Position numbers and translations under genes: made by a program | Shown here: one piece after another, positions 1 through 64,000 of the stretch | Position numbering within the stretch: the first letter of the stretch is position 1 | How the letters are laid out: each line of letters begins with the position of its first letter | Origin: a bacterium | GTDB taxonomy: Bacteria; Lernaellota; Lernaellaia; JACKCT01 | Length of the DNA stretch: 64,000 nt | Assembly: GCA_019912885.1 (NCBI GenBank) | Contig: JAIOHV010000056.1 | Span: forward strand, 1-64,000 | Reading direction: 5' to 3' | Notes under the pieces: generated by a model | What the model was told of the DNA's origin: nothing | What the model saw: the letters and a program-made list of their open reading frames with translations, nothing else | The model's database searches: none

Positions 1-47
1 CCCAATCGCGGATGCCAGGGCGGGGTATCGTTCGGAAAGCGCGTTCG

Positions 48-803
48 TCACGGCGAGGCGGGAAGCGCGATCGTTCCGGCCGCCTCGCGGTCGCGCGCAA
101 GCTCGCGCTCGAAACCGGGCGCGGCGGTCAGCGTCGCGAGCGCATCGAGCTGCGCGCGCGCCTCGGCGGCGCGGCCGCGCCTTGCCAGAACGCGCGCGTA
201 GAGCAGGCGGTTGGCGCTGTAGGTCGGAGCGAGTTTCACGGCGCTCGCCAGGTGCGTTTCGGCGAGCGGCAAGTCGACGATCGGCGATTCGAGATAAAGG
301 CGCCCCAGCACGCGGTCGGGCCCGGCGAACTCATAATTTTTGTCTGATTCGTGCGCCGCGGCCAGATGGCGCTTGACCTCGTCCATAACCTTCATGGCCG
401 TGGTGGCGTCGCCGCGGATGTGCGTCTCGAACAGCAGGAGCCCGTACCAGAAATTCGCGTCCGACGCGCCGGGTTTCATTGCAAGAGCTTTTCGGGCCGT
501 ATCGAGCCCCGCCGAAAGGTTCGCGGCGGCACCGGCTTTTTGAAACTGAAAAAGAAAGTGGTGCGCGCGCGCAATACGAATCAGCGCGGGGAAGGGGTCG
601 TCCAGGATTTCCGACGCGCGCCGCCATTCGCTGATCGCGCGCGTCGCGGCGGACAGATCGCCCGAGCGCGCGCGGTACATCTCGTCTCCGGCCAAAAGCA
701 GCGCGCCGCCGTCCTGGGCGCCAAGGGGCGCAGCGAGCGCGAGCACGAGCGCGGCGGCCAGAGTGCCTCGCATCCGCCGCCGCACGGCGCGCGCCCTCGT
801 CAC
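48..803 (-). CDS. TatT-like TPR-family periplasmic protein
   Basis: A 251-residue protein with an N-terminal signal peptide (hydrophobic stretch ending in an A-P-L-G-A-Q cleavage-like site). The mature part is helical and TPR-like. The central segment (an N-F-W-Y-G-L run, then A-M-K-V-M-D-E-V-K, then G-P-D-R-V-L-G-R-L-Y) resembles the TatT/TRAP-transporter T-component family of periplasmic helical proteins. It starts with GTG overlapping the stop of the upstream HEAT-repeat gene (GTGA), so the two are probably translated together. An internal ATG at 773 just before the signal peptide is an alternative start. No TRAP transporter genes are visible nearby, so a transport role is only inferred. 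Confidence 0.65.
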   Translation of the reverse strand: MTRARAVRRRMRGTLAAALVLALAAPLGAQDGGALLLAGDEMYRARSGDLSAATRAISEWRRASEILDDPFPALIRIARAHHFLFQFQKAGAAANLSAGLDTARKALAMKPGASDANFWYGLLLFETHIRGDATTAMKVMDEVKRHLAAAHESDKNYEFAGPDRVLGRLYLESPIVDLPLAETHLASAVKLAPTYSANRLLYARVLARRGRAAEARAQLDALATLTAAPGFERELARDREAAGTIALPASP

Positions 804-3484
804 GCGGTTTTCAGTCGGTAGTCGATGCGACCGAGCGCGTCCCGCGCGATCTTGATGAGATCCTTGTGCGCGAACATCTGCCGCATCGGGAAAAAGAAGA
901 GGCGGAAAACGGGGTTCGACCAGCGGCTCACCATGCGGCGCAGCGCCAGTTGCGCGTTTTCCTGCCCGAGCGCCCCGAGCGCGCGGATCGCCGTCACGCG
1001 GAGTTGAAAGTCTTCCGCATAAATTTTCGCGAGATTGCCGCGCGTGCCGAAGCGCGTCGCGGGGACGAGCAGCATCTCCGCGTCGTCGCCGCCGATGAGC
1101 GACAGCGCGTTGACGACATTCGGTCGCAGCGCCGGGCGCGCGTAGAAAAGATCCACGAGCTTGGCTACGGCCGCGGACGCCTTGAGCTGCGCCGCGACCG
1201 ACGCGGCGACCTCGACGACATCGTCCGCGGGATCGCCGAGCGCCGCCAGCGCCTCTTCTTCCGCGGCCTGCTCGTTGAGTTTGGCGAGGTTGGCGAGGGT
1301 CTCGCGCCGGATCCGCGGATCCTCATCGTGCGCGAGGGTCCGCATGATTTCCAGCTCGCCGGGGCCGCCGAGCTTCGCGACAAGATCGATCGCGTTCCGC
1401 GCCACGAAAAACGCGGAGTCCTCGAGCGCGCCGGTGTTTCCCGTTCGGCGGAAGATCTCCGTGTCGTCGATGTTCTTCAGCTTCCAGACGCACACCTCGA
1501 GCGCCTTGTCGCCGATGGCCTGGAGCACCTGGAAACAGCGGTTGCGGACCGACCGCGACGGGTGGCGGAAGCCGTCGAGAAGCTGCGTGACGACCTCCTC
1601 GCTTCCGAGGAACTCGAGCAGCTTCATGGCCTGATCCGCCAACGTCATCGTTTCGCTTTCCAACTCGCGCACCAGCGCGGCGACCGTGTCCGTGGAACCG
1701 GCCTGCACGGTCGCCGTCAACGCCAACTCGCGCAGCGCGCTCGTGTAGGCGTCCCGGCGTTCGGCGGGCAGGTTGTCCACCTGGCGGCGGATGCGCTCGA
1801 ACTGGCGAACCACGTCAAACGCCATCGAGTAGCGGTTGGCCATCGCGAGATTGCGGAACAACTCGGTCATCACCTCGAAGATCTTGGAGCAGACCTCGAT
1901 GTCGCGTTCGCGGAACCAGATACGCTCGGCGAGCTTGTCGCTGATCTCCGCGAGCGTCGTGTCCTTGTTCTTGGAGATCGCGAGCCCCATCATTTTCGAG
2001 AGATTCTCGAGGGCGTGGATGCGCGCGGCGGGCTCGCGGCTTTTTCCCATTTCCAGCACGAGCTGATCGATCGTCGTTCGCGCCGTGGACCAGCTCATCG
2101 CGTCGCGAAGGCCGCCGGATGCGAAAAGCGCCTGATCCGCGAGGCTCGGATCGAGCGAGAGGATCATCTGCGCGAGCGCGGCGCGCGATTTCTGGTCCTT
2201 GCGGAAACGCCCGCTGACAAGGCTCGAAAACGCCTTCGCGACCTCCTCGGCCGACACGTCGCCGACCGAGCCGCCCGCCTTGATCTTCGAAACGATCTCC
2301 GTGAACACCAGGTTCTCGAGCGCGCGTTCGTCCGACGCGAGATCGTCTTTTTGCGGAACCTGTCCTTCGTCCTCGATGATGCCGTAGCGGAACTGGTCCA
2401 CCACGACGTGCGTGACGCCCTTGTTCTGCAAGATGCCCCTCACGCCGCCGCGGTTGCGGATCGCGGCCGCGCTTTCGCCGAAGATCATGACGAACGTCCG
2501 CACCTCGTCGAGCGAAATCCCCTTGCGCAGCGTGATCGAGTTGATGTTGCGCTCCTCAAGCGACCGGGCGAAATCCTCAAGGAACGGCGCCGTCTTTTTC
2601 AGGCGCACGTCCTCCACGAGGATGTCGCCCCCCAGGCGCGAGAGCGTGAGCTTCTCGCGGTCCTTCAGCATCTGGTCGATCGTCCCCTGCAACGATTCGA
2701 GCGCCAGCGTGATCGACGGGTGATCCGCGGACGAATAGATCTTCACCGTGCGCAACAGGAGCGAAAGGCGCTTGATGATGTTCGAGCCCATGCGCGCGAG
2801 CACCGTCTCGGAGAGCTTGCCGCCTTCGCCGCCCTTGCCGCTGGAGACGAGTTCGAGTCCGTCCGCCGCGCGGCGCACCGCCGCGTCGCTCAGCACCATC
2901 GTGTAGCGCTGCTTGTCGTCGGCGCGGAAATCGGCCTCCTTGAGAAGGTCGATGAAGATCGTCCAGTAGCCCTTGCCGAAATTCTCCAGGTCCACGACCA
3001 ATTCGCGGTTTTTGATGTCGTCCCGGTCAAGCGCCATGTTGACGACGTCCGCGGCCGTCATGCGCAGCTCCGCCATGCCTTCCTCCGAGATGCGCTCGCG
3101 AAGAAGGTAAAGGAGCTGGAACATCATCGCGGACTTCGCCTTCGCCATCGTCAGCGTCGCGCCATCGACGGTACGCACGCGGTCCATCAGGTCGTCGATC
3201 GGTTTGACGCGCTGCGATTTTTTCATCGCGAAGCGAAGTTTTTCGAGATTCTGCGGGCCGAGCGCCTTGGTCAAAAGCGGCAGGTCGACAAGCAGCAGGA
3301 ACCCGCGCGCGTATCCCAGATCGTCGAGCGCCTTTTCGTGCAGCTGCGACATCAACTCGACGGCGCCGCCGAGCCCGGACGCCAAAAGCCCCTTGGCGAT
3401 GATGTCCGCCTGCTTGTCGACGGTCTCCGCGTTGCCGAGATTGGAAACGATGGCCGCCGTGTTGACGGTCGTCTCTTCAGCCAT
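800..3484 (-). CDS. Large HEAT-repeat protein
   Basis: An 894-residue soluble protein with no signal peptide. The N-terminal two thirds is helical without a recognisable catalytic motif. The C-terminal third shows HEAT/armadillo-type repeats (for example around 'VVTQLLDGFRHPSRSVRN' and 'LGALGQENAQLALRRM'), which usually act as protein-binding scaffolds. The start is the ATG at 3484, which has AGGAG seven bases upstream; the longer reading to 3520 lacks a ribosome site. The gene is the first of a two-gene unit with the TatT-like gene. Similar HEAT proteins are common in myxobacteria and relatives, but the specific function is unknown. Confidence 0.7.
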   Translation of the reverse strand: MAEETTVNTAAIVSNLGNAETVDKQADIIAKGLLASGLGGAVELMSQLHEKALDDLGYARGFLLLVDLPLLTKALGPQNLEKLRFAMKKSQRVKPIDDLMDRVRTVDGATLTMAKAKSAMMFQLLYLLRERISEEGMAELRMTAADVVNMALDRDDIKNRELVVDLENFGKGYWTIFIDLLKEADFRADDKQRYTMVLSDAAVRRAADGLELVSSGKGGEGGKLSETVLARMGSNIIKRLSLLLRTVKIYSSADHPSITLALESLQGTIDQMLKDREKLTLSRLGGDILVEDVRLKKTAPFLEDFARSLEERNINSITLRKGISLDEVRTFVMIFGESAAAIRNRGGVRGILQNKGVTHVVVDQFRYGIIEDEGQVPQKDDLASDERALENLVFTEIVSKIKAGGSVGDVSAEEVAKAFSSLVSGRFRKDQKSRAALAQMILSLDPSLADQALFASGGLRDAMSWSTARTTIDQLVLEMGKSREPAARIHALENLSKMMGLAISKNKDTTLAEISDKLAERIWFRERDIEVCSKIFEVMTELFRNLAMANRYSMAFDVVRQFERIRRQVDNLPAERRDAYTSALRELALTATVQAGSTDTVAALVRELESETMTLADQAMKLLEFLGSEEVVTQLLDGFRHPSRSVRNRCFQVLQAIGDKALEVCVWKLKNIDDTEIFRRTGNTGALEDSAFFVARNAIDLVAKLGGPGELEIMRTLAHDEDPRIRRETLANLAKLNEQAAEEEALAALGDPADDVVEVAASVAAQLKASAAVAKLVDLFYARPALRPNVVNALSLIGGDDAEMLLVPATRFGTRGNLAKIYAEDFQLRVTAIRALGALGQENAQLALRRMVSRWSNPVFRLFFFPMRQMFAHKDLIKIARDALGRIDYRLKTA

Positions 3485-3830
3485 GATGAAGCTCCTGGCG
3501 CGAACGCAAACGCCCGGCAAAGCGGCGAAAAACCGGCCGCCGAACGTCGGTAAATATTCTAAAAATCAACGTAAATGCCGCGCGCGGGGTATGTCAAGAC
3601 GGCGTGGTGCGAATGGGGCTTGCGGGCGGGTGCGCGCGTGCCAAACGTACGAGCGCATGAGGCGCTCGCCTTGTCTGGAGCAAGATGTGAGATTCTTCGC
3701 TTCGCTCAGAACGACAAAGCGCGCACGACGTTCCGAGGCAGGCGGGACCCGCCTTCGCAATGGCTTCGGCGCGCCGGGCAGGCTGCGCTCCCAGCTTGGC
3801 ACGCGGACGGGCAAACCCTGTCGTCATTCG
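3485..3830. other. Intergenic region with repeat and hairpin
   Basis: This 346-bp gap lies between the HEAT-repeat gene and msrA. I see no credible gene in it. It contains a hairpin (GAGCGC-ATGAG-GCGCTC, 3652-3668) and one variant copy of the dispersed TTCGCTTCGCTCAG repeat at about 3689-3716. The AT-richer stretch 3545-3575 probably holds the promoter of the leftward HEAT gene, but no clear -35/-10 pair stands out. Confidence 0.5.
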
Positions 3831-4442
3831 TCAATCGTCGAAACGTTCCGTTTTGATGTGGCAATAAGGCGTGCCGCCTTTTCGGTCGTAATAATCCTGA
3901 TGATAGCCTTCCGCTGTCGCGAACGCGCCCGCCGGCTCGATCTGCGTCGCCACGTCGTAGCCCTTCTTTTCGAGCCGTCCAATCAATTTTTCGGCCGTCT
4001 TTTTTTGCTCGTCCGACGTGTAAAACACGACCGAGCGATATTGCGTGCCGATGTCCGGTCCCTGGCGGTTCACTTGCGTCGGGTCGTGGATCTCGAAAAA
4101 CAGGCGCGCGAGCTTTTCGTACGTTGTCTTCGACGGATCGTAGGTGATCTTCACGGTTTCCGCGCGGCCGGTGCGGCCGGTGCTCACCTCTTTGTACGAG
4201 GTCGCGGACTCGTCGCCGCCCATATATCCGGACTGGGCGGCGATGACGCCCGGTTCCTTGTCGAAGTAATACTCGACACCCCAGAAGCAACCTCCCGCGA
4301 AATACGCGTCGGCGGTTTTTTTTGCCTTCTGCGTTTCCTCGCTCGCGCCGGATTTCATCGTTGCCGTTTCCGCCGCGTGGGCGGCGAATCCGAAGGCCAA
4401 AACGGTGGCGATCGTCGCGAATAATTTTCCCATGCGTGTCAT
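3831..4442 (-). CDS. msrA: Peptide methionine sulfoxide reductase MsrA, exported
   Basis: Reduces methionine-S-sulfoxide in oxidised proteins. The protein (203 aa) has a signal peptide (L-F-A-T-I-A-T-V-L-A-F-G-F-A-A-H-A-A), so it should act in the periplasm. The family signature A-G-G-C-F-W-G-V-E with the catalytic cysteine follows at about residue 50, then the Y-M-G-G and H-D-P-T-Q-V-N-R-Q-G-x-D-x-G-T-Q-Y-R motifs. A 'Y-H-Q-D-Y' motif is near the end. The ATG at 4442 is chosen, with AAAGGA upstream; a TTG at 4448 is possible. No MsrB domain or msrB gene is adjacent. Confidence 0.93.
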   Translation of the reverse strand: MTRMGKLFATIATVLAFGFAAHAAETATMKSGASEETQKAKKTADAYFAGGCFWGVEYYFDKEPGVIAAQSGYMGGDESATSYKEVSTGRTGRAETVKITYDPSKTTYEKLARLFFEIHDPTQVNRQGPDIGTQYRSVVFYTSDEQKKTAEKLIGRLEKKGYDVATQIEPAGAFATAEGYHQDYYDRKGGTPYCHIKTERFDD

Positions 4443-4615
4443 GTCCAATTTTCCTTTGTTTCGTTCGGATTTTTTTTCAAAGCGCGGCGCGCCATGCCGT
4501 ACACCCCTCGATACGCGCCCGCGTCGCCGCGCGTTACGCCGCGGGCCGCGCCGCCTTGTCGCGCGCGGGACGATGCGGTAATGCTCGTGCGCCGTTTTCC
4601 CCGGTCAGGGCGGTC

Positions 4616-5380
4616 ATGGACGTATTTGATTCCCACGGATTCAGTCTCGTTTCGCTCTTGTCGCTTGGCGTGTACGCGTGGGCGCTCATCGACTATTTCC
4701 GCCGCCGTCCGCCTTTTTATTGGCTTTTCGTCATCTTCTTTCTGGGTCCGCTTGGCTGCGCGATCTACCTTATCGTCGTTGTCCTGCCAAATTCGGGCAT
4801 CGACGAGTCGCTGAAATCCGGCGCCCGCGAGCGCCGGCGCCGCCGCGAGCTCGAACATCTGGCGGGCGAGGAGGCCGCGCCCGGGCATCTGGCCGAACTC
4901 GGCGAGATCTACGTGCGCGAAGGGCGATTCGCCGACGGCGCGACGAAACTCGCGCGCGCCATCGAGCTTGGCATCGATCACGACGACGCGCGCTATTATC
5001 TGGCGATTGCGTATGAACGCTTAAACCGCCCGCGCGACGCCGTGCGCGAACTGGTCGGCATCGTGCGCCGGGATCCGTCCTACCGCTTCGGCGAGGCGTT
5101 CATCGCGCTTGGCCGGTGCCTGGAAAATCTCGGCGAACTTCGCGACGCCAAGGATGCCTACCGCGAGGTCCTCAAGACCAAAAGCTACGCCGAGGCGCGT
5201 TACCGCCTGGCGCTGATTCTCGAAAAGGAAGGCAACAGCGACGAGGCCGCGGCGCTCATGCGCGCCATCGTGGGCGACGCGCGCGTGCAACCCGCGTTCG
5301 CGCGCCGCGCCGAGCGCGCTTGGGTCTCCAAGGCGCGCGGCTGGCTTTCCGCGCATCCGGATTCCGGCGCGTCGGCGTAG
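4616..5380 (+). CDS. Membrane-anchored TPR protein
   Basis: A 254-residue protein. Two N-terminal membrane segments (about residues 9-24 and 29-50) form a small hairpin like that of PLDc_N-type anchors. The rest is cytoplasmic with four or so TPR-like helix pairs, such as 'LAELGEIYVREGRFADGA' and 'ARYYLAIAYERLNRPRDA'. It is probably a scaffold or assembly factor. The start ATG at 4616 was picked because the reading frame upstream is Arg/Pro-rich and looks non-coding, and because the hydrophobic segments begin right after it. It lies 31 bp upstream of the SGNH hydrolase gene on the same strand, so the two may form an operon. Its partner is unknown. Confidence 0.75.
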   Translation: MDVFDSHGFSLVSLLSLGVYAWALIDYFRRRPPFYWLFVIFFLGPLGCAIYLIVVVLPNSGIDESLKSGARERRRRRELEHLAGEEAAPGHLAELGEIYVREGRFADGATKLARAIELGIDHDDARYYLAIAYERLNRPRDAVRELVGIVRRDPSYRFGEAFIALGRCLENLGELRDAKDAYREVLKTKSYAEARYRLALILEKEGNSDEAAALMRAIVGDARVQPAFARRAERAWVSKARGWLSAHPDSGASA

Positions 5381-5411
5381 CGCGCCTATCTCCCGATCGC
5401 CGACGAATACC

Positions 5412-6485
5412 ATGACCATCCGGACGCGACCCGATTCGGCAAGGAGACGGCGTTTATTCGCCGCGATCGCGGTCGGCCTTCTGGCTTCCCTCGCTGTCGT
5501 CGAAGCCTACGCGCGTTTGCGATATCCAGAACTGAATCTCGTCGTGCCGTTCGAAAGGCGCGCGGGCTTTCAGTTCGCGCGCCACGATCCGGAAATCGGC
5601 TGGGCCGGCAAGCCGGGCGCGAGCGGCTATCTCGACGTCGGCGTCGCGCGCGAATTCGTGCGTTTCAACGAGCTGGGATTGCGGGGGACGCGGCCGCCTC
5701 GCGATACCCCCGCGGTGGCGCTGCTTGGAGACTCGTTCGGCTGGGGATTCGGGCTCTCGGAGGCATCCACGCCCGCGGCACAACTTGCCGGCATGATCGG
5801 GCGCCCGGTCGCGCCCCTGGCGTTTCCCGGATACGGCACGGATCAGGAATTCCTGCTGTTTCGGCGTTTCGCGATCGAACAGCGAGCGTTCCCCGTCGAA
5901 TCCGTCGTCGCGATCGTGTGCGTTAACGACATTGACGACATCGACCAGGTGCGCGCCTACGGCCACAACAAATGCCATTTGCGTCCCGCCGGCGATGCCG
6001 CCGGATTCGTCAACGACGGCGCGCCTGTTCCGCCCAATTCCCGCTGGATGCCGATGCTTTTGCGCAGCCGTGCGGCGACGCTTTTTCTTGTCAAAAAGAA
6101 GAGCCGCTACTCCGAGGGACGCAAGCGCGGCGCGACGGGCGCGGCGCTTTCGGGCGTCGAGCAATTCGGCTTCGTTTTAGGGTTGTTGCGCGCCGAGGCG
6201 GCGCGCGAGGGGGCGCCGCTCGCGGTCTTTGTCATCCCGCCGCAAGAGATCGTGATCGGCGCGTCCCCCGACCCGCTTCGTGCGCAGATCCGGGAAATCG
6301 TCGCCGCAAGCCGCAAACAGGGGATCGCGACGATCTACCCGCTGCGCGCCTTCCGGGAGCGCGCGAGGATTGGCGCAAACCTGTTCCGGCCGGACGGCCA
6401 CTGGTCGCCCGAAGGCGCGCAGACCGCCGCGCGCGCCATCGCGGATTTTCTCGTCGCCCAAAAAATGATCGCACCCGTGTCGTAG
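5412..6485 (+). CDS. Membrane-anchored SGNH/GDSL-type hydrolase
   Basis: A 357-residue protein with a cytoplasmic basic N-terminus and one membrane segment (about residues 14-32). The rest should be periplasmic. SGNH motifs are present: block I L-L-G-D-S-F-G-W-G with nucleophile Ser108, a V-N-D-I-D-D-I block containing the conserved Asn, and the C-terminal R-P-D-G-H-W-S-P-E-G block carrying the Asp/His pair. Such enzymes are lipases or esterases, or they remove or add acetyl groups on surface polysaccharides. The substrate cannot be told from sequence. Confidence 0.85.
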   Translation: MTIRTRPDSARRRRLFAAIAVGLLASLAVVEAYARLRYPELNLVVPFERRAGFQFARHDPEIGWAGKPGASGYLDVGVAREFVRFNELGLRGTRPPRDTPAVALLGDSFGWGFGLSEASTPAAQLAGMIGRPVAPLAFPGYGTDQEFLLFRRFAIEQRAFPVESVVAIVCVNDIDDIDQVRAYGHNKCHLRPAGDAAGFVNDGAPVPPNSRWMPMLLRSRAATLFLVKKKSRYSEGRKRGATGAALSGVEQFGFVLGLLRAEAAREGAPLAVFVIPPQEIVIGASPDPLRAQIREIVAASRKQGIATIYPLRAFRERARIGANLFRPDGHWSPEGAQTAARAIADFLVAQKMIAPVS

Positions 6486-6509
6486 CGGGTTCCTCGATCC
6501 CCTGTGCCT

Positions 6510-6538
6510 TTGCCAACTCCTGTATTACTTCGTAATAT
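6510..6538 (+). promoter_or_regulatory. Promoter overlapped by a palindrome, zinc operon
   Basis: TTGCCA (6510-6515) and TAATAT (6533-6538) are separated by exactly 17 bp and form a good sigma-70 promoter. A perfect inverted repeat, TATTAC-TTC-GTAATA (6523-6537), sits in the spacer and -10 element, where a repressor would block RNA polymerase. It is 42 bp before the start codon of the ribbon-helix-helix gene. I infer that it is the autoregulatory operator. The palindrome is AT-rich in a GC-rich genome. Confidence 0.65.
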
Positions 6539-6579
6539 CACTTCGAAACCGCGCCTTCCGTGCGTTCCGGGGCTCACTC

Positions 6580-6870
6580 ATGTCTGGCCGATCGAAACAC
6601 GAGGTCGTCACGTTCAAGGTTGACGAGGCGCTTTTGGATGCGCTCGCCGCCGTGCCGAACCGCTCCGAATTCATCCGCAACGCCGTGCTCGCCGCGCTCG
6701 AAAACACCTGCCCGCTTTGCGGCGGGAAGGGTGTGCTGACCGAGGATCAGCAGCGGCACTGGCACGAGTTCCGCGCCGCGCACGCCATCGTTCGGTGCGA
6801 CGATTGCCGCGAGATGCGTCTCGTGTGCGAGCACGAGGGCGACGAAGCGGCCGACCCGGACGTTTTATGA
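6580..6870 (+). CDS. Ribbon-helix-helix protein with Cys/His metal site
   Basis: A 96-residue protein. Residues 7-41 look like a CopG-type ribbon-helix-helix: a beta strand (E-V-V-T-F-K-V), then two helices with the N-R-S-E-F-I-R-N-A turn. The C-terminal half carries Cys44-x2-Cys47, His60, His62, His68, Cys73-x2-Cys76, Cys83 and His85, enough ligands for one or two zinc ions. It is the first gene of an ATGA-coupled zinc-uptake operon and has a palindrome over its promoter. By analogy with NikR, where a ribbon-helix-helix joined to a metal domain controls nickel uptake, it is probably the zinc-responsive repressor of this operon. The function is inferred from architecture and context. Confidence 0.75.
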   Translation: MSGRSKHEVVTFKVDEALLDALAAVPNRSEFIRNAVLAALENTCPLCGGKGVLTEDQQRHWHEFRAAHAIVRCDDCREMRLVCEHEGDEAADPDVL

Positions 6871-7709
6871 CGCGCCGTGTTCGTTTGGCGGTCCTCGCGA
6901 TCGCCGGGGCGATTTGCGCCGTCGCGTTCGCGCCCGCCGCGACCACGTTCGCGGCGCAAACGCCGCGTGTCTATACGTCCGTCGCCCCGCAGGCGGATCT
7001 GTTGCGCCGCGTGGCGGGCGACGCGGCGCGCGTGGACGTCATTATCCCGCCCGGCCGCTCGCCGCATGGCTACGATCCGCCGCCCCGCGACCTGACGCGC
7101 ATCGCGGACGCGGACATGATTTTTCGCCTCGGAATGCCGTTCGAGCGTGCGATCGTCCGCCGGATTTCCGAGTCGATGCCGGCGCTGCGGATCGTCGATG
7201 CGCCCGCCGTTCCGGGAGCCGACACGGATCCGCATGTCTGGCTCGATCCGGCGTTCGCCGAAAAATTCATCGCGCTGGCGGCGGAGGAATTATCGCGACT
7301 CGTTCCCGAGCGTTCGGCGGATTTCGCGTTGCGCCGGGACGCGGCCATCGCCGATTTGCGTCGCCTGGACGCGGACCTGCAAGCGCGACTGGCGCCCTAT
7401 CGGGGGCGCGAGTTTTTCGTAGGACACGCGGCGTTCGGGCATTTCGCGCGGCGTTACGGACTGAGGCAGGTGTCGCTTGACCGCGAAGGACACGAGCCGG
7501 AGGCGCGCCATATCGCCTCGTTCATCGACCGCGCCCGGGCCGCGAAGGCGCGCGTGATCTTCCATCAGCCGCAAGAGCCGCGAAAAAACGTGGATGTTGT
7601 CGCGCGGGAGATCGGGGCGCGTGTCGAATCGCTCGACACGCTGTTTGACGATTACATCGCCGGCATGAACGCGATCGCCGACGCGATCGAAAAGGCGCTT
7701 GCCGAATGA
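6867..7709 (+). CDS. znuA: Zinc ABC transporter, substrate-binding protein (ZnuA-like)
   Basis: Periplasmic solute-binding protein of the ZnuA/TroA cluster (280 aa). A signal peptide ends near T-T-F-A-A-Q. Metal-ligand motifs are in place: S-P-H-G-Y-D-P, D-P-H-V-W-L-D-P and G-H-A-A-F-G-H-F-A. There is no long His-rich loop of the kind found in enterobacterial ZnuA, so manganese specificity is not excluded. Zinc is favoured by the His-rich tail of the ATPase next door and by the Cys/His regulator. The start ATG overlaps the stop of the upstream regulator (ATGA), so the two are coupled. Confidence 0.88.
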   Translation: MTRRVRLAVLAIAGAICAVAFAPAATTFAAQTPRVYTSVAPQADLLRRVAGDAARVDVIIPPGRSPHGYDPPPRDLTRIADADMIFRLGMPFERAIVRRISESMPALRIVDAPAVPGADTDPHVWLDPAFAEKFIALAAEELSRLVPERSADFALRRDAAIADLRRLDADLQARLAPYRGREFFVGHAAFGHFARRYGLRQVSLDREGHEPEARHIASFIDRARAAKARVIFHQPQEPRKNVDVVAREIGARVESLDTLFDDYIAGMNAIADAIEKALAE

Positions 7710-8476
7710 CGCCGGTGGATACCGCCCTGGATCGGGACGACATCGCTATCACTGGCGTGAATTTCGGCTACGACGGGCGATTGATCGTGGACGACGTCTC
7801 GTTTCGCGTGAAGCATCGCGAATTCGTGGCCATCGTCGGGCCGAACGGCGGCGGAAAGACGACCCTGTTGCGGCTCGTGCTCGGTCTTCTCCAACCGGCA
7901 AGCGGGCGCGTCGAGGTGTTCGGCACGACGCCCGATGCGGCACGCCGGCGCGTGGGATACATGCCGCAGGAGATGCGCGCGGATCCCGCGTTTCCCGTGA
8001 CGGCGTTCGATGTCGTATTGATGGGGCGGGTGCGTCCTTTCGGCCGCATCCGGCGTGCCGATCGCGAGGCCGCGCGCCGTGCGATCGCCGAGGTGGGGCT
8101 GGGCGGTTTCGAGCGCGCACGCTTCGGCGAACTCTCCGGCGGGCAGCGGCAGCGCGCGCTCATCGCGCGTGCGCTCGTCGCCGAGCCGGAGATGCTGCTT
8201 CTGGACGAGCCGACGGCGAACATCGACCTGCGCGGCGAGGAGGCGTTCTACGACCTACTCCGCCACCTGAACGAACGCATGACGATCGTGCTCGTGACGC
8301 ACGACCTCGGCCTCGTCTCGCGGACGGTGCGAAAGGTGGTGTGCGTCAACCGATTCGTGGAAGTGCATCCCACGGCGGAGTTGCCCGCGGACGCCATCCT
8401 TCGCCTGTACGGCGAGCGCATGACGGCCGTGCACCACGGGCATCATCACGCGCACGGCGCGGGCGACGCGGAGTAG
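7706..8476 (+). CDS. znuC: Zinc ABC transporter, ATP-binding protein (ZnuC-like)
   Basis: A 256-residue ABC ATPase that powers metal import with the neighbouring permease and binding protein. Walker A is G-P-N-G-G-G-K-T-T (about residues 45-53). The Q-loop region holds Y-M-P-Q-E, the signature is L-S-G-G-Q-R-Q-R and Walker B is M-L-L-L-D-E-P, followed by the switch histidine in V-T-H-D-L. The last 15 residues contain a run of histidines (H-H-G-H-H-H-A-H), which suggests local zinc binding. Its start overlaps the znuA stop by ATGA, and the permease gene follows after 4 bp. Confidence 0.92.
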   Translation: MTPVDTALDRDDIAITGVNFGYDGRLIVDDVSFRVKHREFVAIVGPNGGGKTTLLRLVLGLLQPASGRVEVFGTTPDAARRRVGYMPQEMRADPAFPVTAFDVVLMGRVRPFGRIRRADREAARRAIAEVGLGGFERARFGELSGGQRQRALIARALVAEPEMLLLDEPTANIDLRGEEAFYDLLRHLNERMTIVLVTHDLGLVSRTVRKVVCVNRFVEVHPTAELPADAILRLYGERMTAVHHGHHHAHGAGDAE

Positions 8477-8480
8477 GGCG

Positions 8481-9353
8481 ATGTCGTTTTTCGCCGACCT
8501 CGCGCGCTACGATTTCCTGCGCATCGCCGTGTTGACGGCGCTTCTGGCGAGCGTGGCGTGCGGCATCGTCGGCACGTACGTCGTCACGCGGCGCATCACG
8601 TATCTGGCGGGCGCGATTTCGCACAGCATCCTCGGCGGGATGGGGCTGTTCGTGTATCTCGCGAAGGTGCACGGATTGGACTTTCTGCAGCCGCTGCACG
8701 GAGCGCTCGTCGCGGCGCTCGGTTCGGCCTTGCTTGCCGGTTGGGTCACGCTGCGCATGCGCGAGCGCGAGGACATGGTGATCGGCGCAATCTGGGCGGT
8801 CGGCATGGCCGTGGGCGTCTTGTTCATCTCGCGCACGCCAGGCTTCGCCGAAGACCTGATGAACTACCTGTTCGGCAACATCCTCATGGTCTCGCGGCAC
8901 GACGTGGCGCTCATCGCGATGCTCGATGCGCTTATCGTCGCCGTCTGCCTCGTATTTTACGACCAGTTTCTCGTCGTGTGCTTCGATCCGCTCCACGCGC
9001 GTGTGCGGGGCCTCGCCGACGAGACGTTCCATCTGATGCTTCTGACGCTGACGGCGCTCACCGTCGTCTTGCTCGTCTCGGTCGTCGGGATCGTTCTCGT
9101 CATCGCGCTTCTCACCTTGCCGATCGCCATCGCGTCCGTGTGGTCGCGCACCATTGGGGGCATGATGATCTCCTCGATTCTCGTGTGCGCGGCGCTGACG
9201 GTGGGAGGGCTCGCCGCGAGCTACGAAACGAATCTGCCCGCCGGAGCGACGATCATCGTCGTGGCCGCGGCGTCGTACCTGGCGGTGTTCGCGGTATCGC
9301 GCATTGTCGCAAAGCGCCGGAAGGCGCTTAAAGGCGAGGCGGTCAGCGGATAA
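8481..9353 (+). CDS. znuB: Zinc ABC transporter, permease (ZnuB-like)
   Basis: A 290-residue inner-membrane protein of the ABC-3 family with about eight hydrophobic segments. Examples are 'IAVLTALLASVACGIVGTYV', 'MVIGAIWAVGMAVGVLFI' and 'VVLLVSVVGIVLVIALLTLP'. The typical early G-x-Y-V-V-x-R-R motif and an A-x-S-H-S-I-L-G-G motif are present. It is the last gene of the regulator-znuA-znuC-znuB operon. Its 3' end overlaps by 11 bp the 3' end of the convergent epimerase gene. Confidence 0.92.
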   Translation: MSFFADLARYDFLRIAVLTALLASVACGIVGTYVVTRRITYLAGAISHSILGGMGLFVYLAKVHGLDFLQPLHGALVAALGSALLAGWVTLRMREREDMVIGAIWAVGMAVGVLFISRTPGFAEDLMNYLFGNILMVSRHDVALIAMLDALIVAVCLVFYDQFLVVCFDPLHARVRGLADETFHLMLLTLTALTVVLLVSVVGIVLVIALLTLPIAIASVWSRTIGGMMISSILVCAALTVGGLAASYETNLPAGATIIVVAAASYLAVFAVSRIVAKRRKALKGEAVSG

Positions 9354-10275
9354 GGCCCCGATACCAGTCGACGGTTTGCGCGAGGCCCTCGCGCACCGAG
9401 AACTCGGCGGAGAATCCAAGCCGCTCCCGGGCCCGGGCGACGCTCGCGCGGCTGTTGCGGATATCGCCGACGCGCGCGGCCTCAAACTCGGGCCCGGCCG
9501 TACCGCCGGCAAGCTCGATCAACAGATTCGCAAGATCGAGGATGCTTGTGGAATCGCCGCGCGCGATGTTGAAGATCTCGTTGCCGGGAAGATCGGCGAA
9601 AGCGGCCATCACGTTGGCTCGCGCGACATCCTCGACAAAGACAAAATCGCGTGTCTGCAGGCCGTCGCCATGGATCACCGGCGCGCGGCGCGACAGCACG
9701 CGGGACAGAAAACTTGGAATCGCGGCGGCATACGGCGACTTCGGATCCTGCCTCGGGCCGAACACATTGAAGTAACGCAGTCCGACGAATGCCGCGCCGT
9801 AGCAATGCGCGAACGACTCGGCGATCGCCTCGTCGGCGAGTTTTGTCGCGGCATACGGCGACAGGGGCTTTGGCGGGGTCGCCTCGTCGATGTACTCGGC
9901 GTCGGCCTCGCCGTACACCGCGCACGAGCTGGCGTAGACGATGCGCGTCGCGCCGCTTTCGATTGCCTGGCGAAAAACGTTGATCGACCCGACGATGTTG
10001 ATCTCCGCGGCCAGATGCGGGTCTTCGACCGACTGCGGCACGGAGATGAGCGCGGCCTGGTGAATGACGCGCTCGACCTTGTGGCAGGCCAGGCGGCATG
10101 CGGACTCGTCGCGGATGTCGCCGCGCACGAATTCCACGTCCAGTCCGTCGAGATTTTCCTGGCGCCCCGTGCTGAGGTTATCCAGCACGCGGACCTGGTG
10201 GCCGTCGGCGAGCAAGCGGCGCACGATCGTGCCGCCGATGAATCCCGCTCCGCCCGTGACCAGCACGCTCGCCAT
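9343..10275 (-). CDS. NAD-dependent sugar epimerase (UDP-hexose 4-epimerase type)
   Basis: A 310-residue extended short-chain dehydrogenase. It has the N-terminal Rossmann motif G-G-A-G-F-I-G, the active-site Ser region A-S-S-C-A-V-Y-G and the Y-A-A-T-K catalytic Tyr/Lys. The segment Y-F-N-V-F-G-P-R-Q-D-P-x-S-P-Y-A resembles the WbpP/Gne branch acting on UDP-N-acetylhexosamines rather than classic GalE. It probably supplies a nucleotide sugar for surface polysaccharide or LPS. GGGAG precedes the ATG by eight bases. A glycosyltransferase lies 3 kb away, but the two are not in one operon. Confidence 0.85.
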   Translation of the reverse strand: MASVLVTGGAGFIGGTIVRRLLADGHQVRVLDNLSTGRQENLDGLDVEFVRGDIRDESACRLACHKVERVIHQAALISVPQSVEDPHLAAEINIVGSINVFRQAIESGATRIVYASSCAVYGEADAEYIDEATPPKPLSPYAATKLADEAIAESFAHCYGAAFVGLRYFNVFGPRQDPKSPYAAAIPSFLSRVLSRRAPVIHGDGLQTRDFVFVEDVARANVMAAFADLPGNEIFNIARGDSTSILDLANLLIELAGGTAGPEFEAARVGDIRNSRASVARARERLGFSAEFSVREGLAQTVDWYRGLIR

Positions 10276-10398
10276 TTTTCATGCTCCCGTGTTCGGCGCC
10301 GAAGTATGGGGATGCGCGGATGGCCGGTCAATGTGGCTTCGATGGTCGGACAACGATGGGCTTCGCGGAACCCGAGGAGACCGCGGCGGGCCCACGTG

Positions 10399-10761
10399 CT
10401 AGAGAACCTCGCTTTTGAGTTCCTTGAGATAGCCTCGCAGAATCGCAAGAACCTCGTGCCCCGCGGGCGTGAGCGCATACTCCCGGCGCGCGCGGAGGCC
10501 GCCGTCGGGATCGGCCATGCTGCTCAACCAACCGCGTTGCTCGAGTCGCTTGAGAAGGGGATACAACGTACCGGGGCTAACCTCGTAACCGTGATGCCGA
10601 AGTTCCCGGATCATCCATTGGCCGACCACCGGCTTCTTCGCCGCGTGGTGGAGGATGTGGATTTTCCAGAATGAAAGCAGAAATTCGCGTTCGATGCTTT
10701 TGGCGTCGATCGCTGGCGTTCCGCCCTTCGCTAGCTTTCGCGGTACTTCGATACTTTTCAC
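10399..10761 (-). CDS. PadR-family transcriptional regulator
   Basis: A 120-residue winged-helix regulator. The PadR core is clear: 'SFWKIHILHHAAKKPVVGQW' leads into M-I-R-E-L-R-H-H-G-Y-E-V-S-P-G-T-L-Y-P-L-L, then the wing R-A-R-R-E-Y-A-L-T-P-A-G. A C-terminal dimerisation helix follows. I chose the GTG at 10761 because GGAG lies six bases upstream. An ATG at 10776 directly abuts the palindrome and has no ribosome site. The perfect palindrome in the leader suggests autoregulation. No efflux pump or catabolic gene, the usual PadR targets, is adjacent; the nearest downstream gene is the epimerase. Confidence 0.83.
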   Translation of the reverse strand: MKSIEVPRKLAKGGTPAIDAKSIEREFLLSFWKIHILHHAAKKPVVGQWMIRELRHHGYEVSPGTLYPLLKRLEQRGWLSSMADPDGGLRARREYALTPAGHEVLAILRGYLKELKSEVL

Positions 10762-10776
10762 CAGCAGCTCCGTCAT

Positions 10777-10795
10777 GGCGATAAAAATTATCGCC
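10777..10795. promoter_or_regulatory. Perfect palindrome, likely PadR operator
   Basis: GGCGATAA-AAA-TTATCGCC is a perfect 8-bp inverted repeat. It lies 16 bp before the chosen PadR start and just downstream of a promoter on the same strand, a typical site for autorepression. The ATG at 10776 directly abuts it. Confidence 0.6.
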
Positions 10796-10811
10796 CAAAG
10801 CGGCGTGCTGG

Positions 10812-10840
10812 TATCTAAACCGAACGGGAGAACATTCCAA
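10812..10840 (-). promoter_or_regulatory. Promoter of the padR-like gene
   Basis: On the minus strand TTGGAA (10835-10840) and TAGATA (10812-10817) are spaced by 17 bp. Transcription would begin near 10805, ahead of the palindrome. Confidence 0.5.
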
Positions 10841-10854
10841 GGCCTCGTTGTCAT

Positions 10855-11094
10855 CGAGGTGTCAAGCCCACAATTGCGAATGCGGTCGCCCGGACTTTTT
10901 CCGAGAACCGCAACGGCGTTTTCAGTCTCAAATTCAGACGGATCAGAACGCGCCCACGACCTTTCCGGAACGGGGGCTCATTCCGCAAAACTCGTTGAAT
11001 TTGGGAATGAAATCGGAATCCGTAGTCGGAAACCGATATCGGGGCACGGCTATTGCACATCGCTCTGTCCGTCGTAACCCCTATGGAGTTTCCA
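10855..11094. other. Leader region of the multiheme cytochrome gene
   Basis: This 240-bp stretch contains no gene. It holds a sigma-54 type promoter at 11043-11057. About 40-60 bp upstream is an inverted repeat, CATTCC-N19-GGAATG (10979-11009), that could bind an enhancer-binding protein. The repeat is weak evidence on its own. Confidence 0.45.
11043..11057 (+). promoter_or_regulatory. Sigma-54 (-24/-12) promoter of cytochrome gene
   Basis: The sequence GGCACG-GCTA-TTGCA has the GG and GC dinucleotides exactly 10 bp apart and matches the sigma-54 consensus (TGGCACG-N4-TTGCA) at all positions except the first T. Transcription would start near 11068, about 27 bp before the cytochrome start codon. 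Such promoters need an NtrC-type activator; one is encoded at 33134-34519, but a link is not shown. Confidence 0.7.
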
Positions 11095-13251
11095 ATGCAA
11101 GTTCTGAATACAAGAAATTGGATCTGGGCGCTGTGCCTGGTGGCCATGCTGGCGTTCGTCGCCGCATGCGACGGCGGCGCTGACGGCGAGGATGGCGCGA
11201 GCGGAGAAGCAGGTCCGGCCGGAGCCGACGGTTCGAATGGGTCCAACGGCTCGGACGGCCTTGACGGAGCGGACGGGGCCGACGGTGAAGACGGAGCCGA
11301 CGGCAGCGATGGATTGGATGGTTCCGACGGTTTGGACGGCTCCGACGGTTTGGACGGCTCCGATGGTTTGGACGGCTCCGACGGCGAGGATGGCGAGGAC
11401 GGCGAGGACGGTGAAGGCACATACGGCACCCTGCCGAACGGCGTCACCGGCCGCGTTCTCGACACCGCCGACGACCCAATCGCTGACGCATACGTTTTCC
11501 TCATCCCTGTCGAGGACGTGACGGGCATCGCGATCAACATGGATCCGACGACGTTCGACGCCGCGGCGACCGACGACGAGCCGCTCGAAGATCTGATTCG
11601 CGGCCAGCTTGCCGCCGCGATCACCTATCAATACGGCGTGACCGACGGCGAAGGCATCTACGCGATCGACGATGTCGAAGCGGGCGCGTATTTCCTTTAC
11701 GTGCAGCCCGACGCCCTCGACGGCGACCACCTGCCCGGCGGCAATCTGTCGCGCGCGTCGTACGATGCCGACGACCTGTACGGCACCAAGCGGCCCATTA
11801 CGCTTTCGATGAGCGTCGGCGAAAACGCCCGCTTCGTCGGCTCGTCGGTGTGCCTGAACTGCCACGGCTACACGCACGAATTAAAGACCATGCACAAGCT
11901 CGGCATCCACAATCCGTACCAGGAAAGCGGACTTCAGGACTGGGATCTCGATCGCCACGAGGCGTTGCTGGACGGTTACGACCTGTTTGAGGACGACACG
12001 CTTGTTTACTACTACGATTACGACGGCGGCCGCGGATTCGACAAGTACAAGACCTCCCTGACCCCGCCGGCGGGAAATCTGAGCCTGACGGTGCGTCTCT
12101 GGAAAGACGGATCGCTATACAAGATGACGCTCACCGACCAGAAGGTGAACATCGGCGCCACCGCGACCTACACCGTCGATCTGGGGTACGGCGGCGGCGT
12201 GTACAAGCAGCGCTACAACACGAAGATCGGCGACAGCTTCTACCCGATGCCGGTTCAGTACCAAGAGGAGGGCAGCGAAACGTATTCGCCGCGCACACGC
12301 AAGGTGATTCGCGATTATCACGCCGACTGGTACTTCAGCGAATCCACGGGTCTCAAGACACCGGCCAAGAGCAAGTCGTTCGACAAGACCTGCGCGAGTT
12401 GCCATTACAACGGCTTCTCGCTCACCGGCAACGATACCGACGGCTGGAAGGCGATGGCGGTCTCGGATCCGAATGGCGAGCTGGACCTTGACGGCGACGG
12501 GGTGCCGGAAGAGCTGAACCTCGGCTGCGAATCCTGCCACGGTCCCGGCTCCAACCACTGGAAGAACGCCGGACAGGGCAAATACATCGTCTCCCCGGCG
12601 AACCTCGCCGCGGAACGCAGCTCGATGATCTGCGGCCAGTGCCACAGCCGTCCGAAGGGCAAGAACCTCGAGGACACGCCGATCAACGACAATAACGAAA
12701 TGATGATCGCGGGCACGAGCCGCGAGGTCTTCCTGGCCGACTACACGAGCCGCGCGGACGGCGCCGCGTCGGATTTCTACGCCGACGACAACCTGCACTC
12801 CAAGAGCCACCATCAGCAGTACACCGACTACGTGCGTAGTGCGCATTACCGCAACGAGTTCGTCCTGCTTTCGTGCGCCGATTGCCACGACCCGCACGGG
12901 GAGGACGACAATCAGGCCCAGTTGCTTGAAGACCCGGACGACAATGCCCTTTGCACGAAATGTCATGTGGATCTGGCCGGCGACGCCAAGCCGCACATCC
13001 TGGCGAAAGTCGGCTACGATCACACTTTCATGGAACCCACGTGCGTGGACTGCCACATGGTCAAGACGGCCAAGACGGGCGCCGGCGCGCCGAGCGTGGT
13101 CGGCAGCGGTTACTGGATGAACGACATCACGTCGCACATGATGGATGTGCCCAGAAAGACGATCCTGGCGGGGCAGACGCCAAGTGATAGCCTGATGCCG
13201 ATTCCGTACACGAACTCGTGCGGCGGCTGCCACGACTTCCCGATCGAATAA
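11095..13251 (+). CDS. Octaheme c-type cytochrome lipoprotein with collagen-like stalk
   Basis: A 718-residue lipoprotein. The signal peptide ends in the lipobox V-A-A-C (Cys25). Residues 28-107 are about 26 uninterrupted Gly-x-y triplets (mostly G-S-D, G-L-D and G-E-D), a collagen-like acidic stalk. A carboxypeptidase-regulatory-like beta domain follows (T-G-R-V-L-D-T-A-D-D-P-I-A-D-A-Y-V). The rest carries eight C-x-x-C-H heme sites: CLNCH, CASCH, CESCH, CGQCH, CADCH, CTKCH, CVDCH and CGGCH. It probably carries electrons at or beyond the outer membrane. GGAG sits six bases before the ATG at 11095. It is a single gene ended by a strong terminator and has a sigma-54 promoter. Confidence 0.88.
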   Translation: MQVLNTRNWIWALCLVAMLAFVAACDGGADGEDGASGEAGPAGADGSNGSNGSDGLDGADGADGEDGADGSDGLDGSDGLDGSDGLDGSDGLDGSDGEDGEDGEDGEGTYGTLPNGVTGRVLDTADDPIADAYVFLIPVEDVTGIAINMDPTTFDAAATDDEPLEDLIRGQLAAAITYQYGVTDGEGIYAIDDVEAGAYFLYVQPDALDGDHLPGGNLSRASYDADDLYGTKRPITLSMSVGENARFVGSSVCLNCHGYTHELKTMHKLGIHNPYQESGLQDWDLDRHEALLDGYDLFEDDTLVYYYDYDGGRGFDKYKTSLTPPAGNLSLTVRLWKDGSLYKMTLTDQKVNIGATATYTVDLGYGGGVYKQRYNTKIGDSFYPMPVQYQEEGSETYSPRTRKVIRDYHADWYFSESTGLKTPAKSKSFDKTCASCHYNGFSLTGNDTDGWKAMAVSDPNGELDLDGDGVPEELNLGCESCHGPGSNHWKNAGQGKYIVSPANLAAERSSMICGQCHSRPKGKNLEDTPINDNNEMMIAGTSREVFLADYTSRADGAASDFYADDNLHSKSHHQQYTDYVRSAHYRNEFVLLSCADCHDPHGEDDNQAQLLEDPDDNALCTKCHVDLAGDAKPHILAKVGYDHTFMEPTCVDCHMVKTAKTGAGAPSVVGSGYWMNDITSHMMDVPRKTILAGQTPSDSLMPIPYTNSCGGCHDFPIE
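11302..11391 (+). repeat. 18-bp tandem repeat within collagen-like coding region
   Basis: Five 18-bp units (consensus GGCTCCGACGGTTTGGAC) run in frame and encode Gly-Ser-Asp-Gly-Leu-Asp. The middle units are nearly identical, so the stalk length is likely to vary by slippage or recombination. Confidence 0.85.
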
Positions 13252-13290
13252 AAACCAGGTTTCGTCGCGGAAGCGGCGAGTTGAGACCAC

Positions 13291-13320
13291 CGCCCCGGCC
13301 ACGTGCCGGGGCGTAATTTT
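13291..13320 (+). terminator. Rho-independent terminator after cytochrome gene
   Basis: A perfect 9-bp stem, CGCCCCGGC/GCCGGGGCG, with loop CACGT is followed by TAATTTTT. It lies 40 bp past the stop codon. Confidence 0.85.
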
Positions 13321-13344
13321 TGTGCGCTCGAAATCCGGCGCGAC

Positions 13345-14655
13345 TCACCGCCCGATCGCGCGGCTGTAGACCTCCTCGATCCGCACCGACGTTTCCCCGA
13401 TTGTCTCCGGCGGCGGGATGCCCGCGCGCGCGTCATCGAGCGCCTCGGGGTGCAGGACGATGCGGTGCATTAAGGCGGACAGGGACATCGCGTCCTGCGC
13501 ACGGAAGAGGAACCCGCCGCGCCCCTCGCCGACAAGTTCCGGCAGCGCGCCGTGATCCGCGGCGATGACGGGCACGCCCGCCGCGAACGCCTCGTGGATG
13601 ACCTTCGGCGAGTTCTCCACCCAGATCGACGGAACGATGAGCGCGTCGATATCCGCGAGAAGTCGCGGTAAATGGTCGGGAACAAACGCGCCGTGGAAAA
13701 CGACGTTCGCCGCCGCGTCCTTCGGGCCATCGTAACCGCCATGCACGTGCAACTCCGCCGCGCCCGCGGCGACATCGCGGATCGCACGCATGGCGATGCC
13801 GACGCCTTTTTCGTGATTCAGATGGCCGATTAGCCCAAAACGCACCGGTCCTTCGCGGCGGGCGGCGGGCGGTGCGGGAATCTCGGCCGGGTCAATACCG
13901 TACGGAACGATGTGCGTCCGTTCGCGGGGCAAATAAAAGCCCGCCTGACGGTAGCGCTTCACGAGGTACTTCGACGGACTGATGATGTCGCGAAATGACG
14001 AGACGATCGAGCGATACACGTGCTGCCGGCGGTGGAAGAACATCAGCCGCGAAAACGGCACGAACGACAGGCCCTTCTGCGCGACGTTTCGCGCCGCGTC
14101 GGCCTTGCGCGTCTCGGTGACGTAGCGCCGCGCCCTTCGCGCAATGCCGGCGAGCGGCCCATAGTCGGACAGGCCCGCCGCCTCGCCGATCAGCCTGTCG
14201 GCTTCGTCCTCATAACAATCGACGCACCGCGTGAGCGGATACGGGCCGGGGCAGGGCGTCTGCCCGCGAAACAGCAGCCGGATGCGCGCGCACTGCCACC
14301 AGTAGTCGTGCAGCGTCAGGACGCTCGGACAATCGCGCGAAAGGTGTGCGAGCGCCGATGGCGAAAAACCGATGCCGTGATGCACATGAACGACATCCGG
14401 CATGAACGTCCGCGCCGTATGCAGGAGATCCGCCGACAGCGCGGGCGCGGCCGTCGCACGCCGATCGCGAAAACGGCGCAGACGGAAGTAGCCAACGACG
14501 GCGTCTTCCGGGCTCTCGCCATAAGCGTCGCAGGACTGCGTGTAGACGAGAACATCGTGCCGTTTGCCAAGTTCGGTGGCGAGTTGCTGCACGTGCCTTT
14601 CCGCGCCGCCGTACCGCTCGGGCGGAAACTGGTGGATGAGCAGGAAAATCCGCAC
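13345..14655 (-). CDS. GT4-family glycosyltransferase
   Basis: A 436-residue GT-B glycosyltransferase. The N-terminus (R-I-F-L-L-I-H-Q-F-P-P-E, then G-G-A-E-R-H) and the C-terminal F-G-L-I-G-H-L-N-x-E-K-G, the P-S-I-W-V-E-N-S-P motif and the E-A-F-A-A-G-V-P nucleotide-sugar region are typical of family 4 enzymes of polysaccharide or LPS synthesis. A cysteine cluster in the N-terminal domain (W-W-Q-C-A-R, T-P-C-P-G and R-C-V-D-C) recurs in a subgroup of these enzymes. The start is GTG at 14655 with only a weak ribosome site. It stands alone between convergent and divergent neighbours. Confidence 0.85.
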   Translation of the reverse strand: MRIFLLIHQFPPERYGGAERHVQQLATELGKRHDVLVYTQSCDAYGESPEDAVVGYFRLRRFRDRRATAAPALSADLLHTARTFMPDVVHVHHGIGFSPSALAHLSRDCPSVLTLHDYWWQCARIRLLFRGQTPCPGPYPLTRCVDCYEDEADRLIGEAAGLSDYGPLAGIARRARRYVTETRKADAARNVAQKGLSFVPFSRLMFFHRRQHVYRSIVSSFRDIISPSKYLVKRYRQAGFYLPRERTHIVPYGIDPAEIPAPPAARREGPVRFGLIGHLNHEKGVGIAMRAIRDVAAGAAELHVHGGYDGPKDAAANVVFHGAFVPDHLPRLLADIDALIVPSIWVENSPKVIHEAFAAGVPVIAADHGALPELVGEGRGGFLFRAQDAMSLSALMHRIVLHPEALDDARAGIPPPETIGETSVRIEEVYSRAIGR

Positions 14656-14718
14656 GCTCGGATCATTTCAGCGAGGCGGGCGATTGTCTATTGGATTGAT
14701 CGCGGAATTGCGAAGTCA

Positions 14719-14745
14719 AAGCCGCGACCGTAAGGGAGCGGTCTC
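14719..14745. repeat. Dispersed hairpin repeat (CCGCGACCGT type), copy 1
   Basis: The core AGCCGCGACCGTAAGGGAGC contains the inverted repeat GACCG/CGGTC. A related copy lies at 41835-41858. It is in the 262-bp gap between the glycosyltransferase and the C25 protease; the rest of that gap shows no gene. Confidence 0.6.
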
Positions 14746-14882
14746 CTCGTTCGCAAACGAAATTGTTGATCGGGAGAGGTGATGTTTTGTCGATCTTCCG
14801 ACGGCCGCCTTTCGGGGCGAAACGGGCGGCAGCTTGCTGACGCGCGCAGCTCCGTTCGTTGCGTGGCGCGCGTTGCGATGAC

Positions 14883-14917
14883 CTTCCAGCCTCTCAGCCT
14901 TCCAGTCTCTTTCCTTC
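14883..14917. repeat. Low-complexity CTTCCAG/CTCTCAG words at gene end
   Basis: Tandem imperfect words (TTCCAGCCTCTCAGCC and TTCCAGTCTC) abut the stop codon of the C25 protease. A similar run abuts the cysS stop at 59090-59131. Confidence 0.55.
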
Positions 14918-17068
14918 TTAGCACCCGCACGCGCCCTTGGGCTCGGACGATTCGTCGTCGTTCTCGTCGAACGACCAGCCGCCGCCTTCGGCCTCGGCGT
15001 TGGGGTCTTCGCTTCCATCGTCATCGTCGTCGGCGCCGGGGATGACGTCATCGGGGAAAGGCTCGCCGACAACCAGAACGCGCGTTTCAGGGATCAGGTC
15101 CGGGCCGGTGATCGTCGCCAGCAACTCGTCGCCGGGGGTGAGATCGGCATCGATTCGCACGGGTGAAAACAACCCCGGTTGCGCGTACGCGATGCCCACG
15201 GCCTCGCCGTCTTTCGTGATGCCGACCTGGGCAAAACGCCCCGCGTCAAGGCGCACGGTCAGGGCGCCGTCCGCCACCGCGCCGGAAAACGTCACCTGCG
15301 CGGCAACGGGCGGGCGCGAGGCAAGCGTCTGCTCGGGGTCGCCCATGAGGTTGTACATCTCGATGTAACGCGTCGCGAAGCCCTCGCCGCCCAGGTATTG
15401 CCATAGCGCGAGCTTGGCGTAGTCCGTCATGCCGGAAATCCATGTGAGCGCGATCGGCGCCTTGCCGCCGAGAAACGCCTCGAACATCGCCTTTTCGAGA
15501 ATGTCGTCTTCGTCCCAGAAGCTGTTGACGGAGCTGGCCCAGGCCGCGTGGCCGCCGGCTTCCGCGACAACCCACGCCTCCGAGAGCGCCAATTCGACAT
15601 CGTAAGCGCCAGTGACGCACGCGAACGAGAACACGGCGGGGTAAGCGGAGTTCTCGAGTTTGTCGATCTGATTGATACCGTACGGCGGGCCGTCGGTCCA
15701 TTTGTTTTCGGCACCGTGACCGGAATAGACAAGCAGCTCGGGTCCTTCGTTGACGGCATCCGTCACGTCGTTCGGCGTGGCGCCGCGCGCGTGATAGACG
15801 CGCTCGTTCCGATAACCCGCGGGTTCGGTGAAATGTTCGATGATGTAGTCGTGCGTGCCTTCGGTGATCTCCGCGCGGTCCAGGGACGCCAAAAATACCG
15901 CCGTCAGCGGCGACGCAAGCGGCGCGACGTCGCGGTCGTGCGCGAGCGATTTGCGCACGATGTTCGCGAGTTGCACCGCGTCTCGGGCCGGGAAACGTCC
16001 AATCGCCAGGTCCGGAAAGACATCCTCGTCCATGAGCGCGTACATCGAATCGGAGGCCGGCGCGCTCAGATCCGTGCCGACAAATGCCGGAATCTGGCCG
16101 ACATCGCCAAGCAGCAGAACGTACGCGGGCGGCGCGTCCCAGGTTTCGTACGCGTCGCGGATCGTCTCGCGGATCGCCTCGGGTTCGCCGCCGGCTTCCC
16201 CGGTTGTCAGGAACACGACGTCGTAGCCTTTTTGTTCTTTCCAGGCCGCGAATTCGGCGAACGATTCCTCCGATGCGAGCAGCGGATCGCCGATCACGAG
16301 GTAGCTTGCCCGCGTTACCGCGCCGCGCCATTCCCACGGATGGACGGTCTCGTCCTCACCGCCGGGGGGAAGAAGGCCGTGGAGGATCGCCCCGGAACGC
16401 GGATCGAAGTAGCGCGCGCGCCGCTCGTGCGTCGCGGCGATGTCCGCCCCGGGGAAGGCCACGTCAATCCGCATGTCTTCGCGCACGAGCAGCGTGCCGC
16501 GCGCGGGGTTGTAGTCGATCGGCCGCGCTTCGATGAGCGTCAGGCGCGTGCCGCGCAGATGCCCGACGACGCGGGCCGTAGCGGCTTCGCGAAAGCGATA
16601 TCCGTCGTGGGCAAAGGCGCGGGTGTCGATGACGAATCCGTCCCCGGGCGAGGTACTCGGAAGTTTCTCGACGGACCGGAACGCGGGTGCAAGGCGCGCG
16701 CGGCCGGTGAGCGCCGAAACGTCCATCGTCCGTTCGGTGAAGTGCGCCGTGACGACGACATCCGCGCCTTCAGGCACGGCGATGAGGCGGCGCACGACCG
16801 GCAGGGCGGGCGCGCCCGGTTTTCCGTCGACACCGGAGCCGTCGAGCGTTAGCGTCGCGTAGGCCGGGTCCAGGGCGAGCGGCGCTACGAAGGCGCCGGT
16901 CGTGGTGAGCGTCAGCGTCAAGCCGCCGGATGCGGGTCGCGCGACCTTGACGCGGACGGGCATTCCGTCGAAAGACGATGAGAACGCCACGGCGCGCGGG
17001 GCCGCAATTCCCGCCGCCACGGACAGGATGACGGCGATGATCGCGATCGTGACGGTAAGTCGACGCAC
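14918..17068 (-). CDS. Secreted C25 (gingipain-type) cysteine protease
   Basis: About 716 residues with a signal peptide. The first third resembles the propeptide region of gingipain-like proteases. The catalytic domain has a D-V-G-Q-I-P box, then the catalytic His in L-L-V-Y-S-G-H-G-A and the catalytic Cys in F-S-F-A-C-V-T-G. It is followed by a beta-sandwich domain, an acidic Asp-rich linker (about residues 680-710) and the last residues G-A-C-G-C. The Cys-Gly-Cys tail after an acidic spacer looks like a sorting or anchoring tag. The start is the GTG at 17068, four bases after GGAGG; a GTG at 17095 is possible. It is transcribed divergently from malQ. Confidence 0.82.
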   Translation of the reverse strand: MRRLTVTIAIIAVILSVAAGIAAPRAVAFSSSFDGMPVRVKVARPASGGLTLTLTTTGAFVAPLALDPAYATLTLDGSGVDGKPGAPALPVVRRLIAVPEGADVVVTAHFTERTMDVSALTGRARLAPAFRSVEKLPSTSPGDGFVIDTRAFAHDGYRFREAATARVVGHLRGTRLTLIEARPIDYNPARGTLLVREDMRIDVAFPGADIAATHERRARYFDPRSGAILHGLLPPGGEDETVHPWEWRGAVTRASYLVIGDPLLASEESFAEFAAWKEQKGYDVVFLTTGEAGGEPEAIRETIRDAYETWDAPPAYVLLLGDVGQIPAFVGTDLSAPASDSMYALMDEDVFPDLAIGRFPARDAVQLANIVRKSLAHDRDVAPLASPLTAVFLASLDRAEITEGTHDYIIEHFTEPAGYRNERVYHARGATPNDVTDAVNEGPELLVYSGHGAENKWTDGPPYGINQIDKLENSAYPAVFSFACVTGAYDVELALSEAWVVAEAGGHAAWASSVNSFWDEDDILEKAMFEAFLGGKAPIALTWISGMTDYAKLALWQYLGGEGFATRYIEMYNLMGDPEQTLASRPPVAAQVTFSGAVADGALTVRLDAGRFAQVGITKDGEAVGIAYAQPGLFSPVRIDADLTPGDELLATITGPDLIPETRVLVVGEPFPDDVIPGADDDDDGSEDPNAEAEGGGWSFDENDDESSEPKGACGC

Positions 17069-17167
17069 CGAGCCTCCCCAGGACAAGCGGCGCACGCAAG
17101 CGCCGCCATTGAACGTTTAGTATTTTTATCGGTAGATCGACGGAAGCCCTATAACACAAGGTGGGGT

Positions 17168-19297
17168 ATGCCGAAAAGGGGCGGTAAATCAAAAACGGCC
17201 CAAATTCCGGGCATTTCGCCGGAGTATTGGGATGTTTGGGGCGGGCGCCACGTGCCGCCGCCGGCGACGATCGACGCCATTGCGCGCGTTTTCGAGACGT
17301 CCGGCAACCCCGATCGCGCGCTCGCGCCGCCGGCGCTGGTCGTTCGGGAGGGCGAACCGATCGCCTGCCCGCTCGCCGATGCGCATCCGGGCGAGCGCAT
17401 CGTGTGGCGGCTTTGGGAGGAAAGCGGCGCCTTGCGTTGCGGCGACGCGGCGGCGGAGTCTCACGGCAATTCGGGAGTCCGGCTGATCGTCGCCGCGCAA
17501 CCCGCGTCCGGATATCACCGCCTCGTCATCCATCGCGACGGCGCCGCGCCGCCGCCGGGATATTTCACGCGGCTCATCGTCGTGCCTCGCCGCGCGTTCG
17601 AACCTTCGGCCATCGCCAAAGATTCGCGTGTCTGGGGATTTTCGACGCAACTCTACGCCCTGCGTTCGGAGCGAAACTGGGGTATCGGCGACTTTTCGGA
17701 TCTGGCGCGCCTTTGCGAGATCGCCGGCGACCTCGGCGCGGACGTTGTCGGGGTTTCGCCGCTGCACGCGCTTTTTCCGCATAAGCCCTCTCACGCGAGC
17801 CCCTACAGCCCCTCGAGCCGCAATTTTCTCAACACGCTTTTCATCGACGTGGAGTCCGCTCCGGGATTCGCGGATTCCGGCGCCGCGCGCGCGTTGATTT
17901 CCTCGCCGCGCTTTCAAAGGCGATTGTCCACCGCGCGTCGCTCGAAGCTTGTCAATTACGAACGGGTCGCCGACCTGAAACGCGCCGCGCTGGCGGCGGC
18001 GTGGGACGGTTTTCGCGCCGCGCATCTCGATACGGACTCACCGCTGGCGGCCGAGTTTGGTGCGTATTGCGAGGATGGAGGCGCCCCGTTGCGGCTCTTT
18101 GCGCTTCACGAGGCGTTGCGCGAGGCGATGCACGGGGAGGACTCCGCAAACTGGGGGTGGCCGGCGTGGCCCAACGCGTATCTCCAACCGTTTGGCGCGC
18201 GGATCAACGCCTTCCTTCTGGAGAGGCGCGACGAGATTTTCTACCACGCGTGGTTGCAATGGGTCGCGGATCGGCAACTCGGCGAGGCCGCGCGGCGCTG
18301 TTTCGAGCGCGGGCTTGGACTTGGGCTTTACCTCGACATCGCCGTCAGCGTCGCCGAGGACGGCGCGGAGGCGTGGGCGCATCAGGACGCCTTCGCGCTC
18401 GGCATGTCGGTCGGCGCGCCGCCCGACGATTTCAATCGGCTCGGGCAAAATTGGGGCGTTCCGCCGTGGAATCCCCGGCGCCTTCAATCCGCGCGTTACG
18501 AACCGTTCATCCGCCTGCTGCGGCGCAACATGCGTCACGCGGGCGCGATCCGGCTCGATCACGTCATGAGCCTGATGCGCCTGTTCTGGATCCCGCGCGG
18601 CGCGGCGGCCAACGAAGGCGCGTACGTCGAATATCCGCTGGCCGATCTTGTGGGAATCGTCGCGCTCGAGAGCGTGCGAAACGCGTGTCTTGTGATCGGC
18701 GAGGATCTCGGCACCGTGCCCGAAGAGGTGCGGACGGCGCTTGCCGACGCGGGTGTGCTCTCGTACCGCGTGTTCTGGTTTGAGCGCGAGGCCGACGGCG
18801 CGTTTCGCGCTCCCGGCGCGCTTGAAAAAAATGCGCTTATCGCCGCATCGACGCACGACCTGCCGACGATCGCCGGATATCTGCGCGAGCGCGATATCGA
18901 CTGGCGCGCGAAGCTGAACTTGTTTCCCCAGGCAAGCGGCGAGGCGGCCGCGCGCGCCGACCGGCGCGAGGAGAAAAGGCGCCTTGTGCGCGCGTTGCAC
19001 GCGCAAAGATTGGGCGAGGGTGTCACCGAGCGATCCGCGGCCGGCAAGCGCGCCCCCGCCGCGAAACTATCGCGCGACATCCACGCGTATCTCGCGTCGG
19101 GTCCGTCGAAGGTGCTCGCCGTGCAGTGGGAAGACGTGCTCGGCGTCGTCGATCAGCCGAATCTGCCCGGCACGATCGACGAACACCCGAACTGGCGCGC
19201 CAGGCTGCCGATCGATATCGAGGACATTCCGGGCGATTCGCGCGTCGCCAGGCACGTCGCGGCGATCCGCGCGCGGCGCGAGCCGTCGCGGGGATAG
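17168..19297 (+). CDS. malQ: 4-alpha-glucanotransferase (amylomaltase, GH77)
   Basis: Transfers alpha-1,4-glucan segments in glycogen or maltodextrin metabolism in the cytoplasm. The protein (709 aa) has an N-terminal beta-rich extension of about 140 residues, as in enterobacterial MalQ. The GH77 barrel follows: L-Y-A-L-R-S-x-R-N-W-G-I-G-D-F, S-P-Y-S-P-S-S-R, the nucleophile region I-R-L-D-H-V-M, the acid/base E in V-I-G-E-D-L-G-T-V-P and T-H-D-L-P-T. GGTGGGG precedes the ATG. The gene is alone; no glycogen phosphorylase or branching enzyme gene is in the window. Confidence 0.93.
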   Translation: MPKRGGKSKTAQIPGISPEYWDVWGGRHVPPPATIDAIARVFETSGNPDRALAPPALVVREGEPIACPLADAHPGERIVWRLWEESGALRCGDAAAESHGNSGVRLIVAAQPASGYHRLVIHRDGAAPPPGYFTRLIVVPRRAFEPSAIAKDSRVWGFSTQLYALRSERNWGIGDFSDLARLCEIAGDLGADVVGVSPLHALFPHKPSHASPYSPSSRNFLNTLFIDVESAPGFADSGAARALISSPRFQRRLSTARRSKLVNYERVADLKRAALAAAWDGFRAAHLDTDSPLAAEFGAYCEDGGAPLRLFALHEALREAMHGEDSANWGWPAWPNAYLQPFGARINAFLLERRDEIFYHAWLQWVADRQLGEAARRCFERGLGLGLYLDIAVSVAEDGAEAWAHQDAFALGMSVGAPPDDFNRLGQNWGVPPWNPRRLQSARYEPFIRLLRRNMRHAGAIRLDHVMSLMRLFWIPRGAAANEGAYVEYPLADLVGIVALESVRNACLVIGEDLGTVPEEVRTALADAGVLSYRVFWFEREADGAFRAPGALEKNALIAASTHDLPTIAGYLRERDIDWRAKLNLFPQASGEAAARADRREEKRRLVRALHAQRLGEGVTERSAAGKRAPAAKLSRDIHAYLASGPSKVLAVQWEDVLGVVDQPNLPGTIDEHPNWRARLPIDIEDIPGDSRVARHVAAIRARREPSRG

Positions 19298-19464
19298 ACC
19301 GCACCGGGTATCGTGCGACAGGCGAGCGGCGACCGGCGACAGACAATAATCGTGATCGTTATCGGGGCACGTTTCAACGCAATCCTCGATCATCAATCCT
19401 CGGCTCCCTGTACACCACACGCCGAATCGGCTAATGAGGCCGCTCCTTTTTGAGCCGATTTTTC

Positions 19465-22047
19465 ATGCGCCATCTTTTTCGCACCGTCACCCTGCGCCGA
19501 TACCGCGAGCATCCGCTCCGGACCGCCCTGACGCTGACGGGCGTCGCGCTCGGCGTGGCCGCGAACATCGCCGTGCAGATGATCCTCGCGACGATGACCG
19601 ACTCGTTTTCGTCGATGATCGACGCGGTCGCCGGCAAGGTAGAACTGCAGATCACCGGCGGCGAGGCGGGCGTCGCCGAAGAGCTCTACGAGCGCCTGTC
19701 GCGCGGCGAGGCGGGCGAAAAGGCCGTGCCCGGCGTGGCGGCCGTCATCCCCACGATCCAGACCGTTACGAAATTCGCGGGCGAAAACCTGCTGATCCTC
19801 GCGGTCGACACCTTGAACGACTCGGCCGCGCGCTCTTATCGCATGACGGACGCGAGCGGCGCCGAAGTGACCGATCCGCTTGAGTTCCTGAACGCGGTGG
19901 ACACGATTCTCGTGGCGCGCGACTTTGCGAATCGACACGGCGTCACGGCCGATTCCACAATCGAACTTTTGACGAGCCAGGGACGAAAGCCGTTTCAGGT
20001 GAAGGGGTTCCTTGAGGCCGAGGGGCCGGCGACGGCGTTCGGCGGCAACTTCGCGTTGATGGATGTATACGCGGCGCAGGCGTATTTCGGACGCGCGGGA
20101 CGCTTTGACGCCATCGACATTGTCGCCGAAAAGGGCGCGGACGTTGCGGCGGTGAAGGCCGCTCTCGAGGCCGAACTTGGCGGCGCCTACGACGTGCAGC
20201 GGCCCGAGCAACGCAACGAGGGCGTTGACGCGATGCTCGCCAACGTGCGCATGGGCCTTCTCATCATGACGTTTGTCGTCGTCGCGATGGGCGGGTTCAT
20301 CATCTTCAACACCATCACGACATCGGTGTACCAGCGCATGCGCGAGATCGGCCTTTTGCGGATGCTCGGCGTGACGCGCCTTGGCATCGGAGCCGTGTTC
20401 GCGATCGAGGGCATCATTTTGGGCCTTGCCGGAGCGGTGTTGGGCGTCGCCGCGGGATACGCGATCGGCCGCGTGACGATTCTGCGTTATATCAACGACA
20501 TCACGAGTCTCCTCGTTCCCGCCAACACGACGCACGCCTCGTTCGATGGAGAGATGATCGGCTCGGGTCTTGCCATCGGCCTTTTCATTTCGCTCATCGG
20601 CGCGCTCTGGCCGTCGTTTCGCGCCGCGCGCGTTTCGCCGTTGGACGTTGTGCGTTATGGCCCCGGTCTTTCAAGCGGGCAGGGCGCCCAACTGACGCGG
20701 TGGACGGTTGTGGCCGGAATTGCCGCCGCTTTGCTTGCGATCGCGCTTTTCTATCCGCCGATCGCCAAATCCGCCGACGGCGTGCGTGCGGCGATGGCCG
20801 GCGTGCTCGTGCTGGCCGTCGCGGTGGTGCCGCTTTTCATGCGCGGATTTCTGGGCGCATTCTCGCGCGTGACGGCCGCCGCGCGGCACGCGCTGCCGCG
20901 CATGGCGTCCGATAACCTGCGCCGCGATCTGGGCCGTTCCGCGATGACCGTCGCCGCGTTCATGGTCGCGCTCGCGGTGATGTTCGAGATCTACCTGTTC
21001 ATGAACTCGATGAAGCGCGAGATCCGCGACTGGATGGACAACATCCTCCAGGCGGACATTTTCGTCAGCTCGTCAAACGCCTTCGCGACGCGCAATTCCG
21101 TGCCGATGGATCCCGAAATGGGCCGCGAGCTTGAAAAAATACCCGGCGTCAAACACGCCGTCGAGTTGCGCATGCGCCTTCACGACTACGAGGCCGAGCG
21201 TATCCTGTTGCTTTCGATCGATTTCACCGACTATTTCAACCGCAAGCGCCTGCAATTTCCGGACGGATGGGACGAAGACGCGGCGGCGCGCTTTCGCAAC
21301 AACGAGGGCGTGCTGCTTTCGCAAAACTTCGTGACGCGCACCCCGCCGCTGGCGAGCGCGAAAACGATCCGCCTGATGACGCCCGCCGGCGCGCGGGACG
21401 TGCCGATCCTGGGGACCATCGTCGATTACGCCTCGGAGACCGGTACGGTCATGCTGAATCGCGGCCTGTATCTGGAACTGTTCCGCGATCCTCTTGTCGA
21501 TACGTTCCACGTTTACCTGAAAGACGGCGCCGATCTCGAAGGCGTGCGCCACGCGATCGACGAATTGTCGGGCGATCGCTTCGACCTGTTCGCGCTGTCC
21601 AACCGCGATTTCAAGAAGGCGATCTTCGAGGCGCTCGAACAAATCTTCGCGCTGGCCGTTTCGCTTGAGATCCTCACGATCGTCATCGCGGTCATCGGCA
21701 TCATCAACAATCTTCTCGCCAACGTCATCGATCGCACGCGCGAGATCGGCGTGCTTCGCTCACTTGGCGCGACGCGCGGGCAGGTGGGGCGCATCTTTTT
21801 CGTGCAGTCGGGGTTGATGGGATTTTCCGGCGCGGTCATCGGAGGCGTCGCGGGACTGGCGCTTGCCCACATCCACCTGCAGCGCCTGAACGTGCTCGTG
21901 GTCGGCTGGAAAATGCCGCTGCACGCCTCCGGACCGATTGTCGCCGGCGCGTTCGTCGGGTCGATTCTGCTCGCGATCGCGGCCGGCCTTCTGCCGGCGC
22001 GGCGCGCGGCGAACCTGACGGTGCGCGACGCACTGAAGTACGAATGA
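19465..22047 (+). CDS. FtsX-type ABC transporter permease
   Basis: About 860 residues with two FtsX domains. An N-terminal membrane segment is followed by a periplasmic MacB-like domain. Next comes a three-helix FtsX unit around residues 265-400 (R-M-R-E-I-G-L-L-R-M-L-G). A second half repeats the layout and ends with R-T-R-E-I-G-V-L-R-S-L-G and the last helices. These proteins work with a LolD/MacB-like ATPase in lipoprotein sorting, lipid transport or efflux. No ATPase gene is adjacent. ATG 19465 is used; a TTG at 19450 behind GAGG is equally possible. Confidence 0.87.
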   Translation: MRHLFRTVTLRRYREHPLRTALTLTGVALGVAANIAVQMILATMTDSFSSMIDAVAGKVELQITGGEAGVAEELYERLSRGEAGEKAVPGVAAVIPTIQTVTKFAGENLLILAVDTLNDSAARSYRMTDASGAEVTDPLEFLNAVDTILVARDFANRHGVTADSTIELLTSQGRKPFQVKGFLEAEGPATAFGGNFALMDVYAAQAYFGRAGRFDAIDIVAEKGADVAAVKAALEAELGGAYDVQRPEQRNEGVDAMLANVRMGLLIMTFVVVAMGGFIIFNTITTSVYQRMREIGLLRMLGVTRLGIGAVFAIEGIILGLAGAVLGVAAGYAIGRVTILRYINDITSLLVPANTTHASFDGEMIGSGLAIGLFISLIGALWPSFRAARVSPLDVVRYGPGLSSGQGAQLTRWTVVAGIAAALLAIALFYPPIAKSADGVRAAMAGVLVLAVAVVPLFMRGFLGAFSRVTAAARHALPRMASDNLRRDLGRSAMTVAAFMVALAVMFEIYLFMNSMKREIRDWMDNILQADIFVSSSNAFATRNSVPMDPEMGRELEKIPGVKHAVELRMRLHDYEAERILLLSIDFTDYFNRKRLQFPDGWDEDAAARFRNNEGVLLSQNFVTRTPPLASAKTIRLMTPAGARDVPILGTIVDYASETGTVMLNRGLYLELFRDPLVDTFHVYLKDGADLEGVRHAIDELSGDRFDLFALSNRDFKKAIFEALEQIFALAVSLEILTIVIAVIGIINNLLANVIDRTREIGVLRSLGATRGQVGRIFFVQSGLMGFSGAVIGGVAGLALAHIHLQRLNVLVVGWKMPLHASGPIVAGAFVGSILLAIAAGLLPARRAANLTVRDALKYE

Positions 22048-22166
22048 CGATCGATGGGTTGAAGGACGGATCGCGGGACGGATACCGGTAGCCGTCGAGT
22101 CGTCAGCCGTCATCCGTCGCTGATTGCTGAAAGCTGAACGCTGAAAACCGATCGCTGACGGCTGAT
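22048..22166. repeat. Intergenic low-complexity words (GCTGA-type)
   Basis: This convergent gap holds imperfect tandem words: GCTGATT, GCTGAAA, GCTGAAC, GCTGAAA, then GCTGACGGCTGATT (22121-22166). There is no gene and no good terminator. Similar word repeats elsewhere in the window mark other gene ends. Confidence 0.5.
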
Positions 22167-22658
22167 TCACCAGACAATGACGCTGCCGTGGTCCTTCTCT
22201 TTGCGGATCGATAGCACATAGTTTTTCGACACGAATCCGAACAGCAGGGTCGCGCCGCCGGCGAATACCGCCGCGCCGCCGGAGATTTCGATCGACTGCG
22301 TCACGCCAATGAGGGCAAGGCCAAGCGCGACGACAAGGAGCGTCAGGGCCACCGACGACTCCGCGCACAGGCAAAGAACGCGGTGGCGTTCACCGGCCGC
22401 AGGCAGAATGAGTAGGCGCGCGATATCGCGCAAAAGACCCTGCACGAAAAGAAGGCCAGCCAAGGCGCCGATGGCGACTCCGGCAGGCACGGCGAAGGTC
22501 ATCCCGCGCGCTGAGTCAAAGGCGGCAAGAATCAGAAGGACGATGATCGCAATTTCCGTGCGATCCATTTGCACGAGCCGTCGCGCTCGCGCGTCTTCGC
22601 CTCCCGTAAGGACGGTTCTTTCGGCGACCAAGGCGATCCCCCCAAGCGGCGCCCACAT
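22167..22658 (-). CDS. Small polytopic membrane protein, unknown
   Basis: I do not recognise this 163-residue protein. It has three or four hydrophobic segments, for example 'IAIIVLLILAAF', 'VAIGAIAGLLFV'-like around residue 65, and 'VALTLLVVALGLALIGV'. The start is uncertain. ATG 22658 suits the promoter at 22691-22719, while ATG 22568 would give 133 residues and a cleaner first membrane helix. Neither has a clear ribosome site. It is convergent with the FtsX permease gene. Confidence 0.55.
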   Translation of the reverse strand: MWAPLGGIALVAERTVLTGGEDARARRLVQMDRTEIAIIVLLILAAFDSARGMTFAVPAGVAIGALAGLLFVQGLLRDIARLLILPAAGERHRVLCLCAESSVALTLLVVALGLALIGVTQSIEISGGAAVFAGGATLLFGFVSKNYVLSIRKEKDHGSVIVW

Positions 22659-22690
22659 TTGGACAAGGAGCAACAGCGAATTGCCAAAAA

Positions 22691-22719
22691 TTTATACAGC
22701 GAAATTAGCGAAACAACAA
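22691..22719 (-). promoter_or_regulatory. Strong sigma-70 promoter for the small membrane protein
   Basis: On the minus strand TTGTTG (22714-22719) and TATAAA (22691-22696) are spaced by 17 bp, in an unusually AT-rich patch (about 22680-22790). Confidence 0.6.
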
Positions 22720-22826
22720 TAGATATTGCGGAAAGAACGCGATAATACGCGAATAAGAAATATTAGAAGTGAGCCGCGCCGCAAATTTGGAGGTAACAGA
22801 GGCCGTTTGCTTCGAATATCGCCCGA

Positions 22827-23990
22827 TCAGTGGTCCTCGAGCGCCTGCGCAAGGTCGTCGACGAGGTCGGACGCGGCCTCGATGCCGATCGAAAGCCGGA
22901 TATTCGATGGCGTGATCCCGGCCCCCAGACGTGCCGTCTCGTCCATGGACGCGTGGCTCATAGTGGAAGGAATTTCCACGAGCGATTCGACGCCGCCAAG
23001 CGACTCGGCCAGGGTGAAATAACGAAGGCGCATGACAAAGCGCTCGGCCGCCTTGGCGCCGCCCTTGATGTCAAACGACACCATGCCGCCGGGCCCGGCC
23101 ATCTGCCGCTCGGCCAATTCACGCTGGGGGTGATCGGGCAGGCCCGGAAAATACACGCGCTCGACATTCGGATGCGTCGCGAGGAATTCGGCGACCGCCC
23201 GCGCGTTCTCCACGTGCGCCTTCATGCGCAGCGGCAGCGTCTTCACGCCGCGCAGAACGAGAAAGGCGTCGAACGGCGAGCACGCCGTTCCAAGCGCGTT
23301 CACCAGAAACGCGATGCGCTCGCCGATCGCGGGCTCGCGCGCGATGAGCGCCCCGCCCACGACATCGCTGTGGCCGTTGATGTATTTGGTCGTCGAGTGG
23401 ACCGCGACATCGCAGCCAAGTTCCAGCGGGCGCTGGAGCGCGGGGCTGCAAAAGGTGTTGTCGCAGAACGTCAGGAGATTTCGCTCGCGCGCGATCTCGA
23501 CCATCGCGGCGATGTCCACAAGGTTGAGCAGCGGATTCGAGGGCGTCTCGATCCAGATGGCGCGCGTCTTGTCGCTGATGGCGTTACGCACGATCGCCGG
23601 CTCGCGCATGTCCACGAACGAAAACTTCAGCCCCATGCGCGGCGCGACGCTCGCAAACAGGCGGTAGGTGCCGCCGTAGATATCGTGGCCGGCGATGATG
23701 TGGTCGCCGGCTTCGAACAGGAAAAGCGACGTCGCGATCGCCGACATGCCGGTGCTGGTCGCGCGGGCCAGGCACCCGCCCTCAAGCGCCGCCAGGTTTT
23801 CCTCAAGACCCGAGCGCGTCGGATTGCCCGAACGCGTGTAATCGAAACCGGCCGTCTTGCCCGGCTCGATGAACGCGAACGTCGAGCTGGGGTAAATCGG
23901 CGAGGTGACCGAATTGTAGGCGGTATCCATCTTGACGCCCGTGTGGACGCATTGCGTTTCAAACCGCGGCTTCGTTTTCTTGTCGGTCAT
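22827..23990 (-). CDS. PLP-dependent trans-sulfuration enzyme (MetB/MetC family)
   Basis: A 387-residue fold-type I PLP enzyme of the Cys/Met metabolism family. Motifs include Y-T-R-S-G-N-P-T-R near the start, the A-T-S-T-G-M-S-A loop, D-N-T-F-C-S-P and the PLP lysine in H-S-T-T-K-Y-I-N-G-H. The C-terminal S-L-G-G-V-E-S-L and P-S-x-M-S-H-A are also present. It fits cystathionine gamma-synthase, cystathionine beta- or gamma-lyase, or O-acylhomoserine sulfhydrylase; sequence alone does not separate these. GGGAG lies eight bases before ATG 23990. It stands alone. Confidence 0.9.
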   Translation of the reverse strand: MTDKKTKPRFETQCVHTGVKMDTAYNSVTSPIYPSSTFAFIEPGKTAGFDYTRSGNPTRSGLEENLAALEGGCLARATSTGMSAIATSLFLFEAGDHIIAGHDIYGGTYRLFASVAPRMGLKFSFVDMREPAIVRNAISDKTRAIWIETPSNPLLNLVDIAAMVEIARERNLLTFCDNTFCSPALQRPLELGCDVAVHSTTKYINGHSDVVGGALIAREPAIGERIAFLVNALGTACSPFDAFLVLRGVKTLPLRMKAHVENARAVAEFLATHPNVERVYFPGLPDHPQRELAERQMAGPGGMVSFDIKGGAKAAERFVMRLRYFTLAESLGGVESLVEIPSTMSHASMDETARLGAGITPSNIRLSIGIEAASDLVDDLAQALEDH

Positions 23991-24080
23991 GCGAATCACT
24001 CCCGAAAAACCGGAGAGAAAAGTCGGGGAGACGTATCACGCGGCGCGCGCGCGGATCAAGCAAGGCCGGTCAGCCGGATG

Positions 24081-25922
24081 TCAGGCCGAAACGGCGCGGT
24101 CGCGCTGTTCGATGAACCGGCGCAGCGCCTCGTCCTTTTCCTCGACGGTCACGGCGGTCCGTTCGAGGGACATCCGCAACAGGACGCCGGCGTAAATGTT
24201 TTGCGGATTGGCCGAGCGCACGGCCTCGAAGTGCCGCGCCGCCTGAGACGGGTTGCCCGAAGCGGCATAGGCCATCCCCAGGCACAGGTTTGGCACCTCG
24301 CCCTTGGGCATCATGTCGAGCGCGCGGTCCAGGTTCTTGCGCGCCTCGACGCCCGCCTTTCCCGCGGAGCGTTCGGCGAGATACGCCGCCAGTCCGTATT
24401 CGGCCAAAAGCGCCGGATCCTCGTCGGACAGCTCCACGGCGATCGCGAGCGCGGCGGCCGCGGGGCCAAAGTCCTCGAGCAGGTAGAGCTGGTGCTCGCC
24501 CTTCCGGCGATTGAGCTCGAGCTGGTTGGCGATGAACGCCTCGCCGAAGGCGCGCCGCCGGTACTGATTCCGCGAATGTAGCGGCAAAAGCGTCTTGTAG
24601 GCGCGATCCACGTATTCCAGAAACTGCCGGCGCAGATCGCGTTCGGCTTCGCCGGCGGTTTTCATCGCGCGCTCCTCGCGCGTGCGCAGGCGCTCGTAGG
24701 CCGATTCGATTTCCAGGCGGTTGACGTTCCAGTGCACGCCGAGCAGGTCGAAGTGGTTGGTGGAGGGCAGCGCGGCGACGCGCTCTTGCAGGTCGCGCAA
24801 ATCCTCCGATTCGCCGCGTGCGCGGGGGCGGTCGCCTAGTTCGATCGCGCCAAGCAGCATCATCGTCCAGACGAATTTTTCGAGCGCGGCGGGCTTGAGC
24901 CGCGCAACGGTATCCAGGCGCGCCATCGGTTGATCGCCCTCTTTCAGCGCTTTCTCGAGGCGCTCGCCGACGTCCCTCGAAACGATATCCGTGATGCCGA
25001 AGGGCGGGCGGGCCGCCGCGCCGACAAATTTCTGCTGAATGTTGTTGGCGGGCGTATGGGGAATGCGCGAAAAGGGATAGGCCTTCCAGACGAGCGAATA
25101 AAGGAGGCGCGGCAGGTCGATGTCGATCGCGTGCACGCGTTGCGCAAAGGCCGCGCCCCGATAGAGTTCCCACGCGCCTCCGTCCCAATCGCAGATGGCG
25201 CGCAGCTTCACCTCGACATGGCGCACGAGCAACTGCGGCAGGCGCTCGTGGTCCAGAACGCCCAGGCGCGTGAGCGCCTCTCCCTGCATGATGCCGCGTT
25301 CCTTCCGCATGGCGAGCGATTGCAACACCGAATCCTGCTCGATGAGGCCCGCGCGCTGCATCACGCGGCCGAAGGTTTCGCCGGGATCGAACGGGTGCGC
25401 CACGACGTTCAGAAGCCGCCCGTCGAGGTAGACCAGGTCGCGGTAGCCGTCGCCGCCGCGGATCCGCAAGAGGCCCGTCGTATGCTCCGCGGCGGTGTTG
25501 GCAATAAGGCGGAAGACCGTCTCCAGGTTCCAGGCGCCCTGGCGATCCGGCGCGGATATCTCGATCGGCTCGCGTGCGACAGCCGGCGCTACCGATTCAA
25601 ACGAAACGACCGGCTCATCAATGGCGGGCGTCTCCTCGTCGGCCGGGCGCCGGCGTCGGTGACGCCGCGCCGACACGATTTCGCCACGAAGCTGCGCGGG
25701 GGCGTCCGGATCGTCGAAATAGACAAGTTCATGTTCGAGAAGCCGCGCGAAAACGTCGAGAACGACGGATACCGGCACGTGCAGGCCGTTGGCCAGGTCG
25801 CCCAGCGAGCTGATCCCGTTGACGTGGGCGATCATCTGCACTTCGCGCTCGTCAAGAGAGACGACAAGTTTGTGAAAGTCGATCGACGTGTTGAGTTTGG
25901 GGACGGCGCGCGTCAAATCCAT
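24081..25922 (-). CDS. DUF4388 protein with J-domain-like and TPR segments
   Basis: A 613-residue soluble protein. Residues about 15-70 are a small winged-helix-like region. Residues about 130-330 form a DUF4388 domain ('GLLRIRGGDGYRDLVYLDG'-type strand pair and the F-G-R-V-M-Q-R-A-G-L-I helix). Around residue 400 a J-domain-like stretch (N-H-F-D-L-L-G-V, then I-E-S-A-Y-E-R-L) appears without the HPD motif. The end is TPR-like. DUF4388 proteins are common in deltaproteobacteria and are linked to signalling or gliding, but no biochemical role is known for this one. Confidence 0.75.
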   Translation of the reverse strand: MDLTRAVPKLNTSIDFHKLVVSLDEREVQMIAHVNGISSLGDLANGLHVPVSVVLDVFARLLEHELVYFDDPDAPAQLRGEIVSARRHRRRRPADEETPAIDEPVVSFESVAPAVAREPIEISAPDRQGAWNLETVFRLIANTAAEHTTGLLRIRGGDGYRDLVYLDGRLLNVVAHPFDPGETFGRVMQRAGLIEQDSVLQSLAMRKERGIMQGEALTRLGVLDHERLPQLLVRHVEVKLRAICDWDGGAWELYRGAAFAQRVHAIDIDLPRLLYSLVWKAYPFSRIPHTPANNIQQKFVGAAARPPFGITDIVSRDVGERLEKALKEGDQPMARLDTVARLKPAALEKFVWTMMLLGAIELGDRPRARGESEDLRDLQERVAALPSTNHFDLLGVHWNVNRLEIESAYERLRTREERAMKTAGEAERDLRRQFLEYVDRAYKTLLPLHSRNQYRRRAFGEAFIANQLELNRRKGEHQLYLLEDFGPAAAALAIAVELSDEDPALLAEYGLAAYLAERSAGKAGVEARKNLDRALDMMPKGEVPNLCLGMAYAASGNPSQAARHFEAVRSANPQNIYAGVLLRMSLERTAVTVEEKDEALRRFIEQRDRAVSA

Positions 25923-25938
25923 GATTCATCTCATAAAC

Positions 25939-26006
25939 CGAAAAGGGTAAAGAGCAAAGAGGCCATGGCAAAGAAGAAAGGGGAAAGGGGAAAGAGGAAA
26001 GAGGTT
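25939..26006 (+). repeat. Polypurine tract upstream of sppA
   Basis: An almost uninterrupted A/G run built on GGGAAAG and AAAGAGG words lies between the divergent DUF4388 and sppA genes. The remaining bases of the 271-bp gap show no gene. Confidence 0.6.
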
Positions 26007-26193
26007 GGATGACGATGGAAATCGGCATGGCCGCGCGCGATTTCCGTCGCGTCCATTCGATCGATCGACCGCGCGCGCCGTTGGCCGCGCTTGCCATTCG
26101 CGCGAAAACATGCGGAAAGGGAATTCGCGCCGTGCCCGCCGCGGGAATCGCCCCGCCTGAATCCGCACCGCATTCGGTGACGGCGCGTTCAAT

Positions 26194-27939
26194 ATGCCAA
26201 ATTCCGAAGACGACAACGGCAACGACACGCATACTCAGCCCGCGCGGCACTTAGGCCCGCTTGGCCGCGGGCTTCGCCTGATCGCGGCGGCGCCTTATTA
26301 CGCCTACGGGTATTTGATCGCGCGCCGGCGTTACGACGGCGTGCACGTCCGCCTGTCGGGCGCGTATCCGGAAGTCATCGCCACCTCCGCGCTGAGCGCG
26401 TTTCGCAAGGACCGCGTCGATTTTGCCTCGCTTGTCTTGCGGCTCCGCCACGTGGTGCGCGACGAGCGCGCCCGCGCGGCCGTCGTGGCGATCCACCCCT
26501 TGCGCATCGGGTACGCGCGCGCGCAGGAGATCGCTCGCCACCTGCACGCGATTCGCGCGGCCGACAAAAAGACGGCGGCGATCCTTTTCGGCGGCGGATT
26601 GCCCGAATACCTTCTCGCCGCGGCGTGCGGACGGATCGTCATGCCGCCGGGGTCCATTCTTTTTCTCACGGGATTGACGCTTGAGTCCGTGCACGTCAAC
26701 GAGCTGCTGACGCGGCTCGACGCCCAGCCGGATCTGTTGCACGTCGGCAAATACAAGAGCGCCGCGGAGACCTTCACCCGCAAGAGCCCGTCGCGCTACG
26801 CGAAGCAGATGCTGAACGATCTGGCCGACGGCACGTACGACGCGCTTTTATCCGACGTCGCGAAATATCGCGGCATGACGGTGGATGCGCTGAAAACGCT
26901 CATCGATCGCGGACCGTACACACCCGGTGAGGCCAGGGACGCGGGGCTGATCGACGCGGTCGATTACGCCGAGTCGGTGCGCGCCGACGTGAAAAAATCG
27001 CTCGGCAGCGCGCGCTTGATTCCGCTCGCGAGGCATCACCGCGTCCGCCACGCGCGCGCGGCCGCGGCCGCGTACGTCGCGAACGAGCCGCGCGTCGCGG
27101 TGCTCACCGCGGCAGGAGCGATCGTCGACAAGGCGAGCTCCGGCGCCATTCAGGTGCCGCAACGCGAGTTCTGCCGCGCGATCGACGCGCTGCGCCGCAA
27201 CAAGCGCGTCGGCGCGGTCGTCCTGCGCGTGGCGTCACCCGGCGGATCGGGAACGGCCAGCGATCTCATTCATCGCGAACTGACGCGCCTTGCGAAAAAG
27301 AAACCGCTCGTCGTTGCGTTCGGCGATGTCGCGGCATCGGGCGGATATTATATCGGGTGCGTCGGCCGTCCGATTTACAGCGAGGGGGCGACGATGACCG
27401 GATCGATCGGCGTGATCTCCGGCAAGTTCGTGCTTCGTGGATTGTACAAAAAGATCGGCATCGCCAAGGAGATCGTCGCGCGCGGCGCGCACGCGGCGAT
27501 CTTTTCCGAATACACGCCGTTTTCCGCCACCGAGCGCCAGAAGATGCAGGCGATCAACGAGCGTTTTTACGAGCTGTTCAAGGAGCGCGTCGCCGCCTCG
27601 CGCGGAATGCCGGAAGCCGACGTGGAGACGGCCGCGCAGGGGCGCGTGTTTGTCGGGAAACCGGCCCTTGGCTTCAAGCTCGTGGATCGCGCGGGCGGCC
27701 TGTGGGAAGCCGTTGTCGAGGCCGCGCGTCTGGCCGGCGCGGATCCGGCGAAAATGCCGCGCGTCGAGCAGGTCGAATACCTGCGTGCGCCGCTACTGCG
27801 CGCGGGCGGGTTGCTTGGCGTTGACGCGTTCTTTCCCGCCGTGGATGTCGAACTGGCCTCGCTGGCCGCGCTGTTTACCGGCGAGACGCTGGCGCTGTCG
27901 CTCGTCGTTCCCAAGGCAAACGGCGCGCTTCCCTGGTAG
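26194..27939 (+). CDS. sppA: Signal peptide peptidase SppA, long form
   Basis: A serine-lysine membrane protease that degrades leftover signal peptides. This 581-residue form has two tandem S49 domains like the 67-kDa type. The general-base lysine is Lys188 in G-K-Y-K-S-A-A-E and the nucleophile is Ser382 in A-A-S-G-G-Y-Y; T-G-S-I-G-V-I-S-G-K follows. The only N-terminal hydrophobic stretch is short (about residues 28-43), so membrane anchoring is less clear than in E. coli. The ATG has no strong ribosome site, so the exact start is uncertain. It is convergent with the YugP-type gene. Confidence 0.88.
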   Translation: MPNSEDDNGNDTHTQPARHLGPLGRGLRLIAAAPYYAYGYLIARRRYDGVHVRLSGAYPEVIATSALSAFRKDRVDFASLVLRLRHVVRDERARAAVVAIHPLRIGYARAQEIARHLHAIRAADKKTAAILFGGGLPEYLLAAACGRIVMPPGSILFLTGLTLESVHVNELLTRLDAQPDLLHVGKYKSAAETFTRKSPSRYAKQMLNDLADGTYDALLSDVAKYRGMTVDALKTLIDRGPYTPGEARDAGLIDAVDYAESVRADVKKSLGSARLIPLARHHRVRHARAAAAAYVANEPRVAVLTAAGAIVDKASSGAIQVPQREFCRAIDALRRNKRVGAVVLRVASPGGSGTASDLIHRELTRLAKKKPLVVAFGDVAASGGYYIGCVGRPIYSEGATMTGSIGVISGKFVLRGLYKKIGIAKEIVARGAHAAIFSEYTPFSATERQKMQAINERFYELFKERVAASRGMPEADVETAAQGRVFVGKPALGFKLVDRAGGLWEAVVEAARLAGADPAKMPRVEQVEYLRAPLLRAGGLLGVDAFFPAVDVELASLAALFTGETLALSLVVPKANGALPW

Positions 27940-27970
27940 CGCGCCGCGCCGGCGATTCGGATTCGTTTCG

Positions 27971-28648
27971 CTAGTCGCGCGAAAGGGCGACCAGGTACAC
28001 CAGGTGCAGGATCGCGGTCAGCATCGCGGCGACGTACGTCAGCGCGGCGGCGGAAAGCACGCGCCTCGCCCCGCTGATCTCGTCGTCGCGCAACAGGCCC
28101 GTATTGCGAAGCTCGGCCAGGGCGCGGCTGCTCGCGTTGTATTCCACCGGCAGCGTCACGACGTGGAACAATACCGCCGCGGAATACAACACGATGCCGA
28201 TGCTGATGAGTACGGGAATCTGAAAGAAGAATCCGCCGAAAACAAGCGGCCACATCAGGCTCGAACCGAAGTTGACGACCGGCACCAGGCCAAGGCGCAT
28301 CTTCATCGGGGCGTAGCCGTCCTTGTCCTGCAGGGCGTGGCCGGCTTCGTGCGCGGCGATGCCGAGCGCGGCGAGCGACGTGCTGTTGGCGACGTCGGGC
28401 GACAGACGCAACGTGCGGTCGCGCGGGTCGTAGTGGTCGGTCATCTTTCCGGGAATCCCCTCGATACGCACCTCTTGCAAGCCCGCGCGGTCGAGCAGAT
28501 GGCGGGCCGCCTGCGCGCCGGTGAGACCCTGCCCGCTGCGCACCTTCGAGTACTTGCGAAACGCGCCGGAAACGCGCATCTGCGCCCAGATGGAAAAGAT
28601 GATCGCCGGAACCAGAATGACGACCCAGGGACTGAAGACAATCGGCAT
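27971..28648 (-). CDS. YugP-type membrane zinc metallopeptidase
   Basis: A 225-residue protein of the neutral zinc metallopeptidase family (Zn_peptidase_2, YugP). There is an N-terminal membrane helix (residues 6-22), then a cytosolic or peripheral part with H-Y-D-P and the active-site H-E-A-G-H motif at about residue 100. Two or three more membrane segments follow, including 'IPVLISIGIVLYSAAVLF', and a final helix near the end. The substrate is unknown. GAGGAG lies ten bases before the ATG. Confidence 0.87.
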   Translation of the reverse strand: MPIVFSPWVVILVPAIIFSIWAQMRVSGAFRKYSKVRSGQGLTGAQAARHLLDRAGLQEVRIEGIPGKMTDHYDPRDRTLRLSPDVANSTSLAALGIAAHEAGHALQDKDGYAPMKMRLGLVPVVNFGSSLMWPLVFGGFFFQIPVLISIGIVLYSAAVLFHVVTLPVEYNASSRALAELRNTGLLRDDEISGARRVLSAAALTYVAAMLTAILHLVYLVALSRD

Positions 28649-28698
28649 GGATGAACACTCCTCGAACGCAATGACACGCGCGTTCGATCAAAAGATAA

Positions 28699-31094
<2,396 letters not shown>

Positions 31095-31109
31095 AGGGCG
31101 GCACGCGCC

Positions 31110-33137
31110 ATGAACGTCCGCACGCAGTCGCTGCTGTTCACCGCGTTCATCGCGCTCGTTCTGGCGATCGTCGTCTGGACACGCAAGGAACGCAGCCGCA
31201 CCACCCTGCCGTTTTTTCTCTCCAATATTTTCTTGCTCGGTTTTTCGGCGTCGTACGTGCTGTGGAAGCTGACCGGCGACAGCGCCTTTCTGCGCGCCTA
31301 CGTTGTCGCGACGTTTTTTCTTGCCGCGGGTTACATGTATCTCGCGTACAGCTACATGTTTCGTCCCAGCCGCGTGGTCGAGGCGCTTTTGATCGTCCTT
31401 TTCGCCGCAAGCGCGGCGGCGGCCGTGACGTCGTATGTCCCGCGCCTGGATACCGCGTTGCGCGTGATGGCGTTTTTTCCGCCGGCCGACCGGCCGCGCC
31501 GTGCCGCCGGGGCGGTCTGGCTCGTTTCCGCGCCCACGTTGGTATTGATCCTTGGCCGCCTGCTTGGCGAAAAGGAGCCGCTGCTTCGCCGCCGCTATCT
31601 CGGCCTGTTCGGAATGTCGCTTTCGGCCGCGGGGGTGATCTCGCTCGACCAGCTCATCCGGGGCGGGCCGATCGGCCCCGCGGCGCACGCCTTTTATCAT
31701 TACTATCTCTATCAGGCGCTGGTGCGTTCGCGCAGCTTCAACCTCCCGCGCGCGGCCGGGCGTCTTGCCGTGCTGCTTTTGTCGGCCACGTTTCTCGCGA
31801 TCGTGTATGGCGCCTTTTTCTTTTTCATCCGGCCGATTCCCGTGCTGTTTTTCATCCATACGCTTTTCGCCGCGTTCATCCTGATGCTGATGTACGAGCC
31901 TTTGTTCGCGGGGATCGACGAGCGCGCGCGCGAGCTGGTGATGCGCGGCCGGGGCGATGTGCTGCGCCGCATCGACCGCCTCAACGCCGACCTGGCATCG
32001 CAATTCTCGCTCGACGAGATCGGAGCGTTTCTCGCCGGGCACGCCCCGCGCGAACTTGACCTTGCGCGCGCAGCGGTGTACCTGGCGGACGATTCGGGCG
32101 CGCTCGTTCGCCTGGCCGGCGACGGCGAAGCCCCCGGACGCTTTGACGCGGCGGCCACGGAGGCCGCGGCAGGATTGCCGGCGGACCCGACGACGCGCGA
32201 GCGGCTCACGCAACTGGCCTCCGAAAGTTACGTCGGCCCCGAAAAAGACCGCTGGGTCACGCTGCTTCGCCTTTTGCGCGACGGCGGCGCGCGGTGGATC
32301 GTGCCTCTGCGTCACCGCGACGAGCTTGTCGGCATCTATCTGGTCGGGCACGCGGCCGGCGTCGATGAGGCGGAAACCATGCGCGTTCTCCGCGCGCTGG
32401 CGGACCAGGCGGCGGTGCGCATCGCGAACGCGCGCATCTATCAGCGCATGCGTTCGCAGGATCGCCTCGCGACGCTCGGCGAAATGGCGGCGTCGGTCGC
32501 GCACGAAGTCCGCAACCCGCTCTCGTCGATGAAAGGCGCGGCGCAATATCTTCTCGACGAAAATCTGCCGAAAAGCTCACGCGAGTTCGTGGAGATCATT
32601 CTCGACGAAACGAACCGGCTGAACAGCATCCTCACGCGATATCTCGATTACGCGCGGCCCTTCGAAATCCGGCGTGCCGAAGTCGATTTGAACGAAACGG
32701 TGCGCGCGGTGGTCGGATTTCTGTCCGACGGCGACAAGCCGGCGAACGTCGCGATCGAGATGAAGCTTGACGAAACGCTCGGCACGCTCAGCATGGACGT
32801 GGAGCAGATCCGGCAGGTGCTCATCAACCTCATCAAGAACGCGTGGGAGGCGCAACCGCGGGGCGGCCTCGTTCGCGTGGCGACGCGAAGCGCCGGAGAC
32901 CGGGTGCTCGTGGAAGTCATCGACCGGGGCGCGGGTATCGGCCCCGCGGAGCGGGAAAAATTGTTCATGCCGTTTTTTTCGACCAAACCGGCGGGATCGG
33001 GCCTCGGGTTGACGATCTCGCAACGCATTGCGCTCGCGCACGGGGGACGTATCTTCGCCGAGCCGGCCCAGGCCGGCGGCAGCCGCTTTGTGCTCGACCT
33101 TCCGCGTGACGGCGACACCCGTGAGCCGCGCCCATGA
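31110..33137 (+). CDS. Membrane sensor histidine kinase (NtrB-like, with GAF)
   Basis: A 675-residue kinase. The N-terminal 270 residues hold about eight membrane helices and no large periplasmic domain, so the signal is likely within the membrane or cytoplasmic. A GAF-like domain follows (about 290-450). The H-box is A-S-V-A-H-E-V-R-N-P-L-S-S-M-K. The ATPase domain has the N-box I-N-L-I-K-N-A-W-E-A and the G boxes D-R-G-A-G-I and G-S-G-L-G-L. The layout resembles the PrsK group, but the H-box is NtrB-like. It overlaps the regulator gene by ATGA, making a cognate pair. Confidence 0.92.
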   Translation: MNVRTQSLLFTAFIALVLAIVVWTRKERSRTTLPFFLSNIFLLGFSASYVLWKLTGDSAFLRAYVVATFFLAAGYMYLAYSYMFRPSRVVEALLIVLFAASAAAAVTSYVPRLDTALRVMAFFPPADRPRRAAGAVWLVSAPTLVLILGRLLGEKEPLLRRRYLGLFGMSLSAAGVISLDQLIRGGPIGPAAHAFYHYYLYQALVRSRSFNLPRAAGRLAVLLLSATFLAIVYGAFFFFIRPIPVLFFIHTLFAAFILMLMYEPLFAGIDERARELVMRGRGDVLRRIDRLNADLASQFSLDEIGAFLAGHAPRELDLARAAVYLADDSGALVRLAGDGEAPGRFDAAATEAAAGLPADPTTRERLTQLASESYVGPEKDRWVTLLRLLRDGGARWIVPLRHRDELVGIYLVGHAAGVDEAETMRVLRALADQAAVRIANARIYQRMRSQDRLATLGEMAASVAHEVRNPLSSMKGAAQYLLDENLPKSSREFVEIILDETNRLNSILTRYLDYARPFEIRRAEVDLNETVRAVVGFLSDGDKPANVAIEMKLDETLGTLSMDVEQIRQVLINLIKNAWEAQPRGGLVRVATRSAGDRVLVEVIDRGAGIGPAEREKLFMPFFSTKPAGSGLGLTISQRIALAHGGRIFAEPAQAGGSRFVLDLPRDGDTREPRP

Positions 33138-34519
33138 GCGGTACGATTCTCGTCGTGGACGACGAAAAGAACATCCGCCGCGTGCTCCGCGCGACGCTCG
33201 AGCGCGAGGGTTACGACGTTGTTGAGGCCGAGAGCGGCGAAGAGGCGCTCGCGATTCTTTCTCGCGAGCGCGTTGAGTGCGTATTGACCGATTTGCGCAT
33301 GCCCGGCATCGACGGCATGGAGGTGCTGGCGCGCTCGCTTGCCGCCGACCGCGAATTGCCGATCGTCATGCTGACCGCGCACGGAACGGTGAACACCGCC
33401 GTCGAGGCCATGAAGCGAGGCGCGTTCGACTATCTCACCAAGCCGTTTGACAAGGACGAACTGCTGGCGTCGGTGGCGCGCGCGGTGCGCCAGCGCGATC
33501 TGGCGCGCAGCGAACCGGACGAGCCGGTCGGCGGCGCCTCGCGAAACGCCGCGATGCGATCGCTTTACGCGATGATCGACAAGGTCGCGAAAAGTCCGAC
33601 CACGGTCCTCATCACCGGCGAATCCGGCACGGGCAAGGAGCTTGTCGCGCGGATGTTGCACGAGCGCGGCGATCGCGCGGACAAGCCGTATATCCGCATC
33701 AATTGCGCGGCCATGCCCGCGACCCTCGTCGAAAGCGAGTTGTTCGGGTACGAGCGCGGCGCGTTCACCGGCGCGGTGGGGAGTAAACCCGGGCGATTCG
33801 AATTGGCCGACAAGGGCACGCTGTTTCTCGACGAAATCGGAACCGTGCCGCTCGAGACGCAGGTCAAGCTTCTGCGCGCGATTCAGGAGCAGGAGTTCGA
33901 GCGCGTGGGCGGCGTGAGTTCGATCCGCGTCAATGTGCGCCTCGTCACGGCGACGAACGTCGATCTCCGGCAGGAGGTCGCCGCGGGCCGTTTTCGCGAG
34001 GATTTGTATTACCGGCTCAATGTCGTGCATCTGCGCCTGCCGCCGCTTCGGGAACGAACCGAGGATCTGGACATGCTCGCGCGGCAATTTATCGAACGCG
34101 CGAACAAGCGCGTGAAAAAGCGCGTCACCGGCATCGGCCCGGATGCGTGGGCGAGGCTTCGCGCGCATGCATGGCCCGGCAATATCCGCGAGCTCGAAAA
34201 TGTCATCGAGCGCGCCGTGCTGCTGGCCGAGGGCGACACGATCGCCGCAAGCGACTTGCCCGATGAATTGGCGCACGCCGCGCCGGGCCCGGGCTCGCGA
34301 GCCGTTCCGGCGCCGGGCGCCGAGGCGGCGGGATTCGATCTGAAACAGGCTTCGCGCGAGGCGGCGGCGCGCGTGGAAATCGAGCTGATCGGCGCCGCGC
34401 TGAAAAAAACGCGCGGCAACGTGACGCAGGCCGCGAAGATCCTCGGCCTTTCGCGCAAGGGGCTACAGATCAAGATGCGCGAATACGGCCTGGATCGCGA
34501 CGCGAACGAGCCGGCCTGA
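33134..34519 (+). CDS. NtrC-family sigma-54 response regulator
   Basis: A 461-residue enhancer-binding protein. The receiver domain (1-120) has acidic residues Asp9/Asp10 and phospho-acceptor Asp53. The AAA+ domain has Walker A (G-E-S-G-T-G-K-E), the sigma-54 contact loop G-A-F-T-G-A and Walker B F-L-D-E-I-G. The arginine-finger region R-E-D-L-Y-Y-R-L and W-P-G-N-I-R-E-L-E-N follow. The C-terminal Fis-type helix-turn-helix (G-N-V-T-Q-A-A-K-I-L-G-L-S-R) binds upstream sites. Two sigma-54 promoters are visible in the window (11043 and 53195) and are possible targets, which is only inference. Confidence 0.94.
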   Translation: MSGTILVVDDEKNIRRVLRATLEREGYDVVEAESGEEALAILSRERVECVLTDLRMPGIDGMEVLARSLAADRELPIVMLTAHGTVNTAVEAMKRGAFDYLTKPFDKDELLASVARAVRQRDLARSEPDEPVGGASRNAAMRSLYAMIDKVAKSPTTVLITGESGTGKELVARMLHERGDRADKPYIRINCAAMPATLVESELFGYERGAFTGAVGSKPGRFELADKGTLFLDEIGTVPLETQVKLLRAIQEQEFERVGGVSSIRVNVRLVTATNVDLRQEVAAGRFREDLYYRLNVVHLRLPPLRERTEDLDMLARQFIERANKRVKKRVTGIGPDAWARLRAHAWPGNIRELENVIERAVLLAEGDTIAASDLPDELAHAAPGPGSRAVPAPGAEAAGFDLKQASREAAARVEIELIGAALKKTRGNVTQAAKILGLSRKGLQIKMREYGLDRDANEPA

Positions 34520-34631
34520 ATCGGCAACGTCGAATTGCGAACCTTCGCGGCTTCCCGTAAGATCGCAACGCGTTAAAGCACCTGGAATTCTCCGATTTTT
34601 CAACCGGCAATAACGAGCGAGGACCGATAGC

Positions 34632-35087
34632 TTGAGCCGCTATTTTTCAAGCAGCGACGATTTCTACAAGATTTATGGAGCGTTTTTCGCACGCGCGGCG
34701 AGCGACGCCGCCGTCGGATCGTCGATGAAAAACGTCGACATGATCTTGCGCCTGAGCTACCAGGATCCGGAGGCGTTCGTTACTCTGCATGTCGGCGATC
34801 CGAAAGCGTTTGCCGACGGGCGTTACCTCAGCTTCGAGCTTGGCGACGCCACGCCTGTCGACAAACACAAGAACGCCCAGGCGGAGTTCGCGGGTTCCGC
34901 GGATTTCGCGCACCGCTTCTGGCTTGGGCTCGAGGAAATCGGGGCGGCGATCGTGCAGGGCAAGATCGCCGCGCGCGGCAATTTCGTCCGCGCCCTGACG
35001 CTCGTGCCAACGCTGCGCCCGGCCTTCAAGGTCTACCGCGAAACGCTCAAAGAGCTGGGTTACGAGCAGCTCGTTCTCGATTCCTGA
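34632..35087 (+). CDS. SCP2 sterol/lipid-binding-domain protein
   Basis: A 151-residue soluble protein with the SCP2-like fold: an N-terminal helix, 'VDMILRLSYQDPEAFVTL', then strands and a hydrophobic C-terminal half. The family binds acyl chains or sterols non-covalently. The start is TTG at 34632, with GAGGA eight bases upstream. Alanine dehydrogenase follows 23 bp downstream, perhaps co-transcribed. The ligand is unknown. Confidence 0.75.
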   Translation: MSRYFSSSDDFYKIYGAFFARAASDAAVGSSMKNVDMILRLSYQDPEAFVTLHVGDPKAFADGRYLSFELGDATPVDKHKNAQAEFAGSADFAHRFWLGLEEIGAAIVQGKIAARGNFVRALTLVPTLRPAFKVYRETLKELGYEQLVLDS

Positions 35088-35110
35088 TTCCGCCTAACAA
35101 GGAGCCTCGC

Positions 35111-36229
35111 GTGATTATCGGAGTCCCCAGGGAGATCAAGTCCGATGAAAAGCGCGTCGCCATGACGCCGCTTGGCGTCACGGCCATGACCGCGCACGGC
35201 CACACCGTCCTTGTCGAAACCAACGCCGGAGCCGGAAGCCAGATTTCCGACGACGATTACCTGCGCGCCGGCGCGACCATCGCCCCCAACGCGGAGGAAA
35301 CGTGGGCGCGCGCCGAGATGATCGTCAAGGTCAAGGAGCCTCTCGCCTCGGAAGTCCGTTTCCTCAAGGACAAGTTGATCTTCACCTACCTGCATCTCGC
35401 GGCGGTCAAGGATCTGACGCGCGCGATGGTCGATTCCCATTGCGTCGGCGTGGCGTACGAAACGATCGAATTGCCCGATCGTTCGCTTCCGCTGCTTGCC
35501 CCGATGAGCGAGGTGGCGGGCAAGCTCGCGCCGCAGGTGGGCGCGCACTACCTCGAAGCGGTCGCCGGCGGCCCGGGCGTGCTGCTGGCGGGCGTCTCCG
35601 GCGTGCGGCCGGCGTCGGTGACGATCATCGGCGCGGGCGTCGCGGGTCAGTGCGCGTGCGAGATCGCCGTCGGCATGGGCGCGCAGGTGACCATACTCGA
35701 TATCAGCCCGGCGCGCCTGCGCTACGTGCACGATGTTTTTCGCGGCAAGGTCATCACGCTGATGAGCAACCATGGCAATATCGAGGACTCCGTCACGCAG
35801 TCCGAGCTCGTCATCGGCGCGGTGCTCATCCACGGGGCCAAGGCGCCGCGCCTCGTGACGCGCGACATGATCCGCCGCATGCGGCCCAAGAGCGTCATCG
35901 TGGATATCTCCGTCGATCAGGGCGGCTGCATCGAAACGACGCGCCCGACGACGCACAGCAATCCTGTTTTCGTGGAAGAGGGGGTGACGCATTACTGCGT
36001 CGCAAACATGCCCGGCATCGTGCCGCGCACGAGCACGTATGCGCTGACGAATTCGACGCTCAGCTACGCGTTGGAGCTTGCCGACAAAGGCCTGGAGCGC
36101 GCGGCAAAAGAAAATCCGGCGCTGCGCAAGGGCGTCAACATCTATCGCGGCAAGGTGTGTTATGAGGGCGTCGCCGAGGCGTGGAACCTGCCGTATACGC
36201 CCTATGAGGAGGCTGCGGGGATCGCGTAG
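35111..36229 (+). CDS. ald: Alanine dehydrogenase
   Basis: Interconverts L-alanine and pyruvate plus ammonium with NAD. The protein (372 aa) begins with G-V-P-R-E-I-K-S-D-E-K-R-V. It has the substrate residues in V-K-V-K-E-P (Lys) and T-Y-L-H-L-A-A (His), and the Rossmann motif in I-I-G-A-G-V-A-G. D-Q-G-G-C and the C-terminal M-P-G-I-V-P-R-T-S-T motif are also present. The start is GTG, with AAGGAG seven bases upstream. Confidence 0.95.
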   Translation: MIIGVPREIKSDEKRVAMTPLGVTAMTAHGHTVLVETNAGAGSQISDDDYLRAGATIAPNAEETWARAEMIVKVKEPLASEVRFLKDKLIFTYLHLAAVKDLTRAMVDSHCVGVAYETIELPDRSLPLLAPMSEVAGKLAPQVGAHYLEAVAGGPGVLLAGVSGVRPASVTIIGAGVAGQCACEIAVGMGAQVTILDISPARLRYVHDVFRGKVITLMSNHGNIEDSVTQSELVIGAVLIHGAKAPRLVTRDMIRRMRPKSVIVDISVDQGGCIETTRPTTHSNPVFVEEGVTHYCVANMPGIVPRTSTYALTNSTLSYALELADKGLERAAKENPALRKGVNIYRGKVCYEGVAEAWNLPYTPYEEAAGIA

Positions 36230-36270
36230 GGGTTGAAGATGGAAGATTGGAGAACGCGGATCGCGTCCCG

Positions 36271-36288
36271 TCGATCCTCAATCCTCAT
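36271..36288. repeat. TCGATCCTCAATCC repeat, single copy
   Basis: One 14-bp unit abuts the stop codon of the leftward gene at 36289. Three perfect tandem copies abut the stop codon of the OmpA-like gene at 37867. Confidence 0.7.
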
Positions 36289-36873
36289 TTACAGCAGCCG
36301 CAGGCTTTTCAGGAACGGGATCAGCGCGGCGGCGGACTCGGTTTCTCCGGAGCGCGCGACAAACGAGGCGATCCGCTCGCCCTCGGGGCGTTTGGTCACC
36401 TCGCCCGTCACGAGCGACCAGGCACGCAAGACATCGAGTTGCCATAGGCTTTTCACGCCGCGAACGCGGTAGGGCACGCCGGAATCGTCGCGGAAATCGA
36501 CGACGTACTCCACATTCCTCCACGGGAAAATGCGCACATGGCCGCCCGTAGCCGGCATCTGGCGTCCGATACCCGAGACGGTGACACGGCTTGTCGGCGA
36601 TACCGTCGAGCGCAAAAACAGCGCCTCGTTTGTCGGATCGAAAAATCCCTTGAGATCGCCGCAAAGGTCGAGATGCAGCACGACCGTCGCCTGTCCATTT
36701 TCCGGTGAATGGCCGGTCGGTGGGCCGATCACCTCGCGAAAACGCAGTTCGCCCTTGTTCAAAATGTGCAGGCGCTTCAGTGCCGCGAGGTAGGTGGCGT
36801 TCGACACGCTGACCACGGCGCCAAGCCAGAAGAGCGGCGAGCGATCTTTGATCTGAAATATGCGGTGCGGCAT
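36289..36873 (-). CDS. Hypothetical protein, possible surface or PilZ-like beta protein
   Basis: I do not recognise this 194-residue protein. It has no signal peptide. It is beta-rich with alternating hydrophobic strands in the middle, followed by a short helix at the end. Coding character looks normal and the ATG at 36873 is the only convenient start, although the ribosome site (AGGA 14 bases upstream) is poor. It is flanked by a repeat on its 3' side and by intergenic 9-mer repeats upstream. It is convergent with alanine dehydrogenase. No function is proposed. Confidence 0.5.
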   Translation of the reverse strand: MPHRIFQIKDRSPLFWLGAVVSVSNATYLAALKRLHILNKGELRFREVIGPPTGHSPENGQATVVLHLDLCGDLKGFFDPTNEALFLRSTVSPTSRVTVSGIGRQMPATGGHVRIFPWRNVEYVVDFRDDSGVPYRVRGVKSLWQLDVLRAWSLVTGEVTKRPEGERIASFVARSGETESAAALIPFLKSLRLL

Positions 36874-36965
36874 CGCGAATTCAATCTATTCCTGCGCGCC
36901 GCGGGCCGCAAGACGAATGTGACGCGTCGCGTCAATGATGGGCGGTGTCGCGTTCCCCGAACGCG

Positions 36966-37020
36966 ATGGACGGAATGGACGGTATGGACCGAATGGACTT
37001 GATGGACGTGATGGACCGCT
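36966..37020 (+). repeat. ATGGAC 9-bp tandem repeat
   Basis: Imperfect tandem units of about 9 bp (ATGGACGGA, ATGGACGGT, ATGGACCGA, ATGGACTTG, ATGGACGTG) occupy the gap between the hypothetical gene and the heptose adenylyltransferase gene. A second patch is at 62044-62090. Confidence 0.75.
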
Positions 37021-37105
37021 GATGTGGCGCCCGCATCCCCGCGGGCGCGAAAACTCGTCTTGCCCGGGAACTTTCGAATTGCCGGTGTGCGTGTCCCGCT
37101 CATAT

Positions 37106-37621
37106 CTATTTCCTTTTTTCTATTTCCTCTTTTCCCGCGCCTGCCTTTTCGACGATGTTCGTCGTCGATTTCCCCGGAACGGGCGGCACACGGACGACGC
37201 GGCCTCCGTTGGCTTCCACGGTCTCGCGGCCGATGATGGCGTCGGCGGCCCAGTCGCCGCCCTTCACGAGAAAGTCCGGGATGACGCGGTCGATCAATCG
37301 GCCCGGATCGGGATCGTCAAAGGCGACAACGAAATCCACGCACGCCAGCGCGGCGAGAACCTCCATGCGTTCGGCGCACGGGATCACGGGACGGCGGGGG
37401 CCTTTCAGGCGCTGCACGCTCTCGTCGGTGTTGACGGCGACGACAAGCGCATCGGCGGCGTCGCGCGCGGCGGTGAGCGTGTGCAAATGTCCCGAATGCA
37501 GCAGGTCAAAACATCCATTCGTGAAGGCGAGCGTCTTACCGTGCGCGCGCAACGCTTCGCGCGCCGCGACGAGCGCGTCTTCGGCGACGATCTTCGTTGC
37601 GGTGGGGCGGGGCGGCGACAT
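37106..37621 (-). CDS. rfaE2: D-glycero-beta-D-manno-heptose 1-phosphate adenylyltransferase
   Basis: Makes ADP-heptose for the LPS inner core. The 171-residue protein is the nucleotidyltransferase half only, as a separate polypeptide (RfaE2), without the kinase half found in fused HldE. Motifs are T-N-G-C-F-D-L-L-H-S-G-H (the H-x-G-H nucleotide-binding site), the V-A-V-N-T-D-E-S strand, R-P-V-I-P and the C-terminal S-T-T-N-I-V-E. The last codons run into an A/G-rich stretch. No other LPS core genes are adjacent. It supports a Gram-negative envelope. Confidence 0.93.
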   Translation of the reverse strand: MSPPRPTATKIVAEDALVAAREALRAHGKTLAFTNGCFDLLHSGHLHTLTAARDAADALVVAVNTDESVQRLKGPRRPVIPCAERMEVLAALACVDFVVAFDDPDPGRLIDRVIPDFLVKGGDWAADAIIGRETVEANGGRVVRVPPVPGKSTTNIVEKAGAGKEEIEKRK

Positions 37622-37700
37622 GGGCGGCAGTTTAGCGGATTTTGAACGAAGGAGAATGCCAGAAAGACGCGGCCGTCAGCAGGGGCGAGCGAGCTCCTTC

Positions 37701-37800
37701 GCTTCGCTCAGGATGACAAGGACTCGCTCAGGATAACGAGGATTCGCTCAGGATGACGAGGACTCGCTCAGGATGACGAGGACTCGCTCGGGATGACGTC
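37701..37800. repeat. Five tandem 20-bp units of the dispersed repeat
   Basis: Five 20-bp units (consensus GACTCGCTCAGGATGACGAG) run head to tail. The first is part of a full core copy, CTTCGCTTCGCTCAGGATGA. Sister loci are at 58986-59021 and 60751-60838, and a variant single copy is at 3689-3716. There are no unique spacers. Confidence 0.9.
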
Positions 37801-37824
37801 ACCACAGGCGATGTCACTCGATTC

Positions 37825-37866
37825 TCGATCCTCAATCCTCGATCCTCAATCCTCGATCCTCAATCC
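37825..37866. repeat. Three perfect 14-bp tandem repeats
   Basis: TCGATCCTCAATCC is repeated three times without change and directly abuts the stop codon of the OmpA-like gene at 37867. Confidence 0.9.
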
Positions 37867-38913
37867 TCATCTTGCTTGGAAGATGACCAGAAGCACGCGA
37901 TTGTTTTCGTTGCGCGTGCCGATCGGTTTTTCGCCGCCGAAGCCGATGGCGATGACGCGCTCCTCCTCCACCCCTGCGCCGATCAGCGCGTCGCGCACCG
38001 CGTCGGCTCGTTTTTGCGTCACGATGACGTCCTGGTCCGGGTCATTCGACGGATCGACGTGCGCCTCGACGCGCACCGACAGTTCGGGATTGGCGAAAAG
38101 CTGCACGGCAAAGTTTTGCAGCGCGTCGATGTCCCCGCGCGACAGACGTGTCGATCGCCCGCTGAAAGCGATGTCCGGCCCAACGACGATCTTCAGGCTC
38201 GAAGGCTTCACGTCGGGGCATCCGTCGTCGTCGAGGATCCCGTTGAAGGTTTCCGCCACGTTCGGGCACTTGTCGATTTCGTCGGGAATCCCGTCGGCGT
38301 CGTTGTCCGGATCGGGGCAGCCGTCCTGATCCTGGAACCCGTCGATGTCCTCGCGCGCGCCGGGGCATTGATCGAGCGCGTCCGGCACGTCGTCGCGGTC
38401 GTTGTCGATATCGGGGCAGCCGTCCATGTCGTGATGGTCGTCGAAGTCTTCGGGACTGTCCGGGCAGCCGTCATCCTCGTCGAGCAAGCCGTCGCCGTCG
38501 TTGTCATAATCGGGGATGCCGTCCTCGTCCTCCCAACCGTCGTAATCCTCCGCGCGGTACGGATCTCCGTCACGCACGTCCGGGATCGCGTCGCCGTCGA
38601 GATCGTTTTCGCAGCCCGTCGACTTCGCTGTCGCCTCGGCCAGCGCCATTTCAGCCCGGTCGAAGAACACGGCCGCCTCCGCGTTGGTCCCGAAACGCGA
38701 TTCGGTGATCGCGAAATCGAGATTCGCCTCGGCCGCCGCGAACGCGGCGGCGGCGCACCACGGCGCGCCCGTTTCGCGGGCTTGTTCGATTTTCGCCTCG
38801 AGCGTGGGGATCTTGCCGCGTATTGTGCCGGAGCATCCGGCCAAGGCGCTTAACGCGCACGCGAGGATCGCGGCGCGAGTGGCCAGGCGGACGCGGTGCG
38901 GCCGACGGCTCAC
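37867..38913 (-). CDS. OmpA-family lipoprotein with TSP3 calcium repeats
   Basis: A 348-residue lipoprotein. The signal peptide ends in lipobox L-A-G-C (about Cys23). A short helical region follows, then about seven thrombospondin type 3 style repeats (D-x-D-x-D-G-x-x-D, often followed by C-P) at residues 100-230, which bind calcium. The OmpA-like peptidoglycan-binding domain closes the protein (R-V-E-A-H-V-D-P and the N-N-R-V end). It probably links the outer membrane to the cell wall. I chose the GTG at 38913 because it overlaps the stop of the upstream DUF4398 gene (GTGA) and directly precedes the signal peptide. The frame further upstream is non-coding. Confidence 0.86.
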   Translation of the reverse strand: MSRRPHRVRLATRAAILACALSALAGCSGTIRGKIPTLEAKIEQARETGAPWCAAAAFAAAEANLDFAITESRFGTNAEAAVFFDRAEMALAEATAKSTGCENDLDGDAIPDVRDGDPYRAEDYDGWEDEDGIPDYDNDGDGLLDEDDGCPDSPEDFDDHHDMDGCPDIDNDRDDVPDALDQCPGAREDIDGFQDQDGCPDPDNDADGIPDEIDKCPNVAETFNGILDDDGCPDVKPSSLKIVVGPDIAFSGRSTRLSRGDIDALQNFAVQLFANPELSVRVEAHVDPSNDPDQDVIVTQKRADAVRDALIGAGVEEERVIAIGFGGEKPIGTRNENNRVLLVIFQAR

Positions 38914-39218
38914 TTGAGGTGAATCTTGCGGAACTTCTTCGCGTTCTTGTAGGCGAGCTCGGAGAATTCGTGCGCCTTTTGCAGATAGCGCGAAGCCAGT
39001 TCCGGTCGGCCGCGCGCCATCTCGCGTTCCGCCTGCGCGAGATACTGCTCGGCCGCGAAGAATTCGTAAGGAGACTTTTCCGCGGCGCCCGAATATTTGG
39101 CGGCCTCGTAAACGGCCATCGTTTCCTCGAGCGTCACCTGGGGGCCGACATTCGCCGCGGCGCAATGCGTCAGCATCGCGACGACGAAAACGAGCGCCGT
39201 AAGCCGCGGGATCCGCAT
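38910..39218 (-). CDS. DUF4398-domain envelope protein
   Basis: A 102-residue exported protein. The signal region ends L-T-H-C, a lipobox with an unusual His before the Cys, so lipidation is plausible but not certain. The mature part is helical and fits DUF4398 ('EFFAAEQYLAQAEREMARG'). In other deltaproteobacteria DUF4398 proteins are paired with OmpA-like partners, as here. The stop overlaps the start of the OmpA gene, so the two are made together. Confidence 0.78.
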   Translation of the reverse strand: MRIPRLTALVFVVAMLTHCAAANVGPQVTLEETMAVYEAAKYSGAAEKSPYEFFAAEQYLAQAEREMARGRPELASRYLQKAHEFSELAYKNAKKFRKIHLK

Positions 39219-39327
39219 GGGGATTGGACATCTCCGTGTTGCGGAAAAGAAGTATCACGCGCGCTTTCGGTCCGTCAACGGCGCGCACTCGCGGTGATGT
39301 CGTAAGCCATTGAAATACCGAAGAAAA

Positions 39328-40092
39328 CTACTGATTCAAGCCATGAATGATCCGTAGACCCTTGAGCGTCAGATCGCCATCCACCGCGTCGATCGTCTCG
39401 GAGCCCTTGGCGATCAGCGTGGCCAGGCCACCCGTGCCGATGACGCGCGCCGAGCCGCCAAGCTCTTCGCGGATGCGCGTGACAAGCGCGTCGACAAGGC
39501 CGACGTAACCGAAGAACACGCCCGACTGCATGCTCGCCACAGTGTTTTTGCCGATCGCGGCCCGCGGCCTTGCAAACTCCACGCGCGGAAGTTTGGCGGC
39601 GTGGCGAAACAGCGCGTCCATCGAAATATTGATACCGGGCGCGATCGCGCCGCCGAGGTATTCCCCGCGCGCCGTGATCGCGTCGAACGTCGTCGCCGTG
39701 CCGAAATCGACGATGACAAGCGCCTCCTGGAATTCGTGGTACGCCGCGACCGCGTTGACGATGCGATCCGCGCCGACCTCGCGCGGATTGTCATACAGGA
39801 TCGGCATGCCCGTCTTGATGCCGGGGCCGACCTGCATTGCCTCGCGCCCGAAGTATTTGGTCGACAGGCGCGAGAACGTATAGGCGAGCGTCGGGACGAC
39901 GCACGAAACGATGACGCCATCGACCGCCGCGAGCGCGATGTTCGCGTGGCGAAACAGGTCGAGCATGAGCATGCCGTATTCGTCCGCGGTGCGTTCCTCG
40001 CGTGTGCCGAGCCGCCAGGAGGCCAGCAGGCTTTCGCCGTCGAAAACGCCGATGACCGTGTTCGTGTTGCCCACATCGATGACGCAAAGCAT
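39328..40092 (-). CDS. coaX: Type III pantothenate kinase CoaX
   Basis: Catalyses the first step of coenzyme A synthesis. The protein (254 aa) has the ASKHA phosphate motif D-V-G-N-T-N-T at the N-terminus, the G-A-D-R-I-V-N-A motif, D-F-G-T-A-T-T and G-G-x-I-A-P-G. I use ATG 40092, which places the family N-terminus at residue 1 and has GGTGGA upstream; the longer reading lacks family support. It starts 1 bp after the birA stop and is the third gene of a nadC-birA-coaX operon. Confidence 0.94.
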   Translation of the reverse strand: MLCVIDVGNTNTVIGVFDGESLLASWRLGTREERTADEYGMLMLDLFRHANIALAAVDGVIVSCVVPTLAYTFSRLSTKYFGREAMQVGPGIKTGMPILYDNPREVGADRIVNAVAAYHEFQEALVIVDFGTATTFDAITARGEYLGGAIAPGINISMDALFRHAAKLPRVEFARPRAAIGKNTVASMQSGVFFGYVGLVDALVTRIREELGGSARVIGTGGLATLIAKGSETIDAVDGDLTLKGLRIIHGLNQ

Positions 40093-40093
40093 A

Positions 40094-40918
40094 TCAATCC
40101 ACCCGCATCTCGAACGTTTGCCCATCGGTTGAAATCGCGACGACGTCTCCCGAATACACGCGGCGCTCGCCGCGTTCGTCGTCGATCAGGAGCGCGCCGT
40201 CGTCCGCAAGCCCGAGCGCTGGTCCCCGGATGCGCCCCTCGGCCGTATCGACGACGTACCGCGCACCGGGAATCCGCGCGCCGCGCCGCCAAAGGTCGAG
40301 AAGCCCGGCGCGGTCATGAATGAGCGACTTATACATGCCGTCCAGATGGCGGTAAAGGAGCGCCAGCACCTCGGCGCGGTCGTGAGGGCGCCCCGTCAGC
40401 GTGGCAAACGACGCGGCTCGTAGGGCGATATCCGGCGGAGCGCGGCGCGGATCGAGATTGACGTTGACGCCGAGGCCCGCGATCAACGCGTGGCGGCCGG
40501 CGTGCGTCTCGCACAGAACGCCCGCGATTTTTTTCCCGCCGGCGTACAGATCATTCGGCCATTTCAACATGGCGTCCGAAACGCCAATATCCGCCGCCGT
40601 CTGAAAAAGCGCCGCGCCCGCGGCGTACACGAATAGACGCGCGTCCTCGCCGAGCGGCTCGGCGTCAAACAACATCGAGACGTACAGATTCACACCCGGC
40701 GGCGAGTGCCACACGCGGCCCTTTCGCCCGCGACCGGCCGTCTGCGCGTCGGCGACGACGATCGCTCCATTCGGCGCGCCGTCGCCGGCCCAGGCCGCGA
40801 GCTCGGCATTCGTGGACGGCGCTTCGTCAAGGACGCGAACGTGCGCCCGTGGGATGCCGATCCACGCGGCCACACGATCGGCGGACAGCTTGTCCGGGAC
40901 GGGCAGGGGATCGTTCAT
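40094..40918 (-). CDS. birA: Biotin-[acetyl-CoA-carboxylase] ligase, monofunctional
   Basis: Attaches biotin to carboxyl-carrier proteins. The protein (274 aa) has the ligase core G-R-G-R-K-G-R-V-W-H-S-P (biotinyl-AMP loop), K-W-P-N-D-L-Y and K-I-A-G-V-L-C-E, plus the small C-terminal domain. The N-terminal DNA-binding domain of E. coli BirA is missing, so it is not expected to act as a repressor. The ATG at 40918 overlaps the nadC stop (ATGA). The reading frame upstream is a shadow of nadC. Confidence 0.93.
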   Translation of the reverse strand: MNDPLPVPDKLSADRVAAWIGIPRAHVRVLDEAPSTNAELAAWAGDGAPNGAIVVADAQTAGRGRKGRVWHSPPGVNLYVSMLFDAEPLGEDARLFVYAAGAALFQTAADIGVSDAMLKWPNDLYAGGKKIAGVLCETHAGRHALIAGLGVNVNLDPRRAPPDIALRAASFATLTGRPHDRAEVLALLYRHLDGMYKSLIHDRAGLLDLWRRGARIPGARYVVDTAEGRIRGPALGLADDGALLIDDERGERRVYSGDVVAISTDGQTFEMRVD

Positions 40919-41754
40919 GCGATCGCGCGGATCTTGAAATTCAGGTCCGCCGCCGGCGCGGAATGCGTCAACGCACCGATGGAGGCGAAATCCACGCCCG
41001 TCGCGGCGATCGCGCGGACGTTCGCGAGCGTAATGCCGCCGCTCGCCTCCGTGGGAACCCGGCCGGCGACGATTCGCACAGCATTGCCGAGTGACGGCGG
41101 GTCCATGTTGTCGAAAAGAAGGCGCGTCGCGCCGGCGGCGATCGCGGATTCGATCTCGTCCGCGCGGCGGATCTCGGCGATGATGGGGGCATCGGGGCCG
41201 AGCGCCGCGCGCACGCGGGCGACCGCGTCGCCGACGCCGCCGCACGCATCGATGTGGTTGTCCTTGACGAGCGCGACGTCAAACAGGCCCATGCGGTGGT
41301 TGACGCCGCCGCCCGCGAGCACCGCCGACTTTTCCGCCGCGCGCCAAAGAGGCGTCGTCTTGCGCGTGTCGATGATGCGGCAGCGCGTGCCCTGGACGGC
41401 CTCGACGAACGTCGCGGTCAGCGCGGCGACGCCGCATAGCCGCTGCGCGAGGTTGAGCGCGGTACGCTCGGCGGCAAGGAGCGAGCGTATCGGCCCGGTG
41501 ACGGTCGCGATCGCTTCGCCCGCGTGCGCGCGATCACCGTCTGTCTTGTGCGTAAATACAACGAGACGCACATCGGCGATTTCGAACGCCGCCCGTACGT
41601 ACGCCAACCCCGCCACCACGAGCGACGTGCGCGCGCGCAGCACGCCTTCGCCGCGGCGATTTTCGTCGATGGTCGCAAGACTCGTGATGTCGCCCGCGCC
41701 GATATCCTCGGCCAGCGCGCGTCCGATGAGATCGCGTTCGTTATCGCTGATCAT
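40915..41754 (-). CDS. nadC: Nicotinate-nucleotide pyrophosphorylase NadC
   Basis: Converts quinolinate and PRPP to nicotinate mononucleotide in de novo NAD synthesis. The protein (279 aa) shows A-E-R-T-A-L-N-L-A-Q-R, D-T-R-K-T-T-P and H-R-M-G-L, and the K-D-N-H-I motif. A C-terminal S-G-G-I-x-L-x-N-V glycine loop is present. It is the first gene of the nadC-birA-coaX operon. nadA and nadB are not in the window. Confidence 0.95.
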   Translation of the reverse strand: MISDNERDLIGRALAEDIGAGDITSLATIDENRRGEGVLRARTSLVVAGLAYVRAAFEIADVRLVVFTHKTDGDRAHAGEAIATVTGPIRSLLAAERTALNLAQRLCGVAALTATFVEAVQGTRCRIIDTRKTTPLWRAAEKSAVLAGGGVNHRMGLFDVALVKDNHIDACGGVGDAVARVRAALGPDAPIIAEIRRADEIESAIAAGATRLLFDNMDPPSLGNAVRIVAGRVPTEASGGITLANVRAIAATGVDFASIGALTHSAPAADLNFKIRAIA

Positions 41755-41834
41755 GCAGGAATTGTACGTGTCGCGAACGCGCCGGGCCAGCGGTGGAATC
41801 GTACGCGCGGCGGATGGGCCGGACTAGCGATATG

Positions 41835-41858
41835 GAACCGCGACCGTCGGGAGCGGGT
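41835..41858. repeat. Dispersed hairpin repeat (CCGCGACCGT type), copy 2
   Basis: The core AACCGCGACCGTCGGGAGCG is related to the copy at 14719-14745. It lies in the 117-bp gap upstream of nadC. Confidence 0.55.
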
Positions 41859-41871
41859 ACGGACGCCTCGC

Positions 41872-42744
41872 TTACGACTTCTCGATCTGTTCCTTGACGT
41901 TTGCGATGATCGTCGGTAGCAGCGCCTCGAGTTCGACCTGCACCTGCTTGGCGATGACGCGGCGGATATTTTCGCGCGCGGCGCGCGTGAGCTTTTCGTC
42001 GAGCATTTCGCGGGCGATCTTGTCGATGTGGTCGGGCGTCAACCCCGCGAGCGCGGCATCAATGGTCCCCCGCGCGCCGGCACCGGCTTGCCCCATGGTA
42101 TTCATCGCGAAGTTCGAGATGTCCTCGTCGCCGCCGGTATGTTGCGATTCAAATTCGATGCCCGAATCCGATCCGAAAAAATCCTTGGGCAACTCGATCG
42201 CCGCGCGCGACGGATGTACTCCGGACTCTTCGCCCGCGACGTACAGATTCCGCTTGCCGCCGTGATCGTCCTCGCGGGGATGGACGCTGTCGTATTGCGA
42301 ATCGCTTTTCAGGATCGACGGGTCGCGGTCGGGCGACGCGACATCGAGGTAATGGCCCGCGCGGGCCTTCTTGGTCTCGTACCGGTCAATCAAAAGGCGA
42401 AGCTTGTTCGACAACGCGGGCAGCGATGCGGGCCAACTGATCGTGTCGTCCGGCTGGGCCGCGGCCGCAAGTTCCGCCGGCAGAATCTGTTGCGCATGCG
42501 TAACGAGAAGGGCGGTCAGGTGGCCCTGCCCGAATTCGTTTTTCAGCCGAAAGAGAAACCGCAACGCGACGTCGGGCTCCAGGCGGGCGTCCATGACGAC
42601 GACGCACGGCTCCTGTTGCCCGATCATGGAGATGGCGTTGCCCGGGTCGGGCGACGTCCAGACGCGATACCAACCGGAATCGAGCGCCGATTGCACAGCC
42701 TTGCCGATTTCCGGATCACGGCCGATGACGAGAATCAGTTGCAT
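41872..42744 (-). CDS. Receiver-like protein with C-terminal helical domain
   Basis: A 290-residue cytoplasmic protein. Residues 1-120 look like a receiver domain: 'MQLILVIGRDPEIGKAVQSA' then V-V-V-M-D-A-R-L-E-P, where the Asp could be the phosphosite. The N-terminal acidic pair is R-D rather than D-D and the later K-P-F-type lysine is absent, so it may be a pseudo-receiver. A disordered middle is followed by a helical tail (A-R-E-M-L-D-E-K-L, then I-A-N-V-K-E-Q-I-E-K) of the type seen at the ends of deltaproteobacterial response regulators. The target is unknown. Confidence 0.65.
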   Translation of the reverse strand: MQLILVIGRDPEIGKAVQSALDSGWYRVWTSPDPGNAISMIGQQEPCVVVMDARLEPDVALRFLFRLKNEFGQGHLTALLVTHAQQILPAELAAAAQPDDTISWPASLPALSNKLRLLIDRYETKKARAGHYLDVASPDRDPSILKSDSQYDSVHPREDDHGGKRNLYVAGEESGVHPSRAAIELPKDFFGSDSGIEFESQHTGGDEDISNFAMNTMGQAGAGARGTIDAALAGLTPDHIDKIAREMLDEKLTRAARENIRRVIAKQVQVELEALLPTIIANVKEQIEKS

Positions 42745-42901
42745 AGCCCGTGTTTGCTCCGAATAGGTCCATGCCGGTAACGGCTTGCGGCGGCGCGGGA
42801 CAATGCACCCGCGAGTCGTTCCATTGAACGCCACACCCTTGATGCGTCAAATGACAAAAAAATACTGGCATTTTCTCGGCGCGCTGTCCATTTGACCCGG
42901 A

Positions 42902-44284
42902 TCACCCGCGCCGCTTGCGCTCGCTTTTGGCCGCGGCGGCGGCTTCGGGGCGCGCGGCGCCGGTGCGCTTCTTGATCGAAAGGCGTACCGGCGAACCCAG
43001 AAAGTCCGCCGAATCGCGAATTGTTCGCAGCAAAAACCGGTGATAGCTGAAATGCACCGCGCCCGGATCGTTCGCGAACATGACAAACGACGGCGGGCGC
43101 ACGGTGGGTTGCGTCGCGTAATAAAACTTCAGTTGGCGGTTTTTCACGATCGGCGGCGTGTGCGTCTGGATCGCCTTTTCGATCAGGCGATTGAGCGGAC
43201 CCGTCTCGATGCGGCGGTTGAACGCATCGGACACGCGCGTAACGAGCGGCATGATTTTCTTGACGCCGCGGCCGGTCTTCGCGGATATCTCGAGCATCGG
43301 GATGAAGTCCAGGTGACGCAGGCGAAAATCCCGCTGGCGGTCAATCTCGCGCCGCCAGGCGTCGATGTCGCCGACGAGATCGATTTTGTTGAACAGCCAG
43401 ACGACCGCGCGGCCGCGATCGATGGCGTAGGTCGTCACGCGCAGCATCTGATCGCTGAAGAATTCCTCGGCGTCGCCCATGACAAGGGCGATGTGGCAAC
43501 GGTCAAGCGCTTTGAGCGCCTGGACGACGCTGAACTTCTCGACGCGCTCGGTCACCTTCGCCTTGCGGCGAATGCCCGCGGTGTCGATCAAAAGATAGTC
43601 GCGCCCGTTAGCGGCAAAGGGCACGTCGATCGCGTCGCGCGTCGTGCCGGGCATTTCCGAGACGATCATGCGGTTTGCGCCGATCATGCGGTTGACCAGC
43701 GAGCTCTTTCCCACATTCGGCTTGCCGACGATGGCGATGCGCGTTCCGCCTTTTTCGTCCGACTCGGATTCGGCATCGCCTTCCTCGGCCGGCGGCAGAA
43801 CAGCCGCGATCTTGCGCAGCAGTTTGTCCACGCCAAGATTTTCCTTGGCGGAAATCAGGTACAAATCGTTCGCGCCGAGGCGATAGAACTCGCCCGAGGC
43901 GTTTGCGACGCGGTCGCCCTCGACCTTGTTCACGACGTGAAAGACGGGCGTCTCGGTGCGGCGCAGGCGCGCGGCGATTTCCTCGTCCTCGGGCAGCAGC
44001 CCTTCGCGCCCGTCGAGCAGAAACACGACAGCGTCCGCATCGGCGAGGATCTCGTCGACGCGCTCCACGACGCGCGCGTGCAGTTCGTCACCGGTTTCGC
44101 TCGAAAGGCCGCCGGTGTCGGCCAGAAGCACCGCGCGGCCGCCGATGTTCGTGCGCGCCAGGTGCACGTCGCGTGTCAGGCCGGGCATATCGTCCACGAG
44201 CGCACGTCGCGCGCCGGCGATGCGGTTGAATAGCGTGCTCTTGCCGGTGTTGGGCCGGCCGACGATGGCGACAAGCGGCGTCAT
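42902..44284 (-). CDS. der: Ribosome-assembly GTPase Der (EngA)
   Basis: A double-GTPase needed for 50S ribosome maturation (460 aa). The first G domain starts G-R-P-N-T-G-K-S with D-T-G-G and N-K-V-E. The second has G-K-P-N-V-G-K-S, D-T-A-G-I-R-R-K and N-K-I-D. A KH-like domain follows, then a basic tail rich in Ala/Lys/Arg. The ATG at 44284 overlaps the era stop (ATGA) and places the P-loop at the usual distance from the start. It is the last gene of the rnc-era-der run. Confidence 0.95.
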   Translation of the reverse strand: MTPLVAIVGRPNTGKSTLFNRIAGARRALVDDMPGLTRDVHLARTNIGGRAVLLADTGGLSSETGDELHARVVERVDEILADADAVVFLLDGREGLLPEDEEIAARLRRTETPVFHVVNKVEGDRVANASGEFYRLGANDLYLISAKENLGVDKLLRKIAAVLPPAEEGDAESESDEKGGTRIAIVGKPNVGKSSLVNRMIGANRMIVSEMPGTTRDAIDVPFAANGRDYLLIDTAGIRRKAKVTERVEKFSVVQALKALDRCHIALVMGDAEEFFSDQMLRVTTYAIDRGRAVVWLFNKIDLVGDIDAWRREIDRQRDFRLRHLDFIPMLEISAKTGRGVKKIMPLVTRVSDAFNRRIETGPLNRLIEKAIQTHTPPIVKNRQLKFYYATQPTVRPPSFVMFANDPGAVHFSYHRFLLRTIRDSADFLGSPVRLSIKKRTGAARPEAAAAAKSERKRRG

Positions 44285-45192
44285 GGGTGGTACCCCAACC
44301 GGCGCAGCCACTCATCGCGTTGCGTCCAGTCCTTGCGCACCTTCACGAACAGCCCAAGGTAGACGCGCTGCCCCAGAAATTCCTCGATCTTCGCGCGCGC
44401 GGCCTGGCCGATGGATTTCAGCAACAGCCCGCCCTTGCCGATGACGATGCCTTTCTGGCTTTCGCGCTCCACGTAAATTTCCGCCTCGATGCGAACGACG
44501 CCGCCTTCTTCCTCGGGTTCCTTGAAGTGCTCCACGACGACGTCGGTGGAGTAGGGGATCTCCTGCCGCGTCTGAAGGAAGAGTTGCTCGCGGATCATCT
44601 CCGCCACGAAAAAGCGCACCGGAAGCGACGTGATTTCGTCCTCGGGATACATCGGCGCGCCTTCGGGCAGGAGCGGCAGGACGGCATCGACGAGTTCGTC
44701 CACGCCGTCACGCTTCGTCGCGGTCATGCGAATGACGGCATCGAATTTCGCAAACTCCGACAATGCCGCTTCGCGCCCGGAGAGCCGTTTATCATCCCGG
44801 ACGAGATCGCATTTGTTGACGGCCAGCACGAGCGGCCGGCCAAGCCCGCCGAGCTCGCGGCAAAGCATGGCCTCGGCCTCGCGCAGCGGCGCACCCGCGT
44901 CCACGACAAGCACGGCGATGTCCGATTCCCCGACGGTGCGGCGAAGCTCCACGTTCAGGAATTTGTTGAGCGCGCTGATTTCCTCGGCGAGCCCCGGCGT
45001 GTCGAAAAACACGATCTGCGCCTCGTCGCGTTGCAGGATGCCGACGATGCGCCGTCGCGTGGTCTGCGGCTTGGGCGTGACGATCGAGATCGATTCGCCG
45101 ACAAGCGCGTTCAGCAGCGTGGATTTGCCGACGTTCGGCATCCCCGTCACCGCGACGAACCCGGCCCGGTATCCCGGCGATGCGCCCGTCAT
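44281..45192 (-). CDS. era: Ribosome-assembly GTPase Era
   Basis: Binds 16S rRNA and helps 30S assembly. The protein (303 aa) has the P-loop G-M-P-N-V-G-K-S-T-L, switch I T-P-K-P-Q-T-T-R, D-T-P-G-L and N-K-C-D. A C-terminal KH domain follows (G-Q-K-G-I-V-I-G-K-G-G-type motif). The ATG at 45192 overlaps the rnc stop (ATGA), and its own stop overlaps the der start. Confidence 0.95.
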   Translation of the reverse strand: MTGASPGYRAGFVAVTGMPNVGKSTLLNALVGESISIVTPKPQTTRRRIVGILQRDEAQIVFFDTPGLAEEISALNKFLNVELRRTVGESDIAVLVVDAGAPLREAEAMLCRELGGLGRPLVLAVNKCDLVRDDKRLSGREAALSEFAKFDAVIRMTATKRDGVDELVDAVLPLLPEGAPMYPEDEITSLPVRFFVAEMIREQLFLQTRQEIPYSTDVVVEHFKEPEEEGGVVRIEAEIYVERESQKGIVIGKGGLLLKSIGQAARAKIEEFLGQRVYLGLFVKVRKDWTQRDEWLRRLGYHP

Positions 45193-45941
45193 GACGACCG
45201 CCCCGCGTCCGCGCGCGTCAGGGCGTGCGCCAGCGGGTCGGTGAGGCCAAAAGCCTTCCACGCTTCCCGGGCCGCGGCCTGCTCCGCCTCTTTTTTCGAT
45301 CGTCCGTTGCCGACGCCGTACTTTTCGCGGCCGACCCACAGCTCGACCTCGAAGCGTTTGTCGTGGTCCGGGCCCTTCGCGGCGACGTGGCGATAATCCG
45401 GCAGCGTGTTGAAACGCTCCTGCGTGATCTCCTGAACGCGCGTTTTGTAATCGACGACAAGAAGGCGTTCGACCTTGCCGGCGAACACCTCGGCGAACTG
45501 CCGTTTCACGAAATCGTGCGCGGCGCCGAAACCCTGATCGAGGTAGATCGCGCCGATGACGGACTCGAACACGTCCGCGAGCAGCCGCTTTTTCTCGCGG
45601 CCGAGTGTTCGCGTCTCGCCGCGCGACAGGCGGATGAATTTGCCGAGCTCGAGGTCGCCCGCGAGCCTCGCGAGCGTGTCCTTGTTGACGATCCCCGCGC
45701 GAAACTTCGTCAGCTCGCCGCTTCCGAGCTCCGGATTATCGCGCAACAGCATGTGCGAGATCGCCAATTGCAGCACGGCGTCGCCGAGAAACTCCAGGCG
45801 CTCGTAATCGCCGCCGGCCTCCGATTTCTCGTGCACATAGGAGGCGTGCGTCAGCGCTTGCGTCAACAGGTTCGGATCGCGGAAATCGACGCCAAGGCGC
45901 GCGGCGAGATCGCCGGGGTCCGCTTCGCCGATGGGGGGCAT
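45189..45941 (-). CDS. rnc: Ribonuclease III
   Basis: Cleaves double-stranded RNA in rRNA and mRNA processing. The protein (250 aa) has the signature E-R-L-E-F-L-G-D-A-V-L with the catalytic Glu/Asp and the second acidic site in L-A-D-V-F-E-S-V-I-G. A C-terminal double-stranded-RNA-binding domain follows (N-G-R-S-K-K-E-A-E-Q-A-A-A). GAGG lies just before the ATG. The upstream membrane-protein gene ends 9 bp away. Confidence 0.95.
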   Translation of the reverse strand: MPPIGEADPGDLAARLGVDFRDPNLLTQALTHASYVHEKSEAGGDYERLEFLGDAVLQLAISHMLLRDNPELGSGELTKFRAGIVNKDTLARLAGDLELGKFIRLSRGETRTLGREKKRLLADVFESVIGAIYLDQGFGAAHDFVKRQFAEVFAGKVERLLVVDYKTRVQEITQERFNTLPDYRHVAAKGPDHDKRFEVELWVGREKYGVGNGRSKKEAEQAAAREAWKAFGLTDPLAHALTRADAGRSS

Positions 45942-45950
45942 GCGTGGCCT

Positions 45951-47027
45951 CTAGTACGGGATGATCTTGTCGAGGAACTGGTTCAGCACGGCATAGGTCG
46001 GGCCGCCAAAACCGCATTCCACGACAAAGGAGATGCCGAAAAACAGAATCGTCGCCGCGGCGATGACGTTGGGAATCGAAAGAGCAAGGCGTTTGTTGCA
46101 CACGCGCGGTTCGGGGCCGCCGTCCGTCGCCTTCGCGGCGAAATAGGCATACGAAAACGGCAGAAACGCGCAAAACCATGCGAGGTAGTTGGCGAACGGA
46201 ACCGTCAGGAACCATTTGGGAAGAAGCTCGTTCCATTGCCAGAACAACCCGGACAGCGAAGCGACAGGGTCAAGCTGCACGTCCAGGCTGATCGCGACGA
46301 TCGTCGTCAAGAACGCGGCAGGCAAGGGCTTTTTCAGGAACGCGAGGCGCTCGCCGAAGCGTTCCGCGATCCACACGCACACGTAAAACGCCATGCACCA
46401 GCCCATCATCGTCGCGAACGGCGCGGGCAGGCGCCACAGGTAGAGACTGTATTGCGGCTCGAAGAAATAGCCCATGACAATGCCGCCGTTTTCGAGCACA
46501 AGGCCGTACGCCCAGCCGATCACGAAAAACGTCAGCACGCCGCGCAGCCCGCGAAACGCGAAGCAATGGACGAGAACGAGAGTGATCCACACGAGCTGCA
46601 GCGCCTCGAACGCGCCGGTCAGCGCGACCATCGACAGCTCAAAGCGAAGGCCGGGGATGAGGGCGTAGGCGTACCAGATCGCCACGGGCGTCAGCGCCAT
46701 CGCGACCGGCAGAAGCAGGGCTTTTGCGCCGTATCGCGCGCGGCGATCGGGGTCCGTCGCGCGCAAGGCGTAATACAGCACGACCCAGAACATCGGCGCG
46801 ATGGCGGTGACGGCGATTTGCCCGCGCGAAACGCCGGCCTTGGCGTATTCGGCCTCGGGGACGTTCGCGATAGCGAAGTGCAGAAGGCCGAGCGACTCGA
46901 CGAAAAAGAACCAGATCGGCAACTGCGTCCAGAATTCCGTCCACGCCAGACGGGACTTCAGCGCCTTGGCGGCCGATGCCGGGGCGGGAGCGGGGGCGGC
47001 GTCGATGGTGGTCTCGGGTGCGTTCAC
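45951..47027 (-). CDS. Polytopic membrane protein, possible carotenoid-biosynthesis (CruF-like) family
   Basis: A 358-residue inner-membrane protein with nine or so helices. The segments E-N-G-G-I-V-M-G-Y-F-F, the W-R-L-P-A-P-F line and L-D-V-Q-L-D-P-V resemble the CruF/DUF422 membrane family (carotenoid 1,2-hydratase-like), but the match is by eye only. The N-terminus is Ala/Pro-rich. The start is GTG at 47027. It ends 9 bp before rnc and is likely to be co-transcribed with the rnc-era-der operon. No other pigment genes are in the window. Confidence 0.55.
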   Translation of the reverse strand: MNAPETTIDAAPAPAPASAAKALKSRLAWTEFWTQLPIWFFFVESLGLLHFAIANVPEAEYAKAGVSRGQIAVTAIAPMFWVVLYYALRATDPDRRARYGAKALLLPVAMALTPVAIWYAYALIPGLRFELSMVALTGAFEALQLVWITLVLVHCFAFRGLRGVLTFFVIGWAYGLVLENGGIVMGYFFEPQYSLYLWRLPAPFATMMGWCMAFYVCVWIAERFGERLAFLKKPLPAAFLTTIVAISLDVQLDPVASLSGLFWQWNELLPKWFLTVPFANYLAWFCAFLPFSYAYFAAKATDGGPEPRVCNKRLALSIPNVIAAATILFFGISFVVECGFGGPTYAVLNQFLDKIIPY

Positions 47028-47118
47028 GGCCTGTTCCGGGGCAAGAGGAGAGGACGCCGATTCTTGCGTCCGGCGCGGGGGCTGTCAACGCGGAATCGTC
47101 GCCGCGACTTTGTGGGAC

Positions 47119-47412
47119 TTATCGCTCGCCCAAGTGAAGTTCTTTCGCGATCTCCGCCGCAAGGATCTGCCGGATGAGCGTCTGATAGGGGATCGATTTG
47201 CGTGTCGCGATCTTCCGAAGAGCGACGATTTGCGCTTCGTCGAGCTTGACGGAAACATTCTTAAGCGGCCGTTTTCGCTCACCTTTCAGGATTTGAGCCC
47301 GCAATTCCTCGTCGAGCGCGAATTCGACCGGCTCGTCGACGAGTTCACTCAGAATACCGTGACGATCGTAGTAGTCGGCAAGATCTTCCGTCTTTTTCTT
47401 TTTCCCCGTCAT
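47119..47412 (-). CDS. brnA: BrnA-type antitoxin
   Basis: A 97-residue antitoxin with a basic N-terminus. A C-terminal ribbon-helix-helix follows: 'KNVSVKLDEAQIVALRKIA', then R-K-S-I-P-Y-Q-T-L-I-R-Q-I-L. The last motif is the hallmark of BrnA-like proteins, which neutralise BrnT and repress the operon. The ATG at 47412 overlaps the brnT stop (ATGA) and has AAGGGA upstream. Confidence 0.86.
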   Translation of the reverse strand: MTGKKKKTEDLADYYDRHGILSELVDEPVEFALDEELRAQILKGERKRPLKNVSVKLDEAQIVALRKIATRKSIPYQTLIRQILAAEIAKELHLGER

Positions 47413-47690
47413 GATTTTCCCTTTCCCCAATGCTGGTAATAGCGGCGTTCGGCGGCTTTCATGTCCCAGCCGGTTATTACCCGCACATACCCCGAGCCTT
47501 TGTGATCAAAAATGATCACAAGGAGCCGGCCGGCGCTCGTTTTGCCAAAGGCAGCGTAGTTGCCCTTTTTCGTTTTCCTGATTAACGGCGAACGTGCAAA
47601 CACCTGTTCCGCCTCTTCCGGCTCGATGCCGTGACCGAGCGCAAGATGCAACTCGTTTCCCTCGTCCCATTCGAACTCGCGAACGCGCAT
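47409..47690 (-). CDS. brnT: BrnT-type ribonuclease toxin
   Basis: A 93-residue toxin of the BrnT family, which stops growth by cleaving RNA. The F-E-W-D-E-G-N motif, then H-G-I-x-P-E-E-A-E-Q-V-F and G-R-L-L-V-I-I-F fit the family, as does the C-terminal A-E-R-R-Y-Y. I take ATG 47690, five bases after AGGGG. The toxin gene comes first, as in other brnTA operons. No mobile element is nearby. Confidence 0.86.
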   Translation of the reverse strand: MRVREFEWDEGNELHLALGHGIEPEEAEQVFARSPLIRKTKKGNYAAFGKTSAGRLLVIIFDHKGSGYVRVITGWDMKAAERRYYQHWGKGKS

Positions 47691-47705
47691 CGGCGCCCCT
47701 TTCGT

Positions 47706-47740
47706 GTAATACAATAGATTACGACCCGTTCCTCTGTCAA
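47706..47740 (-). promoter_or_regulatory. brnTA promoter with operator over the -10 element
   Basis: On the minus strand TTGACA (47735-47740) and TATTGT (47711-47716) are spaced by 18 bp. An inverted repeat, GTAAT-N7-ATTAC (47706-47722), covers the -10 element. This fits repression by the BrnA ribbon-helix-helix protein. Confidence 0.7.
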
Positions 47741-47869
47741 AAGGTTATAAGACTTTGCCAAACACGGACGAAATATTCCGCATTTCGCTTGCGAATTTCG
47801 TCCTCCGCGCGTAAGTAGCAGGGGTCCTGCGCGGCCGATCCGCGCGAGGAACCGAAAACGCGGAAGATC

Positions 47870-48988
47870 ATGTCGGACTCAAACCGAAAGCGCGTGCTGG
47901 TCGCCATGAGCGGCGGGGTGGATTCGTCCGTCGCGGCGGCACTGCTTGCCCGTGAAGGCTGGGAGGTCATCGGCGCGACGATGCGCGTCGTCGCGGGGTC
48001 CGAATCCGCGCGCTGCGGCTCGTGCTGCTCGCCCGACGACATCCACGACGCGCGCCGCGTGGCCGATGCCATCGGCATTCCGCACTACACCTTCAACGTC
48101 GCCGAGCGATTCGAAGACGAGGTCGTCCGCCCGTTCGCGGAGGCGTATCTCGCCGGGCGCACGCCGATCCCGTGCGTCGCGTGCAACGACCGTATGAAGT
48201 TCGACTGGATGCTGCGCCGCGCGACCGAACTCGGCTGCGACGCGCTCGCCACCGGACACTACGCGCGCGTCGTCGATGCGGGCGGCACGCGCCGCCTCCT
48301 GACGGGCGTCGATCGCGACAAGGACCAGAGCTACTTTCTCTTCACCATCAACGCCACGCAGCTTGATCGCCTGATCTTTCCCATCGGTCATCTGGTCAAG
48401 GACGAGGTGCGACGGCTTGCCGCCGAACTGCGCCTGCCAGTCGCGGAAAAGCCGGAGAGCCAGGACATCTGCTTTGTGCCGAGCGGGCGATACGACGCGG
48501 TCGTGGCGCGATTTGCCTTGGCCAACGACGGCGCGGGCGACATCGTCGATACGCACGGCAACCTCCTTGGCCGGCACGACGGCTATCACCTGTTCACCGT
48601 CGGCCAGCGAAAGGGCCTCGGCAGTTTCGGCCCTGAGCCGCACTACGTCGTGCGCATTGACGCAACCGACAAGCGCGTCGTCGTCGGCCACGCCGACGAG
48701 ACGTTCGCCGCCGGGCTTGCGTGCGAGAGCTTCCGCTGGGTGAACGGCGCGCCCGATACGCTCGTGCGTGGCGTGGTGAAGATCCGCCATCGCCACCCCG
48801 GCGTCGCGGCGACGATCACGCCGGACGGCGACGGCGTCGTGATGCACTTCGACGCGCCGGCGCGCGCCGTGGCGCCCGGGCAGGCCGCCGTCGTGTACAC
48901 CGGCGACGTGGTGCTCGGCGGCGGATTCATCGACCGCGCGATCTTGTCCGAATCCGCGGACGCATCCGGAAACGCGGGGGCGGCGTGA
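47870..48988 (+). CDS. mnmA: tRNA-specific 2-thiouridylase MnmA
   Basis: Thiolates U34 of Lys, Glu and Gln tRNAs. The protein (372 aa) has the PP-loop S-G-G-V-D-S-S (residues 14-20). The catalytic cysteines are Cys105 in C-V-A-C-N and Cys201 in S-Q-D-I-C-F; G-H-Y-A-R and D-Q-S-Y-F-L-F are also present. It has extra cysteines near residue 50 (C-G-S-C-C) that are usual in bacterial MnmA branches with this spacing. Its stop overlaps the GTG of mtaB, so two tRNA-modification enzymes are translated as a pair. Confidence 0.95.
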   Translation: MSDSNRKRVLVAMSGGVDSSVAAALLAREGWEVIGATMRVVAGSESARCGSCCSPDDIHDARRVADAIGIPHYTFNVAERFEDEVVRPFAEAYLAGRTPIPCVACNDRMKFDWMLRRATELGCDALATGHYARVVDAGGTRRLLTGVDRDKDQSYFLFTINATQLDRLIFPIGHLVKDEVRRLAAELRLPVAEKPESQDICFVPSGRYDAVVARFALANDGAGDIVDTHGNLLGRHDGYHLFTVGQRKGLGSFGPEPHYVVRIDATDKRVVVGHADETFAAGLACESFRWVNGAPDTLVRGVVKIRHRHPGVAATITPDGDGVVMHFDAPARAVAPGQAAVVYTGDVVLGGGFIDRAILSESADASGNAGAA

Positions 48989-50334
48989 CGGCGTACTCCT
49001 TCGTGACACGCACGATCGGCTGCAAGGTCAACCAGCTCGATACCGCGGCGCTCGAGCGCGATCTGGCGGACGCGGGTTTCGTCGCGCCCGCCGACGGCGC
49101 GGCGCCTGACGTGGTTGTCGTGAACTCGTGCACGGTCACGAGCGGCGCGGACAAGGACGTGCGCCGGCTCGTCTCCCAGGCCCGCACAACGCACCCCCGC
49201 GCGCTCGTCGTGCTGACCGGCTGCCTGTCGCCGGCGGGCGCGTCGGGGCAGGAGCGGGCGCATCTTGTCATCGGGCAGGATCAAAAGACGCTTGCCGCGG
49301 AGACGATCCGCGCGAAAATCGAAGGGCGCCCCGTCATCGCGAGCGCGAAGGAACGCGACGCGTTTTTCGGCGAGGGCTCCATCGAGGTGTGCGACCGCGC
49401 ACGCGCGTTCCTGAAGGTGCAGGACGGCTGCGACAAGACGTGCGCGTACTGCATCATCCCGACCGTGCGCGGGCAGAGCCGCAGCCGCGAGATCGCGCGC
49501 ATCGTCGAGGACGTGCGCGGGCTTGTCGCGGCGGGCTATCGCGAGGTCGTCGTGACGGGCGTGCACCTGGGCAAGTTCGGCAAGGATCTCGCACGCCGCG
49601 AATCGTTGACGCGCCTCGTTCGCGCGATCCTCGCCGATACCGATCTTGCGCGCCTGCGCCTGTCTTCCATCGAACCGATGGAGGTGCGCGACGAGCTGAT
49701 TCGCCTGGCTGCCGACAATCCGCGCTTGTGCCCGCATTTCCACATCCCGCTTCAGTCGGGGGACGACGGCGTGCTGGCGCGAATGCGTCGCCCGTACACG
49801 GCAGCGCGGTATCTTTCGCGCGTGCGTGCGGTGGCTGAGGCCCTGCCGGACGTGCTCATCGGCGCGGATGTCATCGTGGGATTCCCGGGCGAGGACGAGG
49901 CCGCGTTCGCCGCGACCTGCCGTCTCGTGGAGCAGGCGCCGATCCATCACCTGCACGTGTTCCCGTATTCGGATCGCCCGGGCACGGCGGCGTCGGCGAT
50001 GGATGCGCACGTGGCCGGCCCGATCGTCCGCGCGCGCGGGCGTCGCCTGCGTGAGATCGGCAACCGCAAGTGGGCGGATTTCGCCGCGCGCTTTGTGGGT
50101 CGGGAGCTTTCCGCGCTCGCGATCCGCTACCGCGACGGCGAATACGAGGCGATAGCGCGCAACTACCTGCCGGTACGCATTTCCGGCGACATCGAACCGG
50201 GTGAGGAATACGACGTTCGCGTCACGGGCACGTCGGGCGAGGGCGGGAAGAGGGTGCTTCTGGGCGCGCGGGGGGCTTCTTTTCAACACAAAAGCACAAA
50301 AGCCACGAAAGCCACGCAGGAATTACGGCCGTGA
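48985..50334 (+). CDS. mtaB: tRNA t6A37 methylthiotransferase MtaB
   Basis: A radical-SAM enzyme that converts t6A to ms2t6A at position 37 of tRNA (449 aa). The N-terminal UPF0004 domain starts T-I-G-C-K-V-N-Q-L-D-T, as in MtaB rather than MiaB, with further cluster cysteines in N-S-C-T-V and T-G-C-L. The radical-SAM motif is C-D-K-T-C-A-Y-C, and a TRAM domain closes the protein. The start is GTG, overlapping the mnmA stop. The last 15 codons are read from an intergenic inverted repeat, giving an unusual H-K-S-T-K-A-T-K-A-T tail. Confidence 0.93.
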   Translation: MTAYSFVTRTIGCKVNQLDTAALERDLADAGFVAPADGAAPDVVVVNSCTVTSGADKDVRRLVSQARTTHPRALVVLTGCLSPAGASGQERAHLVIGQDQKTLAAETIRAKIEGRPVIASAKERDAFFGEGSIEVCDRARAFLKVQDGCDKTCAYCIIPTVRGQSRSREIARIVEDVRGLVAAGYREVVVTGVHLGKFGKDLARRESLTRLVRAILADTDLARLRLSSIEPMEVRDELIRLAADNPRLCPHFHIPLQSGDDGVLARMRRPYTAARYLSRVRAVAEALPDVLIGADVIVGFPGEDEAAFAATCRLVEQAPIHHLHVFPYSDRPGTAASAMDAHVAGPIVRARGRRLREIGNRKWADFAARFVGRELSALAIRYRDGEYEAIARNYLPVRISGDIEPGEEYDVRVTGTSGEGGKRVLLGARGASFQHKSTKATKATQELRP

Positions 50335-50370
50335 CGAATTTGTGCCTTTTGTGCGTTCGTGTTGAAAACG
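50280..50370. repeat. Large inverted repeat spanning the end of mtaB
   Basis: TTTTCAACACAAAAGCACAA (50280-50299) pairs with its near-complement at about 50346-50368, which ends GTGTTGAAAA. The stem is about 23 bp with a few mismatches. The loop holds two CACGAAAGCCACG-like words. It could act as a processing site or terminator between mtaB and trxA. Confidence 0.7.
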
Positions 50371-50475
50371 CGGATTCCTGTGCGCCACGTTGACGCGGCC
50401 CCCCGGCGGACTTACCTTTGGGAAAAGGTCCGCCCGCCGTTGACGCGGCGCGGCGGCTCTCATTTGGGAGGAAAA

Positions 50476-50799
50476 ATGGCCAATGTCATGACCCTGACCG
50501 ACGGCAACTTCCAGAAGGAAGTGCTTGAGTCCGACGTTCCCGTTCTCGTCGATTTCTGGGCGCCGTGGTGCGGCCCGTGCCGCATGGTCAGCCCCATCGT
50601 CGAGGAGCTGGCGTCCGAATATGCCGGCCAGGTGAAGGTCGGCAAGCTGAACGTCGACGAAAATCAGGAGACCGCGATGAACTACAAGGTTCGCGGCATC
50701 CCGACGCTGATCATCTTCAAGGGCGGCGGACCGGCGGACCAGATGGTCGGCGCGGCACCGAAGGCTCGCCTCGAGCAGTTCGTCAAAGGCCAGCTCTAG
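50476..50799 (+). CDS. trxA: Thioredoxin
   Basis: A 107-residue cytoplasmic disulfide reductase with the active site W-C-G-P-C (residues 31-35), the preceding D-F-W-A-P and the cis-proline in R-G-I-P-T-L. The ATG at 50476 has the strong ribosome site GGGAGG four bases upstream. It appears monocistronic: a hairpin terminator follows 33 bp after the stop. Confidence 0.95.
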   Translation: MANVMTLTDGNFQKEVLESDVPVLVDFWAPWCGPCRMVSPIVEELASEYAGQVKVGKLNVDENQETAMNYKVRGIPTLIIFKGGGPADQMVGAAPKARLEQFVKGQL

Positions 50800-50832
50800 G
50801 CGCGGCCCGCCAACCCGCGTAACGCGGAATCC

Positions 50833-50862
50833 CGGCGCTTCGATTGGCTCGAAGCGCCGTTT
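50833..50862 (+). terminator. Hairpin terminator after trxA
   Basis: A perfect 11-bp stem, CGGCGCTTCGA/TCGAAGCGCCG, with loop TTGGC is followed by a short TTT. It may serve both trxA and the convergent DUF4440 gene. Confidence 0.7.
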
Positions 50863-50886
50863 CCGTATGCACGCGAGTCGATTCGA

Positions 50887-51300
50887 TCAGGCGTTGCGAT
50901 CGCGGCCGAAGGGATCGCCGATCAGCGATTCCGAATGCGCCGCGCACAGCCATTGCCCGTTGTGACGCACCCACGTCGAGCTCTCGGCAGCGTCCAGTTC
51001 AAACGGCCGGCCATCGATCTCGCCTGTTTCGTGAACCTGATAGGCGACGACCGCGGCGTTTCGGCCGAGCATCCGGACCTTGGGTTCGCCCCGGAACTGG
51101 AAGTCCTTCAGCGTCCATTTGCCGTCATTGAACATGCTGACGAGCGCGTCCCGGCCGATGCTGGCCGCCCCCTGCGGTCCGGCCAGCAGGCAAGGCTCGT
51201 CGGTCAGGGACGCGCAGGTTTGCGCGTCGTTATCCTTCATCGCCTGCCAATATTTCTTCTCAAGTTCCATGATCTCGTTTTCGACGGATTTTCTAGCCAT
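50887..51300 (-). CDS. SnoaL/DUF4440-type NTF2-like protein
   Basis: A 137-residue NTF2-fold protein. The N-terminal helix carries Y-W-Q-A-M-K-D-N-D and is followed by the cone-shaped beta sheet (V-V-A-Y-Q-V-H-E, then S-S-T-W-V-R). Such proteins are found as small enzymes, dimerising or ligand-binding modules; no catalytic set is evident. ATG 51300 follows AAGGGGG by seven bases. The same reading frame stays open for 560 more codons as the antisense of the next gene, but the ribosome site fixes the start here. Confidence 0.8.
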   Translation of the reverse strand: MARKSVENEIMELEKKYWQAMKDNDAQTCASLTDEPCLLAGPQGAASIGRDALVSMFNDGKWTLKDFQFRGEPKVRMLGRNAAVVAYQVHETGEIDGRPFELDAAESSTWVRHNGQWLCAAHSESLIGDPFGRDRNA

Positions 51301-51471
51301 GACGAAACCCCCTTGTTCCCGTCGGAATATAGACGGATCAAGGGCTCCGGCCTCCGGGAATTTCGGCGCGCGGTAAGGCGCACCACGCGCCAAGATTGAC
51401 TTGCGTCCGACCGGCGCGAACAATGCTCGCCGCCTTATACTCCTGCCGAAAGAAAAAGGTTCAGGACTCGC

Positions 51472-53058
51472 GTGCCGCCAAAAGGGTATCGATCGTCTGT
51501 CAACGCGCTTGGCGCGGCCGTCGTGATGGCGTTCGTGGCGTTTTTTCCCGGCGCGCTGAACGCCCTGGCGCAGGATGTCGAGCCCGTCCCGGCGGATGCC
51601 GATCCGCACGCGCCGCCGGACGAACTTTCCGCCAATCCTGACCGGGACTTTCACCATACGCTCGGCCTGATGGCGTTCGAGCAGGAGGACTTCGAGCGCG
51701 CGTTTTCCTATTTCGCGCGCGCGCTGCGTTCGGCTCCCGACGATACCGCGTTGCTTGTCGCGTTCGCCGAGTCGGCCATTCATCTCGAACGATGGGATCG
51801 CGCGATCTCGGCGCTGCGCCGTGCCTTGCGCATTGACCCGGTGCACGCGCGCGCGCGGTTCCTGGTCGGGCTGATCGCCTATCGCCAGGGTCGCTATCGC
51901 GACGCGCTCGATTCGTTCGACGGCGCGTCGGACGCGGGTTTCGACGAGCCGATGTTGCGCTTTTACCGCGGCGCGAGCCGCTTCAAGATCGGCGAATGGG
52001 AGTCGGCGCGGCGCGATCTGGAATTCGCGGTCGCCGAGCTTCCCGAAACGCATCCGAACAGCCGCTTTTATCTTGGCGTCACGTATTTCGAACTGGAGGA
52101 TTACCGCGAGGCCGTCGACGAGCTGGAGATCGTCGTCGATACGGCGGACGACCCGGCTCTCGAACGGGTGGCGGCGCGGATCCTCGACGAGGCCCAGGCG
52201 CGCGCCAGGCGCTACAAGTGGTGGGAAATCGGCGTTGAGCTGGGCGCGGCGTATGACACCAATGTTCTCTACGAGCCCGCGGACGACATTGTCGCGGGTG
52301 AAGACGGCGCGTATGCGTTCGGCATGTTCGAAGGGACGGTTTATCCCTGGCGCACGCCGGATGGTTACGTCGGCGCCGGGTTTCATTTCTTCCAGAGCGT
52401 TCACCTTGCCGACCAGGACGACGCGATCCGCGAATTCGATCTGCTGGTGAACGCGTTTTCGCTCGACAGCCAGGTGCGGGTGCGCCATGCGATGCCCGAG
52501 TTTCACGTGGGGATCGGGTACGAGATCAGCGACGTATTTTTGGGCACGGATCGTTACGAGGTGGCGCAGGAGATCGAGCCAAGCGCCACGCTCGTCGAAT
52601 CGGCGCGAACGGCCACGCGGGCCAGCGTCGCCTTCCGGCAAAAGGCGTTTCCGGATTTTGACGCGCGCGATGGCGTCGCCGTCGAGCCGACCGTCGCGCA
52701 GTTGTTCGAGCCGGCGCGGCCGGCCGGCGCGAAGGCGGCGATTGAACTTGGGTATTTGCAAAACAGCGCCGCCAGCGATCTGTATGATTATTACGGCGGG
52801 CGTCTTTTTTACGGCATGAGCGTGCCGCTGCGCCGCGATCTCACATCGAGCGGGGCGGTCGAGTTTCGATACCAGGATTACGTCAATCACATCGGCAACC
52901 GGCGGGATCAGCGCCTTTCGCTGGACCTGGGTTTGCGCTACGACTTTGTCAGTTTTATCTATGGCCAGCTTATGTTCCGGCACGCGCGCAACGATTCCCT
53001 GTCGGATTATCGCTGGCAGAAAAACGTCGTTGCCGTCGCGTTTGGCGCCGCGTTTTGA
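51472..53058 (+). CDS. Outer-membrane TPR/beta-barrel protein
   Basis: A 528-residue exported protein with signal peptide (A-L-N-A-L-A-Q). Residues about 60-260 are five TPR-like units (for example F-A-E-S-A-I-H-L-E-R-W-D-R-A-I). The last 260 residues alternate short hydrophobic strands and end in A-F-G-A-A-F, as in beta-barrel outer-membrane proteins with a TPR front. The layout resembles the Slam-like (surface lipoprotein assembly modulator) group, but the similarity is structural only. The start is GTG. It stands alone, with about 230 bp before the beta-propeller gene. Confidence 0.7.
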   Translation: MPPKGYRSSVNALGAAVVMAFVAFFPGALNALAQDVEPVPADADPHAPPDELSANPDRDFHHTLGLMAFEQEDFERAFSYFARALRSAPDDTALLVAFAESAIHLERWDRAISALRRALRIDPVHARARFLVGLIAYRQGRYRDALDSFDGASDAGFDEPMLRFYRGASRFKIGEWESARRDLEFAVAELPETHPNSRFYLGVTYFELEDYREAVDELEIVVDTADDPALERVAARILDEAQARARRYKWWEIGVELGAAYDTNVLYEPADDIVAGEDGAYAFGMFEGTVYPWRTPDGYVGAGFHFFQSVHLADQDDAIREFDLLVNAFSLDSQVRVRHAMPEFHVGIGYEISDVFLGTDRYEVAQEIEPSATLVESARTATRASVAFRQKAFPDFDARDGVAVEPTVAQLFEPARPAGAKAAIELGYLQNSAASDLYDYYGGRLFYGMSVPLRRDLTSSGAVEFRYQDYVNHIGNRRDQRLSLDLGLRYDFVSFIYGQLMFRHARNDSLSDYRWQKNVVAVAFGAAF

Positions 53059-53194
53059 ATCTCCGGTATTTCGTTCGCCGGCGCGGTTGGACCGTCAGAT
53101 TTTCGCGGAAACATCGAAAAACTGAGGGAAAATCCGACACTTGCATTAGGCTACCCGAAGAAAAACCGCAAGAAAATCAAGTCTTTTAACGTTA

Positions 53195-53208
53195 GGCACG
53201 CCTGTTGC
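53195..53208 (+). promoter_or_regulatory. Sigma-54 (-24/-12) promoter of beta-propeller gene
   Basis: GGCACG-CCTG-TTGC fits the sigma-54 consensus with GG and GC exactly 10 bp apart and only the leading T replaced by A. Transcription would start near 53220, 73 bp before the GTG start. It is the second such promoter in the window. Confidence 0.75.
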
Positions 53209-53292
53209 TTGAATCTTGAATTTGGAAGAAATTTCGGCGGGCGTGGTGCGCCCGGGCAAGGCCGCACCCGATTGCCCCGCGGGAGACGATAC

Positions 53293-55551
53293 GTGAATTC
53301 GACGCTGCCCAACCATCTCTTGCGATTGATCGGCGCGGCTGCGCTGGCGTTTGTGATCATTGCGATCGCGTTTCTCGGCACGGCCTGTCAAAATCATTCG
53401 GCCGGCTCGTCGGGCGACGAGGACACCGCCTCCCGGGCTCTGGGTCTGGTACGCTGCCAGGACTGCGAGGAAGTCCTCGACTGGATGCGCCTCGTCGCGT
53501 TGACGCAGGTCGAGCGCGCCGCGGCTCAGGCCATCGACGGCGCGCGCGAATCCGACGACGCGATGGGCGGCGCCGAGGGCGATAATGCCACAGGCGGCGA
53601 CGACGACGCCCCCGGCGATCCGAATGGCGAATCGGGCGATGGGGCCGATGACGACCACTCCGACACAAACGTCCAGGAGCAGGGGGTCGACGAGGCCGAC
53701 ATCGTCAAGACCGACGGCGAGTGGATCTATCTGCTTGCCGGCGGAAATTTCATCATCGCGGATGCGCGGCCCGCCGCCCAAATGCATGAGGCCGCGCGCC
53801 TTGCCCTTGCCGGTCATCCGCGCGAGCTGTTCGTGGCCGCCGACCTCGCCATTATCTTCTCGACGACCGCGCCGGGCGAATTGCCCGACGATGTCTGGCC
53901 GGAATTACCGCGCGAGGAACTTGGAACGTCGATCTTCGTGACGCAGATCGTCGACATCGCGGACCGCGCGTCGCCGCGCGTTTTGCGCACGCTTTATGCC
54001 GAGGGCTCGTATGTCAGCGCGCGCCGCGTGGACAACCTGGTTCGCATCGTGCTCGTCTCGCGACCGTTCACGGACGCGATCGAAAACTGGGTCGATCCGT
54101 GGTCGTATTTCGACGGTGGCGTGCCCGAAGACGACGCGGCGTTCGACCAGGCGGTCGGCGAGATGCTCGACGACGCGCGCGCGGCCATCGAGTCCTCAAC
54201 GCTGGAGGACTGGATCCCGCGCTATTTCGATCGTCGGGCCGGTGGCGAGATGAGCGCCGGGTTTCTTTCGAAGTGCGCTGATTATTACCGCCCCCAGGAG
54301 CCGCTGGGCGGCGCGGTCTCGACGATCCTGACGATCGATCTATCCCAGCCGTACGACAAGCAGGAAGACGTCGGCTTGCTCGCCGACGGGCAGCTTCTCT
54401 ACGCCACGACCGATTCGCTGTACGTCGCGGAAGAGGCGTCCGCCGTCCATGAGTGGATCGGCGAGGACGTGCGCCGCTCGATGATCCACAAATTCGCGAC
54501 GCCCGCCGGCGCGACGCAGGCCAGTTACGTCGGCACCGGCGAGATCGATGGCTTCGTGCTCAACCAGTTCTCGATGAGCGAATTCGAGGGCAACCTGCGC
54601 GTCGCCGCGTCGACCGGATGGTGGGGCGAGGAGCTTTCGAGCATGGTGTACGTGCTGCGTCCCGCGGACGGCCTTCTTGAGGTCGCCGGCGAAATTCGCG
54701 GTATCGCGCCGGGTGAGGAACTGAAGTCCGCGCGCTTCTTCGGCGAGCGCGGTTACGTGGTGACTTTCGAGCAGACCGATCCGCTGTTTGTCATCGACCT
54801 GTCGGACCCGACCGATCCGCGGGTCGCGGGCGAACTCGAGATTCCCGGCTTTTCGACATACATCCACCCGGTCGATGATAACCACATCGTCACGATCGGC
54901 GAGGCCGGCGATGAAAATGGGCTGACCGGCGGCGTGCTGTTGCAGGTCTTCGACGTGGCGGACGCGGCGAATCCTGTACGCACGTTCGAGGAACTCGTCG
55001 CGACGGGTTGGGATGTCTATTCGCCGGCGGTCTACGACCCCAAGGCGTTTCTCTACTATCCGCCGGCGGAGCTTCTGGCCATTCCGGTCGTCGAATACGG
55101 TTGGGACGAGGGCGGCGAGGACGTACCTGGCAGCGAAGGCGGCGAGGGCGCGAAATCCGGCGATGCCGCTCCGCCGCCGGCCGAGCAGGGCGATGAGCCG
55201 GCGGACGGCGCGGACGAGGCGACAGGTCGTTCGTTCCTCGCGGTGTATCGCTTCAACGTCGCGGAGGGATTCTCGGAGTGGGGCGCCGTCGAGCATACGG
55301 ACCTTTCCGCCGAAGCCGGCAGCGACTGGTTCGGCGAGGTACCGATCACGCGCCGCGGCCTTGTTATCGGCGACGCGATTTACAGCCTGTCCGACGCGGC
55401 GCTCGTCGCGACGAGCCTCGAAACGTTCGAAGACCTGGCATCGATCGCGCTGCCGTATAGCGCGGAAGACGCCTGGGGTGACGGATGGAGCGGCGGCGGT
55501 TCGACCGGCGGCGGTGACGGCGTTCCGGAGGACGAACCCGTCGGCGACTGA
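53293..55551 (+). CDS. Exported beta-propeller protein (PF09826 type)
   Basis: A 752-residue secreted protein, perhaps a lipoprotein (L-G-T-A-C, a poor lipobox). After a signal peptide there is a D/G-rich linker, then N-V-Q-E-Q-G-V-D-E-A-D-I-V-K-T-D-G, the hallmark of secreted beta-propeller proteins of this family. Blades follow (for example 'TDPLFVIDLSDPTDPRVAGE'). An acidic insert lies near residue 620. The function is unknown; relatives are surface proteins of bacteria and archaea. GGGAG precedes the GTG at 53293 by seven bases; the reading upstream lacks a signal peptide. A sigma-54 promoter lies upstream and a terminator downstream. Confidence 0.82.
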   Translation: MNSTLPNHLLRLIGAAALAFVIIAIAFLGTACQNHSAGSSGDEDTASRALGLVRCQDCEEVLDWMRLVALTQVERAAAQAIDGARESDDAMGGAEGDNATGGDDDAPGDPNGESGDGADDDHSDTNVQEQGVDEADIVKTDGEWIYLLAGGNFIIADARPAAQMHEAARLALAGHPRELFVAADLAIIFSTTAPGELPDDVWPELPREELGTSIFVTQIVDIADRASPRVLRTLYAEGSYVSARRVDNLVRIVLVSRPFTDAIENWVDPWSYFDGGVPEDDAAFDQAVGEMLDDARAAIESSTLEDWIPRYFDRRAGGEMSAGFLSKCADYYRPQEPLGGAVSTILTIDLSQPYDKQEDVGLLADGQLLYATTDSLYVAEEASAVHEWIGEDVRRSMIHKFATPAGATQASYVGTGEIDGFVLNQFSMSEFEGNLRVAASTGWWGEELSSMVYVLRPADGLLEVAGEIRGIAPGEELKSARFFGERGYVVTFEQTDPLFVIDLSDPTDPRVAGELEIPGFSTYIHPVDDNHIVTIGEAGDENGLTGGVLLQVFDVADAANPVRTFEELVATGWDVYSPAVYDPKAFLYYPPAELLAIPVVEYGWDEGGEDVPGSEGGEGAKSGDAAPPPAEQGDEPADGADEATGRSFLAVYRFNVAEGFSEWGAVEHTDLSAEAGSDWFGEVPITRRGLVIGDAIYSLSDAALVATSLETFEDLASIALPYSAEDAWGDGWSGGGSTGGGDGVPEDEPVGD

Positions 55552-55570
55552 AACACGACGACGATTTGAG

Positions 55571-55603
55571 AAAAAAAAAGGCCGCCTCGCGCGGTCTTTT
55601 TTT
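55571..55603. terminator. Terminator between beta-propeller and lipoprotein genes
   Basis: An 11-bp stem, AAAAAG-GCCGC / GCGGT-CTTTTT, with loop CTCGC and T/A runs on both sides can end transcription from either strand. Confidence 0.8.
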
Positions 55604-55636
55604 GTGCTCGAATCGTCTGCCGGCTGCCCGGGCGGT

Positions 55637-55665
55637 TTGACAGCGCACCGGCATGTTTCCAGAAT
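55637..55665 (+). promoter_or_regulatory. Sigma-70 promoter of the lipoprotein operon
   Basis: TTGACA (55637-55642) and CAGAAT (55660-55665) are spaced by 17 bp and lie 25 bp before the GTG of the first lipoprotein gene. Confidence 0.6.
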
Positions 55666-55689
55666 GTCGCGTCGTTCACCGGAGGATTC

Positions 55690-56952
55690 GTGCCCCGCAT
55701 CGCCGTCATCGTTGCGCTTGCCGCGGCCGTCGCCGCTTTTGTCGCGTGCCAGGCGAGTCAGGAGGGCGATCCGCCCGATCCGCAATACGATTTGCTCATG
55801 GCGGACGGCAAACGCCTGCTCGAAGCCGGCGAGGGGCGCGACGCGGCCCGGCGGTTTTATGAAGCCGAGCGCCTTCGTCCGGGCGATTCGAACGCGTATC
55901 TCGGCGTCGCGATCGCGACCGCGCAAAAGCTGCTGATCCTGGCCGACGACGCGATCGATTTCGGCGCGGCGCTTGCGGGCCAGGAAGTCCCCGAGTCGGA
56001 CGCGGACGCGCCATATCGCGCGCGCGAAAAATCGCATCACCGCACGCCGGAGGGCACGGACAGCGGCACGATTTTGCGGATGCTGCTTTCCCAGATCTTC
56101 GACGACCCGCTTGCGGAGCTCATCGATGCGTATGATGTCGCCGCCGCGGACAAGGGCATCGCCTTCGAGGTCGGCCCCATTCCGCTTGTGTTCGAGGAAC
56201 AACCGCTTCTCAAATTGACGGGCGATTGGGATTCCGCGGATGTCGCGTTTTCCGGCGCGTTCGCGCACGCCTTGCGCGCGCTCGTGGATACGATCATCGC
56301 GACGGATTTCGGTTTTGACTTCGCGTCGCTGATGGACGCGATTCTCGTTTCGTCGAGGCTTCCCGCCGACGAATCGACCGGCTATCTGCTTGGCGTCGTC
56401 CTCGAGCTTCTCACCGATCCGAATCACCCTGGATTCCTGCTCGACAACGCCGAGTCCGAATACCGCATGCCCCGCGCGGGGCTGGCGCTCGGCCGCTTCT
56501 GCGACATGATGATCGAGGCGTTGACGACCGTCACGGACGCCGTCGGGCCTTTCGGGTACGTCGTCATCATCGACAACCACGTACACGATCCGAGCGAGCC
56601 GTATCGCTTCGCCGATCTTGATCCCTTCTCGCGCGATCTCATGGACGACATTCCCGCGCTGCTCGTTATTCTGGAGGAGGCGCGCGACAGCTTCTGGGAC
56701 GGCACGGAGATAGACGTGCATCCCGGCGAGCCCGATCCGTTTGATCTTTCGCTCGTGAACGATCTGTTCGACGATCTGCCGCCGTTGTTGCCGTCCGTCG
56801 ATCTCGATTTCGGCGGCTACTTCCTCGATCCGCGCCCGGAACTCTTCAAGGACTTCGTCGTTGAATTGCTCGGGTGCGCCGTCGATTATCCGGACGACAC
56901 GGCGCGGCTTGTTTTTTGCCTGGCCAACGCGCTTGCCACCGACGAGTCGTAG
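55690..56952 (+). CDS. Lipoprotein of unknown family, paralogue A
   Basis: A 420-residue predicted lipoprotein with lipobox F-V-A-C. Residues 35-75 are a single TPR-like pair (G-K-R-L-L-E-A-G-E-G-R-D-A). The rest is mostly helical and aligns by eye with the next gene: T-G-D-W-D-S-A-D-V-A-F here against S-G-E-F-D-V-T-D-V-H-A there, then similar helices and F-G-G-Y-F-L-D-P near the end. The start GTG follows GGAGG by five bases. It is the first gene of a three-gene operon. I cannot name the family. Confidence 0.75.
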   Translation: MPRIAVIVALAAAVAAFVACQASQEGDPPDPQYDLLMADGKRLLEAGEGRDAARRFYEAERLRPGDSNAYLGVAIATAQKLLILADDAIDFGAALAGQEVPESDADAPYRAREKSHHRTPEGTDSGTILRMLLSQIFDDPLAELIDAYDVAAADKGIAFEVGPIPLVFEEQPLLKLTGDWDSADVAFSGAFAHALRALVDTIIATDFGFDFASLMDAILVSSRLPADESTGYLLGVVLELLTDPNHPGFLLDNAESEYRMPRAGLALGRFCDMMIEALTTVTDAVGPFGYVVIIDNHVHDPSEPYRFADLDPFSRDLMDDIPALLVILEEARDSFWDGTEIDVHPGEPDPFDLSLVNDLFDDLPPLLPSVDLDFGGYFLDPRPELFKDFVVELLGCAVDYPDDTARLVFCLANALATDES

Positions 56953-56954
56953 CC

Positions 56955-58199
56955 ATGCGTGACGCGGCGCGCCGATTCACGCTCGTCGTCGCGATCGTCG
57001 CGATTTGCGTCGCGGCATCGGGTTGCAACGACGACGAAGCGTTTCTCGATGACCCGAGCGTGTCCGAGATCATCGCGATCGGAAAAGAATATCTTGCCGA
57101 CGAGCGCGGCGCCGAGGCCGCCGAGGCGTTCAAGGCCGCGCTCAAGAAGGACGGTGACAACGTCGAGGCGACGCTGGGCCTGTTCCTGTCGCAGATCATG
57201 CAGGTGACCAATATCGTCGATGAGTTGGCGAAGCTTTTGTCCGAGCTTGACCTGGGAGGCGCGAAGTCGACCGCCAAGGACAAAGTGCTCATCGGCGATT
57301 TGCTGCACGACTTTTTTCGCGACACGATGCTGACGCCGCTTTCCACCAACGAGACGCACTACGCCTTCCTCGTCGCGGCGGCGGATTTTCAATACGACTT
57401 TCCGCGCTACGCGCTGCGCGTCTCGACTATCGAGTTGTTCTCGTTTTCCGGCGAGTTCGACGTGACGGACGTGCACGCGCTCGGCGCCGTCAACGCGCTT
57501 TTTTACGGCGTCGTCGAGCTGCTTTTGGCGCACGATTTGAACTTCGACATCAATGCGCTCGCGTTGCCGGATTTCGCGGGGCTCTCGACCTTTGAGACGA
57601 TCGCCGCCGTGCTGGACTTGGTCGAGGGGATGATGGCGAGCGAGCAATACCCCGATTTTCTCGCGCTTGACGAAAACGGCGTCACCCCCATGCAGACCGC
57701 GGGCGTCGCCTTTGGCGACGCCTTTGCGCGAATGACGTACGCGTTCGACGCCTTGGCCCTGGAGCGCGACACCCAGGGCGACGATCAATTCCGTTTTGAC
57801 GATTTCGATCACGACAATCGATACGACGCACGCGACGAGCCGATTTACGTCGGTACGAGCTTCGACCTGCCCGCGGAATTGGCGGTCGCCATCGACATCA
57901 CCGCGGCGGCGCTCGCGGTTGCGTTTTACGACGAGTCACCGAAGGACATCGATCCGAACGCGCGCAACCCCCTTAGCGCCTCGGATCTCAATGCGTTGCT
58001 GCGCGCGCTCGACGTTCTGCCGATCGTCATCGGCGAGGGGCCGCGCCCGCTTGTCATCGACGGCCTGCCCGGATTCATCACGATCGACATCGGCCCGTTT
58101 TTTGCGAACCCGTCGCACGACGGACTGCGCGCGTTTCTTCTGTCGATCATCGATCTGGTCAACTTCATCGACGAGTATCTCCCGGACGAGGCCGCATGA
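56955..58199 (+). CDS. Lipoprotein of unknown family, paralogue B
   Basis: A 414-residue predicted lipoprotein with lipobox A-S-G-C. It starts like paralogue A with one TPR-like pair (A-A-E-A-F-K-A-A-L-K). A helical domain follows, then an acidic D-D-F-D-H-D-N-R-Y-D-A-R-D-E loop that may bind calcium, and a final helical section (I-D-I-G-P-F-F-A-N-P). It starts 2 bp after the stop of paralogue A, and its stop overlaps the EI24-like gene (ATGA). It is probably a duplicate of A that has diverged. Function is unknown. Confidence 0.75.
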   Translation: MRDAARRFTLVVAIVAICVAASGCNDDEAFLDDPSVSEIIAIGKEYLADERGAEAAEAFKAALKKDGDNVEATLGLFLSQIMQVTNIVDELAKLLSELDLGGAKSTAKDKVLIGDLLHDFFRDTMLTPLSTNETHYAFLVAAADFQYDFPRYALRVSTIELFSFSGEFDVTDVHALGAVNALFYGVVELLLAHDLNFDINALALPDFAGLSTFETIAAVLDLVEGMMASEQYPDFLALDENGVTPMQTAGVAFGDAFARMTYAFDALALERDTQGDDQFRFDDFDHDNRYDARDEPIYVGTSFDLPAELAVAIDITAAALAVAFYDESPKDIDPNARNPLSASDLNALLRALDVLPIVIGEGPRPLVIDGLPGFITIDIGPFFANPSHDGLRAFLLSIIDLVNFIDEYLPDEAA

Positions 58200-58954
58200 G
58201 CGGGGCGCTCGCCGGTCTCAAGGCGCCGCTTGCCGGCATCCGCTTCCTGCGGACGCATCCCAACCTGCTGCGTTGGTACGGCATACCGGTTTTGATCAAT
58301 ACCGTCGTGTACGTCGCGGGCGGATGGGTCTTCTTCGCGAAGCTGCCGGATATTCTCGGCTGGGTGTTTGAAAACCCCGACGCGTGGTGGGAACGGATTC
58401 TCTACTACGCGCTCGGCGTCGTGATCGGCGCGATCTTCGGGCTCATTCTGCTGTTCACTTTTACCGCGGTCGGCCTTGTGATCGCCGGGCCATTTCTAGA
58501 AGTGCTGAGCGAAAAAATCGACGCCGAGCGCTTGGGCACGCCCGCGCCGGACGGCTTGTCGTTTCTCGCGGACATACCGCGCATCGTCGGCACGCAGATT
58601 CGCTTTCTGTTGATGTTTCTGTTCGTGCAGGCGGTGTGCATCGTCATCTATTTCATCCCGGTCCTGGGGCAGATCGTCGGCGCGCCATTGCAGCTTTTCG
58701 TCACGGCGTATTTTTTCGCGTGGGAGTTCTGGGACATTCCGCTCGAACGACGCAAGCTCGACTTTCGCGCGAAGCGAAATTTCGTGTCCGCGAATCTCGG
58801 CGCGGCGCTCGCGTTTGGCGCCGTGATCTCGCTCTACATGTTCGTGCCGCTTTTGAATTTCATCATGATGCCCGCGTCCGTCGCCGGGGCGACGATCCTT
58901 GTCGGCGATATCGTGATGCAGAATCCCGCGCTGGCCGCGCCGTCGAAGGCGTGA
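58196..58954 (+). CDS. EI24/CysZ-like membrane protein
   Basis: A 252-residue inner-membrane protein of the EI24 (Pfam) family, which includes the sulfate transporter CysZ. It has four to six hydrophobic segments, for example 'GIPVLINTVVYVAGGWVFF', 'VVIGAIFGLILLFTFTAVGL' and 'LLMFLFVQAVCIVIYF'. The E-V-L-S-E-K-I motif after the second helix pair is typical of the family. It is translationally coupled to the lipoprotein gene before it. A link to sulfate is not supported by the neighbours. Confidence 0.78.
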   Translation: MSGALAGLKAPLAGIRFLRTHPNLLRWYGIPVLINTVVYVAGGWVFFAKLPDILGWVFENPDAWWERILYYALGVVIGAIFGLILLFTFTAVGLVIAGPFLEVLSEKIDAERLGTPAPDGLSFLADIPRIVGTQIRFLLMFLFVQAVCIVIYFIPVLGQIVGAPLQLFVTAYFFAWEFWDIPLERRKLDFRAKRNFVSANLGAALAFGAVISLYMFVPLLNFIMMPASVAGATILVGDIVMQNPALAAPSKA

Positions 58955-58985
58955 GCGAAGGAGTTGCCGTCGTCAGGAGCCGGCC

Positions 58986-59021
58986 AGATCCTTCGCTTCG
59001 CTCAGGATGACGAAAGCGCGC
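58986..59021. repeat. Dispersed repeat, two 20-bp-spaced units
   Basis: One full core (TCCTTCGCTTCGCTCAGGAT) and one partial unit (GCGCTCAGGATGAC) are in phase with a 20-bp period. It lies in the 181-bp gap between the EI24-like gene and cysS. Confidence 0.85.
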
Positions 59022-59089
59022 TCAGGATGACAAGTGCGCACTCGAATTGACCGCAGGGTGGTTAGGGGGATGTTTACGCTTTTGTGATG

Positions 59090-59131
59090 ACGTTCCAGTC
59101 TTTCAGTCTTTCAGTCTTTCGGTCTTCCAGC
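59090..59131. repeat. CTTTCAG word repeats at the cysS 3' end
   Basis: TTCCAGTCTTTCAGTCTTTC and related words run up to 4 bp from the cysS stop, comparable to 14883-14917. Confidence 0.6.
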
Positions 59132-59135
59132 CTTT

Positions 59136-60605
59136 TCACTTCACCGTCCAGGTCGTGCCCGACGGCGAGTCCTTGATGATGATCCCCGCCTCGGCGAGCT
59201 CGTCGCGGATGGCGTCGGCCCTGGCGAAATCGCGCGCCGCACGTGCGTCCGCGCGCGCCTTGATCTTCGCCTCGATGCCGTCCGCGGACAGATTCCGCTT
59301 TTTCAGCGCCCGCCCGGAGCGAGCGGTGAAGTAGTCCGCCGGCGCGGACAGGCAGATGCCAAGGACGTCATTCATCTCGCGGAAGACGCGGCCAAGCTCT
59401 GTCATCAGCATCGCGCGGCCGGGCGCGGCGCCCGCGTTCGCGTCGGATGTCACCGCGTTCACTGCGCGGGCGATTTCAAACATGTGCCCGGTGGCCTTCG
59501 CGGTGTTGAAGTCGTCGTCCATCGCCACGAAAAACGCCGCGCGCGCCTCGCGGACCTCGCCAAGCAGTTCGGTTTGCCTTGCGTTCAGCGCGCCTTCGTC
59601 GAGCGACGCGTCGCCGGCCTCGCGCACGAGCGCGTCGTACGCGGCATACAGACGATCCACGCCGGCCTGCGCCTCAAGGACGATCTGTTCGCTGTAGTCG
59701 AGCGGGCTGCGGTAGTGTGCGGACAAAAGGAAATAACGCAGCGTTTCCGCGGCGTAGTTGTCGAGCACCGTGCGGATCGTGAAGAAGTTGCCCGTCGATT
59801 TGGCCATCTTCTCGTGGTTGAACTGCACGAAACCGTTGTGCATCCAGACCTTCGCGAGCGCCTGGCCGGTCGCGCCCTCGGTTTGCGCGATCTCGTTTTC
59901 GTGATGCGGAAACATCAGGTCGCGCCCGCCCCCGTGGATGTCGAAAGGCTGGCCCAGAAGATGCGCGCTCATCGCGGAGCACTCGATGTGCCAGCCTGGC
60001 CGCCCCGGCCCCCAGGGCGACGGCCAACTCGGCTCGCCGGGTTTGCTCGCCTTCCAGAGCGCGAAATCCGCGGGATGCTGCTTGCGTTCGTCGACGTCCA
60101 CGCGCTCGCCGGCGATCAGGTCGTCGAGATTCTTCTTGGACAGCTTGCCGTAACCCGGGAACTTGCGCGCGCTGTAATAGACATCGCCCTCGAGAGGATA
60201 CGCGAGACGCGCGGCGACGAGCTTTTCGATGAGCGCGATCATCTGCGGGATGTGGTCGGTCGCGCGCGGCTCGAACGTCGGCCGGGCGATGCCAAGGGGA
60301 TCCATGTCCGCGTAAAACGCGTCGATATTATCGGCGACGAGCTCATGCCACGGCCGCCCCTGCTCGTTCGCGCGATTGATGATCTTGTCGTCGACGTCCG
60401 TGAAGTTGCGCGCGTAATCGACCTGAAACCCCTTATGACGCAGGTAGCGCACGACGGTGTCGAACACGACCTGGCTGCGAGCGTGACCAACGTGGCAGCG
60501 GTCGTATACCGTGACGCCGCAGACGTAGATCCGCACGCGCCCCGGCTCGAGGGGGGAGAACTCCTCCTTCTGCTGCGTCATCGTGTTGTAAATCCGAAGG
60601 GCCAT
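59136..60605 (-). CDS. cysS: Cysteinyl-tRNA synthetase
   Basis: Charges tRNA-Cys. The protein (489 aa) has the class I motif H-V-G-H-A-R and the zinc site (Y-V-C-G-V, then W-H-I-E-C-S and the H-H-E-N-E motif). The KMSKS-type loop is K-M-A-K-S, a tolerated variant, followed by the DALR-like helical domain. I use ATG 60605, five bases after GGAG, which puts the family start at residue 1. Confidence 0.95.
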   Translation of the reverse strand: MALRIYNTMTQQKEEFSPLEPGRVRIYVCGVTVYDRCHVGHARSQVVFDTVVRYLRHKGFQVDYARNFTDVDDKIINRANEQGRPWHELVADNIDAFYADMDPLGIARPTFEPRATDHIPQMIALIEKLVAARLAYPLEGDVYYSARKFPGYGKLSKKNLDDLIAGERVDVDERKQHPADFALWKASKPGEPSWPSPWGPGRPGWHIECSAMSAHLLGQPFDIHGGGRDLMFPHHENEIAQTEGATGQALAKVWMHNGFVQFNHEKMAKSTGNFFTIRTVLDNYAAETLRYFLLSAHYRSPLDYSEQIVLEAQAGVDRLYAAYDALVREAGDASLDEGALNARQTELLGEVREARAAFFVAMDDDFNTAKATGHMFEIARAVNAVTSDANAGAAPGRAMLMTELGRVFREMNDVLGICLSAPADYFTARSGRALKKRNLSADGIEAKIKARADARAARDFARADAIRDELAEAGIIIKDSPSGTTWTVK

Positions 60606-60910
60606 GAATGCTCCAAAAAGCGATTGCGATGTCAGAGCCGCAAGCGTCAGCGCGCGGGCTACCACGCGCCGTCACGGACAAACGGCGACCGACAATGGAC
60701 GACTGGCGAGCGGCGACCGCAGTCCAACGATCGACAACCGCAGACCTCATCCGTCATGCTAAGCCCGCGTCCGTCATCCTGGCACTGCGTCCGTCATCCT
60801 GGCACGGCGTCCGTCATCCTGAGCGAAGCGAAGGATCTGGCCGTGCCCGGTTGACGGCAGCGTATGCCAGCGACGGCGCCGGATTCTGCCAACACGCGAA
60901 TCGAAACGCA
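60606..60910. other. Intergenic region between cysS and higB remnant
   Basis: This 305-bp gap has no gene. It holds GCGACCG word repeats (about 60685-60735, related to 19317-19345) and the 20-bp-period array at 60751-60838, followed by about 70 bp that may be decayed toxin sequence. Confidence 0.55.
60751..60838. repeat. Dispersed repeat, four 20-bp units plus core
   Basis: Units CCGTCATGCTAAGCCCGCGT, CCGTCATCCTGGCACTGCGT, CCGTCATCCTGGCACGGCGT and a full core run on into AAGGATCT. It is in the opposite orientation to the 37701 array and has the same period. Confidence 0.9.
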
Positions 60911-60958
60911 AACGGCACGCACGCCGCCCACGATCAAATAGACGCAATGGAGATTTGA
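60911..60958 (+). pseudogene. Remnant of a HigB-type toxin C-terminus
   Basis: The last 15 codons before a stop read N-G-T-H-A-A-H-D-Q-I-D-A-M-E-I. This matches the conserved HigB ending G-T-H-x-x-Y-D-x-I-D-A. The stop is 4 bp before the antitoxin start, as in intact higBA operons. The upstream frame has no HigB similarity and is filled by the dispersed repeat, so most of the toxin gene is gone. Confidence 0.6.
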
Positions 60959-60962
60959 AAAA

Positions 60963-61325
60963 ATGGATATCAAGCCGATTCGAAACGAGCGCGATCATCG
61001 CAAGGCGTTGAAGCGTATCGAAGAAATCATGGACGCCCAGCCCGGTACGCCCGAATTTGACGAACTCGACGTTTTGGCAACGTTGGTCGATGCCTTTGAA
61101 ACCGGACATTTCCCGATTGACGCGCCCGATCCCGTCGAAGCGATCCGGTTTCGGATGGAGCAGATGGGGCTGACGCGCAAGGAATTGGAGCCTTTCATCG
61201 GCTCGCGCGGACGCGTTTCCGAGGTGCTAAGCGGGCGCCGTCCGATGAGCCTGGCGATGATTCGTAAGCTGCACCGCGGTCTCGGGATTCCCGCGGATGT
61301 CCTGATTTCGGAATACCGCGATTAA
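60963..61325 (+). CDS. higA: HigA-like helix-turn-helix antitoxin, orphan
   Basis: A 120-residue antitoxin of the HigA family with a helical N-terminus and an XRE helix-turn-helix (M-G-L-T-R-K-E-L-E-P-F-I-G-S-R-G-R-V-S-E-V). L-S-G-R-R-P-M-S and L-H-R-G-L-G-I-P follow. HigA normally neutralises HigB and represses its operon; here only a toxin remnant precedes it. The stop overlaps the convergent nth gene by 4 bp. Confidence 0.85.
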   Translation: MDIKPIRNERDHRKALKRIEEIMDAQPGTPEFDELDVLATLVDAFETGHFPIDAPDPVEAIRFRMEQMGLTRKELEPFIGSRGRVSEVLSGRRPMSLAMIRKLHRGLGIPADVLISEYRD

Positions 61326-62017
61326 CGCGCGGAAAGCCTTTCCGTCACCGCCCCGCGCGGCAGGTCGCCCGTGGCGAAAGCGCGGCAGTATTTTCGGACC
61401 ACGCAATCCACGCACCGCGGCTTGCGCGCGTCGCAGATGCGTTGGCCGTGGTGGATGATCGCGTGCGAGAAGTGCGTCCAGTCGGCGCGCGGAATCAATT
61501 CGTTCAAGTCAAACTCGATCTTCACCGGATCGGTTTCGTCCGTGAGCCCGATGCGTTTTGATACGCGCTGCATGTGCGTATCGACGGTGATGCCCGGGGT
61601 GTTGAAGGCGTTGCCAAGCACGACGTTCGCGGTCTTTCGCCCCACGCCGGGCAGCTTGACGAGATCCTCCATCGTCACGGGAACCTGGCCGTCGTGCCTG
61701 TTCAGGATCGCCGCCGCCGCGCCCATGATCGAGCGCGCCTTGTTCTTGTAAAAGCCGGTCGACCGGATCGCGGCCTCAAGCTCCTCGGGCTTCGCCTTCG
61801 CGAACGACTTCGCGTCCGGATATTTCGCGAACAACGCGGGCGTGACCATGTTAACGCGCGCGTCGGTGCACTGCGCGGACAGGATCGTCGCGACGAGAAG
61901 CTGCATCGGCGTTCGATAGTTGAGCGCGCATTTGACGTCGGGATACTCGCGCGCGAGCAGCCGCCAGATGGCGCGCGCGTGTTTTTTGCGCTCGGCGGGC
62001 GGGGCGGATGGGTTCAT
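61322..62017 (-). CDS. nth: Endonuclease III
   Basis: A DNA glycosylase/AP lyase for oxidised pyrimidines (231 aa). The helix-hairpin-helix L-P-G-V-G-R-K-T-A-N carries the catalytic Lys and V-D-T-H the catalytic Asp. The C-terminal four-cysteine 4Fe-4S motif is C-x6-C-x2-C-x5-C. The N-terminus and length are typical. Confidence 0.95.
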   Translation of the reverse strand: MNPSAPPAERKKHARAIWRLLAREYPDVKCALNYRTPMQLLVATILSAQCTDARVNMVTPALFAKYPDAKSFAKAKPEELEAAIRSTGFYKNKARSIMGAAAAILNRHDGQVPVTMEDLVKLPGVGRKTANVVLGNAFNTPGITVDTHMQRVSKRIGLTDETDPVKIEFDLNELIPRADWTHFSHAIIHHGQRICDARKPRCVDCVVRKYCRAFATGDLPRGAVTERLSAR

Positions 62018-62043
62018 GCGCGGGCACGGTCCCGCGCGGTGCT

Positions 62044-62090
62044 CATGGACAAATTGGACATGATGGACCGAATAGATATCATGGACATAT
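62044..62090 (+). repeat. ATGGAC word repeat, second patch
   Basis: Words ATGGACAAATTGGACATG and ATGGACCGAATAGATATC, then ATGGACATA lie between nth and the EF-G-like gene, like 36966-37020. Confidence 0.65.
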
Positions 62091-62138
62091 CAACGGCGGT
62101 CCATCCGCGCACGCCTTCATTCCGTTTTCCGCGCGAGC

Positions 62139-64000
62139 TCACTCCTCGTCGCGATCCTTTTTCGCCTGCTCGATGATTTTTTGCGCCAGCTCGTGCGGTA
62201 GCTCCTGATAGTGATCGAATTCCGCCAGATAAGCGCCGCGGCCGCTGGTCATCGAGCGCAGGTCGGGTTCGTAACGCAGGATCTCGGCTAGCGGCACCAT
62301 CGCGCGCACGACGGTGTTCTTGCCGATTGTCTCGAAACCCTGAACCTGGCCGCGCCGGCTCGACAGATCGCCCATGATGTCGCCGGTGTTCTCCTCCGGC
62401 GCGACGATTTCCATTTTGTACACGGGTTCGAGCAGGGTCGGATTCGCCTTCAGGACCGCTTCCTTGAACGCCATCGAACCGGCCATCTTGAAGGCTTGCT
62501 CGGAGCTATCGACGTCGTGCGTTTTGCCGTCGACAAGATCGACCTGGAAATCCACCGTCGGGAAGCCCGCGACCGGCCCGCGTTCGGACGCCTCGCGGAT
62601 TCCCTTGTCCACGGCGGGGATAAACGTCTTGGGAATCACCCCGCCGACGATCTTGTCGTGGAACTCGTAGCCGCCGCCGCGCGGAAGCGGCGCGACGATG
62701 ATCTCGCACTCGCCGAACTGCCCGCGCCCGCCGGATTGCTTGCGGTGACGGTAGCGCGTCGTCGCCTTGCCTTTCACCGTCTCCAGATACGGGATCTTCG
62801 GCAATCCGAGTTCCGCCTCCTGCTTGTAGCGGCGCGCGAGTTTTTCCATCGTCACCTCGATGTGCCCCGTGCCCATGCCGGAAAGCACGACCTCATGCGT
62901 CTGCGCGTCTTTCACGACGCGCAGCGTCGGGTCGTCCTCGGCGATCTTCAGGAGGCTGCCGATCACCTTGTCCTCGTCGCCTTTGACTTTCGGATGCACC
63001 GAGAACGAAATGCGCGGCGGCGGCACGGTGATGAGGTCGTAAACGATCTCGTGCTTCTCGTCGCACAGCGTATCGCCGACGCGCGTGTGCTTCAGCTTGG
63101 TCAGGCCGACGATGTCGCCGACGACCGCCCGTTCCAGATTTTCGGTGTTCTTGCCCTGAATCTTCACAAGGCCGCCCATGCGCTCTTGCGTGCCGGTGTT
63201 CGGATTGAGCGCCGTTCCCTCGGCGCCGACCTCGCCAGAAAGGACGCGGGCGACCGACAGACCGCCGGCGAACAACGAATTGTTCTTGAAGACGATCGCC
63301 GAAAACGGCGCATCGGGCGAACTTTCGCGCGTTTCCTCGGTGTTCGTGCGCGGATTCTTGCCGACGGCGGCCGGGCGCTCGAGGGGGCTTGGAAACGCGT
63401 CGACGCAAAGGTCGAGCAAAAACGGCAGCCCCGCGTTCTTGATCGCGGATCCGCAAAGAACCGGATACGCCGCGCCCGCGGCTACGGCTTTTTTCAAGAC
63501 GGAGAAAATCTCGTCGTGCGTAAGTTCCTCGCCGCCGAGATACTTCTCCATCAACGCCTCGTCGTTTTCCGCAATGGCCTCGAGCGCGGCGATGCGCAAC
63601 TCCTCGACGCGGTCGGTGAGGTCACCGGGCATGTCGATCGGCTGCGCCTCGCCCTTATCGTTGAACTTGTAAGCCTTCTTCTCGAGCACATCGACCACAC
63701 CGGCAAAACCGGCTTCCTGGCCGATCGGAATCGTCAGCGGTACGACGCTGATCTTGAACGATTCGCGGATGTCGTCGAGCGTGCGGTCGAAATCCGCGCG
63801 CTCGCGATCGAGCTTGTTGACGAAAAACGCGCGGGGCAGATTGCGTTCGGCGGCGGCATTCCAGAACCTCTCCGTCTGCACCTCGACGCCGCTGGCCGCG
63901 CAAATCGTGATGAGTGCCGCGTCCGCGACCTGCAACGCCCACAGGGCTTCGGTCACGAAATTTGCGCCGCCCGGAGCGTCGACCAGGTTGACGCGCTGCT
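62139..64000 (-). CDS. Elongation factor G-like GTPase, partial
   Basis: The 5' part runs off the window; 620 codons are present. Domains II to V of EF-G are complete (for example G-K-N-T-V-V-R-A, P-L-A-E-I-L-R-Y near the end and S-G-R-G-A-Y). The G4 motif is N-K-L-D. The G3 motif is D-A-P-G-G where canonical EF-G has D-T-P-G-H, so the histidine that positions the attacking water is missing. This places it in the EF-G-like branch rather than canonical FusA. A canonical fusA may exist elsewhere. Its role is unknown. Confidence 0.85.
   Translation of the reverse strand, partial: QRVNLVDAPGGANFVTEALWALQVADAALITICAASGVEVQTERFWNAAAERNLPRAFFVNKLDRERADFDRTLDDIRESFKISVVPLTIPIGQEAGFAGVVDVLEKKAYKFNDKGEAQPIDMPGDLTDRVEELRIAALEAIAENDEALMEKYLGGEELTHDEIFSVLKKAVAAGAAYPVLCGSAIKNAGLPFLLDLCVDAFPSPLERPAAVGKNPRTNTEETRESSPDAPFSAIVFKNNSLFAGGLSVARVLSGEVGAEGTALNPNTGTQERMGGLVKIQGKNTENLERAVVGDIVGLTKLKHTRVGDTLCDEKHEIVYDLITVPPPRISFSVHPKVKGDEDKVIGSLLKIAEDDPTLRVVKDAQTHEVVLSGMGTGHIEVTMEKLARRYKQEAELGLPKIPYLETVKGKATTRYRHRKQSGGRGQFGECEIIVAPLPRGGGYEFHDKIVGGVIPKTFIPAVDKGIREASERGPVAGFPTVDFQVDLVDGKTHDVDSSEQAFKMAGSMAFKEAVLKANPTLLEPVYKMEIVAPEENTGDIMGDLSSRRGQVQGFETIGKNTVVRAMVPLAEILRYEPDLRSMTSGRGAYLAEFDHYQELPHELAQKIIEQAKKDRDEE

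Follow-up and report, generated by a model that had tools for sequence, protein, structure and literature searches.

For bacteria to trade electrons with minerals or electrodes, their hemes have to be positioned away from the membrane. The OmcA/MtrC family (TIGR03507) comprises lipid-anchored multiheme cytochromes, most with ten hemes and usually accompanied by an MtrB/MtrA conduit; its characterized members are found on the cell surface. The decaheme cytochromes of the GSU2203 and DmsE (MtrA-like) type (NF041028, TIGR03508) are periplasmic. Eight c-type hemes occur in enzymes such as tetrathionate reductase, ONR and HAO. Long uninterrupted spacers of Gly-x-y triplets, serving a C-terminal functional domain, are a feature of collagen-like bacterial surface proteins (Scl1/Scl2, BclA, Lcl), which have no hemes. 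Finally, PgcA of Geobacter sulfurreducens is a lipid-attached extracellular cytochrome with 29 PTX repeats and has been linked to Fe(III) oxide reduction (PMC5732950).

Here we consider a gene whose product shares features with each of these systems. It lies in the window, by which we mean the whole 64,000-nucleotide stretch of DNA that was analyzed, and we give a probability of about 0.6 to the view that it encodes a sigma-54-regulated, lipid-anchored octaheme electron-transfer cytochrome.

The likenesses to the described systems are partial. Five OmcA/MtrC-family proteins (L131, L134, L139, L141, L146) have a short Gly-x-y stretch of 4-7 triplets right after the lipobox, and one family protein with such a stretch is encoded in a genome that shares its taxonomic family with the window. 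The novelty claimed in the original prediction for a lipobox and Gly-x-y on a cytochrome is lost to these decaheme proteins, which already have the short form. But the window protein has 27 triplets and another domain layout, and TIGR03507 is not among its NCBIfam matches. The best curated models are NF041028 and TIGR03508, which cover hemes 3-7 and match 39 of 39 members of the family described below. The window protein is nevertheless far below their cut-offs (74.7 vs. 325 and 55.6 vs. 192.2 bits), and the GSU2203 and DmsE proteins have two more hemes and no lipobox, spacer or beta-domain. PgcA, likened here by description only, combines lipid attachment with a long repeat spacer, but it is triheme and its repeats, PTX rather than Gly-x-y, are placed between the hemes. 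The spacers of the collagen-like surface proteins are rich in proline and threonine, and their anchoring is different.

The Gene and Its Surroundings

The gene occupies 11095-13251 on the + strand (718 aa), with its stop at 13251. ATG 11095 is favored as the start because a Shine-Dalgarno-like GGAG (11085-11088, + strand) sits 6 nt ahead of it; the alternative, ATG 11083, would give 722 aa. On the gene's own set of frames, about 420 nt without an ORF separate the gene from the ORF that ends at 10674. An intrinsic terminator follows on the same strand (13291-13323; hairpin 13291-13313 with 9 G-C pairs, T-rich tail after it), and the next gene, for a glycosyltransferase, is convergent. With its own terminator and a convergent neighbor, the gene forms a monocistronic unit. 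The genes on the 5' side belong to a ZnuA/ABC-3 metal transporter set. On the 3' side, at 14918-17095 on the - strand, is a gingipain-like C25 peptidase with a propeptide and weak similarity to the type IX secretion sortase PorU. No obvious electron-transfer partner is seen among the transporter set or the peptidase. Like most of its homologs, the window gene has no multiheme gene next to it.

The signal peptide (11095-11166, + strand) ends at the lipobox, VAA/C, placing a lipoprotein signal ahead of the heme domains. Cys29 (11167-11169) is predicted to be lipid-modified, and the +2 residue is Asp. The Gly-x-y triplets come next (11176-11418), and then a transthyretin-like (carboxypeptidase-regulatory-like) beta-sandwich domain (11440-11811). 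The latter is below the Pfam cut-off in the window protein (PF13620, 20 bits vs. 32.3), but 13 of the 39 family members match the model at E ≤ 0.001, and Foldseek matches the predicted fold to the transthyretin-like region of carboxypeptidase D, so its original assignment is borne out. The octaheme domain (11818-13248) completes the protein. One polypeptide thus carries the lipobox, the Gly-x-y run, the beta-domain and the eight CXXCH sites, each at the place where it had been predicted. Assembly error as the source of this architecture was ruled out by the single open frame and by homologs that align end to end.

The Octaheme Domain and Its Family

The eight sites, all on the + strand, are CLNCH (residue 257, 11851-11865), CASCH (437, 12391-12405), CESCH (482, 12526-12540), CGQCH (517, 12631-12645), CADCH (598, 12874-12888), CTKCH (624, 12952-12966), CVDCH (654, 13042-13056) and CGGCH (713, 13219-13233). 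All are conserved in 39/39 aligned homologs when CX3CH and CX4CH variants at a late site are counted; in the betaproteobacterial members the last site is CX3CH. Nine histidines outside the motifs are also conserved (residues 271, 413, 492, 572, 576, 577, 605, 638 and 685; 32/39 for the least conserved), enough to supply eight distal ligands. Judged by these residues, all eight hemes are probably bis-histidine coordinated.

Predicted models of the protein are confident, with pLDDT values of 87.5 with the beta-domain and 80.7 without it. In the search for a known octaheme relative by fold, the full model found beta-sandwich domains only, and the heme part alone had no Foldseek match at E ≤ 0.001. 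Heme-free predicted folds are weak probes, and a missing match in such models does not establish that the fold is new. By sequence profiles, the heme part is related to the multiheme superfamily at large (6i5b, MtrA [6r2q], cf [6qvm], NrfB, NrfA, c554).

When genome contigs were scanned, 72 homologous loci emerged, and in most of them the homology runs from the beta-domain to the last of the eight hemes. Together the loci span Myxococcota, Nitrospirota, Betaproteobacteria, Desulfuromonadales, Bacillota and Planctomycetota. Iron-cycling genera are named among the hosts, as MAGs or isolates (Ramlibacter lithotrophicus, Rhodoferax, Thermincola ferriacetica, Geothermobacter). The 39 members aligned over the beta-domain and the eight hemes are 33-49% identical to the window protein. 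A search of 386 sampled genomes yielded two homologs at 47-51% identity, both without Gly-x-y; the heme domain is absent from G001-G006, the remaining genomes sampled from the small class to which the window's genome belongs. Homologs on plasmids were also considered and are remote (25-30% identity).

By their N-termini the homologs are of three tether types. About a dozen have a lipobox and Gly-x-y (L059, L060, L061, L062, L066, L072, L093, L101, L113, L116, L126), counting L060, L062 and L101, which the lipobox pattern did not recognize; in L110 and L121 the Gly-x-y is short. Betaproteobacteria and others have a lipobox with no spacer, and the Nitrospirota homologs have a plain signal peptide and are soluble and unanchored. 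A quick tree built from 64 heme domains requires only about four changes for the spacer, which lies mainly in the Myxococcota-like part; the window gene stands apart on a long branch. The combination of parts, of which the original prediction knew no other example, is not unique, being shared by about a dozen homologs. The comparison of homologs divides the original prediction of a heme domain borne on a Gly-x-y stalk: Gly-x-y is absent from most of them, but the heme domain is not a known periplasmic enzyme by curated models, profiles or fold search.

In literature coverage that was incomplete, we found no paper that joins collagen-like sequence with a multiheme cytochrome, and no curated family, solved structure or paper that describes the octaheme family. 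It follows that many genomes carry the family unnoticed, as a plain multiheme cytochrome.

The Gly-x-y Spacer

The Gly-x-y run is uninterrupted from residue 32 to 112 (Pfam Collagen, PF01391, E = 1.2e-12) and has 27 triplets, close to the 26 or so first counted. A chance run was ruled out by the number of triplets in frame and by recurrence among homologs. The composition is unusual. The spacer is strongly acidic (net -28): of its X and Y residues, 52% are acidic and none is basic. Proline makes up 4% of X and 0% of Y. In bacterial collagens generally, X-position proline averages 19% (PMC8968730). A rigid triple helix is doubtful in a spacer so acidic and so nearly free of proline; the helix is unproved and, judged by the composition, somewhat unlikely, which makes the collagen "stalk" of the original prediction doubtful for this sequence. 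The spacers of the homologs mostly have more proline.

Since most homologs lack it, Gly-x-y appears to be a variable tether that is not essential to the heme part. One can go further and suppose that it is a neutral acidic linker produced by slippage of DNA repeats, with no triple helix and no function in reach. This would concern the spacer alone and is compatible with our reading of the heme part. Tandem repeats of 9 and 18 bp do underlie the Gly-x-y stretch, and the scarcity of proline, the lack of basic residues and the many homologs without Gly-x-y are all in keeping with neutrality. However, Gly-x-y after the lipobox recurs in several lineages, at lengths of 9 to 45 triplets and with quite different composition, often proline-rich, and such recurrence suggests selection for a spacer. 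A paralog in the same genome also has one. We regard neutrality as possible, at less than even odds.

Control of Transcription

A putative sigma-54 promoter of the -24/-12 type, GGGCACGGCTATTGCA, lies at 11042-11057 on the + strand, with a GG-N10-GC core and one mismatch to TGGCACG-N4-TTGCW. From it, a transcript start is predicted near 11068. In the 120 nt before any one start, a site this good is expected about 0.0024 times. The genome has rpoN and 15 strong sigma-54 activator genes. Across the genome, GGCACGN4TTGCW shows no enrichment (11 matches vs. 11 for the reversed control), so the support for sigma-54 comes from position and from the homologs.

By per-locus Markov shuffles, the best upstream site has p ≤ 0.01 in the window and in a dozen other homologs. 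A kinase and a regulator adjoin the octaheme homolog in many loci. Sites with p ≤ 0.05 are present in 10/13 loci that have sigma-54 activators vs. 0/6 loci with other regulators (Fisher p = 0.003), a grouping that was made after the data were seen, in which one locus (L062) changed group after a domain search and the loci are not independent because many are closely related. The regulators of the 0/6 group have no sigma-54 signature, and the one scanned has an ArsR-type HTH. The one-mismatch site, rpoN, the sites 5' of many homologs and the adjoining activators together argue, at the level of sequence, for sigma-54 control as first proposed.

In the window itself no regulator is adjacent to the gene, and the nearest activator is 20 kb off. 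That activator is paired with a histidine kinase (31110-34519). The pair was considered as the regulator and set aside, its activator being no nearer to the family-associated activators than are the others of the genome. Weak palindromes are present near 10922-10985, 5' of the gene. No convincing shared DNA was found that could be an upstream activator site common to the window gene and the genes around its paralog on contig C26 (see below). Elsewhere in the window, a sigma-54-like site, AGGCACGCCTGTTGCT, precedes the gene of a large beta-propeller protein (PF09826, 53194-55551).

A Possible Role in Electron Transfer

Electron transfer, at the surface or in the periplasm, is the most likely role of the protein. 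From the anchoring, the spacer and the iron-cycling names among the hosts, we infer outward display and extracellular electron transfer. In the scheme that we prefer, a signal-responsive sigma-54 activator would turn the gene on, possibly within the heme-sensor kinase system beside the C26 paralog. The protein would be secreted and loaded with heme by the cytochrome c maturation proteins of the genome, whose cytochrome c assembly genes are present; it would then receive its lipid at Cys29 and stay on a membrane. Together, the acidic spacer and the beta-domain may set the eight-heme chain off from that membrane, and electrons could be exchanged with a partner cytochrome or with an acceptor or donor outside the cell (e.g., iron oxide or Fe(II)).

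Several points tell against this scheme, among them the lack of an adjacent regulator and of an adjacent multiheme gene in the window and the absence of genome-wide enrichment of the promoter pattern. The genome (G000) has no Mtr-type porin-cytochrome conduit: neither MtrB/PioB (PF11854) nor, at E ≤ 1e-15, a member of the OmcA/MtrC family was found in it. Also, Asp at +2 would mean retention in the inner membrane if the E. coli rule applied. The missing conduit and the Asp would both suit an inner-membrane lipoprotein that faces the periplasm, where the spacer would let the octaheme part swing as an electron shuttle. The soluble, unanchored Nitrospirota homologs would fit a periplasmic role as well, and so would the length of the spacer: fully extended, its 81 residues would span about 23 nm, a distance comparable to the depth of a periplasm. 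The +2 rule is enterobacterial, however, and may not be that of the host lineage; Glu or Ser is common at +2 in the stalked homologs, and Gly-x-y after the lipobox is shared with the OmcA/MtrC family, whose characterized members face outward. We consider such a periplasmic placement possible but unlikely. That the octaheme domain is instead a reductase or oxidase of small molecules (nitrite, sulfur species, hydroxylamine), as its heme count and profile similarity to NrfA, NrfB, cytochrome c554 and 6i5b might suggest, is quite improbable, given that the window protein has no CXXCK active-site heme and no match to a curated octaheme model or to the structure of such an enzyme, that the octaheme tetrathionate reductase model (TIGR04315) matches 1/39 family members and not the window protein, and that the conserved histidines suffice for bis-His ligation throughout.

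If the anchored electron-transfer cytochrome is the correct reading, the family represents a recurring modular solution to the problem of distance, spread over several phyla, some with iron-cycling members: one octaheme module that comes in a soluble form, on a lipid anchor, or on an anchor with a collagen-like spacer, and that is turned on by sensor-regulator pairs of its own. It is tempting, although rather a long shot, to extend this to stand-alone surface electron terminals that dispense with an Mtr-type conduit, each under sigma-54 and a two-component system of its own that senses redox state or heme, the Myxococcota-like stalk perhaps trimerizing to bundle 24 hemes.

Other Multiheme Genes of the Genome

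Contig C26 (L158, 2-6867, - strand) carries a histidine kinase, a sigma-54 activator, a nine-heme lipoprotein and, downstream of these, the paralog of the window gene, truncated by the contig end. The sensor part of the kinase has a CXXCH motif (CRSCH), and the kinase is homologous end to end, this motif included, to the kinase that adjoins the Nitrospirota members. The nine-heme lipoprotein has a short Gly-x-y of its own and a long Asp/Ser-rich linker. About 80 nt before the start of each of the two cytochrome genes of the contig is a GG-N10-GC site that ends in TTGCA.

On contig C123 (L159, 1825-5054, - strand), a sigma-54 activator adjoins a histidine kinase with two CXXCH motifs; at 8849 of the locus is a sigma-54 site of full consensus, TGGCACGCGTGTTGCT. 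Neighboring genes for 8-heme and 12-heme proteins are on contig C90 (L160, 1322-3533, - strand), and contig C130 (L161, 2300-3604, + strand) encodes a lipoprotein-like protein with 16 hemes in a repeated pattern.
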